Assembly: GCA_944387885.1 (NCBI GenBank)
Contig: CALXGR010000011.1
Coordinates: 1-57,036 of the forward strand
Source of the DNA: an uncultured Clostridia bacterium
Lineage (GTDB): Bacteria; Bacillota; Clostridia; Oscillospirales; Ruminococcaceae
Length of the DNA: 57,036 nt
Reading direction: 5' to 3'
The notes beneath the pieces are model-generated. The model searched no databases, was not told the origin of the DNA, and saw only the letters and a program-made list of their open reading frames with translations. How positions within the stretch are numbered: the first letter of the stretch is position 1; each line of letters starts with the position of its first letter. Of the stretch, positions 1 through 57,036 are shown piece by piece. Both the position numbers and the translations under genes were made by a program.

Positions 1-1
1 G

Positions 2-376
<375 letters not shown>

Positions 377-398
377 CAGGCCCCCAAAGGAGCTTATT

Positions 399-947
399 AT
401 GAACGAGCATTTTGAAAAGACCCTCACCAGCGAAAAGGTATTTGACGGCAAGGTGATCCGGGTCTATTACGACACGGTGGAGCTGGAAAACGGAGACACC
501 AGCTTCCGGGAGGTAGTCCGCCACCATGGCGGCGCCTGCATTCTCCCCCTGACCAGCGAGGATGAGATTTATCTGGTAAAGCAGTACCGGTATGCCCTGG
601 ATGAGGAAATTTACGAGCTGCCTGCCGGGAAACTGGAAGAGGGAGAAGACCCCCTCATGGCTGCCCAGCGGGAACTGGAGGAGGAGTGCGGCCTGACCGC
701 CGACCGGTATCTGGACCTTCACCCCATCTACCCCACCGTGGGCTACGACGATGAAGTGATTTACTGCTATCTGGCCACCGGGCTTCATCCTGCCCAGATG
801 CATCTGGACCCGGACGAATTCCTCACCCCCCAGAAAGTCCCCTTTGCCAAAGCCTATGAGATGGTGGTGGACGGAACCATCCGGGATGCCAAGACAGTAG
901 CCGGCATCCTCAAACTCTATGCCATGAAAGCGGAGGGAAAGCTGTAA
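399..947 (+). CDS. Nudix hydrolase, ADP-ribose pyrophosphatase type
   Basis: 182 residues, the usual size for NudF/YqkG-type ADP-ribose pyrophosphatases. The Nudix box spans residues 77-99 with G77, E83 and the RELEEECGL core (R91, E92, E95, E96), which binds Mg2+. The GGACILPL and VKQYRYALDEEIYELPAGK segments before the box are typical of ADP-sugar members rather than MutT. The protein would hydrolyse ADP-ribose to AMP and ribose 5-phosphate in the cytosol. The start ATG follows an AAAGGAG site at about 386-392. The stop codon overlaps the next start (TAATG), showing translational coupling with the GreA-like gene. The exact nucleotide sugar cannot be fixed from sequence. Confidence 0.9.
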   Translation: MNEHFEKTLTSEKVFDGKVIRVYYDTVELENGDTSFREVVRHHGGACILPLTSEDEIYLVKQYRYALDEEIYELPAGKLEEGEDPLMAAQRELEEECGLTADRYLDLHPIYPTVGYDDEVIYCYLATGLHPAQMHLDPDEFLTPQKVPFAKAYEMVVDGTIRDAKTVAGILKLYAMKAEGKL

Positions 948-1450
948 TGTACGACGAGCTGACCCAGGTGGACATCAAGAAAATGCAGGAGGAGCTGGAT
1001 TACCGGATTCTCACCCTCCGGCCCAAGCTGATTGCGGATGTCCAGTTTGCCCGCAGCTACGGAGATCTGAGCGAGAACTTTGAATACAAGGAAGCCAAGC
1101 GGCAGCGGGGCCGGAACGAAAGCCGCATCCGGTACCTGCAGCGGATGATCAAGACCGCCCGGGTGGTGGACCCCACCAACACCGGCCCCGGAGTAGGCCT
1201 GTTTGACACCGTCACCCTCTATCTCCCCGAGGACGAGGAGGAGATGACGGTCCAGCTGGTGACCACCCTGCGGACCAAAGCGGACCAGGGCCGCATCAGC
1301 CGGGAAAGCCCTCTGGGCCGGGCCATCTTCGGGAAGAAGCCAGGCGACCAGGTCCAGGTAAAGGTGAACGACACTGTCTCCTACCCGGTGGTCATCCGGG
1401 CCATCCAGAAGGGCCAGGACGACGAGTCCATGGAAATCGCCAAATACTGA
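947..1450 (+). CDS. GreA/GreB-family transcription elongation factor
   Basis: 167 residues, close to the family norm of about 158. The N-terminal half (about residues 5-75) is a coiled coil with the tip motif GDLSENFEYKEAKRQRG at 39-55. D40 and E43 match the acidic pair that GreA inserts into the RNA polymerase channel to stimulate cleavage of backtracked RNA. The C-terminal half is the FKBP-like domain (SPLGRAIFGKKPGD). It overlaps the upstream Nudix gene by one base and is followed by a strong terminator at 1491-1540. A second, main greA probably exists elsewhere because this copy is in an unusual neighbourhood; that is inference. Confidence 0.88.
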   Translation: MYDELTQVDIKKMQEELDYRILTLRPKLIADVQFARSYGDLSENFEYKEAKRQRGRNESRIRYLQRMIKTARVVDPTNTGPGVGLFDTVTLYLPEDEEEMTVQLVTTLRTKADQGRISRESPLGRAIFGKKPGDQVQVKVNDTVSYPVVIRAIQKGQDDESMEIAKY

Positions 1451-1487
1451 CCCCCAAAAAAGGCAGTTTTAAAACCGAAACGCAATA

Positions 1488-1540
1488 GAAAACCGACCCC
1501 CGAAAGAAGGAGAATCACTTCTCTCGGGGGTCGGTTTTTA
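1488..1540 (+). terminator. rho-independent terminator after the GreA-like gene
   Basis: A near-perfect inverted repeat joins AAAACCGACCCCCGAAAGAAG with its complement around a short loop (GAGAATCA), followed by TTTTT. It ends the operon and marks the left edge of the AT-rich islet. Confidence 0.88.
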
Positions 1541-1616
1541 CATTATTGAGCAATACGCTTTTCAGCCATTTTCCTGCCTGTCTTTCCTATTCAAACACAA
1601 AACTTTTTCGATGGAA

Positions 1617-2129
1617 TCAGCCCGTTGTCAGGAATACCGTGTACATAGCCTGTCCTTCTTCCCAGACGGTCAGAGAACTGTCTTCCGCAGAAAACGCAAA
1701 CTCCTGTTCATCAGTCGACAGCGAGGAAACAGCCTGATAGGTACTTTCTTCCAAAGGTTCCAGACTTCCCTGGTCCAAAGGATAAAATCCGTTCCCGGTT
1801 TCATTGAACAGGTTTGAATCAAAGCCGTAAGTAATATAGTTCAGTCCCGTTTCATCCTGAAAAATCTCAATCTGAACACTGCCGCCTATGTCCATGTAGG
1901 TTCCCAAAATTTCGGAGTTCTCTCCCTTCAAAAGTTCCAGGAGTTCGCTTTGTATTGCTTCTTTTGAAGGGTCTCCTTTGGCATCTGTTTCCAAAGATAA
2001 CTCCAGCTGGTCAATGACATTCTGTTTGACTTCCGCCCTGTTTATATAGACGACCAAAAGTATCAAAAGGACACAGCCCCACCAGATAGCAGACCCAAAC
2101 CGATTGAAAAAATCCAAAACTTTTCTCAT
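1617..2129 (-). CDS. hypothetical single-pass membrane protein
   Basis: 170 residues, family not recognised. One membrane segment lies at about residues 13-29 (GSAIWWGCVLLILLVVYI), preceded by a short basic N-terminus. The remaining 140 residues are acidic and would lie outside the cell under the positive-inside rule. No catalytic motif is evident. The gene lies 39 bases downstream of another small membrane protein gene and shares its promoter at 2457-2486. Base composition is clearly more AT-rich than the flanking genes, and codon use is less biased to G/C at third positions, which suggests acquisition. The start has only a weak ribosome binding site (GAGGCG). Confidence 0.7.
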   Translation of the reverse strand: MRKVLDFFNRFGSAIWWGCVLLILLVVYINRAEVKQNVIDQLELSLETDAKGDPSKEAIQSELLELLKGENSEILGTYMDIGGSVQIEIFQDETGLNYITYGFDSNLFNETGNGFYPLDQGSLEPLEESTYQAVSSLSTDEQEFAFSAEDSSLTVWEEGQAMYTVFLTTG

Positions 2130-2168
2130 TCAACCCATCGCCTCTTGTTTTGAAATCCAGTATATCTT

Positions 2169-2405
2169 TCAGCTTTTTGTTTTGATCGCAATCGCAACAA
2201 CAACCAGGATCAGCACAACCCACCAGAACTGAACGGTCAAGACGGTCAGCACCGAACCTATCAGGGCACTGACAAAAAGTTCTTTCAAAAGACCGTCCAT
2301 CAGACTGAAATAAACAACATTAAATATTTTATGGTAGAGTGTCATCAAAATAACGATCCAACCTATCCACACTGCCACCAACAATACTCCCGCAATAGTT
2401 CCCAT
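2169..2405 (-). CDS. small two- to three-pass membrane protein
   Basis: 78 residues that are almost entirely hydrophobic. Segments lie at about residues 3-24, 43-58 and 60-74, and the protein ends in a basic AIKTKS tail. No family is recognised. The ATG follows GAAAGGAAG at a suitable distance and lies 50 bases downstream of a promoter with both consensus hexamers, so the gene is probably well expressed. It forms a two-gene unit with the 170-residue membrane protein and faces a divergent XRE regulator. That arrangement is common for small regulated accessory modules, but no function can be assigned. Confidence 0.68.
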   Translation of the reverse strand: MGTIAGVLLVAVWIGWIVILMTLYHKIFNVVYFSLMDGLLKELFVSALIGSVLTVLTVQFWWVVLILVVVAIAIKTKS

Positions 2406-2456
2406 ATTTTTCCTTCTTTCTTTTCTTTATTTCGATTTTTTCTGTGGCATGGGTAT

Positions 2457-2486
2457 ATTATATAGCTTTCCAAATCAAGTTGTCAA
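2457..2486 (-). promoter_or_regulatory. sigma-A promoter of the small membrane protein operon
   Basis: On the minus strand TTGACA (2486-2481) and TATAAT (2462-2457) are separated by 18 bases. Both hexamers are perfect. The site lies in the 154-base gap shared with the divergent XRE gene, so that regulator is the natural candidate to control it. Confidence 0.8.
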
Positions 2487-2559
2487 CTATTAGAGTACTA
2501 TTTGTTCACCAACTGCGTACCATAATCCTTCATACTAGAAGCGACAGGAGGGGATTTGC

Positions 2560-2859
2560 TTGGTAGATTTTGGAGAAAGGCTAAGGCTCCTTCGCAAGAG
2601 GGCAAATCTTTCCCAGGAGCAGCTGGCTTCTCGGTTATCCGTTACTAAAAGCGTGGTTTCATCCTATGAAACAGGGATGCGGATGCCCAGTTATTCTGTT
2701 TTGGGAAAGATTGCCCGTGTTTTCAATGTAACCACGGACTACTTGTTGGGGATTGACAACACAGAAACCATGGATATTTCGGGATTGACAGAAGCCCAGA
2801 AAGATATTCTTTCCAGCATAGTGAGTGAATTCAGAAAAAACAGTTCCATGAACGGATAA
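2560..2859 (+). CDS. XRE-family helix-turn-helix regulator
   Basis: 99 residues. Residues 6-60 form a Cro/C1-type HTH: LRLLRKRANLSQEQLASRLS, then VTKSVVSSYETGMRMPSYSVL and VFNVTTDYLLG, the usual signature of small XRE repressors. The tail (about 64-99) is short and could dimerise. Translation starts at TTG 2560 because a strong AGGAGGGG sits at 2547-2554, five bases away; no ATG is suitably placed. It is transcribed divergently from the two small membrane protein genes and probably represses their promoter and its own, which is inference. It is AT-rich like its neighbours. Confidence 0.85.
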   Translation: MVDFGERLRLLRKRANLSQEQLASRLSVTKSVVSSYETGMRMPSYSVLGKIARVFNVTTDYLLGIDNTETMDISGLTEAQKDILSSIVSEFRKNSSMNG

Positions 2860-2881
2860 ACTCCTGCAAATAGCCTTAAAT

Positions 2882-2935
2882 AAAAAAGAGATAGATTTCC
2901 TCCAAATGGAATCCGTCTATCTCTTTTTTGCTATA
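2882..2935 (+). terminator. terminator after the XRE gene
   Basis: A 14-base perfect stem (AAAAAAGAGATAGA with TCTATCTCTTTTTT) around a 20-base loop, ending in a T run. The A-rich 5' arm also makes it usable from the opposite strand. Confidence 0.8.
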
Positions 2936-2936
2936 T

Positions 2937-2980
2937 AAGAGGGACTGCCGCTCAACAAAAGTTGAGCGGCAGTCCCTCTT
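2937..2980 (-). terminator. 20-bp perfect inverted repeat, terminator after the GIY-YIG/GNAT gene
   Basis: Two 20-base arms are perfectly complementary with an AAAA/TTTT tetraloop. It lies 5 bases beyond the stop of the minus-strand gene at 2986 and next to the XRE terminator, so the two converging units are separated by two hairpins in tandem. Confidence 0.8.
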
Positions 2981-2985
2981 ATGTT

Positions 2986-3816
2986 TTAATATTCCGCAAT
3001 GATTTTCCTTACCGCTTCAAGGTCGGGGCTGCGGTTGGGCTCCACGGGGGCCTCTTCCCCTTCCCGGAGCCGGTAACACCAGGTGGACAGTCCCTGCCAG
3101 GCTCCCAGCTTGTACCCGGTCCGGGGACTGCGGCCCTCGCAGTGGTATCCCAGCCGGCGGTGAAGGGCTTCACTGTCCGGGTTGGGGTCGGCCAGTAGGG
3201 CATAGGCGTTCCAGTATCCCTGCATTTCCAGCACCGCCAACAGGGCGGACATGAGCCGGGTCCCCACTCCCTTTCCCCGCACATCGTGGGCGCAGTAGAT
3301 GGTGGTCTCCACATCCCACCGGAAGGCTTCCCGGGGGCGGAAGGGATGGGCGCAGGCATATCCCAGCAGCTTTCCGGTCTGGTCCTTCATCACCAGAAGG
3401 GGAGCTGTTTTCATGGTATCTTCCACCCACTGCCGGTACTCTTGGTCGGTGGGCAGGCTGGTCTGAAAAGTGGCGGTGCTGTTGGACACATACCACCGGT
3501 AAAGCCCGGCGATCTGGGGAGCGTCCTCCACCCCGCCCAGCTGGATGGGAGGGCGGTTCTCCCGGCACCATTCCTGAACCAGGGCCTCCTTCTGCGCCTT
3601 GGGCAGGGCCTTCAGCTGGGCTTCCCTGCGAAGGGCGGCGCTTTTGTCCTCCAGCTGTTCCAGGTAGACCACCCCTTTGGCACCAAAGCCCCGGGTGTAT
3701 TTGGCCCCTTTGCCGGTACGGTGGGCCCGAATCCGGCGGCCCAGGTCATTGGTCCAGCCGGTGTAAAGGCTTCCGTTCCCGCACCGGACCAGGTATACAT
3801 AATTTTTTCCGCTCAT
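2986..3816 (-). CDS. GIY-YIG domain fused to a GNAT acetyltransferase
   Basis: 276 residues from ATG 3816; an upstream in-frame start would overlap the MYG1 gene deeply and is not used. Residues 1-85 are a UPF0213/YhbQ-type GIY-YIG domain: YVYLVRCGNGSLYTGWTND, an R28 region and the catalytic-type Glu in LRREAQLKALPK (E65). Residues about 91-255 are a phosphinothricin-acetyltransferase-like GNAT domain with VEDAPQIAGLYRWYV, the acetyl-CoA loop VRGKGVGTRLMS (179-190) and LHRRLGYHCEGR. It lies 2 bases after the MYG1-family gene, so the two are cotranscribed. The domains are normally separate proteins. The acetyl acceptor and any nucleic acid target are unknown. Confidence 0.85.
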   Translation of the reverse strand: MSGKNYVYLVRCGNGSLYTGWTNDLGRRIRAHRTGKGAKYTRGFGAKGVVYLEQLEDKSAALRREAQLKALPKAQKEALVQEWCRENRPPIQLGGVEDAPQIAGLYRWYVSNSTATFQTSLPTDQEYRQWVEDTMKTAPLLVMKDQTGKLLGYACAHPFRPREAFRWDVETTIYCAHDVRGKGVGTRLMSALLAVLEMQGYWNAYALLADPNPDSEALHRRLGYHCEGRSPRTGYKLGAWQGLSTWCYRLREGEEAPVEPNRSPDLEAVRKIIAEY

Positions 3817-3818
3817 GG

Positions 3819-4655
3819 TCAGTCTTCCACCTTCCGGCCGTTCAGGCGAAGGGTCAGCTTGCAGGCCTGGATGGCTTCTTCCCGGGTATCGGCGGTAATG
3901 AGGAACCGGGCCGCATGGCAGAACTTCATTCCCGGAATGCCGCTCTTCTCCTGGATGACCGCCGCAGGCTGGCCTGCCCAGCTCTGGGGGAAGGAGACCT
4001 TGTTTTTCTTGGTTTTCCGGTCCACGCAGCACTGGGCGCTCCATCCTCCCCGCTGGCTGGGGTAGACCACAAAAATGGCATCGGTACGGTAAAGGCCGTT
4101 TTTCCAGGGCATATATCCGGGCAGCACCACGATTCCGTTTTTGCTTTCCCGATAAGCCTGCTGGACTAGGGCGTCCGCCCGGCTGACCGCCAGGGCATCC
4201 TGGATCCGGTTTTCCAGCACGATTTGGGCAAAATCCACCGCCCGCCAGAAGCACTCATCACTGCTCTGGTGGGAATCCCACCGGGGATTGAAGCTGCCGA
4301 TGGCATCGGCCAGGCTGTCCTGGACCCCCTCGTTGTCGTTCAGGTCCAGGGGCTGGATAAAGTTTTCATCAATGAGACGGGCCTGGTTCTCTCCCACCAG
4401 TCCGGGGCCCAGTTCCCGCCACAATTTTCCCAGGGCAGCATAGGGCACCCCGTTGGGCCGCTCCTCCCGGGGATAGGCGTGATGGTCAAAGGGGCCGTCC
4501 CCGATATCGTATACGATTCCCTCAAAATCCTCCGGCACCTGGAATCCCCGTTCCACCTGGATGTCGGGGCGGATGATTCGAAGCAGGGCGGTGCTCAGCA
4601 CATCGTCTGCGTGAAATTTTCCTCCGTGGGTAAAGCCTTTTGCTGGTATCTCCAT
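3819..4655 (-). CDS. MYG1-family (UPF0160) predicted metal-dependent hydrolase
   Basis: 278 residues. The N-terminal signature THGGKFHADDVL (H10, H15, D17, D18) and the DIGDGPFDHH motif near 51-59 define the MYG1/UPF0160 family, which is related to DHH phosphoesterases. A eukaryotic member is a 3'-5' RNA exonuclease; bacterial members are largely uncharacterised. Length is a little below the eukaryotic forms. The ATG follows a GAAAGGAAAGAAGAG stretch. The gene is first in an operon with the GIY-YIG/GNAT fusion, so two putative nucleic-acid enzymes are coexpressed. RNA processing or turnover is an inference from the family. Confidence 0.85.
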   Translation of the reverse strand: MEIPAKGFTHGGKFHADDVLSTALLRIIRPDIQVERGFQVPEDFEGIVYDIGDGPFDHHAYPREERPNGVPYAALGKLWRELGPGLVGENQARLIDENFIQPLDLNDNEGVQDSLADAIGSFNPRWDSHQSSDECFWRAVDFAQIVLENRIQDALAVSRADALVQQAYRESKNGIVVLPGYMPWKNGLYRTDAIFVVYPSQRGGWSAQCCVDRKTKKNKVSFPQSWAGQPAAVIQEKSGIPGMKFCHAARFLITADTREEAIQACKLTLRLNGRKVED

Positions 4656-4712
4656 GGCTCTTCTTTCCTTTCTTTCCCCGCCGGGTCTTCATTCCCCCGG
4701 CGCCTTCCGTCC

Positions 4713-4742
4713 AGTATACCACACCCCGCAAAAAAATTCCAA
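4713..4742 (-). promoter_or_regulatory. promoter for the MYG1 operon
   Basis: Minus strand TTGGAA (4742-4737), 18-base spacer, TATACT (4718-4713). The -10 is preceded by TG-rich sequence. Confidence 0.55.
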
Positions 4743-4753
4743 TCTCTTTCCTC

Positions 4754-4782
4754 TGGTCATACGCCCCGGAACATGGTACAAT
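4754..4782 (+). promoter_or_regulatory. promoter for the amidase gene
   Basis: TGGTCA, 17 bases, TACAAT, giving a leader of about 70 bases before ATG 4861. It is divergent from the MYG1 promoter. Confidence 0.55.
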
Positions 4783-4860
4783 GGATTCATATATCTGAAC
4801 TTTTGATTTTCTTTTTCTGCCCCGGCAGGGAAAGGCATACCATAAAAGGGGAGGGATTCC

Positions 4861-7299
4861 ATGAAACGATCTTCGAGGGGCACAGCCCTGTACATTTCCA
4901 GCCTGATTTTAGGTGTCTTGCTGGGGGCCGCCGCCTACCTGGTGTTCAGCCTGGTCACCCGGGTCACCCTGAACGCCTCCGGTCCCGGCAGCCGTGCCGT
5001 AGTGCTGGACCAAAGCTGGTCGGACTGGTTCAGCCAGGAGGCCACCCTGGAGGAGCAGAAGGAATACCTGGACACCGCCCTGGACACCATCCAGACCATG
5101 GGAGCGGACAGCGTGCTCTGGGCCGCCCGCACCTCCTCGGGGGAAGCCCTGTTCCGGGACCGGAGCGGGGAAAAGCTGGAGCTGGCCGCCGGCGTGGCCG
5201 CCAACAACTCCCTGATCCAGAAATTCGACCCTTTGAAATACCTTGTTGAGGGGGCCAACCATCGGGGCATGTCGGTGAACCTTCTGGCCACCGACCAGGA
5301 TGGGGCTGTTCTGGATTATTCCCAGACCCAGTCCTCCCTCTCCCCCTCTGTAAGCTGGGCCGCCCAGCGGTACGGGCTGCTGCTCTGCGCCCCCGCCCCC
5401 TCCCAGGGCACCGGGTCCGAGTATACCCAGCTGGGTGACCGGCTGGAGACCTACTACTTCTACCCCGCTTCCGGGAAGGGCCAGGAGACCCTGCTCTGGG
5501 GGCTTCGGTGTGACGACAGCGTGGAAGCCCTGGCCGCCGCCCTCACCGAGGGCAGTCTGGACGGCACCGTGATTCTGGGGAATTATTCCGGCCTGTCCCA
5601 GCGGCAGGAGGAGATTGCCCTCTTCACCTCCTGGACCACCTCCATCGGTTCGGGAGCCCCCAATCTGACCGCCCAGGCCCTGGGGGGCAAATCCCAGTCC
5701 ACCGCCCTGGCCATCACTTACCCCAACACTCCCAACAAGGAAGGAAGTTACACCATCACCACCGACACCTGCTTCTTGATGGGAACCAGTGATCCCTCCC
5801 AGAGCCTGACCATCAGCGGCAACGGCATTGAAGGCCAGGCTACGGTGGAACGGTTCGGAGCCAAAGGCGCCTGGGGATACCAGGTTCTGGTTTACCAGGG
5901 GAACAACACCTTCACTCTGACCCAGGAGGACGGCACCACCACCCAGATCGTCCTTTACAAGCCGGCCCCCTCTGGCGGCGGCAGCTACACCCCGCCCCAG
6001 GCCGACGACAGCCAGGCCGCTCTGCCCGGACAGCGGCTCCAGATCACCGACACCATTGCCAGCGCCCTGTCCGACCCCACCAACAGTGATTCCATCTCCC
6101 AGACTCTGTACAAGGGAGCCATTGCCCAGGTGGTAGCCAGCAAGCAGATCACCTTTGGCGGGAAACTCACCTATGCCTATCAGCTCTCCACCGGGGACTG
6201 GGTCCGTTCCTCCACCTGCCAGCTGCTGGACATGGAGTCCAGCCAGCGGTTGATGACCAGCGCCGAGTTCCAGGACCAGCTGGAAGCGACCCGGACCGCC
6301 ATTGCCAAGGAAAAAGGGGTAAAGGAGAGCAAGGTCACCGAGGAAGAAATCATGGAGCGGCTGGGCCTTTATGTGGAGGAGCAGGTCTCCACCGTAGGGA
6401 ACGCCGCCTTTACCGGAATCACCGTTTCCCAGGATGCCGAAACCAACTGTCAGGTCCTCACCTTTGAGGGGACCGGCACCCCTGCCGTCTACCACAGCTG
6501 GGAAGGCAATGTTCTCTCCCTCACCTTCCTGGATGCCGGCTTCTCCGGGGAAGTTCCCGGCGGGGACGGGTTTGTGACCCAGTACCAGGCTTCCGCCCAG
6601 GGTTCCAACTTTATCCTGACCATGACCTTTGAGGAATCCAATCCCCTTTGGGGCTGGTGTGTGGAGTATGACACCGAGGCCAATGTCACCAGAATCTACC
6701 TGAAAAAGACTCCCGTCCTGAGCCAGGCCGCCACCGGCCCCCTGACCGGGGTGCGGGTGCTGCTGGACCCCGGCCACGGCGGGGATGACGGCGGTGCCAT
6801 GGGCACAGCCGGATATGACGCTCCCATTGAGAAGGAGCTGAACCTGGCAGTAGCCCTGGCAGCCAAGTACCGGCTGGAGCAGCTGGGCGCCACCGTTTTG
6901 ATGACCCGCAGCGACGACACCTATCTCACCCTGGACCAGCGGCTGGAAGCCATCGAGGATCTTCGTCCCGACTTCTTTATCAGTCTCCACCACAACAGCA
7001 CCGCCCTGACCGGGGATGCCAACCAGAGCAAGGGCACCGAAGCCTACTGGTTCTACACCGAAGGTCAGCCTCTGGCAGCCAAGCTGGTGGCCAATGTCTG
7101 CGAAGTCACCGGGCGGCAGAACCGGGGAGACAACTACGATTACTATTTTGTGACCCGGACCAACCTCTGCCCCAGCGTATTGCTGGAGACCGGGTTCATC
7201 TGCAATCCCGGCGAGTACGAGAGTGTCAGCGACCCCACCACCCTCTGGGCGGAAGGCGCTGCTGTAGCCCGTGCCGTGCTGGAATCCGTTTCCGGCTGA
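4861..7299 (+). CDS. membrane-anchored N-acetylmuramoyl-L-alanine amidase with large N-terminal region
   Basis: 812 residues. A membrane anchor or signal segment lies at about 10-31. Residues 629-812 are a complete Amidase_3 domain: zinc ligands H639 (LLDPGHGG), E659 (IEKELN) and H710 (SLHHNS), and catalytic E776 (LLETGF). It would cut the lactyl-alanine bond of peptidoglycan outside the cell. Residues about 45-140 resemble the TIM-barrel start of the GHL10 protein encoded at 9049-10296 (TMGADSVLWAARTSSGEA, FDPLKYLVEGANHRGMSVN). The middle (about 385-520) has an SH3-like stretch and a helical linker. The length is far above a plain amidase. GGGGAGGG precedes the ATG; a terminator follows. Confidence 0.88.
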   Translation: MKRSSRGTALYISSLILGVLLGAAAYLVFSLVTRVTLNASGPGSRAVVLDQSWSDWFSQEATLEEQKEYLDTALDTIQTMGADSVLWAARTSSGEALFRDRSGEKLELAAGVAANNSLIQKFDPLKYLVEGANHRGMSVNLLATDQDGAVLDYSQTQSSLSPSVSWAAQRYGLLLCAPAPSQGTGSEYTQLGDRLETYYFYPASGKGQETLLWGLRCDDSVEALAAALTEGSLDGTVILGNYSGLSQRQEEIALFTSWTTSIGSGAPNLTAQALGGKSQSTALAITYPNTPNKEGSYTITTDTCFLMGTSDPSQSLTISGNGIEGQATVERFGAKGAWGYQVLVYQGNNTFTLTQEDGTTTQIVLYKPAPSGGGSYTPPQADDSQAALPGQRLQITDTIASALSDPTNSDSISQTLYKGAIAQVVASKQITFGGKLTYAYQLSTGDWVRSSTCQLLDMESSQRLMTSAEFQDQLEATRTAIAKEKGVKESKVTEEEIMERLGLYVEEQVSTVGNAAFTGITVSQDAETNCQVLTFEGTGTPAVYHSWEGNVLSLTFLDAGFSGEVPGGDGFVTQYQASAQGSNFILTMTFEESNPLWGWCVEYDTEANVTRIYLKKTPVLSQAATGPLTGVRVLLDPGHGGDDGGAMGTAGYDAPIEKELNLAVALAAKYRLEQLGATVLMTRSDDTYLTLDQRLEAIEDLRPDFFISLHHNSTALTGDANQSKGTEAYWFYTEGQPLAAKLVANVCEVTGRQNRGDNYDYYFVTRTNLCPSVLLETGFICNPGEYESVSDPTTLWAEGAAVARAVLESVSG

Positions 7300-7312
7300 A
7301 TTCCATAAACAA

Positions 7313-7352
7313 AAAAGCGCCTTTCCCGCGATGGGAAAGGCGCTTTTGTTTT
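7313..7352. terminator. bidirectional terminator between amidase and EamA genes
   Basis: AAAAGCGCCTTTCCC, a 4-5 base loop, then the exact complement and T-rich ends on both strands. It serves the converging genes at 4861 and 7364. Confidence 0.85.
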
Positions 7353-7363
7353 AAGGATTATTT

Positions 7364-8293
7364 TCAGGGAGCCGTCTGCTTTTTGGAGCCGAGGAAAGGC
7401 AGGGATTTCAGGTCCAGCTGAGCGGCCAGGATGGCTCCGAACATGAGGGCACAGCCCAGGAACTCCCGGGGAGTCAGGCTCTCCTGAAGGACCAGCCATC
7501 CGGACAGGGCGCTGAACACACTTTCCAGGCTCATGACCATGCTGGCAATGGGAGGTTCCACCCCTTCCTGGCCCACGATCTGAAGGGTGTAGGCCACGCC
7601 GCTGGACAGGATGCCCGCATAGGCAATGGGGAGAATGCAGTCCCAGATCTGAGCCAGGGTGGGATGCTCCAGAATGAGGGAGAAGGCTCCGGACCAGACG
7701 GTGACGGTAAAGAACTGGGCGCAGCTGAGCCGTACCGCATCCACCCGAGTGCAGAAGTGGTCCACTGTCATGATCTGGAAGGCAAAGAGGAGGGCGCAGG
7801 CCAGCACCCAGCTGTCTCCCATGGAGAGGGAAAATCCGCCCTTCATGGAGAGCAGGTAAAGTCCTGCCACGCAGACCACTACGCAGGCCCAGATTTTTCC
7901 CCCGGGGCGGCGGCCCAGGAACACTCCCAGCACCGGCACCAGCACCACATACATGGCGGTGATGAATCCGGCCTTGGCGGTGGTGGTGGTTCCAATGCCG
8001 ATCTGCTGGCAGGTGGAAGCGGCAAAGAGAAGGGTGCCGCAGAGGAACCCGGCCTTATACAGTTCCCGGCGCTGGGCGGGAGTCTGAGGTTTCCGGATTC
8101 TTCCCTTTTTCCGGTCCATCCGGTCAAGAACCAGAATCACCGGAATGAGGAAGAGAAAACCCAGAACGCTCCGTCCCATAAGATAGGTGAAGGGGCCCAG
8201 CTTATCTGCCCCCAGGCTCTGGGCCACAAAGGTGGTGCCCCACAGGAAAGAGCAGACAAAAAGCATGAGAAGATGGGTACGATTGTTTTTCAT
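7364..8293 (-). CDS. EamA/DMT-superfamily permease
   Basis: 309 residues with ten predicted membrane helices in two EamA repeats, the usual DMT layout. The start LLMLFVCSFLWGTTFVAQSL and the mid-protein GIGTTTTAKAGFITAMYVVL are classic for the family, as is SLESVFSALSGWLVLQE in the second repeat. Members export amino acids, nucleotides or drugs by proton exchange; the substrate cannot be told. GGAAG lies ahead of the ATG. The gene stands alone between the bidirectional terminator and a lipoprotein gene. Confidence 0.88.
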   Translation of the reverse strand: MKNNRTHLLMLFVCSFLWGTTFVAQSLGADKLGPFTYLMGRSVLGFLFLIPVILVLDRMDRKKGRIRKPQTPAQRRELYKAGFLCGTLLFAASTCQQIGIGTTTTAKAGFITAMYVVLVPVLGVFLGRRPGGKIWACVVVCVAGLYLLSMKGGFSLSMGDSWVLACALLFAFQIMTVDHFCTRVDAVRLSCAQFFTVTVWSGAFSLILEHPTLAQIWDCILPIAYAGILSSGVAYTLQIVGQEGVEPPIASMVMSLESVFSALSGWLVLQESLTPREFLGCALMFGAILAAQLDLKSLPFLGSKKQTAP

Positions 8294-8383
8294 ATAGACT
8301 TCCTTTTCTGAAAAAATCAGGGCAGCAAGAAAGCCCGAGAGGATTTCTCCCGGACCTTTCTGCTCAGGGTATGAGGCAGTATT

Positions 8384-8938
8384 TTACTCCTCGGCCTGGA
8401 TGGAGGTCAGTTCCTCGGTAGCCAGGGGGCTGACAGTCAACGCACCGTTAAGATAGTAGGTAGCGGTGGCATAGCCGATGGTCAGCTTATACTCCCGGCT
8501 GGTATCCAGCCCGGAGAAGGAGATGGAATAGCAGCTGCCGTCCGCATTCACCAGGGTCATGGCATCCCCCACATACTGGGCACGGCCGTCGTCGGTCATC
8601 ATCCAGAGACTGAGCCGGAAGGAGGGAACCACCGAAGATTCAGAGGTAGAGGTTGCCTGGCAGACCACCGAAATGGTATCACTGCCGGGGCGGAAATAGT
8701 CGGTGCTCTTATCCCGGATCCCATTGAACACAGCATACATGGTGCCGTCCTGAGCTGCACAGCTCATCCGGGCAGTCTGGTCCAGTCCTTCCACGCCGGT
8801 GGTGTCAATGGAACCGCCGGGAGTGACCGGGAGATAGTTGCTCTCAGTTTCAGCCACAGCCTCATCGCCGCAGCCGGCCAGGGAAAGAGCCAGCACCAAA
8901 GCCAGGGCCAGCGCCATCACTTTCAAAAGTCGTTTCAT
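8384..8938 (-). CDS. lipoprotein of unknown function
   Basis: 184 residues. The signal peptide is MKRLLKVMALALALVLALSL with the lipobox LSLAGC, so C23 would be lipidated and the protein displayed on the outer face of the membrane. The mature part is all-beta in character and rich in Ser and Thr, with no motif recognised. It reads from the promoter at 9014-9042 with a 70-base leader. It does not share an operon with the GHL10 gene, since a promoter lies between them, although both are exported and in the same direction. Confidence 0.75.
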   Translation of the reverse strand: MKRLLKVMALALALVLALSLAGCGDEAVAETESNYLPVTPGGSIDTTGVEGLDQTARMSCAAQDGTMYAVFNGIRDKSTDYFRPGSDTISVVCQATSTSESSVVPSFRLSLWMMTDDGRAQYVGDAMTLVNADGSCYSISFSGLDTSREYKLTIGYATATYYLNGALTVSPLATEELTSIQAEE

Positions 8939-9013
8939 ATTCTAATCCTCCCGCTTTGCATTTTCAAAGCTGCCGGGTAATGATAACCCGTTTTGGATAG
9001 TGGGTCATCGTTT

Positions 9014-9042
9014 ATTATATCCGATTTTCTCTTTCAGGGCAA
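9014..9042 (-). promoter_or_regulatory. promoter of the lipoprotein gene
   Basis: TTGCCC (9042-9037), 17 bases, TATAAT (9019-9014) on the minus strand, immediately after the stop of the GHL10 gene. Confidence 0.65.
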
Positions 9043-9048
9043 GGGGTT

Positions 9049-10296
9049 TCAGGCCACTCCGTTGAGCTGAGCCAGGGCCTGGACCTCCTGCTGGGCCAGA
9101 TCCGGCCAGGCGGAGTTTCTTCCCAGGAAATCGTACCGGTAAAGGGCATATCCGTCCGCTCCCTGTTCCAGGGCCAGGTCTGCCTGGTCGGCCAGGTTAT
9201 GCCCTGTATTCCACTGGGACACGCTGTCCGGGTTGGCTCCCCCGTCCCCGTCTCCGATGCGGTAGGCGCCCAGACCGAACATCAGCTCCACCCCTTCCCG
9301 CCGGGGCATGGCCATCCACTCGGCGGTGATGTTCTCAAAGGCGAACCGGGTGCTGCCTCCCGACAGCTGATACCCGAATCCCCAGTATACCTGGGGCAGC
9401 ACATAATCCAGGTAGCCTTCCTCAGTCATCCAGAGCCCCACATCGCTGTACTGGCCCTGGTAGTTATTGTCCGGGTTACCCTGAGGGCTGATTCCGAACC
9501 GGCAGTCCGGGGCAGTCTCCTTGACGGCGGCGTACAGCTGGGACACCAGGGCGGAGACATTCTCCCGCCGCCATTCCTCCAGGGAAAGGCTGGTGCCGCT
9601 GGCTTCGTATTCCCCGGCATCAAAGGAGGGGTCGGTGGTGGGGTAGAAATAGTCATCCAGGTGGATTCCGTCCACGTCATAGTTTTCCAGGATTTCCACC
9701 ACGCCGTCCACCACCATCTGGCGAATTTCAGGGAGGGAGGGGTCATAGTAAAGGCCCTCCCCCACGGTTTTCACCCGCTGGGGGTTGAGGACTGCCGGGT
9801 TATCCTGGCTCAGTTCACAGCCCGGGTAGGTGCTGTTCAGCTGGATGCGGTAAGGGTTGATCCAGGCTTCGATTTCCAGACCGGCCCCGTGTGCCAGCTC
9901 CACCATAATAGCCAGGGGGTCGTATCCCGGGTCCTGGCCCTGGGTGCCGGTGATGTAGTTGCTCCAGGGGTATATCTCGCTTTTGTAGAAGGCATCCCCG
10001 AAGGGCCGTACCTGAACGTAAAGCACGTTCACGCCCATGGCGGCGCTCTTTTCACAGATTTCCGAGAACCGGGCGGTGAATGCCTCCTGGCTGGAAAAAT
10101 CCGTGTTGATCCATTCCAGATAGGAGATCCACATCCCCACCCGGGGATTCTCCACCCGCTGTGCGGTCTGGGCGGGAGCGTCAGTCACAAAGGGGGAAGC
10201 CTCCCCTTCCTGGGGAAGGGCGTCTCCTTTTCCGCACCCTGCCAGAAGGGTCAGGGCCAGAGCCAGCATAAGGCCCAGGGCGATCCATCGTTTCAT
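9049..10296 (-). CDS. GHL10-family glycosyl hydrolase-like lipoprotein
   Basis: 415 residues from ATG 10296, chosen because AAAAAGGAGA lies 8 bases upstream and the signal peptide starts there. The lipobox is LLAGC (C21). The rest is a GHL10 (formerly DUF187) TIM barrel: VGMWISYLEWINT, NVLYVQVRPFGDAFY, LEIEAWINPYR, VDGIHLDDYFYP with the DD pair, DCRFGISPQGN and YLDYVLPQVYWGF. Relatives act on or bind cell-wall or external polysaccharide at the surface. It follows a small membrane protein gene by 4 bases, so the two form an operon. Confidence 0.9.
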   Translation of the reverse strand: MKRWIALGLMLALALTLLAGCGKGDALPQEGEASPFVTDAPAQTAQRVENPRVGMWISYLEWINTDFSSQEAFTARFSEICEKSAAMGVNVLYVQVRPFGDAFYKSEIYPWSNYITGTQGQDPGYDPLAIMVELAHGAGLEIEAWINPYRIQLNSTYPGCELSQDNPAVLNPQRVKTVGEGLYYDPSLPEIRQMVVDGVVEILENYDVDGIHLDDYFYPTTDPSFDAGEYEASGTSLSLEEWRRENVSALVSQLYAAVKETAPDCRFGISPQGNPDNNYQGQYSDVGLWMTEEGYLDYVLPQVYWGFGYQLSGGSTRFAFENITAEWMAMPRREGVELMFGLGAYRIGDGDGGANPDSVSQWNTGHNLADQADLALEQGADGYALYRYDFLGRNSAWPDLAQQEVQALAQLNGVA

Positions 10297-10300
10297 CTTG

Positions 10301-10828
10301 TCATTCTCCTTTTTCTTGCTGCCGGCGGTCCTCCTGCCGGTAGAGGGTGAGGGCCAGCCAGCCCCGGGCTGTGCAGGCCAGTATTTCCATGGCATAATAG
10401 AGCCAACCGCTCCGGCCCAGCCCCGCCACATTCAGGGCCACTGCCACCCGGGCCACGGCGGCCAGGGCTTCCCCGAAGGCCAGCAGCCGGAGCTGGCGAA
10501 CCACCGGGTTTCCCCGGTTCAGCTCAAACCAGCCGAACAGGGGCCAGGGCAGAGCCATCAGGATATAGTTCAGGGTGGGAAGTCCCGGAAACAGGACATT
10601 GGCGGCCAGGGTCACCAAAAAGCAGAGGAAATATTTCTGCTTTTCCCTGGTGGGGCTGCCTTTTACGGCGGCCAGGAAAAGAAACATCAACCCGGTCAGG
10701 GCAAAGGCCACGCTTTCCAGGGGAGCGATGGGGTCCCCCGACAGAGCGAAGAAGGCCCCCGCCATGGTGCAGCAGGCCGCAACCAGCCCCATCAGGTAGT
10801 AGGTTTTCCGTGTCACAGTGGCTTTCAT
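10301..10828 (-). CDS. five- to six-pass integral membrane protein
   Basis: 175 residues, largely hydrophobic, with segments at about 10-28, 35-53, 65-84, 87-100, 113-133 and 140-158. No family is recognised with confidence; it resembles short YhhN-like or DUF-type membrane proteins only in general pattern. It ends with a charged tail (RQEDRRQQEKGE). It is the first gene of an operon with the GHL10 lipoprotein. Confidence 0.72.
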   Translation of the reverse strand: MKATVTRKTYYLMGLVAACCTMAGAFFALSGDPIAPLESVAFALTGLMFLFLAAVKGSPTREKQKYFLCFLVTLAANVLFPGLPTLNYILMALPWPLFGWFELNRGNPVVRQLRLLAFGEALAAVARVAVALNVAGLGRSGWLYYAMEILACTARGWLALTLYRQEDRRQQEKGE

Positions 10829-10885
10829 GGGCTACTCCTCTTGTGGGAAAATTCCGGTCGTGAAAAAAGACCGATTCTGCCGCCT

Positions 10886-10891
10886 ATTATA
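10886..10891 (-). promoter_or_regulatory. -10 element for the membrane protein/GHL10 operon
   Basis: A perfect TATAAT on the minus strand, 58 bases before the start codon. The -35 (GTGCAA, 18 bases away) is weak. Confidence 0.45.
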
Positions 10892-10908
10892 GCATATCCG
10901 GGAAGATT

Positions 10909-10937
10909 TTGCACTTTCCCCGCGAAAGTGTTATAAT
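10909..10937 (+). promoter_or_regulatory. promoter for the 140-residue membrane-anchored protein
   Basis: TTGCAC, 17 bases, TATAAT, 36 bases before the start codon at 10973. Confidence 0.7.
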
Positions 10938-10972
10938 ATCTTAATAAACTTTTCAGAAAGGAGGGGGCAGGT

Positions 10973-11395
10973 ATGTGGATTTCTCTGGCTTTGGCCCTTC
11001 TGCTGGTGGGAGGAATCTTCTGGGTGCTCCGGAAAAAGGAGCTGGACCGCCGGAAAGGGGACGGCCCCTGCGCCCCTCTGGAATACCGTACCTCCCTGGC
11101 CTTTGATGAATGTCTGGACCGGCTGCGGGACCCCGGCCCCCGGGACCTGTTCCGGTACACCTGCCGCCGGGAGCGGGACGGCAGCTTCACCCTCCATTTC
11201 ACCGCCCATCAGCCCACCAACCAGCCCCTGGATACCCTGTACAGTTTACGGCTGGACAGCGGAAAACAGACCATCGTCACCCTTATCTTCCTCCGGGAGG
11301 CCTTCGGCTACGGGGAACCGGTCTTTCCCCGGGAATTGCTGGACCAATTTCTTTTGGAAAAGCTGGAAGCCCGACCGGCTCAGACAGAAAAATAG
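10973..11395 (+). CDS. hypothetical protein with N-terminal membrane anchor
   Basis: 140 residues. An N-terminal membrane segment (about residues 2-20, ISLALALLLVGGIFWVL) is followed by a basic stop-transfer stretch and a cytoplasmic domain of about 115 residues rich in Arg, Leu and acidic residues. The family is not recognised. AAAGGAGGGGG precedes the ATG. It has its own promoter and lies directly upstream of the tRNA promoter; no terminator is seen between them. Confidence 0.7.
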   Translation: MWISLALALLLVGGIFWVLRKKELDRRKGDGPCAPLEYRTSLAFDECLDRLRDPGPRDLFRYTCRRERDGSFTLHFTAHQPTNQPLDTLYSLRLDSGKQTIVTLIFLREAFGYGEPVFPRELLDQFLLEKLEARPAQTEK

Positions 11396-11397
11396 GC

Positions 11398-11425
11398 TTG
11401 CAATACCGGCCTTTTTTGGTATAAT
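11398..11425 (+). promoter_or_regulatory. tRNA promoter
   Basis: TTGCAA, 16 bases, TATAAT, ending 17 bases before the tRNA. It begins at the stop codon of the upstream gene. Confidence 0.75.
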
Positions 11426-11442
11426 GGGAAGGTAACCTTCAC

Positions 11443-11519
11443 GGGCCAGTAGTTCAGTTGGTTAGAACCCCCGGCTCATAACCGGGTTGTGGCGAGTTCG
11501 AGTCTTGCCTGGCCCACCA
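11443..11519 (+). tRNA. tRNA with CAU anticodon (elongator Met; Ile2 possible)
   Basis: A full cloverleaf can be drawn: acceptor GGGCCAG/CTGGCCC, D-stem GTTC/GAAC, anticodon stem CCCGG/CCGGG with loop CTCATAA, five-base variable loop, T-arm GCGAG-TTCGAGT-CTTGC, discriminator A and an encoded CCA. The anticodon CAT is at about 11477-11479. The paired first acceptor position rules out initiator tRNA. A CAU tRNA may also be the lysidine-modified Ile2 type, and the sequence alone does not settle which. Confidence 0.93.
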
Positions 11520-11524
11520 CCAAT

Positions 11525-11557
11525 GCCGCAGACATTCCGTCTGCGGCGTTTTTTATT
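11525..11557 (+). terminator. tRNA terminator
   Basis: GCCGCAGAC, loop ATTCC, GTCTGCGGC, then GTTTTTTATTTT. A second small hairpin with a seven-T tail follows at 11588-11608. Confidence 0.88.
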
Positions 11558-11614
11558 TTAAAAATCGGGGCCGCCCCTCCTTGCTGCAAAGCCGGGAGCG
11601 GCTTTTTTTACGCA

Positions 11615-11656
11615 AAAGTCCCCCGCCTGCCGGTTTCCCGGTCAGGCGGGGGACTG
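11615..11656 (-). terminator. terminator of the surface protein gene
   Basis: AGTCCCCCGCCTG pairs with CAGGCGGGGGACT around a 13-base loop; the minus-strand transcript then runs into TTTTGCG. It is 37 bases past the stop of the gene at 11693. Confidence 0.75.
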
Positions 11657-11692
11657 ATTCTCAGAGATTGACTGTCCCGGTTTCAGGGGGCA

Positions 11693-14239
11693 TCAGTCGT
11701 AAAGGGAGCGCTTGAACCGCAGGAACGCCACGCCTCCGATGAGGAGGACGGCAGCGCCGCCGCCCAGGGCGATCCAGAGCAGATTTCCGCTCTTCTCGGA
11801 ATCTTCCTTATCCTCAGGCTGCTGGGTGGGCTGAGGGGTGGGCACCGGGGTAGCCTGGGCAGGCTGCTCCACGGTAAAGGTGGTCTTGGCGCTGGAGTTT
11901 TCCAGTGCGATGACCAGGGTGTAGCTGCCCGGGTCCAGAGTCTTTAAGTATTCCTGGGTCAGGGTGACGGTGTTCCCCTGCTGCTGGTACTGGCCCTCTT
12001 TCAGGGTGGTCCCGTTTACCTGGACCCGCAGGAACTTGCCATCCCCTGCATAGGTGAAGGAAAGGCCTTGGGTACTGTCGGTCTGCCACTTGCCATTGGC
12101 GCCGGTGGTGACGGAAGCGGTGGCGGCGGGCTTGGCGTCAGGGTCAGCCTGACCGCACCGGGTGCACTTGCCGTCCTTGTAGTTGTGGCCCAGGGCAGAC
12201 AAGGTCACATTGCCCTTGGTGGTGGTATAGGTATTGCCGTTGAACACCACCTGAGCCTGCTGGGTAGCGGTGCCGGGCTGGGTGCAGGTAGCCTCGGTGG
12301 AGGTCTTGGTGGTGACGGTGGCCTTGTTCTCGCTCTTTTCACCGCAGACAGAGCAGGTGAAGGTGACGGTGCAGCTCTTGCCGTCCTTGGACCAGGTCCA
12401 GACCGGCTCCCCGTACTTGTGGCCGGGGGCGGGGATGACCTTATCCTTTACCAGGACCTTGCCGCAGACCACGCAGGTGGCAGTGCCTTCCCGGCCGTTG
12501 GTATCACAGGTGGCGGGGTAGTCCCCTTCCCACTTGGCCACATGGTCCCCCAGAGGGATATCAGTAACATCCTTGGTGGAGGTATAGGTTTTTCCGTCCA
12601 GCTCTGCCGTGGCGGTGTAGGTGGTGACCCCCTTGGCCTGACAGGTGGCGGGGGTCTTGACGGCAGAGGTGATTTTCACTGTGGGAGATGCCGTATGACT
12701 CTGGTCCTTCGTACAGGTAAAGGTGACGGTACATTTCTTGCCGTCCGCAGACCAGCTCCAGACAGGTTCGCCCCAACTGTGTCCGGTGGCAGGAATTTCC
12801 TGCTTTTCCAGGGTGGTCTCGGTCATTCCCTTATCATCAGCAAAGTATTTTTTGCAGCCGTCGCAGTACCAGTATGCCTGGTTGCCCTTGTCGGTGCAGG
12901 TAGCAGGCTTGGCCTCGGTCTTGACCAGGGTATGCTGATGTTGAACCGTCAGGACGACCGCATCGCTTGTAGCTTCGCCGCCATCCCCTTTGACCACACA
13001 GCGGTATTGAATCCCGCTCATCTCCATTGTGGTTTGCTGGATGGTATAGGTCGCATTGGTCGCGCCTTCGATGTCTGCCCAATTGTCCCCGTCATCAAGG
13101 CTCTTCTGCCACTGATAGGTCAGCTTGCCGCTGCCGGTGGCGGTAAGGGTGAAGATTGCCTTCTCGCCCTCTTTCACATCAGCCTTACCCGGCTGGGCGG
13201 TAATCTGGGTGGACGCATAATTGACCGCTCCACTGCCCTCCGGCTTACCGGTGAGGGTTCCGCCTGCCTGGACATCCACGGTACCGTTGTTGGTCAGTTT
13301 TTTGCCCTCCGGAACGGTAAGGCTGGCGTTCTTTACGATGGTCAGGGTCTCATCCTTGCCGACGGTCAGGTCCTTCTGCAAGGTCACATTGCCGTACACG
13401 GTACCGGTATTGCCGTCAAAGACCATGCCGCCGATTGTACTGCTACCTGTTCCGTACTGAACCCCAGTAGAAGAATTACTTGTAATTCCACCGGCACTGC
13501 CTTTGGCCCGCACGATAGCGTTGTTGCTGACGGTGACTGTGGGCGTGCCGGAACCGGAGGTACTGGAGCCAAACTGCATTTGAATCCCCGCATTTGTCGC
13601 TCCGCTGCCAGTCGCGGTCAAACTGCCGCCATCCACGGTGAGTGATGCACTTGAGGTTTCGCTACTACCGCTCTGCACGGTAACGCCAAAGCCAAAGGAA
13701 CTTGTGGCTGTGACCATTGCGTTCTCGATGCCCAGGGCAGCATTACCGTTGGAACTGATAACATAGATTGGATCTTGATTTGAGTTGACATACAAGGTGC
13801 CGCTGCCCGTGATGGTCAGGTTGGCACTGTCAATAGAGGGGGCATACACACGAATTCCATAGCTGACACCTTCTATTGTATTGGTGCCCTCCAACTTGAT
13901 AATCAAGTTTGCATCCCCGCTTTGATTGAGCACGCCAATGGCCGCTCCGGTAATATTAGTAAGGGGTTCTTCGTCGGCATGCAATTCATTTTTGATGGTG
14001 GCGCTGCGCAGAGTCAGCGTGCTGCCGTCCCACTTGATGTTGTAGTTGTCGGCTCTTGCGCCCTCTGTCACCACTTCGCCCTTTTCGTTTGTTGTGGCGT
14101 AAACGATACTGCCAGAACTTCCGGTAAGCGCCACACCTCCCACATAAACAGTATTCGTATCTGCCGCCAGCGCCGTGACGGGCAGCAGGCCCAAGGCGAA
14201 GACCATGGCCAGCAAAAGAGAACCAATATATCGTTTCAT
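11693..14239 (-). CDS. large repeat-rich surface protein with C-terminal membrane anchor
   Basis: 848 residues from ATG 14239, chosen because GGAAAGGAGGT lies just upstream and a signal peptide (LLLAMVFALGLLPVTALA) begins there. Residues about 25-330 form a beta-rich Ser/Thr/Gly region like a right-handed helix adhesin. An Ig-like segment follows (TYQWQKSLDDGDNW, YRCVVKG). Residues 487-700 hold cysteine-rich repeats: HSWGEPVWSWSADGKKCTV and HKYGEPVWTWSKDGKSCTV each start a unit, and GHNYKDGKCTRCG closes the series. A Pro/Thr/Gln linker leads to a membrane segment at about 819-842 and the tail RFKRSLYD. No LPXTG-type sorting signal is seen. It is probably an adhesin or wall-associated protein. 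Confidence 0.82.
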   Translation of the reverse strand: MKRYIGSLLLAMVFALGLLPVTALAADTNTVYVGGVALTGSSGSIVYATTNEKGEVVTEGARADNYNIKWDGSTLTLRSATIKNELHADEEPLTNITGAAIGVLNQSGDANLIIKLEGTNTIEGVSYGIRVYAPSIDSANLTITGSGTLYVNSNQDPIYVISSNGNAALGIENAMVTATSSFGFGVTVQSGSSETSSASLTVDGGSLTATGSGATNAGIQMQFGSSTSGSGTPTVTVSNNAIVRAKGSAGGITSNSSTGVQYGTGSSTIGGMVFDGNTGTVYGNVTLQKDLTVGKDETLTIVKNASLTVPEGKKLTNNGTVDVQAGGTLTGKPEGSGAVNYASTQITAQPGKADVKEGEKAIFTLTATGSGKLTYQWQKSLDDGDNWADIEGATNATYTIQQTTMEMSGIQYRCVVKGDGGEATSDAVVLTVQHQHTLVKTEAKPATCTDKGNQAYWYCDGCKKYFADDKGMTETTLEKQEIPATGHSWGEPVWSWSADGKKCTVTFTCTKDQSHTASPTVKITSAVKTPATCQAKGVTTYTATAELDGKTYTSTKDVTDIPLGDHVAKWEGDYPATCDTNGREGTATCVVCGKVLVKDKVIPAPGHKYGEPVWTWSKDGKSCTVTFTCSVCGEKSENKATVTTKTSTEATCTQPGTATQQAQVVFNGNTYTTTKGNVTLSALGHNYKDGKCTRCGQADPDAKPAATASVTTGANGKWQTDSTQGLSFTYAGDGKFLRVQVNGTTLKEGQYQQQGNTVTLTQEYLKTLDPGSYTLVIALENSSAKTTFTVEQPAQATPVPTPQPTQQPEDKEDSEKSGNLLWIALGGGAAVLLIGGVAFLRFKRSLYD

Positions 14240-14311
14240 AAGGGTTACCTCCTTTCCTCCCGGGTCTCGGGAGGGGCATGGGAGCAAGTCTCCCTTTCCC
14301 ATTGCTTGTAT

Positions 14312-14330
14312 ACCACCCGATTCGGGTGGT
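14312..14330 (-). ncRNA. 5'-end hairpin of the surface protein mRNA
   Basis: ACCACCCG-ATT-CGGGTGGT, eight base pairs, placed within a few bases of the predicted transcript start (about 14336). It may protect the 5' end of the mRNA. It is a structural observation only. Confidence 0.45.
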
Positions 14331-14342
14331 TTTGTTGCCTTC

Positions 14343-14371
14343 ATTATACAGGATTTTCCTCCGTTCTACAA
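14343..14371 (-). promoter_or_regulatory. promoter of the surface protein gene
   Basis: TTGTAG (14371-14366), 17 bases, TATAAT (14348-14343). Confidence 0.68.
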
Positions 14372-14408
14372 GAGGAAAACCCGGAATTTCGGGCTACATT
14401 AAGGAAAT

Positions 14409-16034
14409 TTAAGAATTATCCGGGGCCGGTTTTCCAAAGCGGCCTCCTGCCATGACCAGCACATCTCCCGCCTGGAGAAGGGTACTGCCCCGGGGAATGA
14501 CCACTTTCTCCCCCCGCTTGATCAGGATGACCAGCAGTTCCCGGGGAGTATCGGCCTGGGCCAGGGTCTTGCCGCACCAATCCGAGCCGGGGCGCACCTC
14601 TACCTCCCGCAAGGGAAGGCTCCGTTCTCCCTCCCGGCCCAGGCTGGCCAGAACCAACTCATCCCCCGGTTCCAGCACCGTGTCCCCGGAGGGGACCAGC
14701 GCCTGTCCCCTGCGTTCCACCATGGCCAGAATAGTATCCGGGGGAAGAATGACGGTCCGCAAGGCGTTCCCGGTCCAGGGGTGGCCTGCCGCCAGCCGGT
14801 AGCGCAGGAACCGGACATCCGCCTGGTCAGAGTAATCGCTGAAGGTGCGCAGAACATTCTCCTTGTCGTCGATCATCTCCAGCCGCCGTGCCACCCAGGG
14901 CAGCAGGCTGCCCTGGAACAGGATAGAGAGAAGGACCACGCAGAAAACCATATTGAAAAGCTGCTCCCCGCCGGGAGTATCCGCCACCACTACAGTGATG
15001 GCAAAAACGATACTGGCCGCTCCCCGCAGCCCCGCCCAGGCCACTGTAAGGACCTGGCCCAGGCTGGCCCGGAAAGGAGCCAGCAGAAGGGCAACCACCG
15101 CCGGACGGCCCACAAAGGTAAGGAAAATCCCCACCCCAAGGGCCGGAAAAAAGGCTCCCGGCAGCTGCCGGGGAAAGCAGAGCAGACCCAGCACAAAGAA
15201 GGTGAACACCTGGGCCAGGCTGGTAAGGCCGTCGAAAAAGGTGACCATGGCCCGCTTATCCTGGAACCGGGCATTCCCCAGCCAGAGTCCCGCCAGGTAG
15301 ACTCCCAGGTATCCGTTTCCCCCCAAAGCCGCCGGAAGGGCATACGCCAGCACCGCCCCTGCAAGGACCAGCACCTGACGGAATCCAGTCCCTACCTCCT
15401 GGAGACGGTCCAGCAGCCAGAGAAGCCCCATGGCCGTGAGGATGCCGGGGACCGCTCCCAGGACCAGCTGCCGCACCAGGGTGAGAAGGACCTGCGCCGG
15501 GCCTACCTGCCCTTCCAGGGCAGTGAGGAGCAGACTGGTCAGAAGATAGGCGCAGGGGTCATTGCTTCCGCTTTCCACTTCCAGCAGGGAAGCGGTGTTG
15601 TATTTCAGGTTGAGCTGACGGCTGCGAAGAATGCTGAACACGCTGGCCGCATCGGTGGAGCCCAGCACGCTGCCCAGCAAAAGGCCATACCACCATTCCA
15701 TTCCCAGGACATAGTGGCAGAACGCCCCGGTCACCCCCGCTGTAAGGACCACCCCTGCGGTGGACAGCAGAACCGCCTGAGGCGCTACCGGACGGGCTGC
15801 ACTCCACTTGGTGCCGAAGCCGCCGTAAAACATAATGAAGAGCAGGCAGACCGAGCATATCTGTTCGGCAAAAGCAAAGTCATCGAAGTTTATCCGGAAC
15901 AATCCGTCCGACCCAAAGAGCATTCCCACCCCCAGAAACAACAGGAGCATGGGAATCCCCATCCGGTTGGACAGACGGCTGCAAAGAACACAGAGGATAA
16001 GTACGGCGCTGATGGTAAGAAGAATGGGGGTCAT
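14409..16034 (-). CDS. potassium/proton antiporter, CPA1 NhaP2 type
   Basis: 541 residues. The N-terminal 380 or so form a Na+/H+ exchanger membrane domain with about 12 helices, including MLLLFLGVGMLFG, LLLGSVLGSTDAASVFSIL and LEVESGSNDPCAYLLT, the ion-site regions of the CPA1 family. The C-terminal part is a cytoplasmic TrkA_C domain (about 455-535: LAQADTPRELLVILIKRGEKVVIPRGSTLLQAGDVLVMAGG region), which marks K+/H+ antiporters of the NhaP2/CvrA type and may bind nucleotides. Role: pH and K+ balance. AAAGGA precedes the ATG. The gene stands alone. Confidence 0.9.
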   Translation of the reverse strand: MTPILLTISAVLILCVLCSRLSNRMGIPMLLLFLGVGMLFGSDGLFRINFDDFAFAEQICSVCLLFIMFYGGFGTKWSAARPVAPQAVLLSTAGVVLTAGVTGAFCHYVLGMEWWYGLLLGSVLGSTDAASVFSILRSRQLNLKYNTASLLEVESGSNDPCAYLLTSLLLTALEGQVGPAQVLLTLVRQLVLGAVPGILTAMGLLWLLDRLQEVGTGFRQVLVLAGAVLAYALPAALGGNGYLGVYLAGLWLGNARFQDKRAMVTFFDGLTSLAQVFTFFVLGLLCFPRQLPGAFFPALGVGIFLTFVGRPAVVALLLAPFRASLGQVLTVAWAGLRGAASIVFAITVVVADTPGGEQLFNMVFCVVLLSILFQGSLLPWVARRLEMIDDKENVLRTFSDYSDQADVRFLRYRLAAGHPWTGNALRTVILPPDTILAMVERRGQALVPSGDTVLEPGDELVLASLGREGERSLPLREVEVRPGSDWCGKTLAQADTPRELLVILIKRGEKVVIPRGSTLLQAGDVLVMAGGRFGKPAPDNS

Positions 16035-16126
16035 GGCAGTTCCTTTCCTGGCAATTTATACTTTGATTGTACCATAGTTTTCCCAAAGCCGGAAAGGTAA
16101 TTTTCAGAAACTCCGGGGTGACCCTC

Positions 16127-16155
16127 TTGTATTGGGAAAAGATTTGTGGTAAAGT
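16127..16155 (+). promoter_or_regulatory. promoter of the sugar amidotransferase gene
   Basis: TTGTAT, 17 bases, TAAAGT. A start near 16162 would put the terminator hairpin at 16168-16206 at the very beginning of the transcript. Confidence 0.55.
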
Positions 16156-16167
16156 GTTTTTGTTGGC

Positions 16168-16209
16168 AAAGGCGCCGGACAGAGGGATACTCTGTCCGGC
16201 GCCTTTTTT
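16168..16209 (+). terminator. strong hairpin with T-run in the leader of the amidotransferase gene
   Basis: A 17-base-pair perfect stem (AAAGGCGCCGGACAGAG and complement) with loop GGATA and a six-T run, 29 bases before the start codon. No convergent gene needs it: the upstream antiporter gene reads away. It may therefore attenuate the downstream gene, or end a short leader RNA. Confidence 0.8.
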
Positions 16210-16237
16210 GCTTTAGATGAAAAGAGAGGTATTTTTT

Positions 16238-17611
16238 ATGAAACCCCTGCCCAGATATGTAGAGATCGACTATTCCAAGTACGCCCCCGACCTGCCCCAG
16301 GAATCCCTGGAAGCCTATTATGGTCTGCCCCGGGAGGTGAAATTCTGCTCCCACTGTGTCATGAGCAACCAGAAGCCCAACAGCTGCTACGAATTTGAAC
16401 ACACCATCCGGAGCAAAAAGAAAACCATGGTCATCCAGGAGGACGGGGTCTGTGATGCCTGCCACGCCTGTACCAACAAGGCCAACGGCCATATTGACTG
16501 GGCCTTGCGGGAGAAGGAGCTGCGGGAACTCTGCGACCAGTACCGGAAAACCGATGGCAGCTATGACTGTCTGGTCCCCGGCAGCGGAGGGAAGGACAGC
16601 TTTTACGCCGCCCATCTTCTGAAATACAAATACGGCATGCACCCTCTCACCGTCACCTGGGCGCCCCATCTCTACACCCCCTGGGGCTGGGACAACTTCC
16701 AGGCCTGGATCCACGCCGGGTTTGACAACTACCTCTGCACCCCCAACGGCCAGACCCACAAGCTGCTTACCCGGCTGGCCACCGAGAACCTGTTCCATCC
16801 CTTCCAGCCCTTCATTCTGGGCCAGAAACAGCTGGCGCCCAAAATGGCCGCCAAGTTCGGGATCCCCCTGGTGTTTTACGGGGAGAACGAGGCGGAGTTC
16901 GGCAACCCCATCGCCGACAACGATTCCGCTTTGCGGGATGAGCATTTCTTTGCAGTAAACGACTACGACCACATCTATCTGGGGGGCGTGTCCCTCCGGC
17001 AGCTGGAGGAGGACTTCGGGGTGGACAAGGCCGACCTGGCCATCTATCTGCCCAGCGAGACCAGCGACCTGGAGAAAAACCATGTCCAGGTCCGGTATCT
17101 GGGATACTATGAGAAGTGGCATCCCCAGGGCGCCTACTATTACAGTGTAGAGCACGGGGGATTCCGCCCCAGCCCCGAGCGGACCCAGGGCACCTACTCC
17201 AAATACAACTCCATTGACGACAAGGTGGACGATCTGTTCTACTACACCACCTACATCAAGTACGGCATTGGCCGGACCACCTACGATGCCGCCCAGGAGA
17301 TCCGGAACGGGGAAATCACCCTGGAGGAAGGAAAAGCCCTCTGCAAGAAGTATGACGGGGAGTACCCGGACCGGTTTGAGCGGGAGCTGATGGATTACCT
17401 CTCCCTGGACCCCCGGCAGTTCCCCAAGGCGGCCCGGTGCTTTGAGCAGCCCCGGATGGACCGGGAATACTTCATGCATCTGGCGGACCGGTTCCGCAGC
17501 CCCCATCTCTGGAAGTATGAGGACGGTATCTGGAAGCTCCGCCACACTCCCTACGAGGGGGACAGCCAGGTCCTCTGGGGCGACCCCAAAGGCACCCACC
17601 GGGAGCTGTGA
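16238..17611 (+). CDS. N-acetyl sugar amidotransferase, PseA/WbpG type
   Basis: 457 residues from ATG 16238, preferred over 16217 because AGAGAGG lies between them. The N-terminal part has two Cys pairs (C37/C40 in FCSHCVMSNQ; C72/C75 in VCDACHAC) that probably bind a metal. A PP-loop, VPGSGGKDS at 113-121, binds ATP, followed by TVTWAPHLYTPWGW and YGENEAEFGN. The family makes acetamidino groups on pseudaminic or legionaminic acid precursors, or LPS sugars, in the cytosol, usually inside a glycan locus with HisH/HisF-like partners. Here no such neighbours are visible, so the substrate is open. Confidence 0.85.
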   Translation: MKPLPRYVEIDYSKYAPDLPQESLEAYYGLPREVKFCSHCVMSNQKPNSCYEFEHTIRSKKKTMVIQEDGVCDACHACTNKANGHIDWALREKELRELCDQYRKTDGSYDCLVPGSGGKDSFYAAHLLKYKYGMHPLTVTWAPHLYTPWGWDNFQAWIHAGFDNYLCTPNGQTHKLLTRLATENLFHPFQPFILGQKQLAPKMAAKFGIPLVFYGENEAEFGNPIADNDSALRDEHFFAVNDYDHIYLGGVSLRQLEEDFGVDKADLAIYLPSETSDLEKNHVQVRYLGYYEKWHPQGAYYYSVEHGGFRPSPERTQGTYSKYNSIDDKVDDLFYYTTYIKYGIGRTTYDAAQEIRNGEITLEEGKALCKKYDGEYPDRFERELMDYLSLDPRQFPKAARCFEQPRMDREYFMHLADRFRSPHLWKYEDGIWKLRHTPYEGDSQVLWGDPKGTHREL

Positions 17612-17636
17612 TTCCCCTGTATTTGATTTTTCCTAT

Positions 17637-17680
17637 AAAAGACCGCCCCGGCCTGGAATCAGGCCGGGGCGGCTTTTTGC
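17637..17680. terminator. bidirectional terminator between amidotransferase and ilvN
   Basis: CCGCCCCGGCCTG pairs with CAGGCCGGGGCGG around a GAAT loop, with A-rich and T-rich ends. Confidence 0.85.
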
Positions 17681-17691
17681 TTTATCAGGTC

Positions 17692-18213
17692 TTACCGGTC
17701 GTTGATGGTGATGGCTTCCACCGCCACGCTGCCCCCACGGGCGACCTCGATCCGGTTGGGGAAGTTCTGCTGGAGCAGGCCGATGAGGGTATTGTTTTTC
17801 TTTTCGGTCTGGACACATTCCAGCAGCACCCGGCGCTTGTCGCAGTCCACCACCCGGACCCCGAACACGCTGGCAATTCGGAAGGCTTCCTCCTTATCCC
17901 CGGCGGTGCAGTGGTTGATTTTTACAAACATCAGTTCCTTGCTCTGGAGGGGAAGGTCGGTGTAGTCCACTACCTTGATGACCTCCACGCTCCGGTTGAG
18001 CTGTTTTTTGATCTGCTCAAAGGTTTTCTCGTCACTGGTCAGGGTAATGGTCATCCGGGAGATGGTGGGGTCCTCGGTCTCCCCCACCGTAAGGCTGTCA
18101 ATGTTATAGCATTTTCCGCTGAACAGCCCCGAGATCCGGGCCAGGGTACCGGTCTGGTTCTCTACAAACAGGCAGATCCAGCGCTTTTTCATATCAGTAT
18201 CAGTACGATTCAT
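17692..18213 (-). CDS. ilvN: acetolactate synthase small (regulatory) subunit
   Basis: 173 residues. An ACT domain opens the protein (RWICLFVENQTGTLARISGLFSGKCYNIDSLTVGET, residues 11-46), followed by the ALS_ss C-terminal domain ending in ARGGSVAVEAI. The ACT domain binds valine for feedback control of the catalytic subunit. It follows ilvB by 13 bases, with AAGGAGG before the ATG. Length is typical of the IlvH/IlvN group. Together the two make acetolactate or acetohydroxybutyrate for Val, Leu and Ile. Confidence 0.94.
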   Translation of the reverse strand: MNRTDTDMKKRWICLFVENQTGTLARISGLFSGKCYNIDSLTVGETEDPTISRMTITLTSDEKTFEQIKKQLNRSVEVIKVVDYTDLPLQSKELMFVKINHCTAGDKEEAFRIASVFGVRVVDCDKRRVLLECVQTEKKNNTLIGLLQQNFPNRIEVARGGSVAVEAITINDR

Positions 18214-18226
18214 GGCGCACCCCTCC

Positions 18227-19969
18227 TTAGTAATCCAGCATCATCTGGTTCAGGGCCTTGCCGAAGGGGACCACCGGCATGACCACCTCCTCCTCGTCCA
18301 CCAGGAACTCCACCAGGGCGGGGCCGCCTGTATGGGCCAGGGCCTGGGTCAGCACCGGCTCCACTTCCTCCGGTTTGGTGACCCGCCAGGCAGGGCAGTC
18401 ATAGCTCTTGGCCAGCTGGAGGAAATCGGGCAGGTAGTCGGGGGCAGGGCACTGGCCCCCCTGCTGGCAGACCCGTCCGCAGCTCTTTCTGTACCGCAGG
18501 CAGGTGGAGGAGTACCGTTCCCCGTAGAAGAACCGCTGCATCTGCCGCACATTCCCCAGGTGGGTATTGTTGAAGATACAGACCAGGATAGGCAGTTCCA
18601 GGGCTTTGGCGGTGGCCAGCTCCTGCAGGTTCATCTGGAATCCCCCGTCCCCGGAAACGCTGATCACCTTCCGGTCGGGAGCGGCCAGGGCGGCACCGAT
18701 GGCGGCGGGAAGGCTGTATCCCATGGGGCCCAGACCGCCGCTGGTGATCATCCGCTTCTCCGGGCCAAGGGTGCTGTACTGGGTGCACCAGAGCTGGTTC
18801 TGGCCCACATCGGGGACCAGGACACTTTTGGGGGTGAGCTTGTCCAGGGTCTGGATGACCTGCTGGGGGGTAAGCCCCTCATACCGGTTCATGTTGATGG
18901 GATAGCTCTTTTTCCGCATCATAATATCGTTGACCCAGCCGGTAAGTTCCAGGGGCTTGGCCTGGTCCAGCATCAGGGTGATGGCCGCCTTGGCATCGCC
19001 CACAATGGGGATGTCCACCACAATGTTCCGGCTGATGGAAGCGGTGTCAATGTCTACATGGATGATGGTGGCGTTCTTGGCGAACTCGCTGAGCTTACCG
19101 GTGATACGGTCATTGAACCGGGTGCCGATGCTGAACAGCACATCGCACTCGCTGATGGCCTGGTTGGCGGCAAAGCTTCCGTGAAGGCCGATGTTTCCCA
19201 CATAGAGGGGATGGTCGGTGGGGATGGCACCCTTTCCCATAATGGTGGTGATGACCGGCACCCCAGTGATTTCGGCCAGCTGCTGCATTTCCTTCTGGGC
19301 CCCTGCCAGATGGACGCCGCCGCCTACCAGGAACACCGGCTTCTTGGCCCGGTTGAGCACCGACATGGCCTTTTTGACCTGGCCGGGGTGGGCGGAGGTG
19401 TTGGGCTTATACCCCCGGATAGACACCTCCTGGGGGTAGACGGCGCTTCCCATCTCCTTCTGGATATCCTGGGGCAGGTCCACCACCACAGGCCCCGGCT
19501 TGCCGGAACGGGCAATATAAAAGGCTTCCCGGAGCACACGGCCCAGGTCTTTCCGGTCCCGGACGATGATGGCATACTTGCAGATATTCCGGCAGATCCC
19601 CACCATATCCACTTCCTGGAAGGCGTCGTTTCCGATGAGGCTCCGGGGGACCTGCCCCGTAATGCAGACCAGGGGCACGCTGTCATAGTTGGCGTTGGCG
19701 ATTCCGGTGACCAGGTTGGTGGCACCGGGGCCGCTGGTGACCAGGCAGACCCCTACCTTTCCGGTGGTCCGGGCATACCCGTCCGCCGCAAAGATGAGCC
19801 CCTGCTCATGGCGGGGCAGGATCATCTCGATGTCATCCTGGCGATAGAGTGCGTCGAACAGGTCGATGGCCATTCCTCCGGGATAGGCAAACACGGTGTC
19901 CACCCCTTCCGCACGAAGGGCCTCCACCACCAGATCCGCTCCCCGGATCTCAGGCAATTTTTCACTCAT
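18227..19969 (-). CDS. ilvB: acetolactate synthase large (catalytic) subunit
   Basis: 580 residues from ATG 19969; an earlier in-frame start at 20026 would lie on the promoter. Thiamine diphosphate enzyme: catalytic E55 (PRHEQGLIFAADGYAR), the FAD/central domain, and the ThDP-Mg motif GDGGFQMN with NN at 440-468. In the C-terminal domain there is an unusual insertion after FFYGERYSS with five Cys at 490, 497, 501, 507 and 515 (CLRYRKSCGRVC, GGQCPAPDY). It is cotranscribed with ilvN. No T-box fits in the 70-base leader. It catalyses the first common step of branched-chain amino acid synthesis. Confidence 0.95.
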   Translation of the reverse strand: MSEKLPEIRGADLVVEALRAEGVDTVFAYPGGMAIDLFDALYRQDDIEMILPRHEQGLIFAADGYARTTGKVGVCLVTSGPGATNLVTGIANANYDSVPLVCITGQVPRSLIGNDAFQEVDMVGICRNICKYAIIVRDRKDLGRVLREAFYIARSGKPGPVVVDLPQDIQKEMGSAVYPQEVSIRGYKPNTSAHPGQVKKAMSVLNRAKKPVFLVGGGVHLAGAQKEMQQLAEITGVPVITTIMGKGAIPTDHPLYVGNIGLHGSFAANQAISECDVLFSIGTRFNDRITGKLSEFAKNATIIHVDIDTASISRNIVVDIPIVGDAKAAITLMLDQAKPLELTGWVNDIMMRKKSYPINMNRYEGLTPQQVIQTLDKLTPKSVLVPDVGQNQLWCTQYSTLGPEKRMITSGGLGPMGYSLPAAIGAALAAPDRKVISVSGDGGFQMNLQELATAKALELPILVCIFNNTHLGNVRQMQRFFYGERYSSTCLRYRKSCGRVCQQGGQCPAPDYLPDFLQLAKSYDCPAWRVTKPEEVEPVLTQALAHTGGPALVEFLVDEEEVVMPVVPFGKALNQMMLDY

Positions 19970-20040
19970 GGTCTTTCCCTCTTTTCTTCCCTTTGGCAGA
20001 GTGATTTTTTCCTTCTCCGCAGGCAATGATATATAAGGGT

Positions 20041-20069
20041 ATTATATCAACTTTGAATTTCCCTTGTAA
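20041..20069 (-). promoter_or_regulatory. ilvBN promoter
   Basis: TTACAA (20069-20064), 17 bases, TATAAT (20046-20041) on the minus strand. Confidence 0.6.
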
Positions 20070-20110
20070 AGATTTTTTCCCTCTGCCCCCAGGGAAAAAG
20101 GAGGATTTTT

Positions 20111-20851
20111 TTGCAGACTTTTCTGGACAGGCTCCGCCGGGTTCTCCCCTGGGTCTTTGGGTTTCTCACCCTGTTTTTTCTCTTTCTCCTGGTCATGGAC
20201 CTGTGGCTGGGCGCCGCCGGGGTCCGGGCATACAAGCGCACGGCCCAGAAATATGCCCCTTCTCCCCCGCCCCAGAGTACCGGGGTCATTCAGGTGGACT
20301 TTGCCGCCCTCCGGGAAATCAATCCGGACATCTGCGGCTGGCTGGACTTTCCTGCCCTTTCCATCAGCTACCCGGTTCTCCAGGGGGAGGACAATGAAAA
20401 ATACCTCACCCACATGTTTGACGGTTCCCCCAACCCCAACGGTTCCCTTTTTCTGGATGCCGCTCACTCTCCCCGGCTGAAAAATGCCCTCACCCTTTTG
20501 TACGGCCACAACATGAACAACGGGTCCATGCTGGGCGGACTGGCAAACTATCTGGACCCGGAATTTTATGACCCGGGAAATCTTTTCTATTATTATCTTC
20601 CCGGGGAGGAATCGCCCCGGGTCTTTCAGATTCTTCTCTTTGCCCAGGTCCCTGCCGATGCCGCCTTCTTTTTTGAGTCCTACGCCCTGGACTCCCCCGG
20701 CTACCGGGAGATGCTGGCCTGGGCCGGGGAGCAGACCCTCTACCCCACCGGCCTTTCCCCTGACCCGGCCCGGCCCACCCTGGTCCTGGTCACCTGCACC
20801 CGGGACGGAAAAGAGCGGCTGGCAGCCTTCTGCCAGGAGACTTCTCTCTGA
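20111..20851 (+). CDS. srtB: class B sortase
   Basis: 246 residues. Translation starts at TTG 20111, with AAGGAGGA at 20098-20105. An N-terminal membrane anchor (about 12-36) is followed by the SrtB fold: INPDICGWLDFPALSISYPVL, LLYGHNM with catalytic H133, and TLVLVTCTRDGKER with catalytic C229 and a nearby Arg. Class B enzymes join sorting-signal proteins to peptidoglycan or to pilins. No substrate with a sorting signal is seen in the window; the large surface protein at 11693 has a membrane tail without one. A terminator follows. Confidence 0.92.
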   Translation: MQTFLDRLRRVLPWVFGFLTLFFLFLLVMDLWLGAAGVRAYKRTAQKYAPSPPPQSTGVIQVDFAALREINPDICGWLDFPALSISYPVLQGEDNEKYLTHMFDGSPNPNGSLFLDAAHSPRLKNALTLLYGHNMNNGSMLGGLANYLDPEFYDPGNLFYYYLPGEESPRVFQILLFAQVPADAAFFFESYALDSPGYREMLAWAGEQTLYPTGLSPDPARPTLVLVTCTRDGKERLAAFCQETSL

Positions 20852-20897
20852 TCCCTGTTTTTTCCGAAAAGACATTTTTACACTTCCGTCCTTCTGT

Positions 20898-20932
20898 CCG
20901 GGTCATTTTTCACAACCGGACCCGGCATTTTT
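20898..20932 (+). terminator. terminator after the sortase gene
   Basis: CCGGGTC pairs with GACCCGG across a 14-base loop, followed by CATTTTTCC. Moderate strength. Confidence 0.6.
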
Positions 20933-20972
20933 CCCCTGCCATAGGGCATAACTTAAAAAAGCGCTCTTTGCC

Positions 20973-21001
20973 TTGCATTTTGAAAGCCGGGATGGTATAG
21001 T
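20973..21001 (+). promoter_or_regulatory. promoter of the amino acid symporter gene
   Basis: TTGCAT, 17 bases, TATAGT. It implies a leader of about 170 bases before ATG 21180. Confidence 0.65.
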
Positions 21002-21179
21002 GTTTCCCATAGCGGCTTTTCCCCGTTTTACCTTTGTTTCAGCCGTTTTTCAAGGTTTTCACGGGCGATTCCTTCTGACGGCTTCGCCTGTTTTTTATTG
21101 GAGGACAGTTTTTCCGTTCATGGAAGTCCCGCCGTCCCCATACAATGAATCAAAAGAGAAGGACGAGAGGAGAAATTCT
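21002..21179 (+). other. symporter mRNA leader with a terminator-like hairpin
   Basis: The leader holds GGGCGA at 21063-21068 pairing with TCGCCT at about 21084-21089, then TTTTTTATT. It could act as an attenuator. A glycine riboswitch is common before such genes, but its conserved core is not recognisable here. Confidence 0.4.
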
Positions 21180-22682
21180 ATGTTAGAGACCATCAGTTCC
21201 GTCAACGACCTGGTGAACGGTATCGTTTGGGGTTGGCCCGCCCTGATCCTCCTTTCCTTTGTAGGGGTCCTCACCACCTGCATTACCAAAGGATTTCAGC
21301 TGACCCACTTCAAGCATTGGTGGTCCATGACCATCGGCGCCATCTTCAAAGACAAGCATGTGACCAGCCACACCGCCGACAAGTCCATCAGCCAGTTCCA
21401 GAGCCTCTGCACCGCTCTGGCGGCCACCGTGGGCACCGGCAACATTGTAGGTGTCTCGGGGGCCATTATGGTGGGCGGCCCGGGAGCGGTGTTCTGGATG
21501 TGGCTCATTGCCTTCTTCGGGATGATGACCCGGTTCTCTGAGAATGTACTGGGCATTTACTACCGCCGCCGGAACAACCGGGGCGAGTGGAGCGGCGGCG
21601 CCATGTATTATCTGGAGCACGGCCTGGGCGCCCGGAAAGGGTGCAAGGCCCTGGGCAAGGTGCTGGCCATCCTGTTCAGCTTTTTCTGTCTGCTGGCCTC
21701 CTTCGGAATCGGAAACATGACCCAGGTCAACTCCATTTCCGGAAACATGGAGGCAGTGTTCGGGGTCCCCACCTGGGTCACCGGTCTGGTGGTCATGGCT
21801 GCGGTGGCCCTGGTAGTGGTGGGCGGCCTTCAGCGGATCGCCCTGGTCACCGAGAAAGTGGTCCCCTTCATGGTGGTCATCTACATTCTGGGCACTCTGT
21901 CCATCATGGTCGTCAACCTGGACCAGGTGGGGGCGGTGTTCGGTTCCATCTTCCGAGGTGCCTTCGCCCTCCGGTCCGCCGCCGGCGGCATTGTGGGCAG
22001 CGGTATCCGGCTGGCCGTGGAACAGGGGATGAAGCGGGGCATTTTCTCCAACGAGGCTGGCCTCGGCTCCTCGGTCATGGTCCACTCCAACTCCAATGTG
22101 CGGGAACCGGTGCGCCAGGGAATGTGGGGCATCTTTGAGGTATTTGCCGACACCATTGTGGTCTGCACCCTCACCGCTTTTACCGTACTCAGCAGCGGCC
22201 TTGTGGACCTGGAGACCGGTAAAGCCGCTCTCAGCTTCGGCGGCATCACCCTGTCCAATGCCAACATGATCAGCACCATCTTCGGCATGACCTTCGGCAG
22301 CTTCGGCGCTGCCTTCATTGCGGTGGCCATCATGCTTTTTGCCTTCTCCACCGTGCTGGGCTGGAGCCATTACGGCACCAAGGCCTGCGAATATTTGTTC
22401 GGCGAACGGTCCACCCTGATTTACAAACTGCTCTTTGTAGCTGCCGTCTTCGGCGGGGCTGTCATGGGGGACAATCTGGCCTGGAGCCTGGCCGACACCT
22501 TCAACGGAATGATGATGATTCCCAACCTGATCGGCGTCATCGCCCTTTCCCCTCTGGTCTACCGGATCACCAAGAACTATGTGGACCGGCAGCTGAAGGG
22601 AAAGAAGGTGGAGCCCGTCCTGAGCAACTGGATGGATATTCAGGACGAAGCCGCCGATGCGGTCAAGGCAGAATCTGAATAA
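21180..22682 (+). CDS. alanine/glycine:cation symporter (AGCS family)
   Basis: 500 residues from ATG 21180, with GAGAGGAGA just upstream. Family signatures are GFQLTHFKHWW, LCTALAATVGTGNIVGVSGAI (substrate and sodium site), GGPGAVFWMWL, GAMYYLEHGLG and FSNEAGLGSSVMVHS. About 11 membrane helices. It would import alanine or glycine with Na+ or H+. It has its own promoter and a long leader. The following Nudix gene starts 27 bases after the stop and is probably cotranscribed. Confidence 0.95.
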   Translation: MLETISSVNDLVNGIVWGWPALILLSFVGVLTTCITKGFQLTHFKHWWSMTIGAIFKDKHVTSHTADKSISQFQSLCTALAATVGTGNIVGVSGAIMVGGPGAVFWMWLIAFFGMMTRFSENVLGIYYRRRNNRGEWSGGAMYYLEHGLGARKGCKALGKVLAILFSFFCLLASFGIGNMTQVNSISGNMEAVFGVPTWVTGLVVMAAVALVVVGGLQRIALVTEKVVPFMVVIYILGTLSIMVVNLDQVGAVFGSIFRGAFALRSAAGGIVGSGIRLAVEQGMKRGIFSNEAGLGSSVMVHSNSNVREPVRQGMWGIFEVFADTIVVCTLTAFTVLSSGLVDLETGKAALSFGGITLSNANMISTIFGMTFGSFGAAFIAVAIMLFAFSTVLGWSHYGTKACEYLFGERSTLIYKLLFVAAVFGGAVMGDNLAWSLADTFNGMMMIPNLIGVIALSPLVYRITKNYVDRQLKGKKVEPVLSNWMDIQDEAADAVKAESE

Positions 22683-22709
22683 AAAATTTCCAGTAAAAGG
22701 AGGAATGTT

Positions 22710-23207
22710 GTGAATGCCTTAAACACCACCCTATGCTATCTGGAGCAGGGGGACCGGTACCTGATGCTCCACCGCACCAAAAAAGAAGGAGATGTAAACC
22801 GGGACAAATGGATCGGAGTGGGGGGCAAGTTTGAGCCGGGGGAAAGCCCCGAGGAATGCCTGCTCCGGGAGGTAAAGGAGGAGACCGGTCTGTCCCTTAC
22901 CGGATACCGGCTGCGGGGGATTCTGACCTTTGTCTGCCCGCCCTGGCCCAATGAGTATATCTTCCTCTACACCGGCCACGCCTGGGAAGGAGAAATGACC
23001 GGCTGCACCGAGGGGGATCTGGAGTGGGTGGAGAAAAGCCGCCTGAGTCAGCTGCCTCTCTGGGAGGGGGACCACATTTTTCTGGACCTGCTGGCCCGGG
23101 ACCATCCCTTTTTCAGTCTCAAGCTCATCTACCAGGGAGACCGGCTCCAGCAGGCCGTTCTGGACGGGAAGATTCTTTCTCTTCCCTGGCTCGGAAATTC
23201 GACCTAA
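22710..23207 (+). CDS. Nudix hydrolase, MutT/8-oxo-dGTP type
   Basis: 165 residues starting at GTG 22710, with AAAGGAGG about 8 bases upstream. The Nudix box is at 39-61 (GKFEPGESPEECLLREVKEE then TGL). The start TTLCYLEQGDRYLMLHRTKK and the WIGVGGKFE segment are typical of Firmicutes 8-oxo-dGTP diphosphatases, which clean oxidised nucleotides from the pool. It shares a transcript with the symporter gene, with no functional link evident. Substrate assignment rests on family resemblance. Confidence 0.88.
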   Translation: MNALNTTLCYLEQGDRYLMLHRTKKEGDVNRDKWIGVGGKFEPGESPEECLLREVKEETGLSLTGYRLRGILTFVCPPWPNEYIFLYTGHAWEGEMTGCTEGDLEWVEKSRLSQLPLWEGDHIFLDLLARDHPFFSLKLIYQGDRLQQAVLDGKILSLPWLGNST

Positions 23208-23276
23208 TTTGTGGTATATTTTCAGCTTATATTATGTATATTCTGTAAAATTTACCTGAATTTCCCGATTCTACTG

Positions 23277-23305
23277 CTGACAAATCGATTTTTTTACTGT
23301 ATACT
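23277..23305 (+). promoter_or_regulatory. promoter of the HU gene
   Basis: CTGACA, 17 bases, TATACT, in a strikingly AT-rich stretch, as expected for a highly expressed nucleoid protein gene. The leader (about 95 bases) includes the palindrome CAAACGTTTG near 23352. Confidence 0.7.
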
Positions 23306-23405
23306 ATAACTCGAGTTTCATTCTGAATTCAAATCTGTTTTCGCAGACTTCAAACGTTTGCAAAGCAAGCAACATTGTCTATTCAGCATTGTGGGGAGGA
23401 CGCTT

Positions 23406-23684
23406 ATGAATCGCTCTGAATTGTACAAGAAAGTTGCCGAACAGACTGGTCTGGACAGGGCTTCTGTGGCTCAGGTGTGCGACTGTCTGTTCGACACCGT
23501 CATTGATACCATGAAACGGGACGAGCATGTGACCATTACCGGTTTCGGCCGGTTTGAGATGCGCAGCCGCCGGCCCAGGAGTTTCACCAATCCTAAGACC
23601 GGTGCCAGCATGACTCTGGAGAGCAGCTCTGCTCCCGGATTCACCCCCAGCAACGCCATGAAAAAGCGCGTGCGGGAACGGTAA
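23406..23684 (+). CDS. hup: HU-family DNA-binding protein
   Basis: 92 residues, the exact size of HU. MNRSELYKKVAEQTGLDRASV opens the helical dimer core, FDTVIDTMKRDEHVTITGFGRFE enters the beta arms, and RRPRSFTNPKTGASM is the arm with the DNA-intercalating proline (NPKTG). It would bend and compact DNA. ATG 23406 follows GGGGAGGA. It is monocistronic, with a strong promoter and a strong terminator. Confidence 0.95.
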   Translation: MNRSELYKKVAEQTGLDRASVAQVCDCLFDTVIDTMKRDEHVTITGFGRFEMRSRRPRSFTNPKTGASMTLESSSAPGFTPSNAMKKRVRER

Positions 23685-23696
23685 CAGCTTGTTAAA

Positions 23697-23727
23697 GGAC
23701 CGGGAGCCGAAGCTCCCGGTCCTTTTT
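23697..23727 (+). terminator. HU terminator
   Basis: AGGACCGGGAGC, loop CGAA, GCTCCCGGTCCT, then TTTT. Confidence 0.9.
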
Positions 23728-23739
23728 GCGCCCCTTTGG

Positions 23740-23769
23740 TTGACAGGATATCCGGAGCGGGTATATACT
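23740..23769 (+). promoter_or_regulatory. promoter of the SAM hydrolase/ECF operon
   Basis: Perfect TTGACA, 18 bases, TATACT. Confidence 0.8.
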
Positions 23770-23775
23770 ACATTA

Positions 23776-23851
23776 CATGCGGCCGGAAATCCGGCCGGGC
23801 AGGGGACGGCTTCGGCTCGCCCCTAGCAATGAAAGGTGAGTAAAAAAGAAT
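23776..23851 (+). ncRNA. structured leader of the SAM hydrolase/ECF operon
   Basis: Two hairpins stand back to back. CGGCCGG-AAAT-CCGGCCG comes first; then a stem from AGGGG to CCCCT with two small bulges and a TTCG tetraloop. About 25 bases separate the second from ATG 23852, with AAAGGTGAG in between. Known SAM riboswitch cores were not recognised. It may be an uncatalogued regulatory RNA or simply a stable leader. Confidence 0.45.
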
Positions 23852-24706
23852 ATGGCAGCATTGGTGTTGCAATCGGATTTTGGTCACGGAGACGGCGCAG
23901 TAAGCGCCATGTACGGGGTGGCCCAGGGCGTCAGCGAAGACCTGCGGGTGTATGACCTGACCCATGAGATTCCACAGTACGATATCTGGGAGGCCAGCTA
24001 CCGCCTGATCCAGACTGTGGGCTACTGGCCCAAAGGCACCGTGTTTGTAAGCGTGGTGGACCCGGGGGTGGGCAGCACCCGCCGGAGCATCGGGGTCAAG
24101 ACCCGGGACGGCCACTACATCATCACTCCGGATAACGGCACCCTGACCCACATCAAGCGGATGGTGGGAATCCAGGAAGCCCGCATCATTGACGAGACCA
24201 CCAACCGGCTGGCCGGCAGCGGAGAGAGCTACACCTTCCACGGCCGGGACATTTATGCCTACACCGGCGCCCGTCTTGCCAGCGGAGTCATTACCTTTGA
24301 GCAGGTAGGTCCCCAGGTGGATGTGGACAGTGTCATTCAGCTTCCCGTGGTGGAGCCTGTACGGGAGAAGGATTCCGTTTCCGGCACCATCGATGTGCTG
24401 GATGTGCGGTTCGGCAGTCTCTGGACCAACATCAGCCGGGAGCTGTTCCTGGGTCTGGGGCTGACCCACGGAAGCCGGGTGGAAGTGACCATCAGCAAGG
24501 ATTCCCGCATCCTGTACAAGAACATCATGACCTACGCCAAGAGCTTTGCGGATGTAAATGTGGGCGAACCCCTGCTTTATGTGAACAGCCTGGATTGTCT
24601 GGCTGTGGCCATCAACCAGGGCAGTTTCAGCAAGGCCTACAACATCGGCACCGGCAACGCCTGGCGCATCCAGCTGCGGAAAGCTCCCCGGATCATCTAT
24701 GAATAA
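23852..24706 (+). CDS. SAM hydroxide adenosyltransferase (DUF62, SAM-dependent chlorinase/fluorinase family)
   Basis: 284 residues. Family signatures are LQSDFGHGDGAVSAMYGV (D near position 9), DLTHEIPQYDIWEASYRL, VFVSVVDPGVGSTRRSI, ITPDNGTLTHI and FHGRDIYA. Non-halogenating members split S-adenosylmethionine with water into adenosine and methionine. The halogenase-type chloride-binding loop is not obvious, so hydrolysis is the better guess. It is first in an operon with an ECF S component, a two-domain ATPase and the T component. This pairing occurs in other bacteria and suggests the transporter handles a related nucleoside, methionine or SAM product, which is inference. Confidence 0.88.
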   Translation: MAALVLQSDFGHGDGAVSAMYGVAQGVSEDLRVYDLTHEIPQYDIWEASYRLIQTVGYWPKGTVFVSVVDPGVGSTRRSIGVKTRDGHYIITPDNGTLTHIKRMVGIQEARIIDETTNRLAGSGESYTFHGRDIYAYTGARLASGVITFEQVGPQVDVDSVIQLPVVEPVREKDSVSGTIDVLDVRFGSLWTNISRELFLGLGLTHGSRVEVTISKDSRILYKNIMTYAKSFADVNVGEPLLYVNSLDCLAVAINQGSFSKAYNIGTGNAWRIQLRKAPRIIYE

Positions 24707-24772
24707 GGTCTGACAGGGTCTGACCCTGTTGAGATATAGTTCCAAAATCGTTTAAAAGAGAGGATCAGTAAG

Positions 24773-25324
24773 ATGAATAAGAATTCTTCTGTCAAGACTG
24801 TTGTGGCCGTAGGTATCGGCGCCGCCCTGTTCTTTGTACTGGGCCGTTTCGTAGCCATTCCCAGCGGCATTCCCAACACCAACATCAGCGTACAGTACGC
24901 CGTTCTGGCTCTGCTGGCCGCCATGTACGGCCCTGTGGCCGGCGGCCTCATCGGCTTCATCGGCCACACCCTCATCGACCTGAGCTGGGGCGGTTCTCCC
25001 TGGTGGAGCTGGATCATCGCTTCCGCTTTCGTAGGCGTAGTGGTAGGTCTGTTTGCCAAGAGCCTGGCTCTGTCTGAGGGCGACTTCGGCAAGAAGAAGA
25101 TGGTCACCTTTGCCGTGGCCAACGTGGTAGCCAACGCCATTGCCTGGGGTGTTATCGCTCCCGTTCTGGACATTGCCATCTACAGCGAGCCTGTGGAGAA
25201 GGTATTTGCTCAGGGCGCCATGGCCGCTGTTGCCAACAGCCTGACCGCCGTTATCATCGGCCTGCTGCTGGTGGTTGCCTTCACCAAGACCATTGCCAAG
25301 AAGGGCAGCCTGGACAAGGAGTAA
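24773..25324 (+). CDS. ECF transporter S component, UPF0397 type
   Basis: 183 residues, five to six membrane helices. The family pattern is clear: VGIGAALFFVLGRFVAIPSG, PNTNISVQYAVLALLAAMYG, GGLIGFIGHTLIDLSWGG and PWWSWIIASAFVGVVVG. S components bind the vitamin-like substrate and dock to the T and A parts. Substrate for this group is not established. AGAGAGGATC precedes the ATG; it lies 66 bases after the SAM hydrolase and before the ATPase, separated from the latter by a hairpin. Confidence 0.87.
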   Translation: MNKNSSVKTVVAVGIGAALFFVLGRFVAIPSGIPNTNISVQYAVLALLAAMYGPVAGGLIGFIGHTLIDLSWGGSPWWSWIIASAFVGVVVGLFAKSLALSEGDFGKKKMVTFAVANVVANAIAWGVIAPVLDIAIYSEPVEKVFAQGAMAAVANSLTAVIIGLLLVVAFTKTIAKKGSLDKE

Positions 25325-25345
25325 TCCTTTTATTCCCAGACCCCT

Positions 25346-25380
25346 AGAGGGCAGGGCTTCTGCCCTGCCCTCTTCTTAGT
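25346..25380 (+). terminator. intercistronic hairpin between S component and ATPase genes
   Basis: AGAGGGCAGGGC-TTCT-GCCCTGCCCTCT is a perfect 12-bp stem, with only a broken T-run after it (TCTTAGTTC). It may be a leaky terminator or a 3' stabiliser giving more S component than ATPase. Confidence 0.5.
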
Positions 25381-25416
25381 TCTGTCCATTAAGTTCAACA
25401 CACTGAGGTGACCTGT

Positions 25417-27132
25417 ATGGCCGATCCCATTATCTCTTTCAAAAACTTTTCCTTCCAGTACCGGGCCCAGAAGCAGCCCACCCTCCATGACATCAACCTG
25501 GACATTTATCCGGGGGAGCGGGTCCTCATTGCAGGACCCAGCGGCAGCGGAAAATCCACCCTGGCCAGCTGTATCAACGGGCTGATCCCCTTCAGCTATC
25601 CCGGCCAGTGCACCGGGACCCTGACGGTGGACGGGGTGGATGCCCCCCACAGCAGCATTTTCCAGCTGAGCCAGCATGTGGGCACCGTGCTCCAGGACCC
25701 GGACGGTCAGTTTATCGGCCTGACCGTGGGGGAAGATATCGCTTTCAGCCTGGAAAACGACTGTGTTGCCCAGCCCGAAATGAAGGATACCGTAAAGAGG
25801 GTAGCCGGTCTGGTAGGGGTGGACGGTCTTCTGGACCTGGCTCCCCATGAACTGTCCGGCGGACAGAAGCAGCGGGTAGGTCTGGCAGGCGTCATGGTGG
25901 ACCGGGTACAAATTCTCCTTTTTGACGAGCCTTTGGCCAACCTGGACCCTGCCACCGGAAAATCCACCATGGAGCTCATTGACGAGATTCAGGAAAAGAC
26001 CCAGACCACCGTGGTCATCATCGAGCATCGTCTGGAGGATGTGCTCTGGCGCCATGTGGACCGTATCATCCTGGTCAACGAGGGCCGCATTCTGGCGGAC
26101 ACCACCCCCGACCAGCTGCTCAGCGGCAGCCTTCTCCGGGACAACGGCATCCGGGAACCCCTTTACCTGACCGCCCTGAAATATGCCGGGGTGGAGATCA
26201 CCCCGGAAAAGCACCCGGACCATCTGGACCGTCTGGTGCTGGATGAGGGGGATGTCCGGAAGGTGCAGGACTGGTTCACCGCCGTGGGCCAGCCCCCCGA
26301 GAAACCGGAGCGCCCGGTCCTGCTGGAGGGCAAGCACCTGAACTTTGGATACACCCCCGACCGGCAGATTCTTCACGATGTGAACTTTGTCATCCATGAA
26401 GGGGAAATGGTGAGCATTGTGGGCCACAACGGCACCGGGAAATCCACCCTGGCCAAGCTGATCTGCGGGTTTGAGACCCCTGATTCCGGTCAGCTCCTTC
26501 TGGAAGGGAAGGACATTACCCAGGACAGCATCCGGAGCCGGGCGGCCCAAATCGGGTATGTGATGCAGAACCCCAACCAGATGATCAGCAAGACCATGAT
26601 TTTTGAGGAGGTGGCCCTGGGACTTTCCCGGAGCGGCCTGTCCCAGGAGGAGATTCGGACCCGGGTGGAGGAGACCCTGAAAATCTGCGGTCTTTACCCC
26701 TTCCGGAACTGGCCCATCAGCGCCCTCAGCTTCGGCCAGAAAAAGCGGGTGACCATTGCCAGCGTTCTGGTCATGGGCCCCAAGCTGATTCTTCTGGACG
26801 AGCCCACCGCCGGGCAGGACTACCGGCATTACACCGAAATCATGGAGTTCCTCCGGCAGCTCAACCGCCGGGGGGTAACGGTGGTCATGATCACCCATGA
26901 CATGCACCTGATGCTGGAGTACACCCCCCGGGCCCTGGCATTCAGCGGCGGGCGGCTGATTGCGGACACCACCGCCGCCCAGGTCCTCTGCGACCCGGAG
27001 CTGACCCAGCGGGCCGCCCTGAAGGAGACCAGTCTGTTTGGTCTGGCCCAGAAATGCGGCATCGACCGGCCTTTGGAATTTGTGGACCGGTTCATCGGAT
27101 ATGAGGAATCCCAGCGGGAGGTGAAGGAATAA
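25417..27132 (+). CDS. ECF transporter ATPase, two ATP-binding domains in one chain
   Basis: 571 residues from ATG 25417, preferred over GTG 25408 because GAGGTG sits 7 bases before it. Two ABC domains in tandem: Walker A GPSGSGKST (40-48) with signature LSGGQKQR (146-153) in the first, and GHNGTGKST (near 335) with LSFGQKKR in the second. This equals EcfA and EcfA' fused, as in YkoD-type systems. The middle joint carries the DUF3744-like stretch. It powers uptake with the T component encoded by the next gene, which it overlaps by one base (TAATG). Confidence 0.92.
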   Translation: MADPIISFKNFSFQYRAQKQPTLHDINLDIYPGERVLIAGPSGSGKSTLASCINGLIPFSYPGQCTGTLTVDGVDAPHSSIFQLSQHVGTVLQDPDGQFIGLTVGEDIAFSLENDCVAQPEMKDTVKRVAGLVGVDGLLDLAPHELSGGQKQRVGLAGVMVDRVQILLFDEPLANLDPATGKSTMELIDEIQEKTQTTVVIIEHRLEDVLWRHVDRIILVNEGRILADTTPDQLLSGSLLRDNGIREPLYLTALKYAGVEITPEKHPDHLDRLVLDEGDVRKVQDWFTAVGQPPEKPERPVLLEGKHLNFGYTPDRQILHDVNFVIHEGEMVSIVGHNGTGKSTLAKLICGFETPDSGQLLLEGKDITQDSIRSRAAQIGYVMQNPNQMISKTMIFEEVALGLSRSGLSQEEIRTRVEETLKICGLYPFRNWPISALSFGQKKRVTIASVLVMGPKLILLDEPTAGQDYRHYTEIMEFLRQLNRRGVTVVMITHDMHLMLEYTPRALAFSGGRLIADTTAAQVLCDPELTQRAALKETSLFGLAQKCGIDRPLEFVDRFIGYEESQREVKE

Positions 27133-27962
27133 TGGCTGCCAAAACCGTTTTGAATTATCTGCCCCGGAAAAGCGTGGTCCACAGCCTGACCGGCACCACC
27201 AAGCTGGCCTTTTTCCTCTGCTTCACCTTTGCCAGCATGATCACCTACGACACCCGGGTGTTGGCAGGGCTGCTGGCCGTGAGCCTGGTCTGCTTCAAGC
27301 TGAGCCACATCAAGCTGCGGGAAGTGCGGTTTATGCTGGTGTTCATGCTCATCTTCCTGGTTCTGAACAACCTGTTCATCTACCTGTTCAGTCCCGACCA
27401 GGGCACCGCCATCTATGGCACCCGGACGGTGCTCTGTCACCTGTTCTGGCGGTACGACATTACCGCCGAGCAGCTCTTCTACACCCTGAACATCACCCTG
27501 AAATACTTTGTGGCCCTGCCCGTTGCCATCCTCTTTATCAGCGCCACCAACCCCAGCGAGTTTGCTTCCAGTCTGAACAGCATCGGAATCAGCTACCGGG
27601 TAGGGTACAGCGTGGCCATCGCCCTGCGGTACATTCCCGACATCCAGCGGGACTACCACAACATCAGCCAGGCACAGCAGGCCCGGGGTGTGGAGCTGGG
27701 CAAGACCGAGAAGCTCTGGACCCGGCTGAAAAATGCCGTGACCATCCTGCTTCCCCTGATTCTCACCAGTCTCAACCGAATCGACGTCATCAGCAACGCC
27801 ATGGAGCTGCGGGGCTTCGGAAAGAACCCCAAGCGGACCTGGTACACCCACCGGCCCTTCCGGACCACCGATTACCTGGCCCTGGCCCTGGGAGCGGCCC
27901 TCTTTGCCGTCAGCATGACCGTCACCCTGGTTTGCGGCCGGTTCTACAACCCCTTTATCTAA
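27132..27962 (+). CDS. ECF transporter transmembrane (T) component
   Basis: 276 residues of the CbiQ/EcfT family with about five membrane helices in the N-terminal half and after 240. The coupling region carries the two Ala-Arg-Gly-type motifs, here QAQQARGVEL and AMELRGFGK, which contact the ATPases. It starts within the stop codon of the ATPase gene and ends the operon before a terminator. It couples ATP use to S-component toppling. Confidence 0.92.
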   Translation: MAAKTVLNYLPRKSVVHSLTGTTKLAFFLCFTFASMITYDTRVLAGLLAVSLVCFKLSHIKLREVRFMLVFMLIFLVLNNLFIYLFSPDQGTAIYGTRTVLCHLFWRYDITAEQLFYTLNITLKYFVALPVAILFISATNPSEFASSLNSIGISYRVGYSVAIALRYIPDIQRDYHNISQAQQARGVELGKTEKLWTRLKNAVTILLPLILTSLNRIDVISNAMELRGFGKNPKRTWYTHRPFRTTDYLALALGAALFAVSMTVTLVCGRFYNPFI

Positions 27963-27972
27963 ACAAAATACA

Positions 27973-28012
27973 GGCGGCCTGCTCACAGTTGCGTGGGCAG
28001 GCCGCTTTTTTA
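27973..28012. terminator. terminator of the ECF operon
   Basis: GCGGCCTGCTCAC pairs with GTGGGCAGGCCGC (one G-T), then TTTTTTATTTT. It also serves the converging gene at 28015. Confidence 0.85.
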
Positions 28013-28014
28013 TT

Positions 28015-28536
28015 TTATCTCAGGGGGATATTGGTCAGGCCCCAGTCTTTCCAGTCCCAGGCGGTGGTCCTGCCCTGCCGGTCGGTGAGGACCAGCCGCC
28101 GGACCGGGTCAAAGGTCCAGGACTCCACCTGCCGCCCCAGCTCCGAGGCCATCCAGAGGGGTTTCATCTCCTCCCCTGTCCACCGGTAAATAAAGATATG
28201 CTGGGACCAGTGCCGTGGATTCTCCTTGACCCAGAAAGGCCGGTTGGGGCCGTAGGTGCCCCGCCGCCAGCAGAGGACCAGGATTTCCTCCCCGCCGTCC
28301 CGGTCCAGGTCCTCCCGGAGAACATCCTGGACCTGGATTCCCGGTTCAGTCTCCCAGAGAAGGGTCTCCCCTTCCCAGATGGTGAGGGTGCGGTCCTCCA
28401 CCCTCAGTTCCGGGGTTCCCGGCAGCTGCCCTTCCTCCCAGGAGACCCAGGCCGGAGGATGGGCAGTCTGCCAGACCAGGGCCAGCCCGGCCAGGGAGAG
28501 GGCTCCCCAGACCAAAAGACCCGCCCGGGTTTTCAT
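28015..28536 (-). CDS. exported protein with FG-GAP/VCBS-like calcium motif
   Basis: 173 residues from ATG 28536, which overlaps the upstream stop as ATGA, so translation is coupled to the DUF3160 gene. An N-terminal membrane segment (about 5-22, GLLVWGALSLAGLALVW) suggests an anchored extracellular protein. DVLREDLDRDGGEEILVLCW near 80-100 matches the D-x-D-x-D-G calcium loop of FG-GAP/VCBS repeats, followed by IFIYRWTGEEMKPLW as in single-blade beta-propeller units. Function unknown; it probably partners the DUF3160 lipoprotein. An upstream start at 28563 is possible but would overlap by 31 bases. Confidence 0.72.
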   Translation of the reverse strand: MKTRAGLLVWGALSLAGLALVWQTAHPPAWVSWEEGQLPGTPELRVEDRTLTIWEGETLLWETEPGIQVQDVLREDLDRDGGEEILVLCWRRGTYGPNRPFWVKENPRHWSQHIFIYRWTGEEMKPLWMASELGRQVESWTFDPVRRLVLTDRQGRTTAWDWKDWGLTNIPLR

Positions 28537-30707
28537 TCCGTTACCCGGTAGTCCCGGGTCCACCAGGGCTTTTCAGGCAGGGTCCCCGGGTTATACCAGC
28601 CGGATTCATCCACCCACTGGCCCAGCAGCTGCCGCCACTGGCTGTCAGTCATCCGTTCATCCAAGGGCCCGGTAAACTGGTAAAAGTCAAAGACTGCCCC
28701 CACAGCCAGCCGAAGAGTCCCATCCACCGGCACCACCACCAGCACCTGGTCCACATACCCGTTGGCCAGCTGGAGCACCTGGCCGTTGGGGTCGGTGGCC
28801 AGGTCGGTGACCAGGGAAGCGGGAATTTCCTTGGGATCATAGTAATCTGTATTGGCCCGGTCCTTTACCGCCTCCATCCAGAAGTGCTCCAGGGTTCCCC
28901 CGTACCCCAGGATCAGTTCATATTCCTCCTGGGTCAAAGGCTGGTTTTCCAGTTCCTTCTGGGAGATGATAGCCAGGCTTTGGGAAAGCTGTGCCAGCCG
29001 GTTCAGGTTTTCCTCCTCCTGTTCTTCCAGCATTCCCAGTTCTTTCAGCCCCTGGGCAGTCTGGCGGCAGAGCAGTTCCAGCCGCTGGTAGACCTCCATC
29101 TGAGGGTCCACATATCCCCGGTCGTCAATTTCCGGCTTGGGACCTCCTCCCATCTCCCCCATCACCTGTTTGGCATAGAGGACGGTGTCATGCTTTAACT
29201 CCGTATAACTTCCCGCAAAGGTCTCCAGGTTCTTCCGCTGCCACTGTTCCCCGGTCATATAGGAAGGGTACCCCTCTCCCCGGGGAGTGAGAACGGGCAG
29301 CAGGGTATAGAGCCAGCCGGAGGAAAGGCTGCTTCCCCAGAATTCCAGAGGCTGAGCGGTCATTCCCTGGCGGACCATCTCCATCTGTTCCAGATAGTTG
29401 GGGTACCGGGTCTCCCCCTGCTCCTCCAACAGGTCGAGAGCCGCATCCGACCCCAGGGCCGCCGGCAGATCCAACACATCCGGCAAAAGCCGCTGTTCCT
29501 TCTGGGGAGTCTCCTCCACCGCCCGGTAGACCAGCTGCTGGAGGATGGCTCCGTCCGGAGTGGACCGCTGGCCCATGAACCGGAATCCCTTTACCGATTC
29601 CATCACTTCCTGGCTGGAAGCATCGCTGTCCCACACCGGCACCGAGTTGATGGAGGGGCCTTCCAGTTCCTTTATCAGAGACAGGAATGCCTGGTACCCG
29701 GATTCTTTCCCGGGCAGATCCTCCGGGGCGGGGAGGCCTCCGAATGCCTGGGCCGCCGCCCCCGCATACTCATAATACCCCAAATCGTCGCTGGCCCCGG
29801 CAAAGAATCCGGTGACCCGGTAAATTTCTTCCCAGGCCTGGGAGTCCTGCCCCAGGGCCAGTGTAATGAGAAGGGCAGTCCGGGTAAGGGTGTCCGTCTT
29901 CTGGGCAAAGTTCACCTGCCCGTACCACATCATGGCCCGGAAATAATCCTCCAGCACCGGGTCTCCCTCATAGTATCCCCGAGGAATAAACTGGGTGTAG
30001 TCCATATATTCTCCGGTGACAGAGCAGGTGTCGATTCCCCCGGCAGCCCGGACCCGGCTCAGTTCCGTCTCCACCAAAGAGGCCGCATAATCCGGCACCG
30101 GGGCGGAAGCGTCCTGGAGCCGGGCCCCCACCCCAAAGAAGGCCACCGCCCTGAGGGCAGCTTCCTCCCAGGCGCTTCCTTTCAGGGCCTGATACTGGCT
30201 CTCTGCCCCTTCCAGCATGGTCAGGCTGAGCTGTTTCAGCTGTCCGGACAGGTAATTCTTTTCGGTCCGGTTCATGAGAAGGCTGTAGTATAAATGGTAG
30301 GTGTGGATGAGGGAATCCACCGTCACAAAACTGGGCAGCTGACTGTACCGGTTCATATCGTAGATGGAGAAAAACTCGTCTCCGCCCCAGTCTTCCACCA
30401 GAAACAGATTTTGGTGCAGCAGTTCCTTCTTCTCATCACTCAGATAGAACTGGTCCAGGTTCACTATCTGGGACAGCTCCGCATCCACTGAGTAGGGCTC
30501 CACCGAGGGAGTAACCTCCAGCGGTTCCAGGGCGGAAAAATCCACCAGCGGGGCAGCAGTCCGGGCCGCCTGGGTCTCCTGGGGCAGGTCGGGTGTTTTT
30601 CCACATCCTCCCAGCAGGAAGGTGGAAAGCATCGCCCCGGCCAAAAGAAGGGGACCCAAACGGAAAATGGCTTTTCCGGAAAAACGGCAGAAAAAGGACT
30701 TCTTCAT
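28533..30707 (-). CDS. DUF3160-domain lipoprotein
   Basis: 724 residues from ATG 30707, with AAAGGAGG upstream. Signal peptide with lipobox LLGGC (C35). The rest is one long helical DUF3160 domain: PSFVTVDSLIHTYHLYYSLLMN, FFGVGARLQD, MWYGQVNFA, FMGQRSTPDGAILQQLVYR and YVDPQMEVYQRLELL are typical. Such proteins sit on the cell surface in Clostridia and some archaea; biochemical role is unknown. It is translationally coupled to the VCBS-like protein downstream. No enzyme residues can be named. Confidence 0.85.
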   Translation of the reverse strand: MKKSFFCRFSGKAIFRLGPLLLAGAMLSTFLLGGCGKTPDLPQETQAARTAAPLVDFSALEPLEVTPSVEPYSVDAELSQIVNLDQFYLSDEKKELLHQNLFLVEDWGGDEFFSIYDMNRYSQLPSFVTVDSLIHTYHLYYSLLMNRTEKNYLSGQLKQLSLTMLEGAESQYQALKGSAWEEAALRAVAFFGVGARLQDASAPVPDYAASLVETELSRVRAAGGIDTCSVTGEYMDYTQFIPRGYYEGDPVLEDYFRAMMWYGQVNFAQKTDTLTRTALLITLALGQDSQAWEEIYRVTGFFAGASDDLGYYEYAGAAAQAFGGLPAPEDLPGKESGYQAFLSLIKELEGPSINSVPVWDSDASSQEVMESVKGFRFMGQRSTPDGAILQQLVYRAVEETPQKEQRLLPDVLDLPAALGSDAALDLLEEQGETRYPNYLEQMEMVRQGMTAQPLEFWGSSLSSGWLYTLLPVLTPRGEGYPSYMTGEQWQRKNLETFAGSYTELKHDTVLYAKQVMGEMGGGPKPEIDDRGYVDPQMEVYQRLELLCRQTAQGLKELGMLEEQEEENLNRLAQLSQSLAIISQKELENQPLTQEEYELILGYGGTLEHFWMEAVKDRANTDYYDPKEIPASLVTDLATDPNGQVLQLANGYVDQVLVVVPVDGTLRLAVGAVFDFYQFTGPLDERMTDSQWRQLLGQWVDESGWYNPGTLPEKPWWTRDYRVTE

Positions 30708-30846
30708 GGGAGATTCCTCCTTTCCCATACAAGGCTTTTCTTTTGCTTCGGAAAATCTGCGGCACCGGCGATTCCGGGGATTTCAGGGGTTCTTTTCTTC
30801 AATATATCAAACTTATCCCGGCCTGTCACCCTCTTTGAGAAAAAAG

Positions 30847-30878
30847 GAAAGACCCGACCGGGCGGGTCGGGTCTTTGG
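30847..30878 (-). terminator. terminator of the DEAD-box helicase gene
   Basis: AAAGACCCGACC and its complement around a 5-base loop; the minus-strand product continues into TTTCCTTTTTT. It lies about 10 bases beyond the stop. Confidence 0.82.
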
Positions 30879-30885
30879 TATTCTT

Positions 30886-32070
30886 TTAGAAGTAGGAACG
30901 AATCTGGAACTTATCCCCGGAGGGCTTTTCCTCCACCACCAGTTTTTCGTGGTTGAAGTCAAAGTGGACTCCCAGGCAGTCGTCGGCGTTCCGGGTCAGC
31001 CGGAGCAGTTCCTCCACCCGGCGGGTCTCCTCCTTTGTGTAGAACAGGTAGCTGACACCCTGGCGCTTGGCCCGGCCGGTACGGCCGATCCGGTGGGTGT
31101 AATACTCGTTGCTGCCGGGAACGTCATAGTTGAAGACCGCTTCCACGTCCTCCACGTCGATTCCCCGGGCGGCCACGTCGGTGGCTACCAGGATGGCGAT
31201 TTTTCCCTCCCGGAAGGCAGCCATGATTTTGTTCCGCTCTGCCTGGCTCAGGTCTCCGTGGAGGCAGTCTGCCCGGAAGTTGAGCCGAATCAGCTGGTTG
31301 GCCAGGGTGGCGGTGGTCTGCTTGGTGTTGCAGAACACCATGACCCGCTTGTACCCTTCGGTGATCATGATCTGTGCCATGTCGGACAGCTTGTCCCGTC
31401 CGGTGGTCAGCAGTTTATACTGGGTGATTTTGGGGCTGGATTCCAGCACCGGTTCCACATGGACCTCGGCGGCGTCCTTCTGGTAGAGCCAGCCAATGTC
31501 CATGACCTCCCGGCTGATGGTGGCGCTGAACATGGAGAGGGTCTTCCGGTTCTTCATCAGGTCGATGATATGCCGCACGTCCTTGTAAAAGCCCATATTC
31601 AGCATTTCGTCCGCCTCGTCCAGCACCACGGTGGTGACCCCGGACAGGTCAATGCTTCTGTGCCGGTAATGGTCCATGAGCCGGCCGGGAGTGGCTACCA
31701 CGATCTGGCAGCCCTTCTTCAGCTGGTCGGCCTGTTTCTGCATATTGGCACCGCCATAAACGCAGGCGATACGGATCTCCGGGATAAACTGAGCCAGTTC
31801 CCGCAGCTCCTGGGCAATCTGCTGGGCCAGTTCCCGGGTGGGGGCCAGGATGACACTCTGGGGCCGGGTGGACTGGCGGTCGGTATGTTCCACAATGGGG
31901 ATTCCGAAGGCGCAGGTCTTGCCGGTGCCGGTGGGGGCCTTGGCGATCATGTCGTGGCCCTCCATCATAAGGGGGATGGCCTTTTCCTGAACCTCGGTCA
32001 TCTCCACAAACCCCATCTTTTCCACCGCCTGGTGAATTTCGGGGCAAACATTCAGTTCACTGTACAGCAT
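30886..32070 (-). CDS. DEAD-box ATP-dependent RNA helicase
   Basis: 394 residues from ATG 32070; earlier in-frame starts lack a site. All core motifs are present: Q-motif region MTEVQEKAIP, motif I APTGTGKT, Ia PTRELAQQ, GG, TPGRL, motif II DEAD (VVLDEADEML), III SAT, IV VMVFCNTK, V ATDVAARGID and VI HRIGRTGRA. It has only the two RecA domains plus a short tail (FDFNHEKLVVEEKPSG), with no RNA-binding extension as in DbpA or CsdA. It probably aids mRNA decay or ribosome assembly. It has its own promoter and lies 172 bases after the GTPase/nuclease fusion, on the same strand. Confidence 0.92.
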   Translation of the reverse strand: MLYSELNVCPEIHQAVEKMGFVEMTEVQEKAIPLMMEGHDMIAKAPTGTGKTCAFGIPIVEHTDRQSTRPQSVILAPTRELAQQIAQELRELAQFIPEIRIACVYGGANMQKQADQLKKGCQIVVATPGRLMDHYRHRSIDLSGVTTVVLDEADEMLNMGFYKDVRHIIDLMKNRKTLSMFSATISREVMDIGWLYQKDAAEVHVEPVLESSPKITQYKLLTTGRDKLSDMAQIMITEGYKRVMVFCNTKQTTATLANQLIRLNFRADCLHGDLSQAERNKIMAAFREGKIAILVATDVAARGIDVEDVEAVFNYDVPGSNEYYTHRIGRTGRAKRQGVSYLFYTKEETRRVEELLRLTRNADDCLGVHFDFNHEKLVVEEKPSGDKFQIRSYF

Positions 32071-32151
32071 ATTTTTGGTTCCAATCCTTTTCCGGGGCCC
32101 GGCCCGGCAGGCTGTCCCCTCCATTTTATAAAATTCCGCAATACAGGGCTT

Positions 32152-32160
32152 ATTGTATCA
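32152..32160 (-). promoter_or_regulatory. extended -10 promoter of the helicase gene
   Basis: Minus strand TGATACAAT (an extended -10); only a weak -35 lies upstream. It falls in the 172-base gap after the fusion gene. Confidence 0.5.
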
Positions 32161-32242
32161 CATTTTTTCCCCTTTGCATAGGGATTTCCCCTCTGACGAA
32201 AAATGCAGAAAATTTTTTCTTGACAAAAGGACCTCTATCCCC

Positions 32243-34801
32243 TTACCCCCGCCGCTGGTTGTGTTCCTCTATGATGCGGGAGATTTCGTCCTGGGTGGCG
32301 TTCATTTCCTGGCGGAGCATCCCGGCGCTCATCCGGAGGGCTCCCGCTCCCAGGATGATGGCCTGTTCCGCCCCGTCGCTGGTGGCTACCCGGACCCGGT
32401 ACTTTTTCCCGATCTGGTAGGTGGTGCGCTCGATGTAGCTGTCGGCGGTCTCCGCCTCCTTGGTGTAGATCACATAGAGCCCTCCATGCTTTTCCACCGC
32501 CCCGGTTCCTCCCGGCACCCGGTAGGCGTCAAAGACCAGAATGACCCCGATTTTCTTGTACCCCTGATAGTTGGCCATAAGATGGATGAGGGCATCCCGG
32601 GCACCGGCCAGGTTGGTCCGGGCCAGGGCGTTCAGGTCCTCCCAGGCGAAGATAATATTGTACCCGTCCACCAGGAGATATTCCCCGTCCAAAGGCTGCC
32701 AGGGGATGTTATCCGGCAGTTCCTGCCGGGCATTTCCCGCCTGACGGCTGGGCAGGTCGGGGCGGCTGCTCCGCCGGTAGTTGGCATTTTCAAAGATGGC
32801 TTCCAGCTCCCGGTCGGTGGCAGGGCCGGTGGAACGAGTCCGGGGAGCGTTTTTTTCCTCCTGGGGCAGGCCCAGCCGAAGGGTCCCCAGGTGGGCGTGA
32901 GCCGGGACCTGGTCCCAGGCCACCGTATACCCGGCCCCATGGCTGCAGAATACGCTGTCCGGGGTGTTTTCCAAATCGGCGGTGGGATTGTACCCTATTT
33001 CCTCCACCACCTCCTGGGTGTTATGGCAGGGGGCATACCCGGCCACGGTGCAGGAGATGCGTCCCAGTCCCTTGGTGTAAGCGGCCAGGGTCCGGCTGTA
33101 TTCCCCCATGGTGGCCACGGGGCAGGTCCCGGTCAGGATGGCGGTCTCCCCCTGGTCCAGGGGCGGGTCAAAGGCTGCCCCCATCTGCTGCAAATCGGTC
33201 ATGGCCCGGCCCAGGTTCTGGGTGGGCACCTGGAGGGTATACTGATAGATCGGCTCCAGCAGGATGCTCCGGGCCTGCATCAGCCCCTGGCGGACCGCCC
33301 GGTAGGTGGCCTGGCGGAAATCTCCCCCCTCGGTGTGTTTCAGGTGGGCACGGCCTGCCACCAGGGTGATTTTCATATCGGTGATGGGGCTTCCGGTCAG
33401 GACTCCCAGGTGCTTCTTTTCTTCCAGATGGGTGAGGACCAGGTTCTGCCAGTTGGGGGCCAGCTGGTCGGTGGAGACCTGCGTCCCAAATTTCAGGCCG
33501 CTGCCCCGCTCCCCCGGTTCCAGGAGCAGGTGGACCTCCGCATAATGGCGGAGGGGCTCAAAGTGACCTATTCCCTCTACCGGAGCGGCTATGGTCTCCC
33601 GGTAGAGGATGGTTCCCTGGCCGAAAGCCACATCCAGGTCCCACCGGGCCTTGATCTCCTGGGTCAGGACTTCCAGCTGGACCGGGCCCATGACCCGCAC
33701 CTCCAGCTGCCGGGTCCGGGGCTGCCAGACCAAAGCCAGGGTGGGGTCTTCCTCCTCCAGCTCTTTCAGCTTTGGATACCACTGGCCCGGGTCCTGCTCC
33801 AGGGGCAGGATCATCTGGTACCCCAGCACCGGGGTGAGGGCCGGGGCGGGAGCGTCAGGCTGGATGCCCAGACCCAGTCCCGGGCAGGTGTGGGTCAGGC
33901 CGGTGACCGCCACCACCATTCCCTTCTCCGCCTGGTTCACCGGGGTATATTTGGCACCGTCGCAGACCCGTATCTGGTCCACCTTCTCCGCCCAGGGCTG
34001 GGGACGGCTGGACTGGAGCAGGGTCTTGGGCTCCAGGCTGCCTCCGGTGATCTTCATATGGGTGAGCCGGTTTCCCGCCGGGTCCCGGCTGATTTTATAC
34101 ACCATGGCTCCGAAGGCTTCCGGGTAGGCAGGGGTGCGGGTATATTCCTCCAATCCCTGGACCAGCCGGTCCACTCCCTCCATCCGGAGGGCGGAACCAA
34201 AGTAGCAGGGGAACACCTTCCGCTGTGCAATCAGGTCGGTGATCTGGTCCTGGGTAAAGGGCAGGTCGGACAGATACTGTTCCATCAAGTCCTCTCCCAA
34301 AAGGGCCAGCTGTTCCCCCAGCTGGGCTCCCTCCCCGAAATCCAGGCAGGCAGGGGAAAGTTTTTCCTGCAGTTCTTTCAGAAGAGCCTGCCGGTCTGCC
34401 CCGGGCAGGTCCATTTTATTTACAAAGAGGAACACCGGCACCCCCTGCCGTTCCAGCAGCTTCCAGAGGGTGCGGGTATGGGCCTGGACTCCGTCGGTTC
34501 CAGAGATGACCAGGATGGCATAATCCAGCACCTGAAGAGTCCGCTCCGCTTCGGGGCCGAAATCCAGATGGCCGGGGGTGTCCACCAGCTGCACCCTGGT
34601 TTCCCCCAGCTGGAAATTGGCCTGTTTGGAGAAGATGGTGATTCCCCGCTGCCGTTCCAGGGGATGGGTATCCAGGTGGGCATCCCCATGATCTACCCTT
34701 CCCAGCTGCCGGATGGCGCCCCCTGTATAGAGCAGGGCCTCGGAAAGGGTGGTCTTGCCTGCGTCCACATGGGCCAGAATCCCTACCACCAGCTGCTTCA
34801 T
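32243..34801 (-). CDS. TetM-like ribosomal-protection GTPase fused to a YacP/Rae1-type NYN nuclease
   Basis: 852 residues from ATG 34801, with AAGGAGGAA upstream. Residues 1-650 follow the TetM/EF-G plan: P-loop AHVDAGKTT (10-18), switch I LERQRGITI (48-56), DTPGHLDF (74-81), NKMD (128-131), then domains II-V with LYRETIAAPVEGIGHF and a late PDSVFCSHGAGYTVAW stretch like other Tet-type C-termini. A linker (651-704) leads to a complete NYN_YacP domain (705-852): LLVDGYNIIFAW (D712), LVFDAYR (D758), YTKEAETAD (E784, D787), ATSD (D809), all acidic catalytic-type positions kept. Rae1 of Bacillus cuts mRNA in the ribosomal A site, which TetM also occupies. The function of the fusion is inferred. 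Confidence 0.9.
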   Translation of the reverse strand: MKQLVVGILAHVDAGKTTLSEALLYTGGAIRQLGRVDHGDAHLDTHPLERQRGITIFSKQANFQLGETRVQLVDTPGHLDFGPEAERTLQVLDYAILVISGTDGVQAHTRTLWKLLERQGVPVFLFVNKMDLPGADRQALLKELQEKLSPACLDFGEGAQLGEQLALLGEDLMEQYLSDLPFTQDQITDLIAQRKVFPCYFGSALRMEGVDRLVQGLEEYTRTPAYPEAFGAMVYKISRDPAGNRLTHMKITGGSLEPKTLLQSSRPQPWAEKVDQIRVCDGAKYTPVNQAEKGMVVAVTGLTHTCPGLGLGIQPDAPAPALTPVLGYQMILPLEQDPGQWYPKLKELEEEDPTLALVWQPRTRQLEVRVMGPVQLEVLTQEIKARWDLDVAFGQGTILYRETIAAPVEGIGHFEPLRHYAEVHLLLEPGERGSGLKFGTQVSTDQLAPNWQNLVLTHLEEKKHLGVLTGSPITDMKITLVAGRAHLKHTEGGDFRQATYRAVRQGLMQARSILLEPIYQYTLQVPTQNLGRAMTDLQQMGAAFDPPLDQGETAILTGTCPVATMGEYSRTLAAYTKGLGRISCTVAGYAPCHNTQEVVEEIGYNPTADLENTPDSVFCSHGAGYTVAWDQVPAHAHLGTLRLGLPQEEKNAPRTRSTGPATDRELEAIFENANYRRSSRPDLPSRQAGNARQELPDNIPWQPLDGEYLLVDGYNIIFAWEDLNALARTNLAGARDALIHLMANYQGYKKIGVILVFDAYRVPGGTGAVEKHGGLYVIYTKEAETADSYIERTTYQIGKKYRVRVATSDGAEQAIILGAGALRMSAGMLRQEMNATQDEISRIIEEHNQRRG

Positions 34802-34816
34802 GGAAATTTCCTCCTT

Positions 34817-34842
34817 AAAAAAGGGCGCACCTTGGTGCGCCC
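34817..34842 (-). terminator. terminator between the FadR-type regulator and the GTPase/nuclease gene
   Basis: On the minus strand GGGCGCAC-CAAG-GTGCGCCC is followed by TTTTTT. The T-run ends 15 bases before ATG 34801, right at the ribosome binding site of the fusion gene, so the gene lies behind a terminator. Confidence 0.85.
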
Positions 34843-34853
34843 CTGTCTTGGGT

Positions 34854-35528
34854 TTATTTGAAGTAACCGGGATACTCCCGGCGAAGCTTGGCCTCGTCCA
34901 CTTTGTACCGCATGAGATGCTCCCGGACTGCCTTTGCAGCTTCCTGGGAATTCCCCGCAATAATGGCCTGATAAATGGCCTGGTGGTCCTCAATGTTAGG
35001 TTCCTGGTCCACCGCTTTGGTGGCCATCCACCGCACCCGGTCAAAGTGGAGATACATCCCCGCCATCATCCGATAGCAGTTTTCGTAACCGGCCAGGCGA
35101 TACAATTCCTGATGGAACTGATTGTCCAGCTCCAACAGCTTTTCCAGGTTCCCGGAGTGGAAATAGTATTCCTGAAGTTCCAGATTTTCCCGCAGAGAAG
35201 AAAAGTCTATGGACCCGGCCCGCTGAGCCAGCACATCCGCCACGCCGCTTTCCAGGCATTGGCGCATAAACCGGGCTTCATCCACCAGGGTGTAGTCCAC
35301 CAGGGCAATAATGCTTCCCCGCTGGGGGTAAATCTCCACGATTCGTTCCCGGCTCAGTTCCTGCAGGGCTTCCCGCACCGGGGTCCGGCTCAGTCCCAAT
35401 CCGGCAGCGATCTCGCTTTCGCTTACCTTACTGCCCGGGGCCAGTTCCAGACGAACAATATTCTCCTTGATGGTCCGCAAGGCATAGCTGCGTCCGCTTT
35501 CCCCCTGCTGGCGCTGGGTGACATACAT
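34854..35528 (-). CDS. GntR-family regulator, FadR/FCD type
   Basis: 224 residues. The winged HTH spans about 16-80 (LRTIKENIVRLELAPGSKV, SESEIAAGLGLSRTPVREALQEL, IVEIYPQRGSIIA). The C-terminal FCD domain is all-helical with the metal-binding pattern D-x3-H (LDNQFHQELYRLAGYENC) and later His in IEDHQAIYQAI and AVREHLMRY. FCD regulators respond to acids such as glucuronate, mannonate or lactate. Because a fructuronate reductase-like gene lies 1 kb away on the other strand, hexuronate control is a reasonable inference. GAAGGAGAG precedes the ATG; a terminator follows. Confidence 0.9.
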   Translation of the reverse strand: MYVTQRQQGESGRSYALRTIKENIVRLELAPGSKVSESEIAAGLGLSRTPVREALQELSRERIVEIYPQRGSIIALVDYTLVDEARFMRQCLESGVADVLAQRAGSIDFSSLRENLELQEYYFHSGNLEKLLELDNQFHQELYRLAGYENCYRMMAGMYLHFDRVRWMATKAVDQEPNIEDHQAIYQAIIAGNSQEAAKAVREHLMRYKVDEAKLRREYPGYFK

Positions 35529-35875
35529 GAGCAGAACTCTCCTTCTTTATGCTGTTCCGAATAAAAACTCCGGGCAGTCTTAAGGCCACCCGGGGCGAAT
35601 CATACCCTAATTGACAGTGTACTCATTCTTCCAGGTCCTGTCAAGAAACATTCCCTGGCCAAGAGGATGTTTTATCGGAGTTTCGTACCATCTTTTCCCT
35701 TGATCACAGGGCAAACCGGTTGGGTGCAGGACAAGACCGGCACTCCCCTTCTTGTCTTGTCCACTAGCATACTACCCTAACTTTCATAAAATAGTTTGTT
35801 ACTTCCGCCGAATTTTCCTGTTTTCTATTGTGTTTTTTCCGTAACATTCTAAAATTGTAATTGAACTTTATCATT
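35529..35875. other. 347-base intergenic region with two inverted repeats
   Basis: It holds the FadR-type promoter, TTGACAG...CTGTCAA arms (35611-35617 and 35638-35644, overlapping that promoter) and GGACAAGAC...GTCTTGTCC arms (35729-35737 and 35754-35762). No coding gene is seen. The repeats are candidate operators. Confidence 0.5.
35616..35644 (-). promoter_or_regulatory. promoter of the FadR-type gene
   Basis: TTGACA (35644-35639), 17 bases, TACACT (35621-35616). Confidence 0.65.
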
Positions 35876-36433
35876 ATGGGGGAACCAGGTTCCCGCAGAA
35901 GGAGAATCCATGCAGAAATCAGTCACTCTTCCATCCATCTGGACGGGAAAATCTATATTCATTTTGCCTGGTTTGAGACCTTTATCCAGCAAAAGCGGTG
36001 GCAGCGGCCCGCCCTCTGGGCCGGACTGTTTACCCTGTCCGCCCTTATCTGTCTGGGGTATCACCTGGTCAAGGGCACCGGGCTTTCCCTGGCCATTGTC
36101 CTTTTTGTGGTTGGGCTGGGTCTGCCCATTGTCTACCTGAGCAATTTCCAGTCCGGGCTCCGCAGACAGGTGAAAGTCTCCAAGATGGACCAGAAACCCC
36201 AGTACGCCTATACCCTTACCTTTAAAGATGACTGTATGGAAGCCCTCCACGGGGACCAGAAAAAGGAATACCCCTGGGCCGACCTGGTGGGAGCCTGGCG
36301 CCGCTCCGACTGCATCTACATCTACCACACCCCTGGCCGGGCTTTTCTTCTGCCCCAGGGCACAGGAGGCCGGGACCTGGACCAGCTGTGGGAGATGGTG
36401 AGCAGTCATCTGCCCCCCGAGAAACTTCACTGA
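35876..36433 (+). CDS. YcxB-like two-pass membrane protein
   Basis: About 185 residues. Two close membrane segments (about 45-64 and 70-90, ALWAGLFTLSALICLGYHLV and SLAIVLFVVGLGLPIVYL) are followed by a soluble domain with YTLTFKDDCMEALHG, the YPWADLVGAWRRSDCIYIY turn and AFLLPQ, the pattern of YcxB-like proteins of Firmicutes. Role unknown. The start is doubtful: ATG 35876 and TTG 35861 lack a ribosome binding site, while the best site (AGAAGGAGA near 35898) precedes an ATG at 35910 in another frame. Either a poor start is used or the 5' end carries a frameshift. Confidence 0.65.
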   Translation: MGEPGSRRRRIHAEISHSSIHLDGKIYIHFAWFETFIQQKRWQRPALWAGLFTLSALICLGYHLVKGTGLSLAIVLFVVGLGLPIVYLSNFQSGLRRQVKVSKMDQKPQYAYTLTFKDDCMEALHGDQKKEYPWADLVGAWRRSDCIYIYHTPGRAFLLPQGTGGRDLDQLWEMVSSHLPPEKLH

Positions 36434-36495
36434 CCTTTCCTTTCCCGGGATTCCGGGGATGGTCCACTACATAATTTGTAAAGGAGAATGTTGCC

Positions 36496-38109
36496 ATGAA
36501 AATGAATCAGGCAAACCTGTCCCAGACCGATTTCTGGGCAAAAGCCGGGGTCAAGCTGCCCCTCTACGACCGTGAAAAGGTAGCCGCCGCCACCAAGGAA
36601 AACCCCATCTGGGTCCACTTCGGCGCCGGCAACATCTTCCGGGGCTTTGTGGCCGCCCTCCAGCAGAAGCTGCTGGACCAGGGTCTGGCAGAGAAGGGCA
36701 TCATTGCCGCCGACACCTTCGACTACGACATCATCGACAAAATCTACACCCCCTTTGACAACCTGACCATGAACGTGACCCTGAATCCCGACGGCACCAC
36801 CAGCCGGGAGATCATCGGCAGCGTGGTGGAAGGGCTGCGGGCTGACAGCAGCGACAAGGCCATGGTGGCCCGGTTCACCGAAATTTTCGAAAACCCCAGC
36901 CTTCAGATGATCAGCTTCACCATCACCGAGAAGGGTTATGCCCTGACCCGTCCTGACGGAAGCCTGATGCCTGTGGTCCAGGCCGACATGGAGGAAGGTC
37001 CCGACCATGCCCGCCACGCCATGAGCCTGGTGGCTGCCCTGCTCTACAAGCGGTTCCAGGCCGGAGCCTATCCCCTGGCTGTGGTCTCCATGGACAACTG
37101 CAGCCACAACGGCGAGAAGCTCCAGTCCAGCGTGCTGACCGTGGCCAAGGCCTGGGCTGAGAAGGGCTTTGTAGGCGCCGACTTCATTGCCTACCTGGAG
37201 GACACCTCCAAGGTATCCTTCCCCTGGAGCATGATCGACAAGATCACTCCCCGTCCCGCCAAGAGCGTGGAGGAGAGCCTGCTGGCCGACGGCATTGAGG
37301 AGATGAGCCCCATTGTCACCAGCAAGAACACCTTCATTGCCCCCTTCGTCAACGCCGAGCGGCCCCAGTACCTGGTAGTGGAGGACAGCTTCCCCAACGG
37401 ACGTCCCGCCCTGGAGAAGGCCGGTGTCTACTTTGGTGATCGGACCACCGTCAACCAGAGCGAGACCATGAAGGTCACCACCTGCCTCAACCCCCTGCAC
37501 ACCGCCATGAGCGTTTACGGCTGCATGCTGGGTTACACCCTCATCTGCGAGGAGATGAAGGACCCCGACATCGTAGCCCTCATCAAGCGGCTGGGCTACC
37601 AGGAAGGCCTGCCGGTGGTGGTAGACCCCAAAATCCTCAGCCCCAAGGCTTTCATTGACGAGGTAGTGGAGCAGCGGCTTCCCAACCCCTTCATGCCCGA
37701 CGCTCCCCAGCGCATTGCCACCGATACCAGCCAAAAGGTGGGCATCCGGTTCGGCGAGACCATCAAGAGCTACATCAAGGAAGGCCGGGCCCTGAACACC
37801 CTGGTAAGCATTCCTCTGGCTCTGGCCGGCTGGCTCCGGTATCTGCTGGGCGTGGATGACAAGGGTCAGCCCATGGAAGTTTCCAGCGATCCTTTGAAGG
37901 ATGATCTCCAGGCAAAACTGGCCGGCATCCAGGTGGGCAATCCTGCCTCCTACTCCGGACAGCTGAAGGAGATCCTCTCCAACGCCTCCATCTTCGGCAC
38001 CGACCTGGTTGCCGCCGGTCTGGCAGACAAGATCGAAGCCATTTTTGTGGAAGAACTGGCCGGCCCCGGCGCTGTTCGGGCCACCCTGCAGAAGTACCTG
38101 GCTCAGTGA
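36496..38109 (+). CDS. uxuB: mannitol dehydrogenase family protein, fructuronate reductase-like
   Basis: 537 residues, matching the UxuB length. The N-terminal Rossmann domain begins at IWVHFGAGNIFRGFVAALQQ; the catalytic region includes VVSMDNCSHNGEKL, and KVTTCLNPLHTAMSVYGCML gives the Lys-Asn-His triad of polyol dehydrogenases of this family. It would interconvert D-fructuronate and D-mannonate with NAD(H) in glucuronate breakdown. AAAGGAG precedes the ATG. A FadR-type regulator sits nearby, and glucarate dehydratase is at the window end. Mannitol or tagaturonate dehydrogenase activity cannot be excluded. Confidence 0.82.
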   Translation: MKMNQANLSQTDFWAKAGVKLPLYDREKVAAATKENPIWVHFGAGNIFRGFVAALQQKLLDQGLAEKGIIAADTFDYDIIDKIYTPFDNLTMNVTLNPDGTTSREIIGSVVEGLRADSSDKAMVARFTEIFENPSLQMISFTITEKGYALTRPDGSLMPVVQADMEEGPDHARHAMSLVAALLYKRFQAGAYPLAVVSMDNCSHNGEKLQSSVLTVAKAWAEKGFVGADFIAYLEDTSKVSFPWSMIDKITPRPAKSVEESLLADGIEEMSPIVTSKNTFIAPFVNAERPQYLVVEDSFPNGRPALEKAGVYFGDRTTVNQSETMKVTTCLNPLHTAMSVYGCMLGYTLICEEMKDPDIVALIKRLGYQEGLPVVVDPKILSPKAFIDEVVEQRLPNPFMPDAPQRIATDTSQKVGIRFGETIKSYIKEGRALNTLVSIPLALAGWLRYLLGVDDKGQPMEVSSDPLKDDLQAKLAGIQVGNPASYSGQLKEILSNASIFGTDLVAAGLADKIEAIFVEELAGPGAVRATLQKYLAQ

Positions 38110-38130
38110 TTTTCCCTTTGAAGCAAACTG

Positions 38131-38174
38131 AAAGCGGCCCCCTCCGGAACTCCGGAAGGGGCCGCTTTTTTATG
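38131..38174. terminator. terminator after the uxuB-like gene
   Basis: AAAGCGGCCCCCTCCGGA pairs with TCCGGAAGGGGCCGCTTT, followed by a T run. It also serves the converging DtxR-type gene. Confidence 0.87.
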
Positions 38175-38203
38175 TTTTTTCAATTTATACAGATTATGCA
38201 GCC

Positions 38204-38575
38204 TCAGTGCTGCCGGACCCAGTCCTTGATCTTCTCGAAGGTCTCGGGGGCGATGACATGCTCTATCCGGCAGGCGTCCGCCTCGGCGGTGGCCTGCCCC
38301 ACCCCCAGGTCCACCAGAAACCGGGTGAGGGTGGTGTGCCGGTCGTACACCTGTTCCGCCAGGGCCTGGCCTGCAGGGGTAAACTGAATCCAGCCCTCCT
38401 TATCCACCGTTACCAGCTGAGCCTCCCGGAGAAGGCTCATGGCCCGGCTGACACTGGCCTTGGTAAAGCCCATATGGGTGGCCACATCAATGCTCCGCAC
38501 CATCCCCTTTTTCTCCTTCAGCACCAGGATGGCCTCCAGATAATCCTCCCGGGATTCGCCGCTGTGCAGGGACAT
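38204..38575 (-). CDS. DtxR/MntR-family metal-dependent repressor
   Basis: 123 residues: the N-terminal winged HTH (ESREDYLEAILVLKEKKG, then IDVATHMGFTKASVSRAMSLL) and the dimerisation helix region with ADACRIEHVIAPETFEKI, which carries the Cys, Glu and His metal-site residues. No SH3-like third domain is present, so it matches the short MntR group (Mn2+ or Fe2+). Regulated genes are not visible next to it. AAGGAGGAG precedes the ATG; it has a good promoter. Confidence 0.9.
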   Translation of the reverse strand: MSLHSGESREDYLEAILVLKEKKGMVRSIDVATHMGFTKASVSRAMSLLREAQLVTVDKEGWIQFTPAGQALAEQVYDRHTTLTRFLVDLGVGQATAEADACRIEHVIAPETFEKIKDWVRQH

Positions 38576-38607
38576 GATCTTCTCCTCCTTGTCTTTTCTT
38601 TTTCCTT

Positions 38608-38636
38608 ATTATAGTGCAATCCCCTTTCCTTGACAA
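38608..38636 (-). promoter_or_regulatory. promoter of the DtxR-type gene
   Basis: TTGTCA (38636-38631), 17 bases, TATAAT (38613-38608). Confidence 0.72.
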
Positions 38637-38744
38637 CCCCGGCCCTGTTCAGTGTATATTTTGCATATAATATGCATTTTTGCATCTCCATTGCCTTTTC
38701 TCTCATTTTTCTGCTATTTTTCCCCTCTCTTTGGGGTTTCTGCA

Positions 38745-38758
38745 TGAATATATATTAA
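38745..38758 (+). promoter_or_regulatory. upstream ARG box (ArgR operator)
   Basis: TGAATATATATTAA matches the ARG consensus TGAATWWWWATTCA at all but one position. It lies 96 bases, about nine helical turns, from the second box. Confidence 0.55.
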
Positions 38759-38799
38759 ATATTCTTTTATTTTATTCAAACATTTGTGCAGTTTGTCGG

Positions 38800-38827
38800 T
38801 TGACTGTGCTGGGAAAGAGTGTATAAT
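38800..38827 (+). promoter_or_regulatory. promoter of the arginine operon
   Basis: TTGACT, 16 bases, TATAAT. It lies between the two ARG boxes. Confidence 0.78.
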
Positions 38828-38840
38828 AATTCTTGTTTAA

Positions 38841-38854
38841 TGAATATTTATTCA
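38841..38854 (+). promoter_or_regulatory. downstream ARG box (ArgR operator)
   Basis: TGAATATTTATTCA matches the ARG consensus exactly and lies about 14 bases past the -10, where bound ArgR would block transcription. Confidence 0.72.
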
Positions 38855-38891
38855 GGCTTGTGCCTGATAGTTCGAGGGGGAGGAACCTACC

Positions 38892-40121
<1,230 letters not shown>

Positions 40122-40139
40122 CCACACACTGGCAGGAAA

Positions 40140-40172
40140 CCGCCGGAGAACCCCTCCGGCGGCCTTGCCGTT
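40140..40172 (+). terminator. hairpin between argG and argH
   Basis: CCGCCGGAG-AACCC-CTCCGGCGG with outer GGCAGG/CCTTGCC pairing, but no T-run. It probably sets mRNA stability rather than ending transcription. Confidence 0.45.
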
Positions 40173-40196
40173 CTTTAGGAAAAGGAGATTTGGCCT

Positions 40197-41591
40197 ATGG
40201 CTATGTGGGCAGGACGGTTCCAGAAAGAGCTGGACCCCAGAACCAACGACTTTAATTCATCCATCCGGTTTGATGCCCGGATGTTCCGGGAGGATATTAC
40301 CGGTAGTCTGGCCCACGCCGCCATGCTGGCCAAGCAGGGAATTATCTCCCAGGCAGACCTGGAGGCCATCCAGGACCAGCTTCCCCAAATCTGCCAGGAG
40401 ATTGCCGACGGCACCCTGGCCGTTGACCCCAACGCCGAGGACATCCACATGTTTGTGGAGGCGGAGCTGACCGCCCGGGTGGGTGATGCGGGAAAGCGGC
40501 TTCACACCGGACGGAGCCGGAACGATCAGGTAGCCCTGGACATCCGCCTTTATCTCCGCCGGGAAATGGACGAGATTTCCCGGCTGGCGGGAGAGTTTGT
40601 GGAGACCCTCTGCGACCTGGCCCAGGAAAACACCCAGACCATCATGCCCGGGTACACCCATCTTCAGCGGGCCCAGCCCATCACCTTTGGCCATCATCTC
40701 ATGGCCTACGCCTTTATGCTGCTGCGGGACCTGGAACGGCTTTCCCAGACCCGGGCCCGGATGAACTATTCTCCCCTGGGAAGCGGAGCCCTGGCCACCA
40801 CCACCCATCCCCTGGACCGGTACGCCACCGCCCAGGCCCTGGGTTTTGACGGAATCGTGGAGAACAGCCTGGACGGGGTGTCCGACCGGGATTTCTGCCT
40901 GGAACTGGCCAGCGACCTGAGCATCCTTATGATGCACCTGTCCCGGTTCAGCGAGGAAGTGGTCCTCTGGTGCAGCTGGGAGTTCAAGTTCGTGGAGCTG
41001 GACGACGCCTTTGCCACCGGTTCCTCCATTATGCCCCAGAAGAAAAACCCCGACATCACCGAACTGGTCCGGGGCAAGACCGGTCGGGTATACGGGGATC
41101 TCATGACTCTGCTCACCATGATGAAGGGTCTGCCCCTGGCCTACAACAAGGATATGCAGGAGGACAAAGAGGCCATCTTTGATGCGGTGGACACCGTCAA
41201 GCTCTGTCTGGAAACAGTCATCCCCATGACCCGGACCATGAAGCCCATTCCCCAGAATATGCGGGCCGCTGCCGCCAGGGGATTCATCAACGCCACCGAC
41301 TGCGCCGATTACCTGGCCAAGAAGGGAGTTCCCTTCCGGGCCGCTTACAAAATCACCGGACAGCTGGTTGCCCGGTGCATTGACCAGGGCCTGACCCTGG
41401 AGACCCTTCCCCTCTCGGAATACTGCCAGGCAAGCCCGGTATTCGAGGAAGATATTTACCAGGCCATCAGTCTGGACACCTGCGTACAGGGAAGGAACCT
41501 GCCCGGCGGCCCCGCCCCCGAGCAGGTAAAGGCCCAGATCGCCAGCGCCCGGAAGACCCTGGCCGCCCTGAAGGAGGAAGCCCATGTATAA
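40197..41591 (+). CDS. argH: argininosuccinate lyase
   Basis: 464 residues. Signatures of the fumarase/aspartase superfamily: HTGRSRNDQVALDIRLYLR, MPGYTHLQRAQPITFGHHL and the flexible loop TGSSIMPQKKNPDI. It splits argininosuccinate into arginine and fumarate. AAAAGGAGA precedes ATG 40197. It overlaps argC by eight bases. Confidence 0.97.
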   Translation: MAMWAGRFQKELDPRTNDFNSSIRFDARMFREDITGSLAHAAMLAKQGIISQADLEAIQDQLPQICQEIADGTLAVDPNAEDIHMFVEAELTARVGDAGKRLHTGRSRNDQVALDIRLYLRREMDEISRLAGEFVETLCDLAQENTQTIMPGYTHLQRAQPITFGHHLMAYAFMLLRDLERLSQTRARMNYSPLGSGALATTTHPLDRYATAQALGFDGIVENSLDGVSDRDFCLELASDLSILMMHLSRFSEEVVLWCSWEFKFVELDDAFATGSSIMPQKKNPDITELVRGKTGRVYGDLMTLLTMMKGLPLAYNKDMQEDKEAIFDAVDTVKLCLETVIPMTRTMKPIPQNMRAAAARGFINATDCADYLAKKGVPFRAAYKITGQLVARCIDQGLTLETLPLSEYCQASPVFEEDIYQAISLDTCVQGRNLPGGPAPEQVKAQIASARKTLAALKEEAHV

Positions 41592-42513
41592 GGTATTTGT
41601 AGACGGCAGCGCCGGGACCACCGGCCTGCGGATTTTGGAGCGGCTGGCCGCCCGGGAGGACATCCAGCTTCTCACCATCTCGGAGGAGGACCGGAAGGTA
41701 TTGGAAAAACGGGCGGAGAAAATCAACTCTGCCGACCTGGCTTTCCTCTGTCTCCCGGATGCAGCCGCCAAGGAGGTAATGCCCCTGGTGGACCCGGCGG
41801 TCAAGGTGCTGGACACCTCCACCGCCCACCGGACCAATCCCCAGTGGGTGTACGGCCTGCCCGAGCTTACCGGCAAGCGGGAAGCCATCGTCCAGTCCAC
41901 CCGGGTGGCGGTCCCTGGCTGTTACGCCACCGGCTTCATCACCCTGGTGGCGCCTTTGGTGGAACTGGGGCTGCTGGCCCTCGATTATCCCCTGGTCTGC
42001 CAGGGATTGTCCGGGTACTCCGGCGCCGGGAAAAGCGGCATTGCCCAGTATCAGGACCCGGACCGGGACATGGCCTTTGAAAGCCCCCGCCCCTACGCCC
42101 TGAACCAGGGCCACAAGCACCTGCCCGAGATGGTGGCGGTGTCGGGACTGACCCGCACCCCCCTCTTCTGCCCGGTGGTGGACGATTACTACTCGGGAAT
42201 GGAAGTGACGGTCCCCCTCCATCTGGACCTGGTAGGGCATACCGGCCAGGAGCTGGCCCAGGCTCTGGCGGACTACTACGCCGGTCAGCCTCTCATCACC
42301 GTCCATCCTCTGGGGGAGACCCCCGCTTTCCTCCCTTCCAACGGGAAGGCGGACAAGGACGATTTGGAAATTTTCACCACCCTTTCCGCCGACGGAAAGC
42401 GGATGCTTCTTATCAGCCGGTTTGACAACCTGGGAAAAGGCAGCTCGGGAGCGGCCATCCAGTGCATGAATCTTATGCTGGGGACCCCGGAGACCCTGGG
42501 GCTGGACCTGTAA
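41584..42513 (+). CDS. argC: N-acetyl-gamma-glutamyl-phosphate reductase, short type
   Basis: 309 residues: the shorter ArgC type, about 35 residues below the classic form. Catalytic Cys113 is in VPGCYATGF; the NADP-binding start is VFVDGSAGTTGLRILERL. GYSGAGKSG and NQGHKHLPEM match the family. It reduces N-acetylglutamyl phosphate to the semialdehyde. It starts inside argH with its own AAGGAGG. Confidence 0.93.
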   Translation: MYKVFVDGSAGTTGLRILERLAAREDIQLLTISEEDRKVLEKRAEKINSADLAFLCLPDAAAKEVMPLVDPAVKVLDTSTAHRTNPQWVYGLPELTGKREAIVQSTRVAVPGCYATGFITLVAPLVELGLLALDYPLVCQGLSGYSGAGKSGIAQYQDPDRDMAFESPRPYALNQGHKHLPEMVAVSGLTRTPLFCPVVDDYYSGMEVTVPLHLDLVGHTGQELAQALADYYAGQPLITVHPLGETPAFLPSNGKADKDDLEIFTTLSADGKRMLLISRFDNLGKGSSGAAIQCMNLMLGTPETLGLDL

Positions 42514-42540
42514 AACACCAATCAACGGGAGAGTATTTGT

Positions 42541-43761
42541 ATGAAGGAAATTCAGGGCGGCATCTGTGCCGCAAAAGGATATAAAGCCGCCGGGGTACAC
42601 TGCGGCATTCGGAAAAACCATTTCAAGGCCGATCTGGCCCTGGTGACCAGTGAGGTCCGGGCCGCCGGAGCCGCCTGCTACACCACCAACAAGGTATACG
42701 GCGCCCCCATTGTCATTGACCGGAAACATCTTGCCGACGGATACGCCCAGGCCATTGTGGTGAACAGCGGCAACGCCAACACCTGCGCCCCCGGCGGGGA
42801 GCAGCTGGCCCTGGATGTGTGCGGACTGGTGGCCAAGGAGCTGGGGATTCCCGCCCAGGATGTGCTTCCCTCCTCCACCGGAGTTATTGGCCAGGCCATG
42901 AGTCTGGAGCCTTTCGCCGCCGGAGTCCCTCTGGCTGCCGCCCAGCTGGACCACAGCCCTGAGGCTGCCCATGCTGCCGCCACCGCCATTATGACCACCG
43001 ACACCCATGCCAAGGAATACGCCCTGGAGTTTACCCTGGGCGGGAAAACCTGCCGTCTGGGAGCCATGGCCAAGGGCAGCGGGATGATCCATCCCAACAT
43101 GGCCACCATGCTTCTGTTCATGACCACCGATGCCGCCATGGCCCCTGAGGTGCTTCAGCAGGCCCTGAGCCAGGTGGTTCCCGCCACCTTCAACCAGATC
43201 AGCGTGGACGGGGACACCTCCACCAACGACACGGTGATTCTGCTGGCCAACGGCCTGGCAGAGAACCAGCCGGTCCAGGCAGGCACCCCCGACTATGACA
43301 CCTTCGTCACCGCCCTCACCACCGTGGCGGAACATCTCTGCCGGGAGCTGGCAGGGGACGGAGAAGGGGCCACCAAGCTGCTGGAATGCCAGGTGGTGAA
43401 CGCCCCCAGTCTGGAAGTGGCACGGTCGGTGAGCCGCTCGGTCATCTGCTCCAGCCTTTTCAAGGCCGCCATGTTCGGGGCAGATGCCAACTGGGGACGC
43501 ATCCTCTGTGCCATCGGGTACACCCCCGGGGACTTTGACATCAGCAAAATCAAGGTATGGCTGTCCAGCGCCGCCGGGGAGGTTTATGTGTGCGAAAACG
43601 CCCGGCACCATGAGTACAGCGAGGAACAAGCCGCCAAGGTCCTGGCCGAGAAGGAGATCACCATTCTCATTGACATGGGCAGCGGCACCGAGACCGCCAA
43701 AGCCTGGGGCTGCGACCTAACCTATGATTATGTGAAAATCAACGGAGATTACCGGACTTGA
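42541..43761 (+). CDS. argJ: bifunctional glutamate N-acetyltransferase/ornithine acetyltransferase
   Basis: 406 residues. The self-cleavage site is the A-T pair in KGSGMIHPNMATML, which gives alpha and beta chains with an N-terminal Thr nucleophile. VVNSGNANTCAPGG and LPSSTGVIGQAM are family marks. It recycles acetyl from acetylornithine to glutamate, so no separate ArgA or ArgE is needed. Whether it can also use acetyl-CoA is not shown by sequence. Confidence 0.96.
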   Translation: MKEIQGGICAAKGYKAAGVHCGIRKNHFKADLALVTSEVRAAGAACYTTNKVYGAPIVIDRKHLADGYAQAIVVNSGNANTCAPGGEQLALDVCGLVAKELGIPAQDVLPSSTGVIGQAMSLEPFAAGVPLAAAQLDHSPEAAHAAATAIMTTDTHAKEYALEFTLGGKTCRLGAMAKGSGMIHPNMATMLLFMTTDAAMAPEVLQQALSQVVPATFNQISVDGDTSTNDTVILLANGLAENQPVQAGTPDYDTFVTALTTVAEHLCRELAGDGEGATKLLECQVVNAPSLEVARSVSRSVICSSLFKAAMFGADANWGRILCAIGYTPGDFDISKIKVWLSSAAGEVYVCENARHHEYSEEQAAKVLAEKEITILIDMGSGTETAKAWGCDLTYDYVKINGDYRT

Positions 43762-43783
43762 TTCTTTTAGAGGGGATAGAAAG

Positions 43784-44656
43784 ATGGGGATGAAAAATCA
43801 GGAGATGGCGCTGCTTTTCAGCGAGGCAACGCCCTACATTCAGAAATATCACGGCAAGACCCTGGTCATCAAATATGGCGGAAACGCCATGATCAACCAG
43901 GAGCTGAAAAACGCCGTTATGAACGACCTGGTCACCCTGACCCTTTTGGGGGTCCGGGTGGTGCTGGTCCACGGAGGCGGCCCTGCCATCAACAAAATGC
44001 TGGACAAGGTAGGGGTGGAATCCAAGTTCATCGGCGGGCTCCGGTACACCGATGCCGCCACCATGGAAATCGTGCAGCAGGTGCTGGCCGGGCAGGTGAA
44101 CAAGGACCTGGTGGCCCTGCTCCGGGGCCGTGGGGTAGGTCTTTGCGGCATGGACGGGCACATGATCATGTGCCACAAGCTGGAGGGAGAGACCGACCTG
44201 GGCTATGTGGGAGAAATCGACAAGGTAAACACCCACCTGATTGACAATCTGCTGGACGACGGGTATATTCCAGTTATAGCCACGGTGGGAATGGACGACA
44301 CCGGCACTGCCTACAACATCAACGCCGACACTGCCGCCGCCCAGATCGCCATCGCCCTGAAAGCGGAAAAGCTGGTGAGCATGACCGACATTGCCGGACT
44401 GCTGCTGGACAAGGACGACGAGTCCACCCTTATCCCCACTGTGGAGGTATCCGAAATCGAAGGGTACCAGAAGCAGGGGGTCATTTCGGGAGGAATGGTG
44501 CCCAAGATCCGGGGAATGGCAGATGCCCTTTACCAGGGGGTCAAGGAGGCCAGCATCATCGACGGCCGGGTCCTCCATTCCATCCTGTTGGAGATCTTCT
44601 CCGACCGGGGCAGCGGAACCCTGTTCTACCGCCGGGGCGCCCGTCACGGCAATTAA
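43784..44656 (+). CDS. argB: acetylglutamate kinase
   Basis: 290 residues. Signatures: LVIKYGGNAMIN, VLVHGGGPAINKML, FIGGLRYTDAATMEIV and GVISGGMVPKI. It phosphorylates N-acetylglutamate. The length with an N-terminal helix (NQEMALLFSEATPYIQKY) is that of the arginine-inhibited hexameric type, so feedback control is likely. AGGGGATAG precedes the ATG. Confidence 0.96.
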   Translation: MGMKNQEMALLFSEATPYIQKYHGKTLVIKYGGNAMINQELKNAVMNDLVTLTLLGVRVVLVHGGGPAINKMLDKVGVESKFIGGLRYTDAATMEIVQQVLAGQVNKDLVALLRGRGVGLCGMDGHMIMCHKLEGETDLGYVGEIDKVNTHLIDNLLDDGYIPVIATVGMDDTGTAYNINADTAAAQIAIALKAEKLVSMTDIAGLLLDKDDESTLIPTVEVSEIEGYQKQGVISGGMVPKIRGMADALYQGVKEASIIDGRVLHSILLEIFSDRGSGTLFYRRGARHGN

Positions 44657-44671
44657 GGAGGTTTGGTTCCT

Positions 44672-45874
44672 ATGAACGGAGAAAAAGTAATCAAGCGGGA
44701 TGACAAGTATGTGGCCCACACCTACGGGCGGAGCCCTCTGGTGCTGGAAAAAGGCCGGGGAATGATTGCCCTGGACACCCAGGGCAAGGAATACCTGGAC
44801 TTTACCAGCGGCATTGGGGTAACCAGCCTGGGATACTGCCATCCCGACTGGGTGGCTGCCGTGGAAAAGCAGCTGGAGACCCTGCCCCACACCAGCAACC
44901 TGTATTACACCGCCCCCTGCGGCAAGCTGGCCAAGCGGCTGTGCAAAATTACCGGGATGGACAAGGTCTTTTTCGGAAACTCAGGGGCCGAGGCCAACGA
45001 GGGAGCCATCAAGGCCGCCCGGAAATACAGCGTGGACAAATACGGTCCCGGCCGTTCCACCATCATCACCCTGGAAAACAGCTTCCATGGCCGGACCCTG
45101 GCCACCCTTACCGCCACCGGCCAGGAGGTATTCCATCAGGACTTCGGCCCCTTCAACCAGGGGTTCCGGTATGTTCCCGCCGGCGACTTTGCCGCCCTGA
45201 AAGAGGCTATGGACGAGACGGTCTGCGCCGCCATGTTCGAGTGTGTTCAGGGAGAAGGCGGCGTTATGGCCCTGGACCCCGCCTTTGTCCACAACATGGT
45301 CAATTACTGCCGCCAGCAGGATGTGCTGCTCATTGCGGACGAGGTCCAGACCGGCGCCGGGCGGACCGGCACCTTCCTGGCCTGCGAGCATTACGGCTTC
45401 ACCCCCGACATTGCCACCCTGGCCAAGGGCCTGGGGGGCGGACTGCCCATCGGGGCGGTGCTGATGACCGAGAGCGTGGCCCAGCACATGGGTCCCGGCA
45501 GTCATGGCAGCACTTTCGGCGGGAACCCGGTGGTCTGTGCCGGAGCCCTGGCCGTACTGGACAAGCTGGAAGACCATGAATTTATGCTGAATGTAGCCGA
45601 CCGGGCCGCCCAGCTTCGGGCGGGGCTGGCCCAGCTGCCCCATGTGACCCAGGTCTCGGGGCTGGGACTGATGGTGGGAATCCAGCTGGAGGATGGCATC
45701 TCTGCCACAGAGGTCCGGGCCGCCTGCCAGGAGCAGGGGCTGCTGGTCCTCACCGCCAAGACCCGGCTGCGGATGCTGCCGCCCCTGATCCTCACCCGCC
45801 TGGATGTGGAGCGGGCTCTGGAGATTCTGGGGAATGTAATGACCAACTGGAAAAAGGAGGAGACTGAGGGATGA
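44672..45874 (+). CDS. argD: acetylornithine aminotransferase
   Basis: 400 residues from ATG 44672, with AAGGAGG 10 bases before it. Class III PLP enzyme: FGNSGAEANEGAIKAARKY, ADEVQTGAGRTG and TLAKGLGGGLPIGA with the PLP-binding Lys. It converts N-acetylglutamate semialdehyde to acetylornithine; it may also act in lysine synthesis. Its last codons overlap argF by four bases. Confidence 0.95.
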   Translation: MNGEKVIKRDDKYVAHTYGRSPLVLEKGRGMIALDTQGKEYLDFTSGIGVTSLGYCHPDWVAAVEKQLETLPHTSNLYYTAPCGKLAKRLCKITGMDKVFFGNSGAEANEGAIKAARKYSVDKYGPGRSTIITLENSFHGRTLATLTATGQEVFHQDFGPFNQGFRYVPAGDFAALKEAMDETVCAAMFECVQGEGGVMALDPAFVHNMVNYCRQQDVLLIADEVQTGAGRTGTFLACEHYGFTPDIATLAKGLGGGLPIGAVLMTESVAQHMGPGSHGSTFGGNPVVCAGALAVLDKLEDHEFMLNVADRAAQLRAGLAQLPHVTQVSGLGLMVGIQLEDGISATEVRAACQEQGLLVLTAKTRLRMLPPLILTRLDVERALEILGNVMTNWKKEETEG

Positions 45875-46785
45875 AACATCTTTTGAAAATGAGCGACCTG
45901 ACCCGGGAGGAGCTGTTCCATATCCTGGACGTGGCCGATGAGCTGAAAGCGGACAACAAGGCCGGCCGGAAGCATCATTATCTGGAAGGGAAAACCATTG
46001 CCCTGATTTTTGCCAAGGCTTCCACCCGTACCCGCACCAGCTTTGAGGTGGGGGCTTACCAGCTGGGCGGTCTGGGCACCTATCTCAACGCCACCACCGA
46101 AATGCAGATCGGACGGGGCGAGCCCATCCAGGACACTGCCCGGGTGCTGGGCCGGTACTATGACGGCATTATGATCCGCACCTTCAAGCAGAGCGATGTG
46201 GAGGCCCTGGCCCAGTGGAGCGGCATCCCGGTCATCAACGGCCTCACCGATTACTGCCACCCCTGCCAGGTGCTGGCTGACCTGCAGACCATCCGGGAGC
46301 GCCGGGGCAGCTTTGAAGGGCTGAAAATGTGCTTTATCGGGGACGGCAACAACATGGCCAACAGCCTCATTGTAGGCGGCCTGCTGGCCGGAATGTCGGT
46401 CACTGCCGTCTGCCCCAACAACTACCTGCCCGCCGCCGATGTGCTGGAATACGCCAAGGCATATCCCGAGAAATTCACCCTCTGCCAGGACCCCAAGGAG
46501 GGGGCCAAGGGTGCGGACATTCTGGTCACCGATGTATGGACCAGCATGGGTCAGGAGGAAGAGACCCAGCTGCGGAAGAAGGCTTTCCAGGGCTACCAGA
46601 TCAACGGGGAGCTGCTGAGCCTGGCCAATCCCGGCTGCATGGTCCTCCACTGTCTGCCCGCTCACCGGGGAGAGGAAATCACCGCCGATGTATTCGAGGC
46701 TCACGCCGACGAGATTTTCGACGAGGCCGAAAACCGGCTCCACGCCCAGAAGGCCGTCATGGCCATCCTCATGGGCGGAAAATAA
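45871..46785 (+). CDS. argF: ornithine carbamoyltransferase
   Basis: 304 residues. Carbamoyl phosphate loop STRTRTSFEVGAYQLGG, DYCHPCQVLADL for ornithine, and HCLPAHRGEEIT with the catalytic Cys. It makes citrulline. It is the last gene of the seven-gene arg unit and starts inside the argD stop (ATGA). carAB is not in the window. Confidence 0.96.
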   Translation: MKHLLKMSDLTREELFHILDVADELKADNKAGRKHHYLEGKTIALIFAKASTRTRTSFEVGAYQLGGLGTYLNATTEMQIGRGEPIQDTARVLGRYYDGIMIRTFKQSDVEALAQWSGIPVINGLTDYCHPCQVLADLQTIRERRGSFEGLKMCFIGDGNNMANSLIVGGLLAGMSVTAVCPNNYLPAADVLEYAKAYPEKFTLCQDPKEGAKGADILVTDVWTSMGQEEETQLRKKAFQGYQINGELLSLANPGCMVLHCLPAHRGEEITADVFEAHADEIFDEAENRLHAQKAVMAILMGGK

Positions 46786-46797
46786 TTTTTCCACAAA

Positions 46798-46840
46798 AAA
46801 GGACGCCCCCTGTGCAAAAAGGGTGCGTCCTTTCTTTTTT
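46798..46840. terminator. terminator of the arginine operon
   Basis: AAAGGACGCCCC pairs with GGGTGCGTCCTTT (one bulge), then CTTTTTT. It also faces the converging TVP38 gene. Confidence 0.8.
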
Positions 46841-46843
46841 ATA

Positions 46844-47518
46844 TCACATTCTCCGGCGGCGTTTCCGGTACCAGTTCCAGAAAATCATTCCGGCCAGGTA
46901 GAAGACCACCAGTCCTCCCGCTGCCCAAAGGGCCAGGTGGTACTGCTGGCTTTCCAGAGCCGAGCCGCCCACCACCGACAGGATGATGGCGGGGAGCCGT
47001 CCCGCCCCGCAGATGAGGATCCAGTGGCTTAACTTGATGTCGGACAGTCCCACCAGGTAGCTTATCACATCCTTGGGGGTGCCGGGAATGAGGAAAATAA
47101 GGAAGAGAAAACTCTCCTTCTTTTCGTCCGCCCGGAGCAGGGAGAAGGAATCTATCTTTTCCCCGTCCACAAACAGTTCCACAAAGCCCCGGCCAAACCG
47201 GCGGACCAGAAGAAATACAAGAGTGCTGGCCAGGGTGGTGCCGATGCTGCAGAGGATGGTGCCCCACACCATTCCGTAGGCGTATCCGGCGCCCACCTCA
47301 AAGGGACCGCCAGGAATGACTGCCAGGAACACCTGGACCACCACCATCCCCACAAAGAGGACGGCGCCCCAGACTCCCTTATCGGCCACCCATTGCCGGA
47401 ACATCTGGGGCTCATCCATAAAAGCCACCAGGGGCCTGCCCACCAGCCAGCAGATTCCCAGCAGCACCGGAATTCCTGCCAGAAAGAGAAGGCGTTTTAT
47501 CTTTTTTTGTCGTTCCAT
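46844..47518 (-). CDS. TVP38/TMEM64-family (DedA-like) membrane protein
   Basis: 224 residues with about six membrane segments. The VTT-domain marks are FEVGAGYAYGMVWGTILCSIG and FLIPGTPKDVISYLVGLSDI, with the G-x-P loop. Members are linked to lipid flipping and membrane homeostasis. It is third in an operon after a membrane protein and a PfkB kinase gene. Confidence 0.88.
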   Translation of the reverse strand: MERQKKIKRLLFLAGIPVLLGICWLVGRPLVAFMDEPQMFRQWVADKGVWGAVLFVGMVVVQVFLAVIPGGPFEVGAGYAYGMVWGTILCSIGTTLASTLVFLLVRRFGRGFVELFVDGEKIDSFSLLRADEKKESFLFLIFLIPGTPKDVISYLVGLSDIKLSHWILICGAGRLPAIILSVVGGSALESQQYHLALWAAGGLVVFYLAGMIFWNWYRKRRRRM

Positions 47519-47571
47519 ATTGCTTTTACTCCTCCCCTTTCCTCAGGATGACCCGGGAGGGCGGGGGATAT

Positions 47572-48504
47572 TCAGTCGGTCACCGGCATATCCAGCCCAA
47601 ACTCACTGGGCAGGAACCGAGGACATACATTCTCTGCGGTACAAATCACCGAGGCAGCCAGACGGGCGCCCATCTCGCAGCTTTCCGCCAGGGTCTTGCC
47701 GTAGGTCAGGCCGATGGCCACCCCGCTGAAAAAGCTGTCCCCGGCCCCGGTGGTGTCCAGCACATCCACATTCTTGGCAGGACAGTAACCGCTGGTCCCG
47801 TCCATCTGGGCGTAGACGGCCCCCTTATCCCCCATGGTCACCACCATCCGGGGAATCTGGGCCCCCACCACATTCCGGGCCAATTCCCGTTCCATGGCCT
47901 GGGGTTCCAGCTCGCTGTAATCCTCCCCGAAAAGGAGCCCTGCTTCCTGCTGGTTGCAGACAAAGCAGCTGGTCCGTTTCAGGAAATCCCGTCGCTCCAT
48001 GGCAATGCTCATATTGCTGACCACAGCGTACACGTCCTTGTGGTATTTCTGGGCGTACTTGAACACCTGGCTCACCAGTTCGGATTCCATGTCGATTTCC
48101 AGGCAGATGCTGTCGCAGTCCCGGAAAATCTCGTCCCCCTTCTCCTCCAGCAGTCCTGCCAGGGGGGTCAGGTCGGGGCGTTTGCTGATGGCGGCGGTCA
48201 CATCCCCGTTGTTGTCAAAGATGGCCAGCCAGGTCCCCATTCCCTGGGGAGTGCGGAGGATATAGTCGGTGTTCACCTTATGGCGGCGGAGTTTTTTGAT
48301 TACATCCTCCCCCATGCCGGTGTCGTCCACAATGCTTACAAAGGTGGGGCGAAGCTCCACATTGGCAATGTCCTCCGCCACATTCCGGCTGACACCTCCG
48401 TGGACCTGCTCCACCCGGCCTGCATTTCTTCCCCCGGGAATATATACGGAAAGGGGATGTCCCTTGATATCTACAAAAACGGCGCCCAGTACTACGATTC
48501 CCAT
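47572..48504 (-). CDS. PfkB-family carbohydrate/nucleoside kinase
   Basis: 310 residues of the ribokinase fold: an N-terminal GGVSRNVAEDIANVE region and the ATP/anion-hole motif LDTTGAGDSFFSGVAIG near the C-terminus. GMGTWLAIFDNNGDVTAAIS is close to pseudouridine kinase or adenosine-type members. The substrate is not certain. It is cotranscribed with a membrane protein gene 24 bases upstream and the TVP38 gene downstream. Confidence 0.85.
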   Translation of the reverse strand: MGIVVLGAVFVDIKGHPLSVYIPGGRNAGRVEQVHGGVSRNVAEDIANVELRPTFVSIVDDTGMGEDVIKKLRRHKVNTDYILRTPQGMGTWLAIFDNNGDVTAAISKRPDLTPLAGLLEEKGDEIFRDCDSICLEIDMESELVSQVFKYAQKYHKDVYAVVSNMSIAMERRDFLKRTSCFVCNQQEAGLLFGEDYSELEPQAMERELARNVVGAQIPRMVVTMGDKGAVYAQMDGTSGYCPAKNVDVLDTTGAGDSFFSGVAIGLTYGKTLAESCEMGARLAASVICTAENVCPRFLPSEFGLDMPVTD

Positions 48505-48528
48505 AGATTCACGTCCTTTTCTTTTTCA

Positions 48529-49275
48529 TTATCCTTCCCGGATGGAGAAGGCGCAGCCCAGGCCCAAAAGCCCTACCAGACCCAGGCAGAACAGTTCCAG
48601 CAGCCCCGTCATGGTGCCGCCCCCCGAAAGGAAGGTCCAGACTCCCTGGGGGAAGATGATGCAGCTGTCCAGGAAGAAGGCCCACATTCCCGCCGTATAA
48701 CAACCGGCCAGTCCCGGTTCTCCCGGCAGATGAACCAGCCGGAGCAGCTTGACCAGGAACCAGAGGGCGGCCAGGTAGGCCAGAGCCTCCCACACCACCC
48801 CGATCCGGTGGAGGTTGGCGGCGTAGGTCAGTCCATGGAGGAAGCTTTTATAAAGGAAGTATAAGGTCCCGGCGATTCCCAGGGGGACCGGGATAAGAGC
48901 CCGGTAGCTGAGTCCCAGCCAGTATACTCCCAGAAGGGCCAGCCAGATTCCCGCCAGGCCGGGCAGGACCCAGTCCAGCACCTTGTTGGTGTTGAGATAC
49001 TGGGCCGCAGTCATGCAGAGCCCCGCCCCTGCTCCAAAGCTGAGGAGGGCACAGCCAAGCCGGGGCCGGGGCTGGGGCAGGCTGCGGGGTCGGGCCGCCT
49101 GGCCCATCACCCACAGAAGGAAGAGCACTGCTCCCAACACCAGATACCGCACCCAGTAGGGTCCCTGGGTGGGGAACCCGGAGGGGTATTCGGTAAAGTT
49201 ATTCAAATCCAGCCAGCGGGCCAGGCCTGCCCCTACGCAGGCCAACGCCCCAAGGAATGTATAGATAGGTTTCAT
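48529..49275 (-). CDS. multi-pass membrane protein of unknown function
   Basis: 248 residues from ATG 49275, where TGCGGAGGA gives the ribosome binding site. About seven membrane segments. No family recognised. The gene is first in the operon with the PfkB kinase and TVP38 genes. Loops are short; no catalytic motif is seen. Confidence 0.75.
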   Translation of the reverse strand: MKPIYTFLGALACVGAGLARWLDLNNFTEYPSGFPTQGPYWVRYLVLGAVLFLLWVMGQAARPRSLPQPRPRLGCALLSFGAGAGLCMTAAQYLNTNKVLDWVLPGLAGIWLALLGVYWLGLSYRALIPVPLGIAGTLYFLYKSFLHGLTYAANLHRIGVVWEALAYLAALWFLVKLLRLVHLPGEPGLAGCYTAGMWAFFLDSCIIFPQGVWTFLSGGGTMTGLLELFCLGLVGLLGLGCAFSIREG

Positions 49276-49418
49276 GGATTCCTCCGCATATCCTCCCGGG
49301 CCGGGGCATAAAATGGAATGGACAATCCCTCCGGAAAGATGATTTTCCACAGAGCCGGGCTCTGGGGGCTGTCCCTCCCGGACCCCTCTCAGGGTCGGAA
49401 AAAAGGACATAAATAAAA

Positions 49419-49432
49419 ATGGTATATACCAT
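49419..49432. promoter_or_regulatory. 14-bp palindrome between the divergent membrane protein and spoIID-like genes
   Basis: ATGGTATATACCAT is perfectly self-complementary, 45 bases before the spoIID-like start. It is a candidate operator or overlaps a sporulation promoter. Confidence 0.4.
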
Positions 49433-49476
49433 AATACCCAGTTTCAGCCGGGATTTCAAGTATCAAGGAGGAACCT

Positions 49477-50511
49477 ATGAAGCGTATTTTTTTGGGAGGG
49501 CTCCTTCTGGCAGCCCTCAGCGGAGCCCTTCCCCTGGTCTGTTTTCTGCTCCCCCGGACCCCTCAGTCCGCTGTTCAGGAGGCTCCTCCCTCCCAGGACA
49601 TCCAGGCCACTGCCGTTCCTCAGCCCACCCAGGAGCCTGCGTCTCCCTCCACCGATTATCTGGAGCCCCTTCTCATCTGGGACGGGGATGCCCAGGTAGT
49701 CCGGACGGTGGAGGTGCTGGATTATCTTATTGGAGCCGCCGCCAGCGAAATGCCTGCGGACTGGCCCGCCCAGGCCATCCAGGCCCAGATGGTGGCCAGC
49801 CACAGTTGGGCCCTTTACTGCCGGGACCACCGGGACGGGAGCAACGGAGGGGCCTATTTCACCGCCTCCCCCCAGCGGCGGGAAGGATACATGACCCCCG
49901 AGGTCATGCAGGCCTACTGGGGGGATGCCTATAAGGAGAACTACAACTATTTCTCCCAGCTGGCCCAGGAGGTGCTGGACTGGGTGGTTACTTATGAGGG
50001 GGCCCCCGCAGGGACCTTCTACCATGCCATCAGCACCGGAGCCACCACCGACAGCGGCCAGGTGTGGAGTGTCAGCCTGCCCTATCTCTGCGGGGTGGAC
50101 AGCCCCTGGGACACCTCTGCCCCGGATTTTCAGGTGGAGGTCTCCCTGGGAGCCCAGCGGGTATCGGACAGTCTTTCCAGCAGTTTCGGCATCTGGCCGG
50201 AGGGGGAACCCTCCCAATGGCTGGGGGAACAGACCTTTGACGAAGCCGGGTACTGCACCTCCATCCAGGTGGAGGGGCAGACCCTCTCGGGAATCAGCTT
50301 CCGCACCGCCCTGGGGCTGCGGAGCACTGCCTTCTCCTATACCTACGACCCCAGCTGCGGGGAATTCACCTTCACCACCAAGGGGTACGGCCACGGGGTG
50401 GGAATGAGCCAGTGGGGCGCCAAAGCCATGGCCCTGGAGGGAAGCTCCTGGCAGGAGATCCTGGCCCATTATTTCCCCGGCACCCAGCTGACCCAGGCTC
50501 AGGGAGAGTGA
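49477..50511 (+). CDS. SpoIID/LytB-domain protein
   Basis: 344 residues. Signal/anchor segment at about 4-25, then a Pro/Gln/Thr linker to residue 60. The SpoIID domain follows: YLIGAAASEMPADWPAQAIQAQMVASHSW with the catalytic-type Glu, TFYHAISTGATTDSGQVW, YLCGVDSPWD and the end motif GYGHGVGMSQWGAKAMA. SpoIID cuts glycan strands lacking stem peptides during forespore engulfment. It suggests the organism sporulates or descends from spore-formers. Other spore genes are not adjacent, so a vegetative lytic transglycosylase role is possible. Confidence 0.9.
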   Translation: MKRIFLGGLLLAALSGALPLVCFLLPRTPQSAVQEAPPSQDIQATAVPQPTQEPASPSTDYLEPLLIWDGDAQVVRTVEVLDYLIGAAASEMPADWPAQAIQAQMVASHSWALYCRDHRDGSNGGAYFTASPQRREGYMTPEVMQAYWGDAYKENYNYFSQLAQEVLDWVVTYEGAPAGTFYHAISTGATTDSGQVWSVSLPYLCGVDSPWDTSAPDFQVEVSLGAQRVSDSLSSSFGIWPEGEPSQWLGEQTFDEAGYCTSIQVEGQTLSGISFRTALGLRSTAFSYTYDPSCGEFTFTTKGYGHGVGMSQWGAKAMALEGSSWQEILAHYFPGTQLTQAQGE

Positions 50512-50625
50512 TTTTTCCCGGAATATCAAAGAAAGAACAGCCTTCCCTTCCCGGGCTCTCCCGGCCAGCGCAAATGGGGCCTTGAACCGCCTTGATTCTT
50601 AATATAAGTATCTTCCTCAATCATA

Positions 50626-50654
50626 TTGACACCGCTCCCCTTTTGACCTATTCT
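50626..50654 (+). promoter_or_regulatory. promoter of the glycerol dehydrogenase gene
   Basis: TTGACA, 17 bases, TATTCT; leader about 55 bases. Confidence 0.65.
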
Positions 50655-50716
50655 ACTCTTAGTTCCAGCCGCATTAAGGGCCGGACAATTTCAGAAAGAA
50701 AGTGAAGTAGAAAAAC

Positions 50717-51853
50717 ATGGCGGAAGCAAGAACACTCTCAGAAATCAAACTGGATAACGCCTACAAATTCGGCGCCGGGCGGTATATCCAGCAGCAGGGC
50801 GCCCTGGAAACCCTGGCCCAGGAAATTGCCCGGCTGGGGAAAAAGCCCTTCATCATTGCAGGCCCCCGCGCCTGGGAAGCCTGCGAAAACCGGATCGCCC
50901 GGACCCTGGATGAAGCCGGAATGGAGTACCGGCTCTCCCTCTGGCCGGGCCAGAACAGCTATGAGCAGGCCTACATCCACGCAGACCAGGCCATCGCCGA
51001 AGGCTGCGATGTGATCGTAGGTGTAGGCGGCGGCCGGATCATGGACCAGACCAAGGCCACCGGATACTTTGCCGGCCAGAAGCTGGGGCTCCCCTCTCAG
51101 CATCTGCCCGTGGTGGAGGTCCCCACCAGCATTGCCACTTGTGCAGCCTTTGCCCCCCTGAGTGTCATGTACACTCCCGACGGCGCCAGCCTGGGCAGCC
51201 TGCGTTACTCCTATGAGGTGGACGCCATTGTCATGGACATGGAGGTTATCGCCCGGGAACCCGCCCGGTATGTGGCCAGCGGCATTCTGGACGGCATGGC
51301 CAAGATGGTGGAGATGCAGAACGGACACGACAACATCGACATTGAGAATTTCAGCGCCGGAATGTCCGCTGCCTTTGCCCTGTCCCGGTTTACCATGGAC
51401 GTGTACCGCCGGTGCGGCCATCAGGCTGTGCGGGATGTGCAGGAAGGAAAGCTGACCAAGACCGTAGAGGACATTGCCTACCTGAATGTGGCAGTGGCCG
51501 GCATCATCTCCGGATGCAGCAAGGGCTTTGGCCAGACCGCCCTGGGCCACGAGTGCTATGAGCTGATCCGCACCCATTTCACCCAGGAGGCAAAGGATTT
51601 CCTCCACGGGGAAATTGTGGCAGTGGGCCAGTCCATGCAGCTGAGCTTCAACGGTCAGGAGGACCGCATCCCCGAACTGCGGGAGATGATGCGTTCCTTT
51701 GGCATGCCCCTGACCCTGGCTGACATCGGGATCGATCCCACCCCGGAAAATGTTCAGGTGCTGTACGATAACCTGTATCACAGCCCCTTTGTGGAGGACA
51801 CCCCCCAGCAGGCCCAGCGGCTGAAGCAGGCCATCCGCTGGCTGGTTCAGTAA
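50717..51853 (+). CDS. gldA: glycerol dehydrogenase (iron-containing alcohol dehydrogenase family)
   Basis: 378 residues. The NAD site is CDVIVGVGGGRIMDQTKATG, the metal ligands fall in SGILDGMAKMVEM (Asp), LGHECYELI (His) and FLHGEIVAVG (His). PTSIATCAAFAPLSVMYT matches GldA. It oxidises glycerol to dihydroxyacetone with NAD+, or the reverse in anaerobes. Monocistronic; the ribosome binding site (AAAGTGAAG) is weak. Confidence 0.88.
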   Translation: MAEARTLSEIKLDNAYKFGAGRYIQQQGALETLAQEIARLGKKPFIIAGPRAWEACENRIARTLDEAGMEYRLSLWPGQNSYEQAYIHADQAIAEGCDVIVGVGGGRIMDQTKATGYFAGQKLGLPSQHLPVVEVPTSIATCAAFAPLSVMYTPDGASLGSLRYSYEVDAIVMDMEVIAREPARYVASGILDGMAKMVEMQNGHDNIDIENFSAGMSAAFALSRFTMDVYRRCGHQAVRDVQEGKLTKTVEDIAYLNVAVAGIISGCSKGFGQTALGHECYELIRTHFTQEAKDFLHGEIVAVGQSMQLSFNGQEDRIPELREMMRSFGMPLTLADIGIDPTPENVQVLYDNLYHSPFVEDTPQQAQRLKQAIRWLVQ

Positions 51854-51884
51854 GTCCCGGCAGACTTACACGGAATTTGAAGCA

Positions 51885-51930
51885 AAAAACCACCCCGGCA
51901 GGCAGGAAACTGTCTGCCGGGGTGGTTTTA
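51885..51930. terminator. bidirectional terminator between gldA and uracil permease genes
   Basis: AAAACCACCCCGGCAG pairs with CTGCCGGGGTGGTTTT, 12-base loop, T-rich on both strands. Confidence 0.88.
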
Positions 51931-51944
51931 TTTTTCGGGGTTTA

Positions 51945-53258
51945 TCAGACCTGCATATTCAGGCCCTGCTCGCCCTCGTTTACCTTATCGAACCGGTAGT
52001 CGTTGCCGGGGATAATGGCATTGAGGAGAATACCCAGCAGGGCGGCGATGGCCAGACCGCTGAGGGTGACGGGGCCGAAGGTGAGGCCGCCCACGCTGTT
52101 GAAGCCCAGGGCGGAGACCAGGATGACAGCGGCGATGATCAGGTTCCGGCTGTTGGTGAAGTCCACCTGGTTTTCCACCACATTCCGCACGCCGATGGCG
52201 GAGATCATGCCGTAGAGGATGAAGCTGATGCCGCCCACGATTCCGGCGGGAATGGTGTTGATGAGGGCGTCAAACTTGGGGCTGAAGGACATGAGGATGG
52301 CAAATACAGCGGCGATCCGGACCACCAGGGGGTCATAGACCTTGCTCAGGGCCAGAACACCGGTGTTCTCACCGTAGGTGGTGTTGGCAGGGCCGCCCAG
52401 CAGGCCGGCCAGGCTGGTAGCCACGCCGTCACCCAGCAGGGTGCGATGGAGACCGGGGTCCCGGATATAGTTCTTGCCGGTGGTGGCGCTGATGGCAGCC
52501 ATGTCGCCGATATGCTCCATAACGGTAGCGATGGCGATGGGGACAATGGTGAGGATGGCACTGATGAGCTGGCTGCTGCCGTCGAAGGCGAACAGGCCCA
52601 TGGATTCCTTCTTGATGGGCAGGCCGATCCAGTCAGCCTGGGCCACGGCGGTGAAGTCCACGGCATTGGTGACCAGAGCCACCAGATAGGCGGCGATCAC
52701 GCCCAGCAGGATGGGAAGGATCTTGACCATGCCCTTGCCCCAGATGTTGCAGATGATGACCACACCCAGAGCCACTGCTGCCAGCAGCCAGTTGGTGGAG
52801 CAGTTGGAGATGGCGCTGGGGGCCAGGATCAGACCGATGGCGATGATGATGGGTCCGGTGACCACCGGGGGGAAGAACCGCATGATACGGCCCACTCCGA
52901 AGGTGGCAATGAGAGCGCTGACTGCCAGGTAAACCAGGCCGCTGCAAGCCACGGCGGCGCAGGCATAGGGCAGGTTTCCAGGGTTGGCACCGTTGTTGGT
53001 GACAATGGTGAAGCCGCCCAGATAGGCGAAGGAGGACCCCAGGAAGGCGGGGACCTTTCCCTTGTTGATCAGGTGGAAGAGCAAAGTGCCGATACCTGCG
53101 CAAAGCAGGGTGGTGCTTACGGACAGGCCGGTAAGCAGGGGGACCAGAACGGTGGCGCCGAACATGGCGAAGGTGTGCTGGACACCCAGCACCAGCATCC
53201 GGGGAATCCCCAGTTCCCGGGCGTCATAAATACCCCCGGACAAATCCATTTGTTTCAA
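51945..53258 (-). CDS. uraA: uracil permease (NCS2 family)
   Basis: 437 residues from TTG 53258, chosen because AGAGAGGGG lies 8 bases upstream; ATG 53249 lies too far. Family marks: LVLGVQHTFAMFGATVLVP, PAFLGSSFAYLGGF, a helix with VMEHIGDMAAISATTGKN carrying the substrate Glu-His, and GGPANTTYGENTGVLALSKV. About 14 membrane helices. It imports uracil with protons. It has its own promoter at 53324-53352. Confidence 0.93.
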   Translation of the reverse strand: MKQMDLSGGIYDARELGIPRMLVLGVQHTFAMFGATVLVPLLTGLSVSTTLLCAGIGTLLFHLINKGKVPAFLGSSFAYLGGFTIVTNNGANPGNLPYACAAVACSGLVYLAVSALIATFGVGRIMRFFPPVVTGPIIIAIGLILAPSAISNCSTNWLLAAVALGVVIICNIWGKGMVKILPILLGVIAAYLVALVTNAVDFTAVAQADWIGLPIKKESMGLFAFDGSSQLISAILTIVPIAIATVMEHIGDMAAISATTGKNYIRDPGLHRTLLGDGVATSLAGLLGGPANTTYGENTGVLALSKVYDPLVVRIAAVFAILMSFSPKFDALINTIPAGIVGGISFILYGMISAIGVRNVVENQVDFTNSRNLIIAAVILVSALGFNSVGGLTFGPVTLSGLAIAALLGILLNAIIPGNDYRFDKVNEGEQGLNMQV

Positions 53259-53323
53259 ACTACATACCCCTCTCTTTTTTGATTCCGGCAAGCCCGGATC
53301 CCGTCCAGGCTCACACTTCATCC

Positions 53324-53352
53324 ACTGTATCAAAGCCTTTCCCAAAATGCAA
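53324..53352 (-). promoter_or_regulatory. uraA promoter
   Basis: TTGCAT (53352-53347), 17 bases, TACAGT (53329-53324). It starts at the base of the ClC terminator. Confidence 0.68.
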
Positions 53353-53353
53353 C

Positions 53354-53383
53354 AAAAAACCGGCCCGAAGGCCGGTTTTTGTC
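53354..53383 (-). terminator. terminator of the ClC gene
   Basis: AAAACCGGCC, loop CGAA/TTCG, GGCCGGTTTT, T-run on the minus strand. Confidence 0.87.
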
Positions 53384-53397
53384 ATTTTTCCCGGGGA

Positions 53398-54654
53398 TCA
53401 GCCCTCCAGGTCCAGTTTACTGTTCAAAATCACCTGATTTTTATACAGGCTGCTTCCGCCGCTGACCAGATAACTGAGGGCGATGGGAAGAGCTGCCAGG
53501 GCCAGGATGTCTCCCCCGAACACCTCCACTGCCAGTACCAGGCTGGCCAGGGGGCTGTTCACCGCCCCACAGAAAACGGTGACCATTCCCAGGGCAGCGC
53601 CCAGGCCCGGGTCCATTCCCAGCAGGGGGGCCAGGGCACAGCCGAAGGTTGCCCCGGTAAAGAAGCAGGGTACGATCTCGCCCCCCTTGAAGCCGCAGCC
53701 CAGGGTGATGGCGGTAAAGAGTATTTTTAAAAGGAAGCTGAAATGGGTGGTCTGGCCCTCCTCAATGGCCTGGGTCACATAGGCCATCCCTGCCCCGTTG
53801 TACCGGTGGCTTCCCACCAGCAGGGTGAGCAGGATCAGAAGCACACTGCCGGCCATGACCCGAATCCAGGGGTTGGAAATTTTGTCAAAGAGATGGTGGC
53901 TCAGATGCTGGGCCTGGCAGAACAGAATGGCCACCAGTCCCCCCAGCACCCCCAGCAGGGCGCACTGGACCAGCACCGGCGCCGAAACGGCGGGGATAGC
54001 CTTTACCAGGAAAACAGTGGGTTCCATTCCCATAAACCGGGAGACCTGGTCCGCCACCAGGCTGCTGATCAGGCAGGGCACCAGGGCTGCATAGGGCATG
54101 GTCCCTACCCGGACCACCTCCAGGCAGAACAGAGCCGCCGTTACCGGGGTGCCGAACAGGGCGCTGAACACTGCCGCCATGCCGCAGAGGACCATGGTCC
54201 GCTGGACGCTCCGGCTCACCTTCAGCCGCCGGCCCAGGTACCCGGAAACGCTTCCTCCCAGCTGGAGGGCTGCACCCTCCCGGCCGCCGCTTCCGCCCAC
54301 CAGCTGGGTGATGATGGTGGAAAAGAAGATGGCAATGGCCATCCGAGCGCTGACCGGCTCCCCGGTGGCACTGGCCCGGAGCACCGCATTGGTGCCGGGG
54401 TCGGGGCAGAGTTTCAGTCCGTGATAAATGGCGGTAATGGCCAGGCCGCCCACCGGCAGCAGGTAGACCAGCCAGGGGTGAGCGGAAAACTGTTCCACTC
54501 CCCACTCAATTCCATGGTGGAATACGCCCCCCACAGCCCCGCAGAGGATTCCCACCACAAGGCCCAGAACACACCACCGCAGGGTCGCCATAAAATAAGC
54601 CCGGCTCAGATTCATATTCTTCCGCAGCCAGTCTTTGAATTTTCCCTGTATCAT
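53398..54654 (-). CDS. ClC-family anion channel/antiporter
   Basis: 418 residues from ATG 54654 (AAGGAGAG upstream). ClC signatures: the GSGGREGAALQLGGSVSG filter with the gating Glu in GREG, PGTNAVLRA at the first filter helix, LFGTPVTAALFCLEV and GGEIVPCFFTGATFGCALAPLLG. No CBS domains. The last position of GREGA differs from the common GREGP. It exchanges chloride, or perhaps fluoride, for protons; no fluoride riboswitch is seen in the leader. It is divergent from the zinc-ribbon gene. Confidence 0.88.
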   Translation of the reverse strand: MIQGKFKDWLRKNMNLSRAYFMATLRWCVLGLVVGILCGAVGGVFHHGIEWGVEQFSAHPWLVYLLPVGGLAITAIYHGLKLCPDPGTNAVLRASATGEPVSARMAIAIFFSTIITQLVGGSGGREGAALQLGGSVSGYLGRRLKVSRSVQRTMVLCGMAAVFSALFGTPVTAALFCLEVVRVGTMPYAALVPCLISSLVADQVSRFMGMEPTVFLVKAIPAVSAPVLVQCALLGVLGGLVAILFCQAQHLSHHLFDKISNPWIRVMAGSVLLILLTLLVGSHRYNGAGMAYVTQAIEEGQTTHFSFLLKILFTAITLGCGFKGGEIVPCFFTGATFGCALAPLLGMDPGLGAALGMVTVFCGAVNSPLASLVLAVEVFGGDILALAALPIALSYLVSGGSSLYKNQVILNSKLDLEG

Positions 54655-54700
54655 ATTCTCTCCTTCTCGATTCGGCCCCTCCGGGGTCGGAACGGTTTTA

Positions 54701-54729
54701 ATGTTACCACGATTTTCTTTCTTTTTCAA
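54701..54729 (-). promoter_or_regulatory. ClC gene promoter
   Basis: TTGAAA (54729-54724), 17 bases, TAACAT (54706-54701). Confidence 0.6.
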
Positions 54730-54742
54730 CCGATTCTGCTCC

Positions 54743-54771
54743 TTGTAGCCGGGGCCCAACTGTGCTACAAT
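54743..54771 (+). promoter_or_regulatory. promoter of the zinc-ribbon protein gene
   Basis: TTGTAG, 17 bases, TACAAT; start codon 46 bases downstream. Confidence 0.65.
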
Positions 54772-54817
54772 AAGTTCAAATATTCATCAGCCAGGAGGGC
54801 GGACAGGAGGTTTTTGT

Positions 54818-55801
54818 ATGTCAGAGCGTTTATGTCCCCGGTGCGGCAAAAAGGTGGAGGAAGGCTTTGCCTTCTGTCCCTACTGTGCCGCCCCTTTGCA
54901 GGAGCAGCCTGCCCCCCATGAGCCTACCGCCCAGGAGATACTGGACGAACTGGCCGACCTGCCCGCTCCCGATGAGCCCATCTATCCCCCGCCCGAGGAA
55001 CCGGACCCTGTGGAGGCCAAGGTAAACGACTGGGAGATGATCGACCTGCGGGGCGGCCGCCGGGCACCCGGCCCCGGTCCCGATGTATCCGACCTTTACC
55101 CCGACCGGGAAGAACTCCTTCCCAAGAAAGACCGGGCCAGCTGGGGACTGCGGATCCTGATTTTTCTGGTTTCCCTGATCCTGGCCGCCCTGGCAGGATT
55201 CTTTGTACTGCTGGTGGTCAATCCCTTTGACTGGGGTCCCCATTCCCTGGAGGACCTTTCCGGATTGCTGGGGCCTGCCGCCACCCCCGTGGCTACCCAG
55301 GACCCTGCCGCCGCCACGGCAGAACCTGAGCCCACTCCTACCCCGGAGCCTACCCCCACCCCCACTCCGGAGCTGCCCATCTCCCAGGAGGAGCTGCAGA
55401 CCATCATTACCGAGTACTACCGCAGCTATCTGGAATGCATCAATGCCCAGGATATGAGCTATCTGGTCCATTCCTCCGCCGCCAACAAGCTGCGGGCCCA
55501 GACCTACGCCCTGGGCGAGGCCAACATGGGCACCATCTACGACACCGAGACCTTTGTGGTGGAGCCGGACTGGGAATCCCTGAATGTATATGACGGGGAT
55601 GTGATCATGCTCAACCTTACCTTTACCTTCAGCGGCAGCCCCCGCCAGGGAGGCGGCACCCCCACCGTCACCACCAACCGGGTCACCTACCGGGTCATCA
55701 AGGGCAGCGGTGAGGACGGCTGGGTAGTAGACATGACCGGCTTTGTGGGGGAAGAGGACTACGCCAACCATGGCTATGCTTTCGCCCCCGATGCCACCTG
55801 A
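54818..55801 (+). CDS. zinc-ribbon membrane protein with extracellular C-terminal domain
   Basis: 327 residues. An N-terminal zinc ribbon (LCPRCGKKVEEGFAFCPYCA, four Cys) faces the cytosol, followed by an acidic/Pro-rich linker, one membrane segment at about 112-133 (LRILIFLVSLILAALAGFFVLLVV), a Thr-Pro-Glu repeat linker (about 170-187) and an extracellular NTF2-like or TcaA-like domain of about 140 residues (IITEYYRSYLECINAQDMSYL). This plan occurs in TcaA and related Firmicutes envelope proteins. Role unknown. AGGAGG precedes the ATG; a terminator follows. Confidence 0.82.
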   Translation: MSERLCPRCGKKVEEGFAFCPYCAAPLQEQPAPHEPTAQEILDELADLPAPDEPIYPPPEEPDPVEAKVNDWEMIDLRGGRRAPGPGPDVSDLYPDREELLPKKDRASWGLRILIFLVSLILAALAGFFVLLVVNPFDWGPHSLEDLSGLLGPAATPVATQDPAAATAEPEPTPTPEPTPTPTPELPISQEELQTIITEYYRSYLECINAQDMSYLVHSSAANKLRAQTYALGEANMGTIYDTETFVVEPDWESLNVYDGDVIMLNLTFTFSGSPRQGGGTPTVTTNRVTYRVIKGSGEDGWVVDMTGFVGEEDYANHGYAFAPDAT

Positions 55802-55813
55802 TTTCCGCACCCC

Positions 55814-55858
55814 AATCCCGGAGAGACCTTTGCAGGGTCTTTCCGGGATTTTTTTATC
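55814..55858 (+). terminator. terminator of the zinc-ribbon gene
   Basis: AATCCCGGAGAGAC pairs with GTCTTTCCGGGATT (one mismatch), then TTTTTTT. Confidence 0.85.
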
Positions 55859-56095
55859 CGGGGCATTTCAGGAAGATTTCACCGAAGGAAATCTCGTTTC
55901 ACGATTCCTTTCATTTTTGGAATTTTCCGAAAGGTGGCCTTTTCGGGTGCCGGTTTTTTTGGCGCATTTGTCACTATTCCCTTCTCCGGGGGTATGTTAT
56001 CATGAGCCTGGACGAATTTGTGCCCGGTTTTGCTCCGGCGGCTGCCGGAGGGTTCCGGTGTTTTATCTTTCAATTTAAAAAGGAAGTGCTTACCT
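55859..56095 (+). other. gudD upstream region
   Basis: It contains several short inverted repeats (GATTTC/GAAATC near 55874; TCCGGC/GCCGGA near 56035-56050) but no clear promoter. TTGTCA at about 55970 with TATGTT 19 bases on is the best guess. Confidence 0.35.
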
Positions 56096-57036
56096 ATGAA
56101 CAGCAGTCCTATCATCACCAAAATGCAGGTGATTCCTGTAGCCGGATATGACAGTATGCTTATGACCCTGTCCGGCGCCCATGCCCCCTGCTTTACCCGC
56201 AACCTGGTCATCCTGGAAGACAATGCGGGACATACCGGCATTGGCGAGATCCACGGAGGCGATTACACCTGTGACTGCCTGAACGCAGTCCGTCCCCTGG
56301 TGGAAGGGCAGCCGGTAAGCTGCTACCGCCAGATTCTCCAGACCATCCACCGGCTGGCCACCCGTGCCGAGGCAGATGACGGCGCCGGTATCCAGACCCT
56401 GGACATTTCCAAGCTGAAATTCGTGGTCAAGAGCGAATGGGCCATTGAATGCGCCATGCTGGACCTGCTGGGCCAGTATCTGGGGGTTTCCATGTGTCAG
56501 CTGCTGGGAGAAGGCCAGCAGCGGAAGGAAGTGGAAATGCTGGGATACATGTTCTATGTATCTGACAAGAAGAAATGGACCGACCCTTCCCTGCCCTACC
56601 TGGACGAGAGCGACAGCAAGGACCCCTGGTTCCGGATGCGCCGGGAGGTCATCCTCACCCCCGAGCGGATCGCCGAGGAGGCTCAGGTCCTTCACGAGAA
56701 ATACGGTTTTGAGAACTTCAAGCTGAAGGGCGGCGTTCTGGCCGGCCAGGAAGAGATGGAAGCCTGCCGGGCGGTGAAGAAGGCTTTCCCCAATGCCCGG
56801 GTGAACATTGACCCCAACGGCGCCTGGAGCCTGGCCGAAGCCATTGAGCTGTCCAAGGACATGCACGGAATCATCACCTACATGGAGGACCCCTGCGGAC
56901 CCGAAGCCGGATATTCCAGCCGTGAGATCATGCGGGAGTTCAAGAACGCCACCCAGTTCCAGGTGGCCACCAACATGATCGCCACCGACTGGCGGCAGTT
57001 CTACCACACCGTCAGCCTGAACGCCTGCGACATCAT
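56096..57036 (+). CDS. gudD: glucarate dehydratase, N-terminal part
   Basis: 313 residues are present; the gene runs off the right edge (full proteins are about 445). Enolase superfamily: the capping domain starts ITKMQVIPVAGYDSMLM, the KxK motif is in FENFKLKGG, and the metal ligands fall in NIDPNGAW (Asp), YMEDPCG (Glu) and ATNMIATDWRQF (Asn), a strict GudD pattern. It dehydrates D-glucarate to 5-keto-4-deoxyglucarate. AAAAAGGAAG precedes the ATG. Together with the uxuB-like gene it supports sugar acid use. Confidence 0.93.
   Translation, partial: MNSSPIITKMQVIPVAGYDSMLMTLSGAHAPCFTRNLVILEDNAGHTGIGEIHGGDYTCDCLNAVRPLVEGQPVSCYRQILQTIHRLATRAEADDGAGIQTLDISKLKFVVKSEWAIECAMLDLLGQYLGVSMCQLLGEGQQRKEVEMLGYMFYVSDKKKWTDPSLPYLDESDSKDPWFRMRREVILTPERIAEEAQVLHEKYGFENFKLKGGVLAGQEEMEACRAVKKAFPNARVNIDPNGAWSLAEAIELSKDMHGIITYMEDPCGPEAGYSSREIMREFKNATQFQVATNMIATDWRQFYHTVSLNACDI

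Follow-up and report, generated by a model that had tools for sequence, protein, structure and literature searches.

Which task could be served by a single bacterial protein that joins a translational GTPase resembling EF-G and TetM to a nuclease domain of the YacP (Rae1) type? Such a protein is encoded in the window analysed here, by which we mean the whole stretch of 57,036 nucleotides (GenBank assembly GCA_944387885.1, contig CALXGR010000011.1) from an uncultured Clostridia bacterium of the family Ruminococcaceae. In Bacillus subtilis, Rae1 is about 170 residues long and exists as a free protein. Passages in the literature state (PMC12320835) or propose (PMC10100781) that the target of Rae1 is mRNA in the A site of the ribosome, and a passage of PMC8266666 also describes it as acting there. 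We put the probability at roughly one half that the fused chain is the lineage's own form of this ribosome-associated mRNA nuclease, in which GTP-dependent docking would bring the nuclease to the A-site mRNA.

The architecture is real, widespread but patchy, and already published: in Atkinson 2015 (PMC4342817), Tet proteins of ten clostridiales species are reported to carry a YacP-like NYN domain and are suggested to resist antibiotics via RNase activity. Our literature search found only that paper on the fusion, which the primary Rae1 papers may describe too, and no biochemistry on the fused protein. New are the mutual exclusion of fused and free YacP in 243 genomes, a GTPase clade distinct from Tet with different tip loops, and purifying selection combined with a disordered tether, with no mobile element or conserved neighbour found.

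The gene lies at the coordinates first given, on the minus strand, from an ATG at 34801 down to 32243, and encodes 852 amino acids plus a stop; the plus-strand reading of 32243..34801 yields no Pfam match. Its GC content is 0.633 vs 0.589 for the window. The features of the gene and its product are as follows.

32243..34801, minus strand: whole fused gene (open reading frame, Pfam, ribosome-binding site)
34810..34816, minus strand: ribosome-binding site AAGGAGG, eight bases before the ATG at 34801 (sequence)
34139..34792, minus strand: G domain, residues 4-221 (GTP_EFTU; Pfam, G motifs present)
33893..34114, minus strand: EF-G domain II, residues 230-303 (Pfam 21.4 bits, below the cut-off of 27; within the EF-G fold alignment of residues 1-605)
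33620..33769, minus strand: EF-G domain III, residues 345-394 (EFG_III; Pfam)
33272..33613, minus strand: EF-G domain IV, residues 397-510 (EFG_IV; Pfam), the most conserved domain in 104 aligned fusions
33536..33574, minus strand: domain IV tip loop I, residues 410-422, with the subfamily signature GHFEPLRHYAE (sequence comparison)
33314..33355, minus strand: domain IV tip loop III, residues 483-496, signature KHTEGGDFR replacing the TetM tip (sequence comparison)
33017..33262, minus strand: EF-G domain V, residues 514-595 (EFG_C; Pfam)
32873..33007, minus strand: C-terminal extension, residues 599-643 (about), SVFCxxG...VxW, common to nuclease-free relatives and absent from the Tet-type rows compared
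32690..32872, minus strand: tether, residues 644-704, disordered apart from a short helix predicted at 663-673 (predicted structure)
32255..32677, minus strand: NYN_YacP (Rae1) nuclease domain, residues 709-849 (Pfam; alignment to B. subtilis YacP)

The first-pass annotation had described a complete EF-G-like GTPase followed by an intact NYN_YacP domain, and had named a domain search, a collection of homologues and a structure prediction as checks; all three bear out this architecture. Pfam recovers the G domain and EF-G domains III, IV and V above their cut-offs and, alone of EF-G, domain II below its own. The G motifs are present (H11, D13, K16 and T17; RGIT at 52-55; DTPGH at 74-78; N128, K129 and D131), and together with domains II to V in the EF-G fold they place the protein in the EF-G/EF-2-type superfamily, domain II falling under the Pfam cut-off yet inside the part aligned to EF-G. 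The protein is not EF-G proper, as it scores 258.7 bits against a cut-off of 659.4 with NCBIfam TIGR00484; it is 25% identical to the EF-G of its own host genome, its tip loops are unlike those of EF-G, and a NYN domain has been added.

The predicted structure, computed from a 67-row alignment (mean pLDDT 79.5, pTM 0.58), contains a folded NYN domain, and structure comparison (Foldseek and VIA) extends the EF-G fold over residues 1-605, in rows that cover that part only and not the NYN domain. Residues 644-704 have a pLDDT below 50 and are predicted to be flexible. Instead of the 50-residue linker assumed at first, about 113 residues thus separate the NYN domain from domain V, comprising the conserved C-terminal extension (about 599-643) and the disordered tether (644-704), the length of which differs among fusions by a crude measure. 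Within the tether (window 32690-32872, minus strand) many fusions carry a short motif like ELQAIFERTYG, a loose pattern of which fits 69/104; it could be a docking motif.

The NYN_YacP domain (PF05991) scores 158.6 bits, the cut-off being 24.6, and aligns to B. subtilis YacP/Rae1 (PDB 5mq8/5mq9) with an E value of 4e-24. The acidic residues correspond one to one: D712, D758, E784, D787 and D809 match D7, D53, E78, D81 and D104 of the B. subtilis protein, as counted by hand on the alignment. With a domain above the cut-off and its acidic residues kept, the protein belongs to the Rae1/YacP family; Rae1 is, however, a free protein (PDB chain of 181 residues), whereas here the same domain forms the C-terminus of a translational GTPase. 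A full-length chain was obtained from 104 of 111 loci, the window's own copies being counted once, so that the alignment comprises the window and 103 others, some of the rows being non-independent (L004 and L032 represent the same gene). The acidic residues are not lost in these chains: D712, D758, D787 and D809 are invariant (104/104), and E784 is kept in 102/104, with Q in the other two. At the E784 position of a smaller set, Q occurs in 3/33 fused domains and Q or K in 3/22 free YacP proteins. The mean frequency of the top residue in fusions is 0.84 for domain IV, 0.73 for the G domain and 0.71 for the NYN domain. Against L003 and L032 the GTPase has dN/dS ratios of 0.13 and 0.16 and the NYN domain has ratios of 0.014 and 0.14, which indicates that both halves are under purifying selection.

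In the order-level sample, NYN_YacP is found in 40/117 genomes, all 40 times in frames of at least 833 aa. Among 243 genomes sampled at class level, 164 carry the domain, 88 fused and 76 free, and none holds both forms above the family cut-off; 79/243 have neither. The 88 fused cases comprise 82 in a single frame of more than 800 aa with the GTPase and six split ones (G193, G211, G286, G290, G291 and G319), which are cut by contig ends or frame breaks and have NYN frames of 295-734 aa; the 76 free proteins lie in frames of 160-216 aa. Three genomes have two NYN_YacP matches, one of which is in each case a fragment at about 21 bits, below the cut-off. The exclusion of fused and free forms has a Fisher p of 1.5e-19 over the 243 genomes, a value uncorrected for kinship. 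In a phylum-level sample a match occurs in 167/299 genomes, none with both forms among the rows listed, and the host genome (85% complete) has one NYN_YacP, the fused one. This mutual exclusion of fused and free YacP suggests that the fused protein takes the place of Rae1 in its genomes. The either/or pattern may be due in part to shared ancestry; at least five families (f41, f42, f45, f46 and f65) hold both states, and among the eight free-YacP genomes of these mixed families a GTPase of this subfamily is found in one only (G335).

The fusion is not rare, as at least the 120 best of the 7984 clusters found all show PF05991. It is nevertheless patchy at close range, being lacking in one genome (G129) and present in two others of the same genus (G017 and G150). 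Together with the 79/243 genomes that have neither form, this absence within a genus means that the function is dispensable.

By its sequence tree the GTPase half forms a separate clade, the sister of which lacks the nuclease and occurs in Clostridium. In a tree of 69 rows (a quick search with 24/66 branches starred and one very long EF-G row), 40 fused rows form one side of a branch with 98% SH-aLRT support, and the corresponding values are 89 for 18 nuclease-free rows and 99 for 10 Tet-type rows. Among the 27 rows shown, tip loop I (GH[FY]EPL[RK]HYAE) and the SVFC C-terminal extension are common to fused and nuclease-free proteins, as is tip loop III (KHTEGGDF) with few exceptions, e.g., L167; the loops of Tet-type rows are instead of the YYSPVSTPADF or HTHPMDF-like kind, and EF-G has another loop. 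Unlike the fusion, the nuclease-free proteins are about 650 aa long and show no NYN domain in the at least 120 clusters listed, and their records in Clostridium genomes bear clashing names (GTP-binding protein, elongation factor G, TetO, TetM family).

The NYN domains (33 fused and 22 free rows) give a less uniform tree: 32 fused domains group together, with two free proteins inside (L135 of G349 and L138 of G335) and one fused domain outside. The outlier, L126 (G326, 1013-3535, plus strand), is a divergent fusion on a long branch, the NYN domain of which groups with free YacP; it is possibly a second, independent fusion, and a single fused NYN clade is not rejected by a topology test (AU p 0.455). 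The genomes of L135 and L138 carry a nuclease-free GTPase, and in both the nuclease has possibly been released from a fusion.

For the reading as a ribosome-directed Rae1 we count the domains and their residues, the either/or distribution, purifying selection, the conservation of domain IV, the EF-G fold, the flexible tether and tmRNA/SmpB. Binding to the ribosomal A site would follow by analogy with EF-G and TetM, and cutting of mRNA there by analogy with Rae1; the order of events, the use of GTP and the coupling of the two activities are hypothetical. The EF-G-type half would bind ribosomes whose A site is empty or blocked; the GTP form would enter that site, where its tip (with the GHFEPLRHYAE and KHTEGGDFR loops) might sense or clear the decoding centre. 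The tethered NYN domain, held nearby by roughly 60 residues, would then cut the A-site mRNA, probably once GTP has been hydrolysed and domain IV has withdrawn, because domain IV and the nuclease should not fit the decoding centre together. The host genome encodes both tmRNA and SmpB, which could rescue the ribosome left on the cut message. The first-pass annotation's proposal, a GTP-driven factor carrying a Rae1-type nuclease to the ribosome, thus fits the domain make-up and is supported by the either/or distribution; docking, cleavage and coupling are what we infer.

Eukaryotic no-go decay employs a comparable pair, Dom34/Hbs1 with Cue2 or NONU-1, in which one stalled ribosome is attended by both a translational GTPase and an A-site nuclease; these are, however, separate and unrelated eukaryotic proteins, whereas the fusion is a single chain built from other GTPase and nuclease families. 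A bolder version of the favoured reading, which we advance tentatively and at somewhat less than even odds, is a one-protein no-go decay machine: a GTPase that is neither EF-G nor Tet would sense blocked ribosomes via its own tip and fire a built-in Rae1, and it would have displaced free Rae1 in many lineages of Clostridia. If true, bacteria would couple the engagement of ribosomes by a GTPase to mRNA cleavage within one molecule, and locking the GTPase by means of GTP analogues would offer a tractable way to trap a Rae1-type nuclease on its ribosome.

Counted against a ribosome-directed Rae1 are its patchy occurrence (40/117 genomes of the order sample, 88/243 of the class sample, with no YacP in 79/243), the variable length of the tether, the crowding of domain IV and NYN domain in the decoding centre, and the separate existence of both halves. 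The last point leads to the main rival, a serious one that we nonetheless hold to be unlikely: the chain would carry two independent activities, and the fusion would tie only their expression or location. A per-genome search found nuclease-free relatives of the GTPase in 18/155 fusion-lacking genomes (not the same set as the 18 nuclease-free rows of the tree), and 6/18 of these genomes are without any YacP. Conversely, 64/76 free-YacP genomes yielded no GTPase of this subfamily when four candidates per genome were scored at E values up to 1e-40, which means that the nuclease does not need the GTPase. The free halves co-occur in 12/18 genomes with a nuclease-free GTPase vs 8.8 expected (p 0.14, not significant), and a required pair of free halves was therefore rejected, there being no evidence of coupling in these counts; as nuclease-free relatives also occur without any YacP, the GTPase performs a task that is independent of the nuclease. 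The disordered, variable tether likewise suits two independent activities, as do L135 and L138, which lie within the group of fused NYN domains and look as though set free again. Against such independence stands the single clade of fused GTPases (98% SH-aLRT in the quick search), which implies that the fusion was kept across many families.

Next in order comes the proposal of Atkinson 2015, a tetracycline-resistance protein with an added RNase, which we regard as improbable. It has the merit of being in print (PMC4342817), and the protein is homologous to TetO and TetM (E 4e-71 and 1e-69). Tet(M), Tet(O) and Tet(W) have the same EF-G-type order of domains at about 30% identity, and identity to named Tet proteins is 28-31%. 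The fused protein nonetheless misses the curated Tet cut-offs, with 405.7 bits vs 775 for the equivalog model NF012153 and 261.5 vs 1100 for the family model NF033148, whereas two control proteins pass both (L152 with 819.2/1284.7 and L153 with 852.6/1308.5); L155, from another branch of the Tet-type rows, fails with 532.9. A passage of Atkinson 2015 (PMC4342817) names the tip loops of Tet proteins as what dislodges tetracycline, and at the place of the TetM-type domain IV loop III (YSPVST region) the fused protein has AHLKHTEGG. The C-terminal extension differs as well, and the GTPase tree sets the fusion apart from the 10 Tet-type rows. Some genomes (G015 and G049) hold the fusion alongside a Tet-type gene, that of G049 being L152. 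Moreover, plasmid records gave 1383 matches, only 2/1383 of which cover 80% of the query, and among the 30 listed one is of the fused type (Monoglobus).

The resistance system envisaged in the first-pass annotation is thus not supported, and its expectation that automatic labels would name tetracycline resistance only was too narrow, as some sources give 'translation factor GTPase family protein'. The tetracycline-resistance label of the fusion is probably wrong. This matters for resistance-gene surveys, in which a large clostridial gene family, partly labelled as tetracycline resistance, would probably be another kind of translation factor. At one further locus (L164, genome G014) the fused gene is divided, a Tet-type gene lying between its two parts, and an element with this Tet-type gene seems to have entered the fused gene.

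It also appears quite improbable that the protein is a factor for ribosome assembly or for rRNA or tRNA processing, in which the GTPase would check ribosomes while the NYN domain trims RNA: the original proposal for the YacP-like NYN domain was a role in the maturation of rRNA and tRNA, as cited in a passage of Atkinson 2015 (PMC4342817), but the closest studied relative, Rae1, acts on A-site mRNA according to the passages introduced above (PMC10100781, PMC12320835, PMC8266666). Least credible is an anti-phage or toxin-type module that would cut mRNA when translation is disturbed, for which A-site nucleases of the RelE kind (a passage of PMC12320835) and the patchy distribution provide an opening, but against which stand the lack of any PADLOC-DB family matching the fused protein at E up to 0.001, the lack of a conserved neighbour or antitoxin at the loci compared, and a nearest congener that keeps the gene order apart from one gene, DUF3160, which was not found there. 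The first idea of a defence system accordingly lacks support, the patchy distribution leaving some room for it.

No neighbour was found to be conserved beyond the genus. Clustering of neighbours at 74/80 named-genome loci revealed no gene family in more than 5 loci, with the reservation that frames were picked by length, that antisense frames may hide some genes and that the fused gene itself was missed in 5 loci. When nine window neighbours were compared by tblastn with 81 loci, the GntR gene matched in 1, that of a congener, and the DEAD helicase in 4, including the congeners L169 and L170, while an ABC protein matched in 19, which may be paralogues; a conserved operon was therefore rejected. 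The DEAD-box RNA helicase (window 30886-32124, minus strand) lies just 3' of the fused gene on the same strand, and is found in both congeners examined and in 2/79 other loci; its 78 PADLOC matches look like general helicase similarity.

Phage records offer little more: of 114 that match, two faecal, unannotated ones cover the fused protein, another record has a place at 80-90% identity, and PHROG yields a single match, to a translation elongation factor family. On the viral contigs L181 and L182 a relative of the GTPase with KHTEGGD sits at the very contig end, with no DGYN motif in the three forward frames of the piece, and is perhaps host flank. The plasmid, phage-record and viral-contig matches were taken as no sign of a phage or plasmid origin, which was rejected.

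Immediately upstream of the fused gene, a terminator-like hairpin with a T run (window 34817-34843, minus strand) ends directly before the ribosome-binding site, with no room for a promoter after it. Such hairpins lie within range in 9/75 fusion upstream regions vs 33/649 control frames, and only that of the window abuts the ribosome-binding site, the other eight ending 67-89 bases before the start region; an attenuator as a family trait was thus rejected. In the congener G002 the stretch from the GntR stop to the ATG of the fused gene is identical though the coding DNA differs, and in these two genomes only, the hairpin is a possible attenuator.
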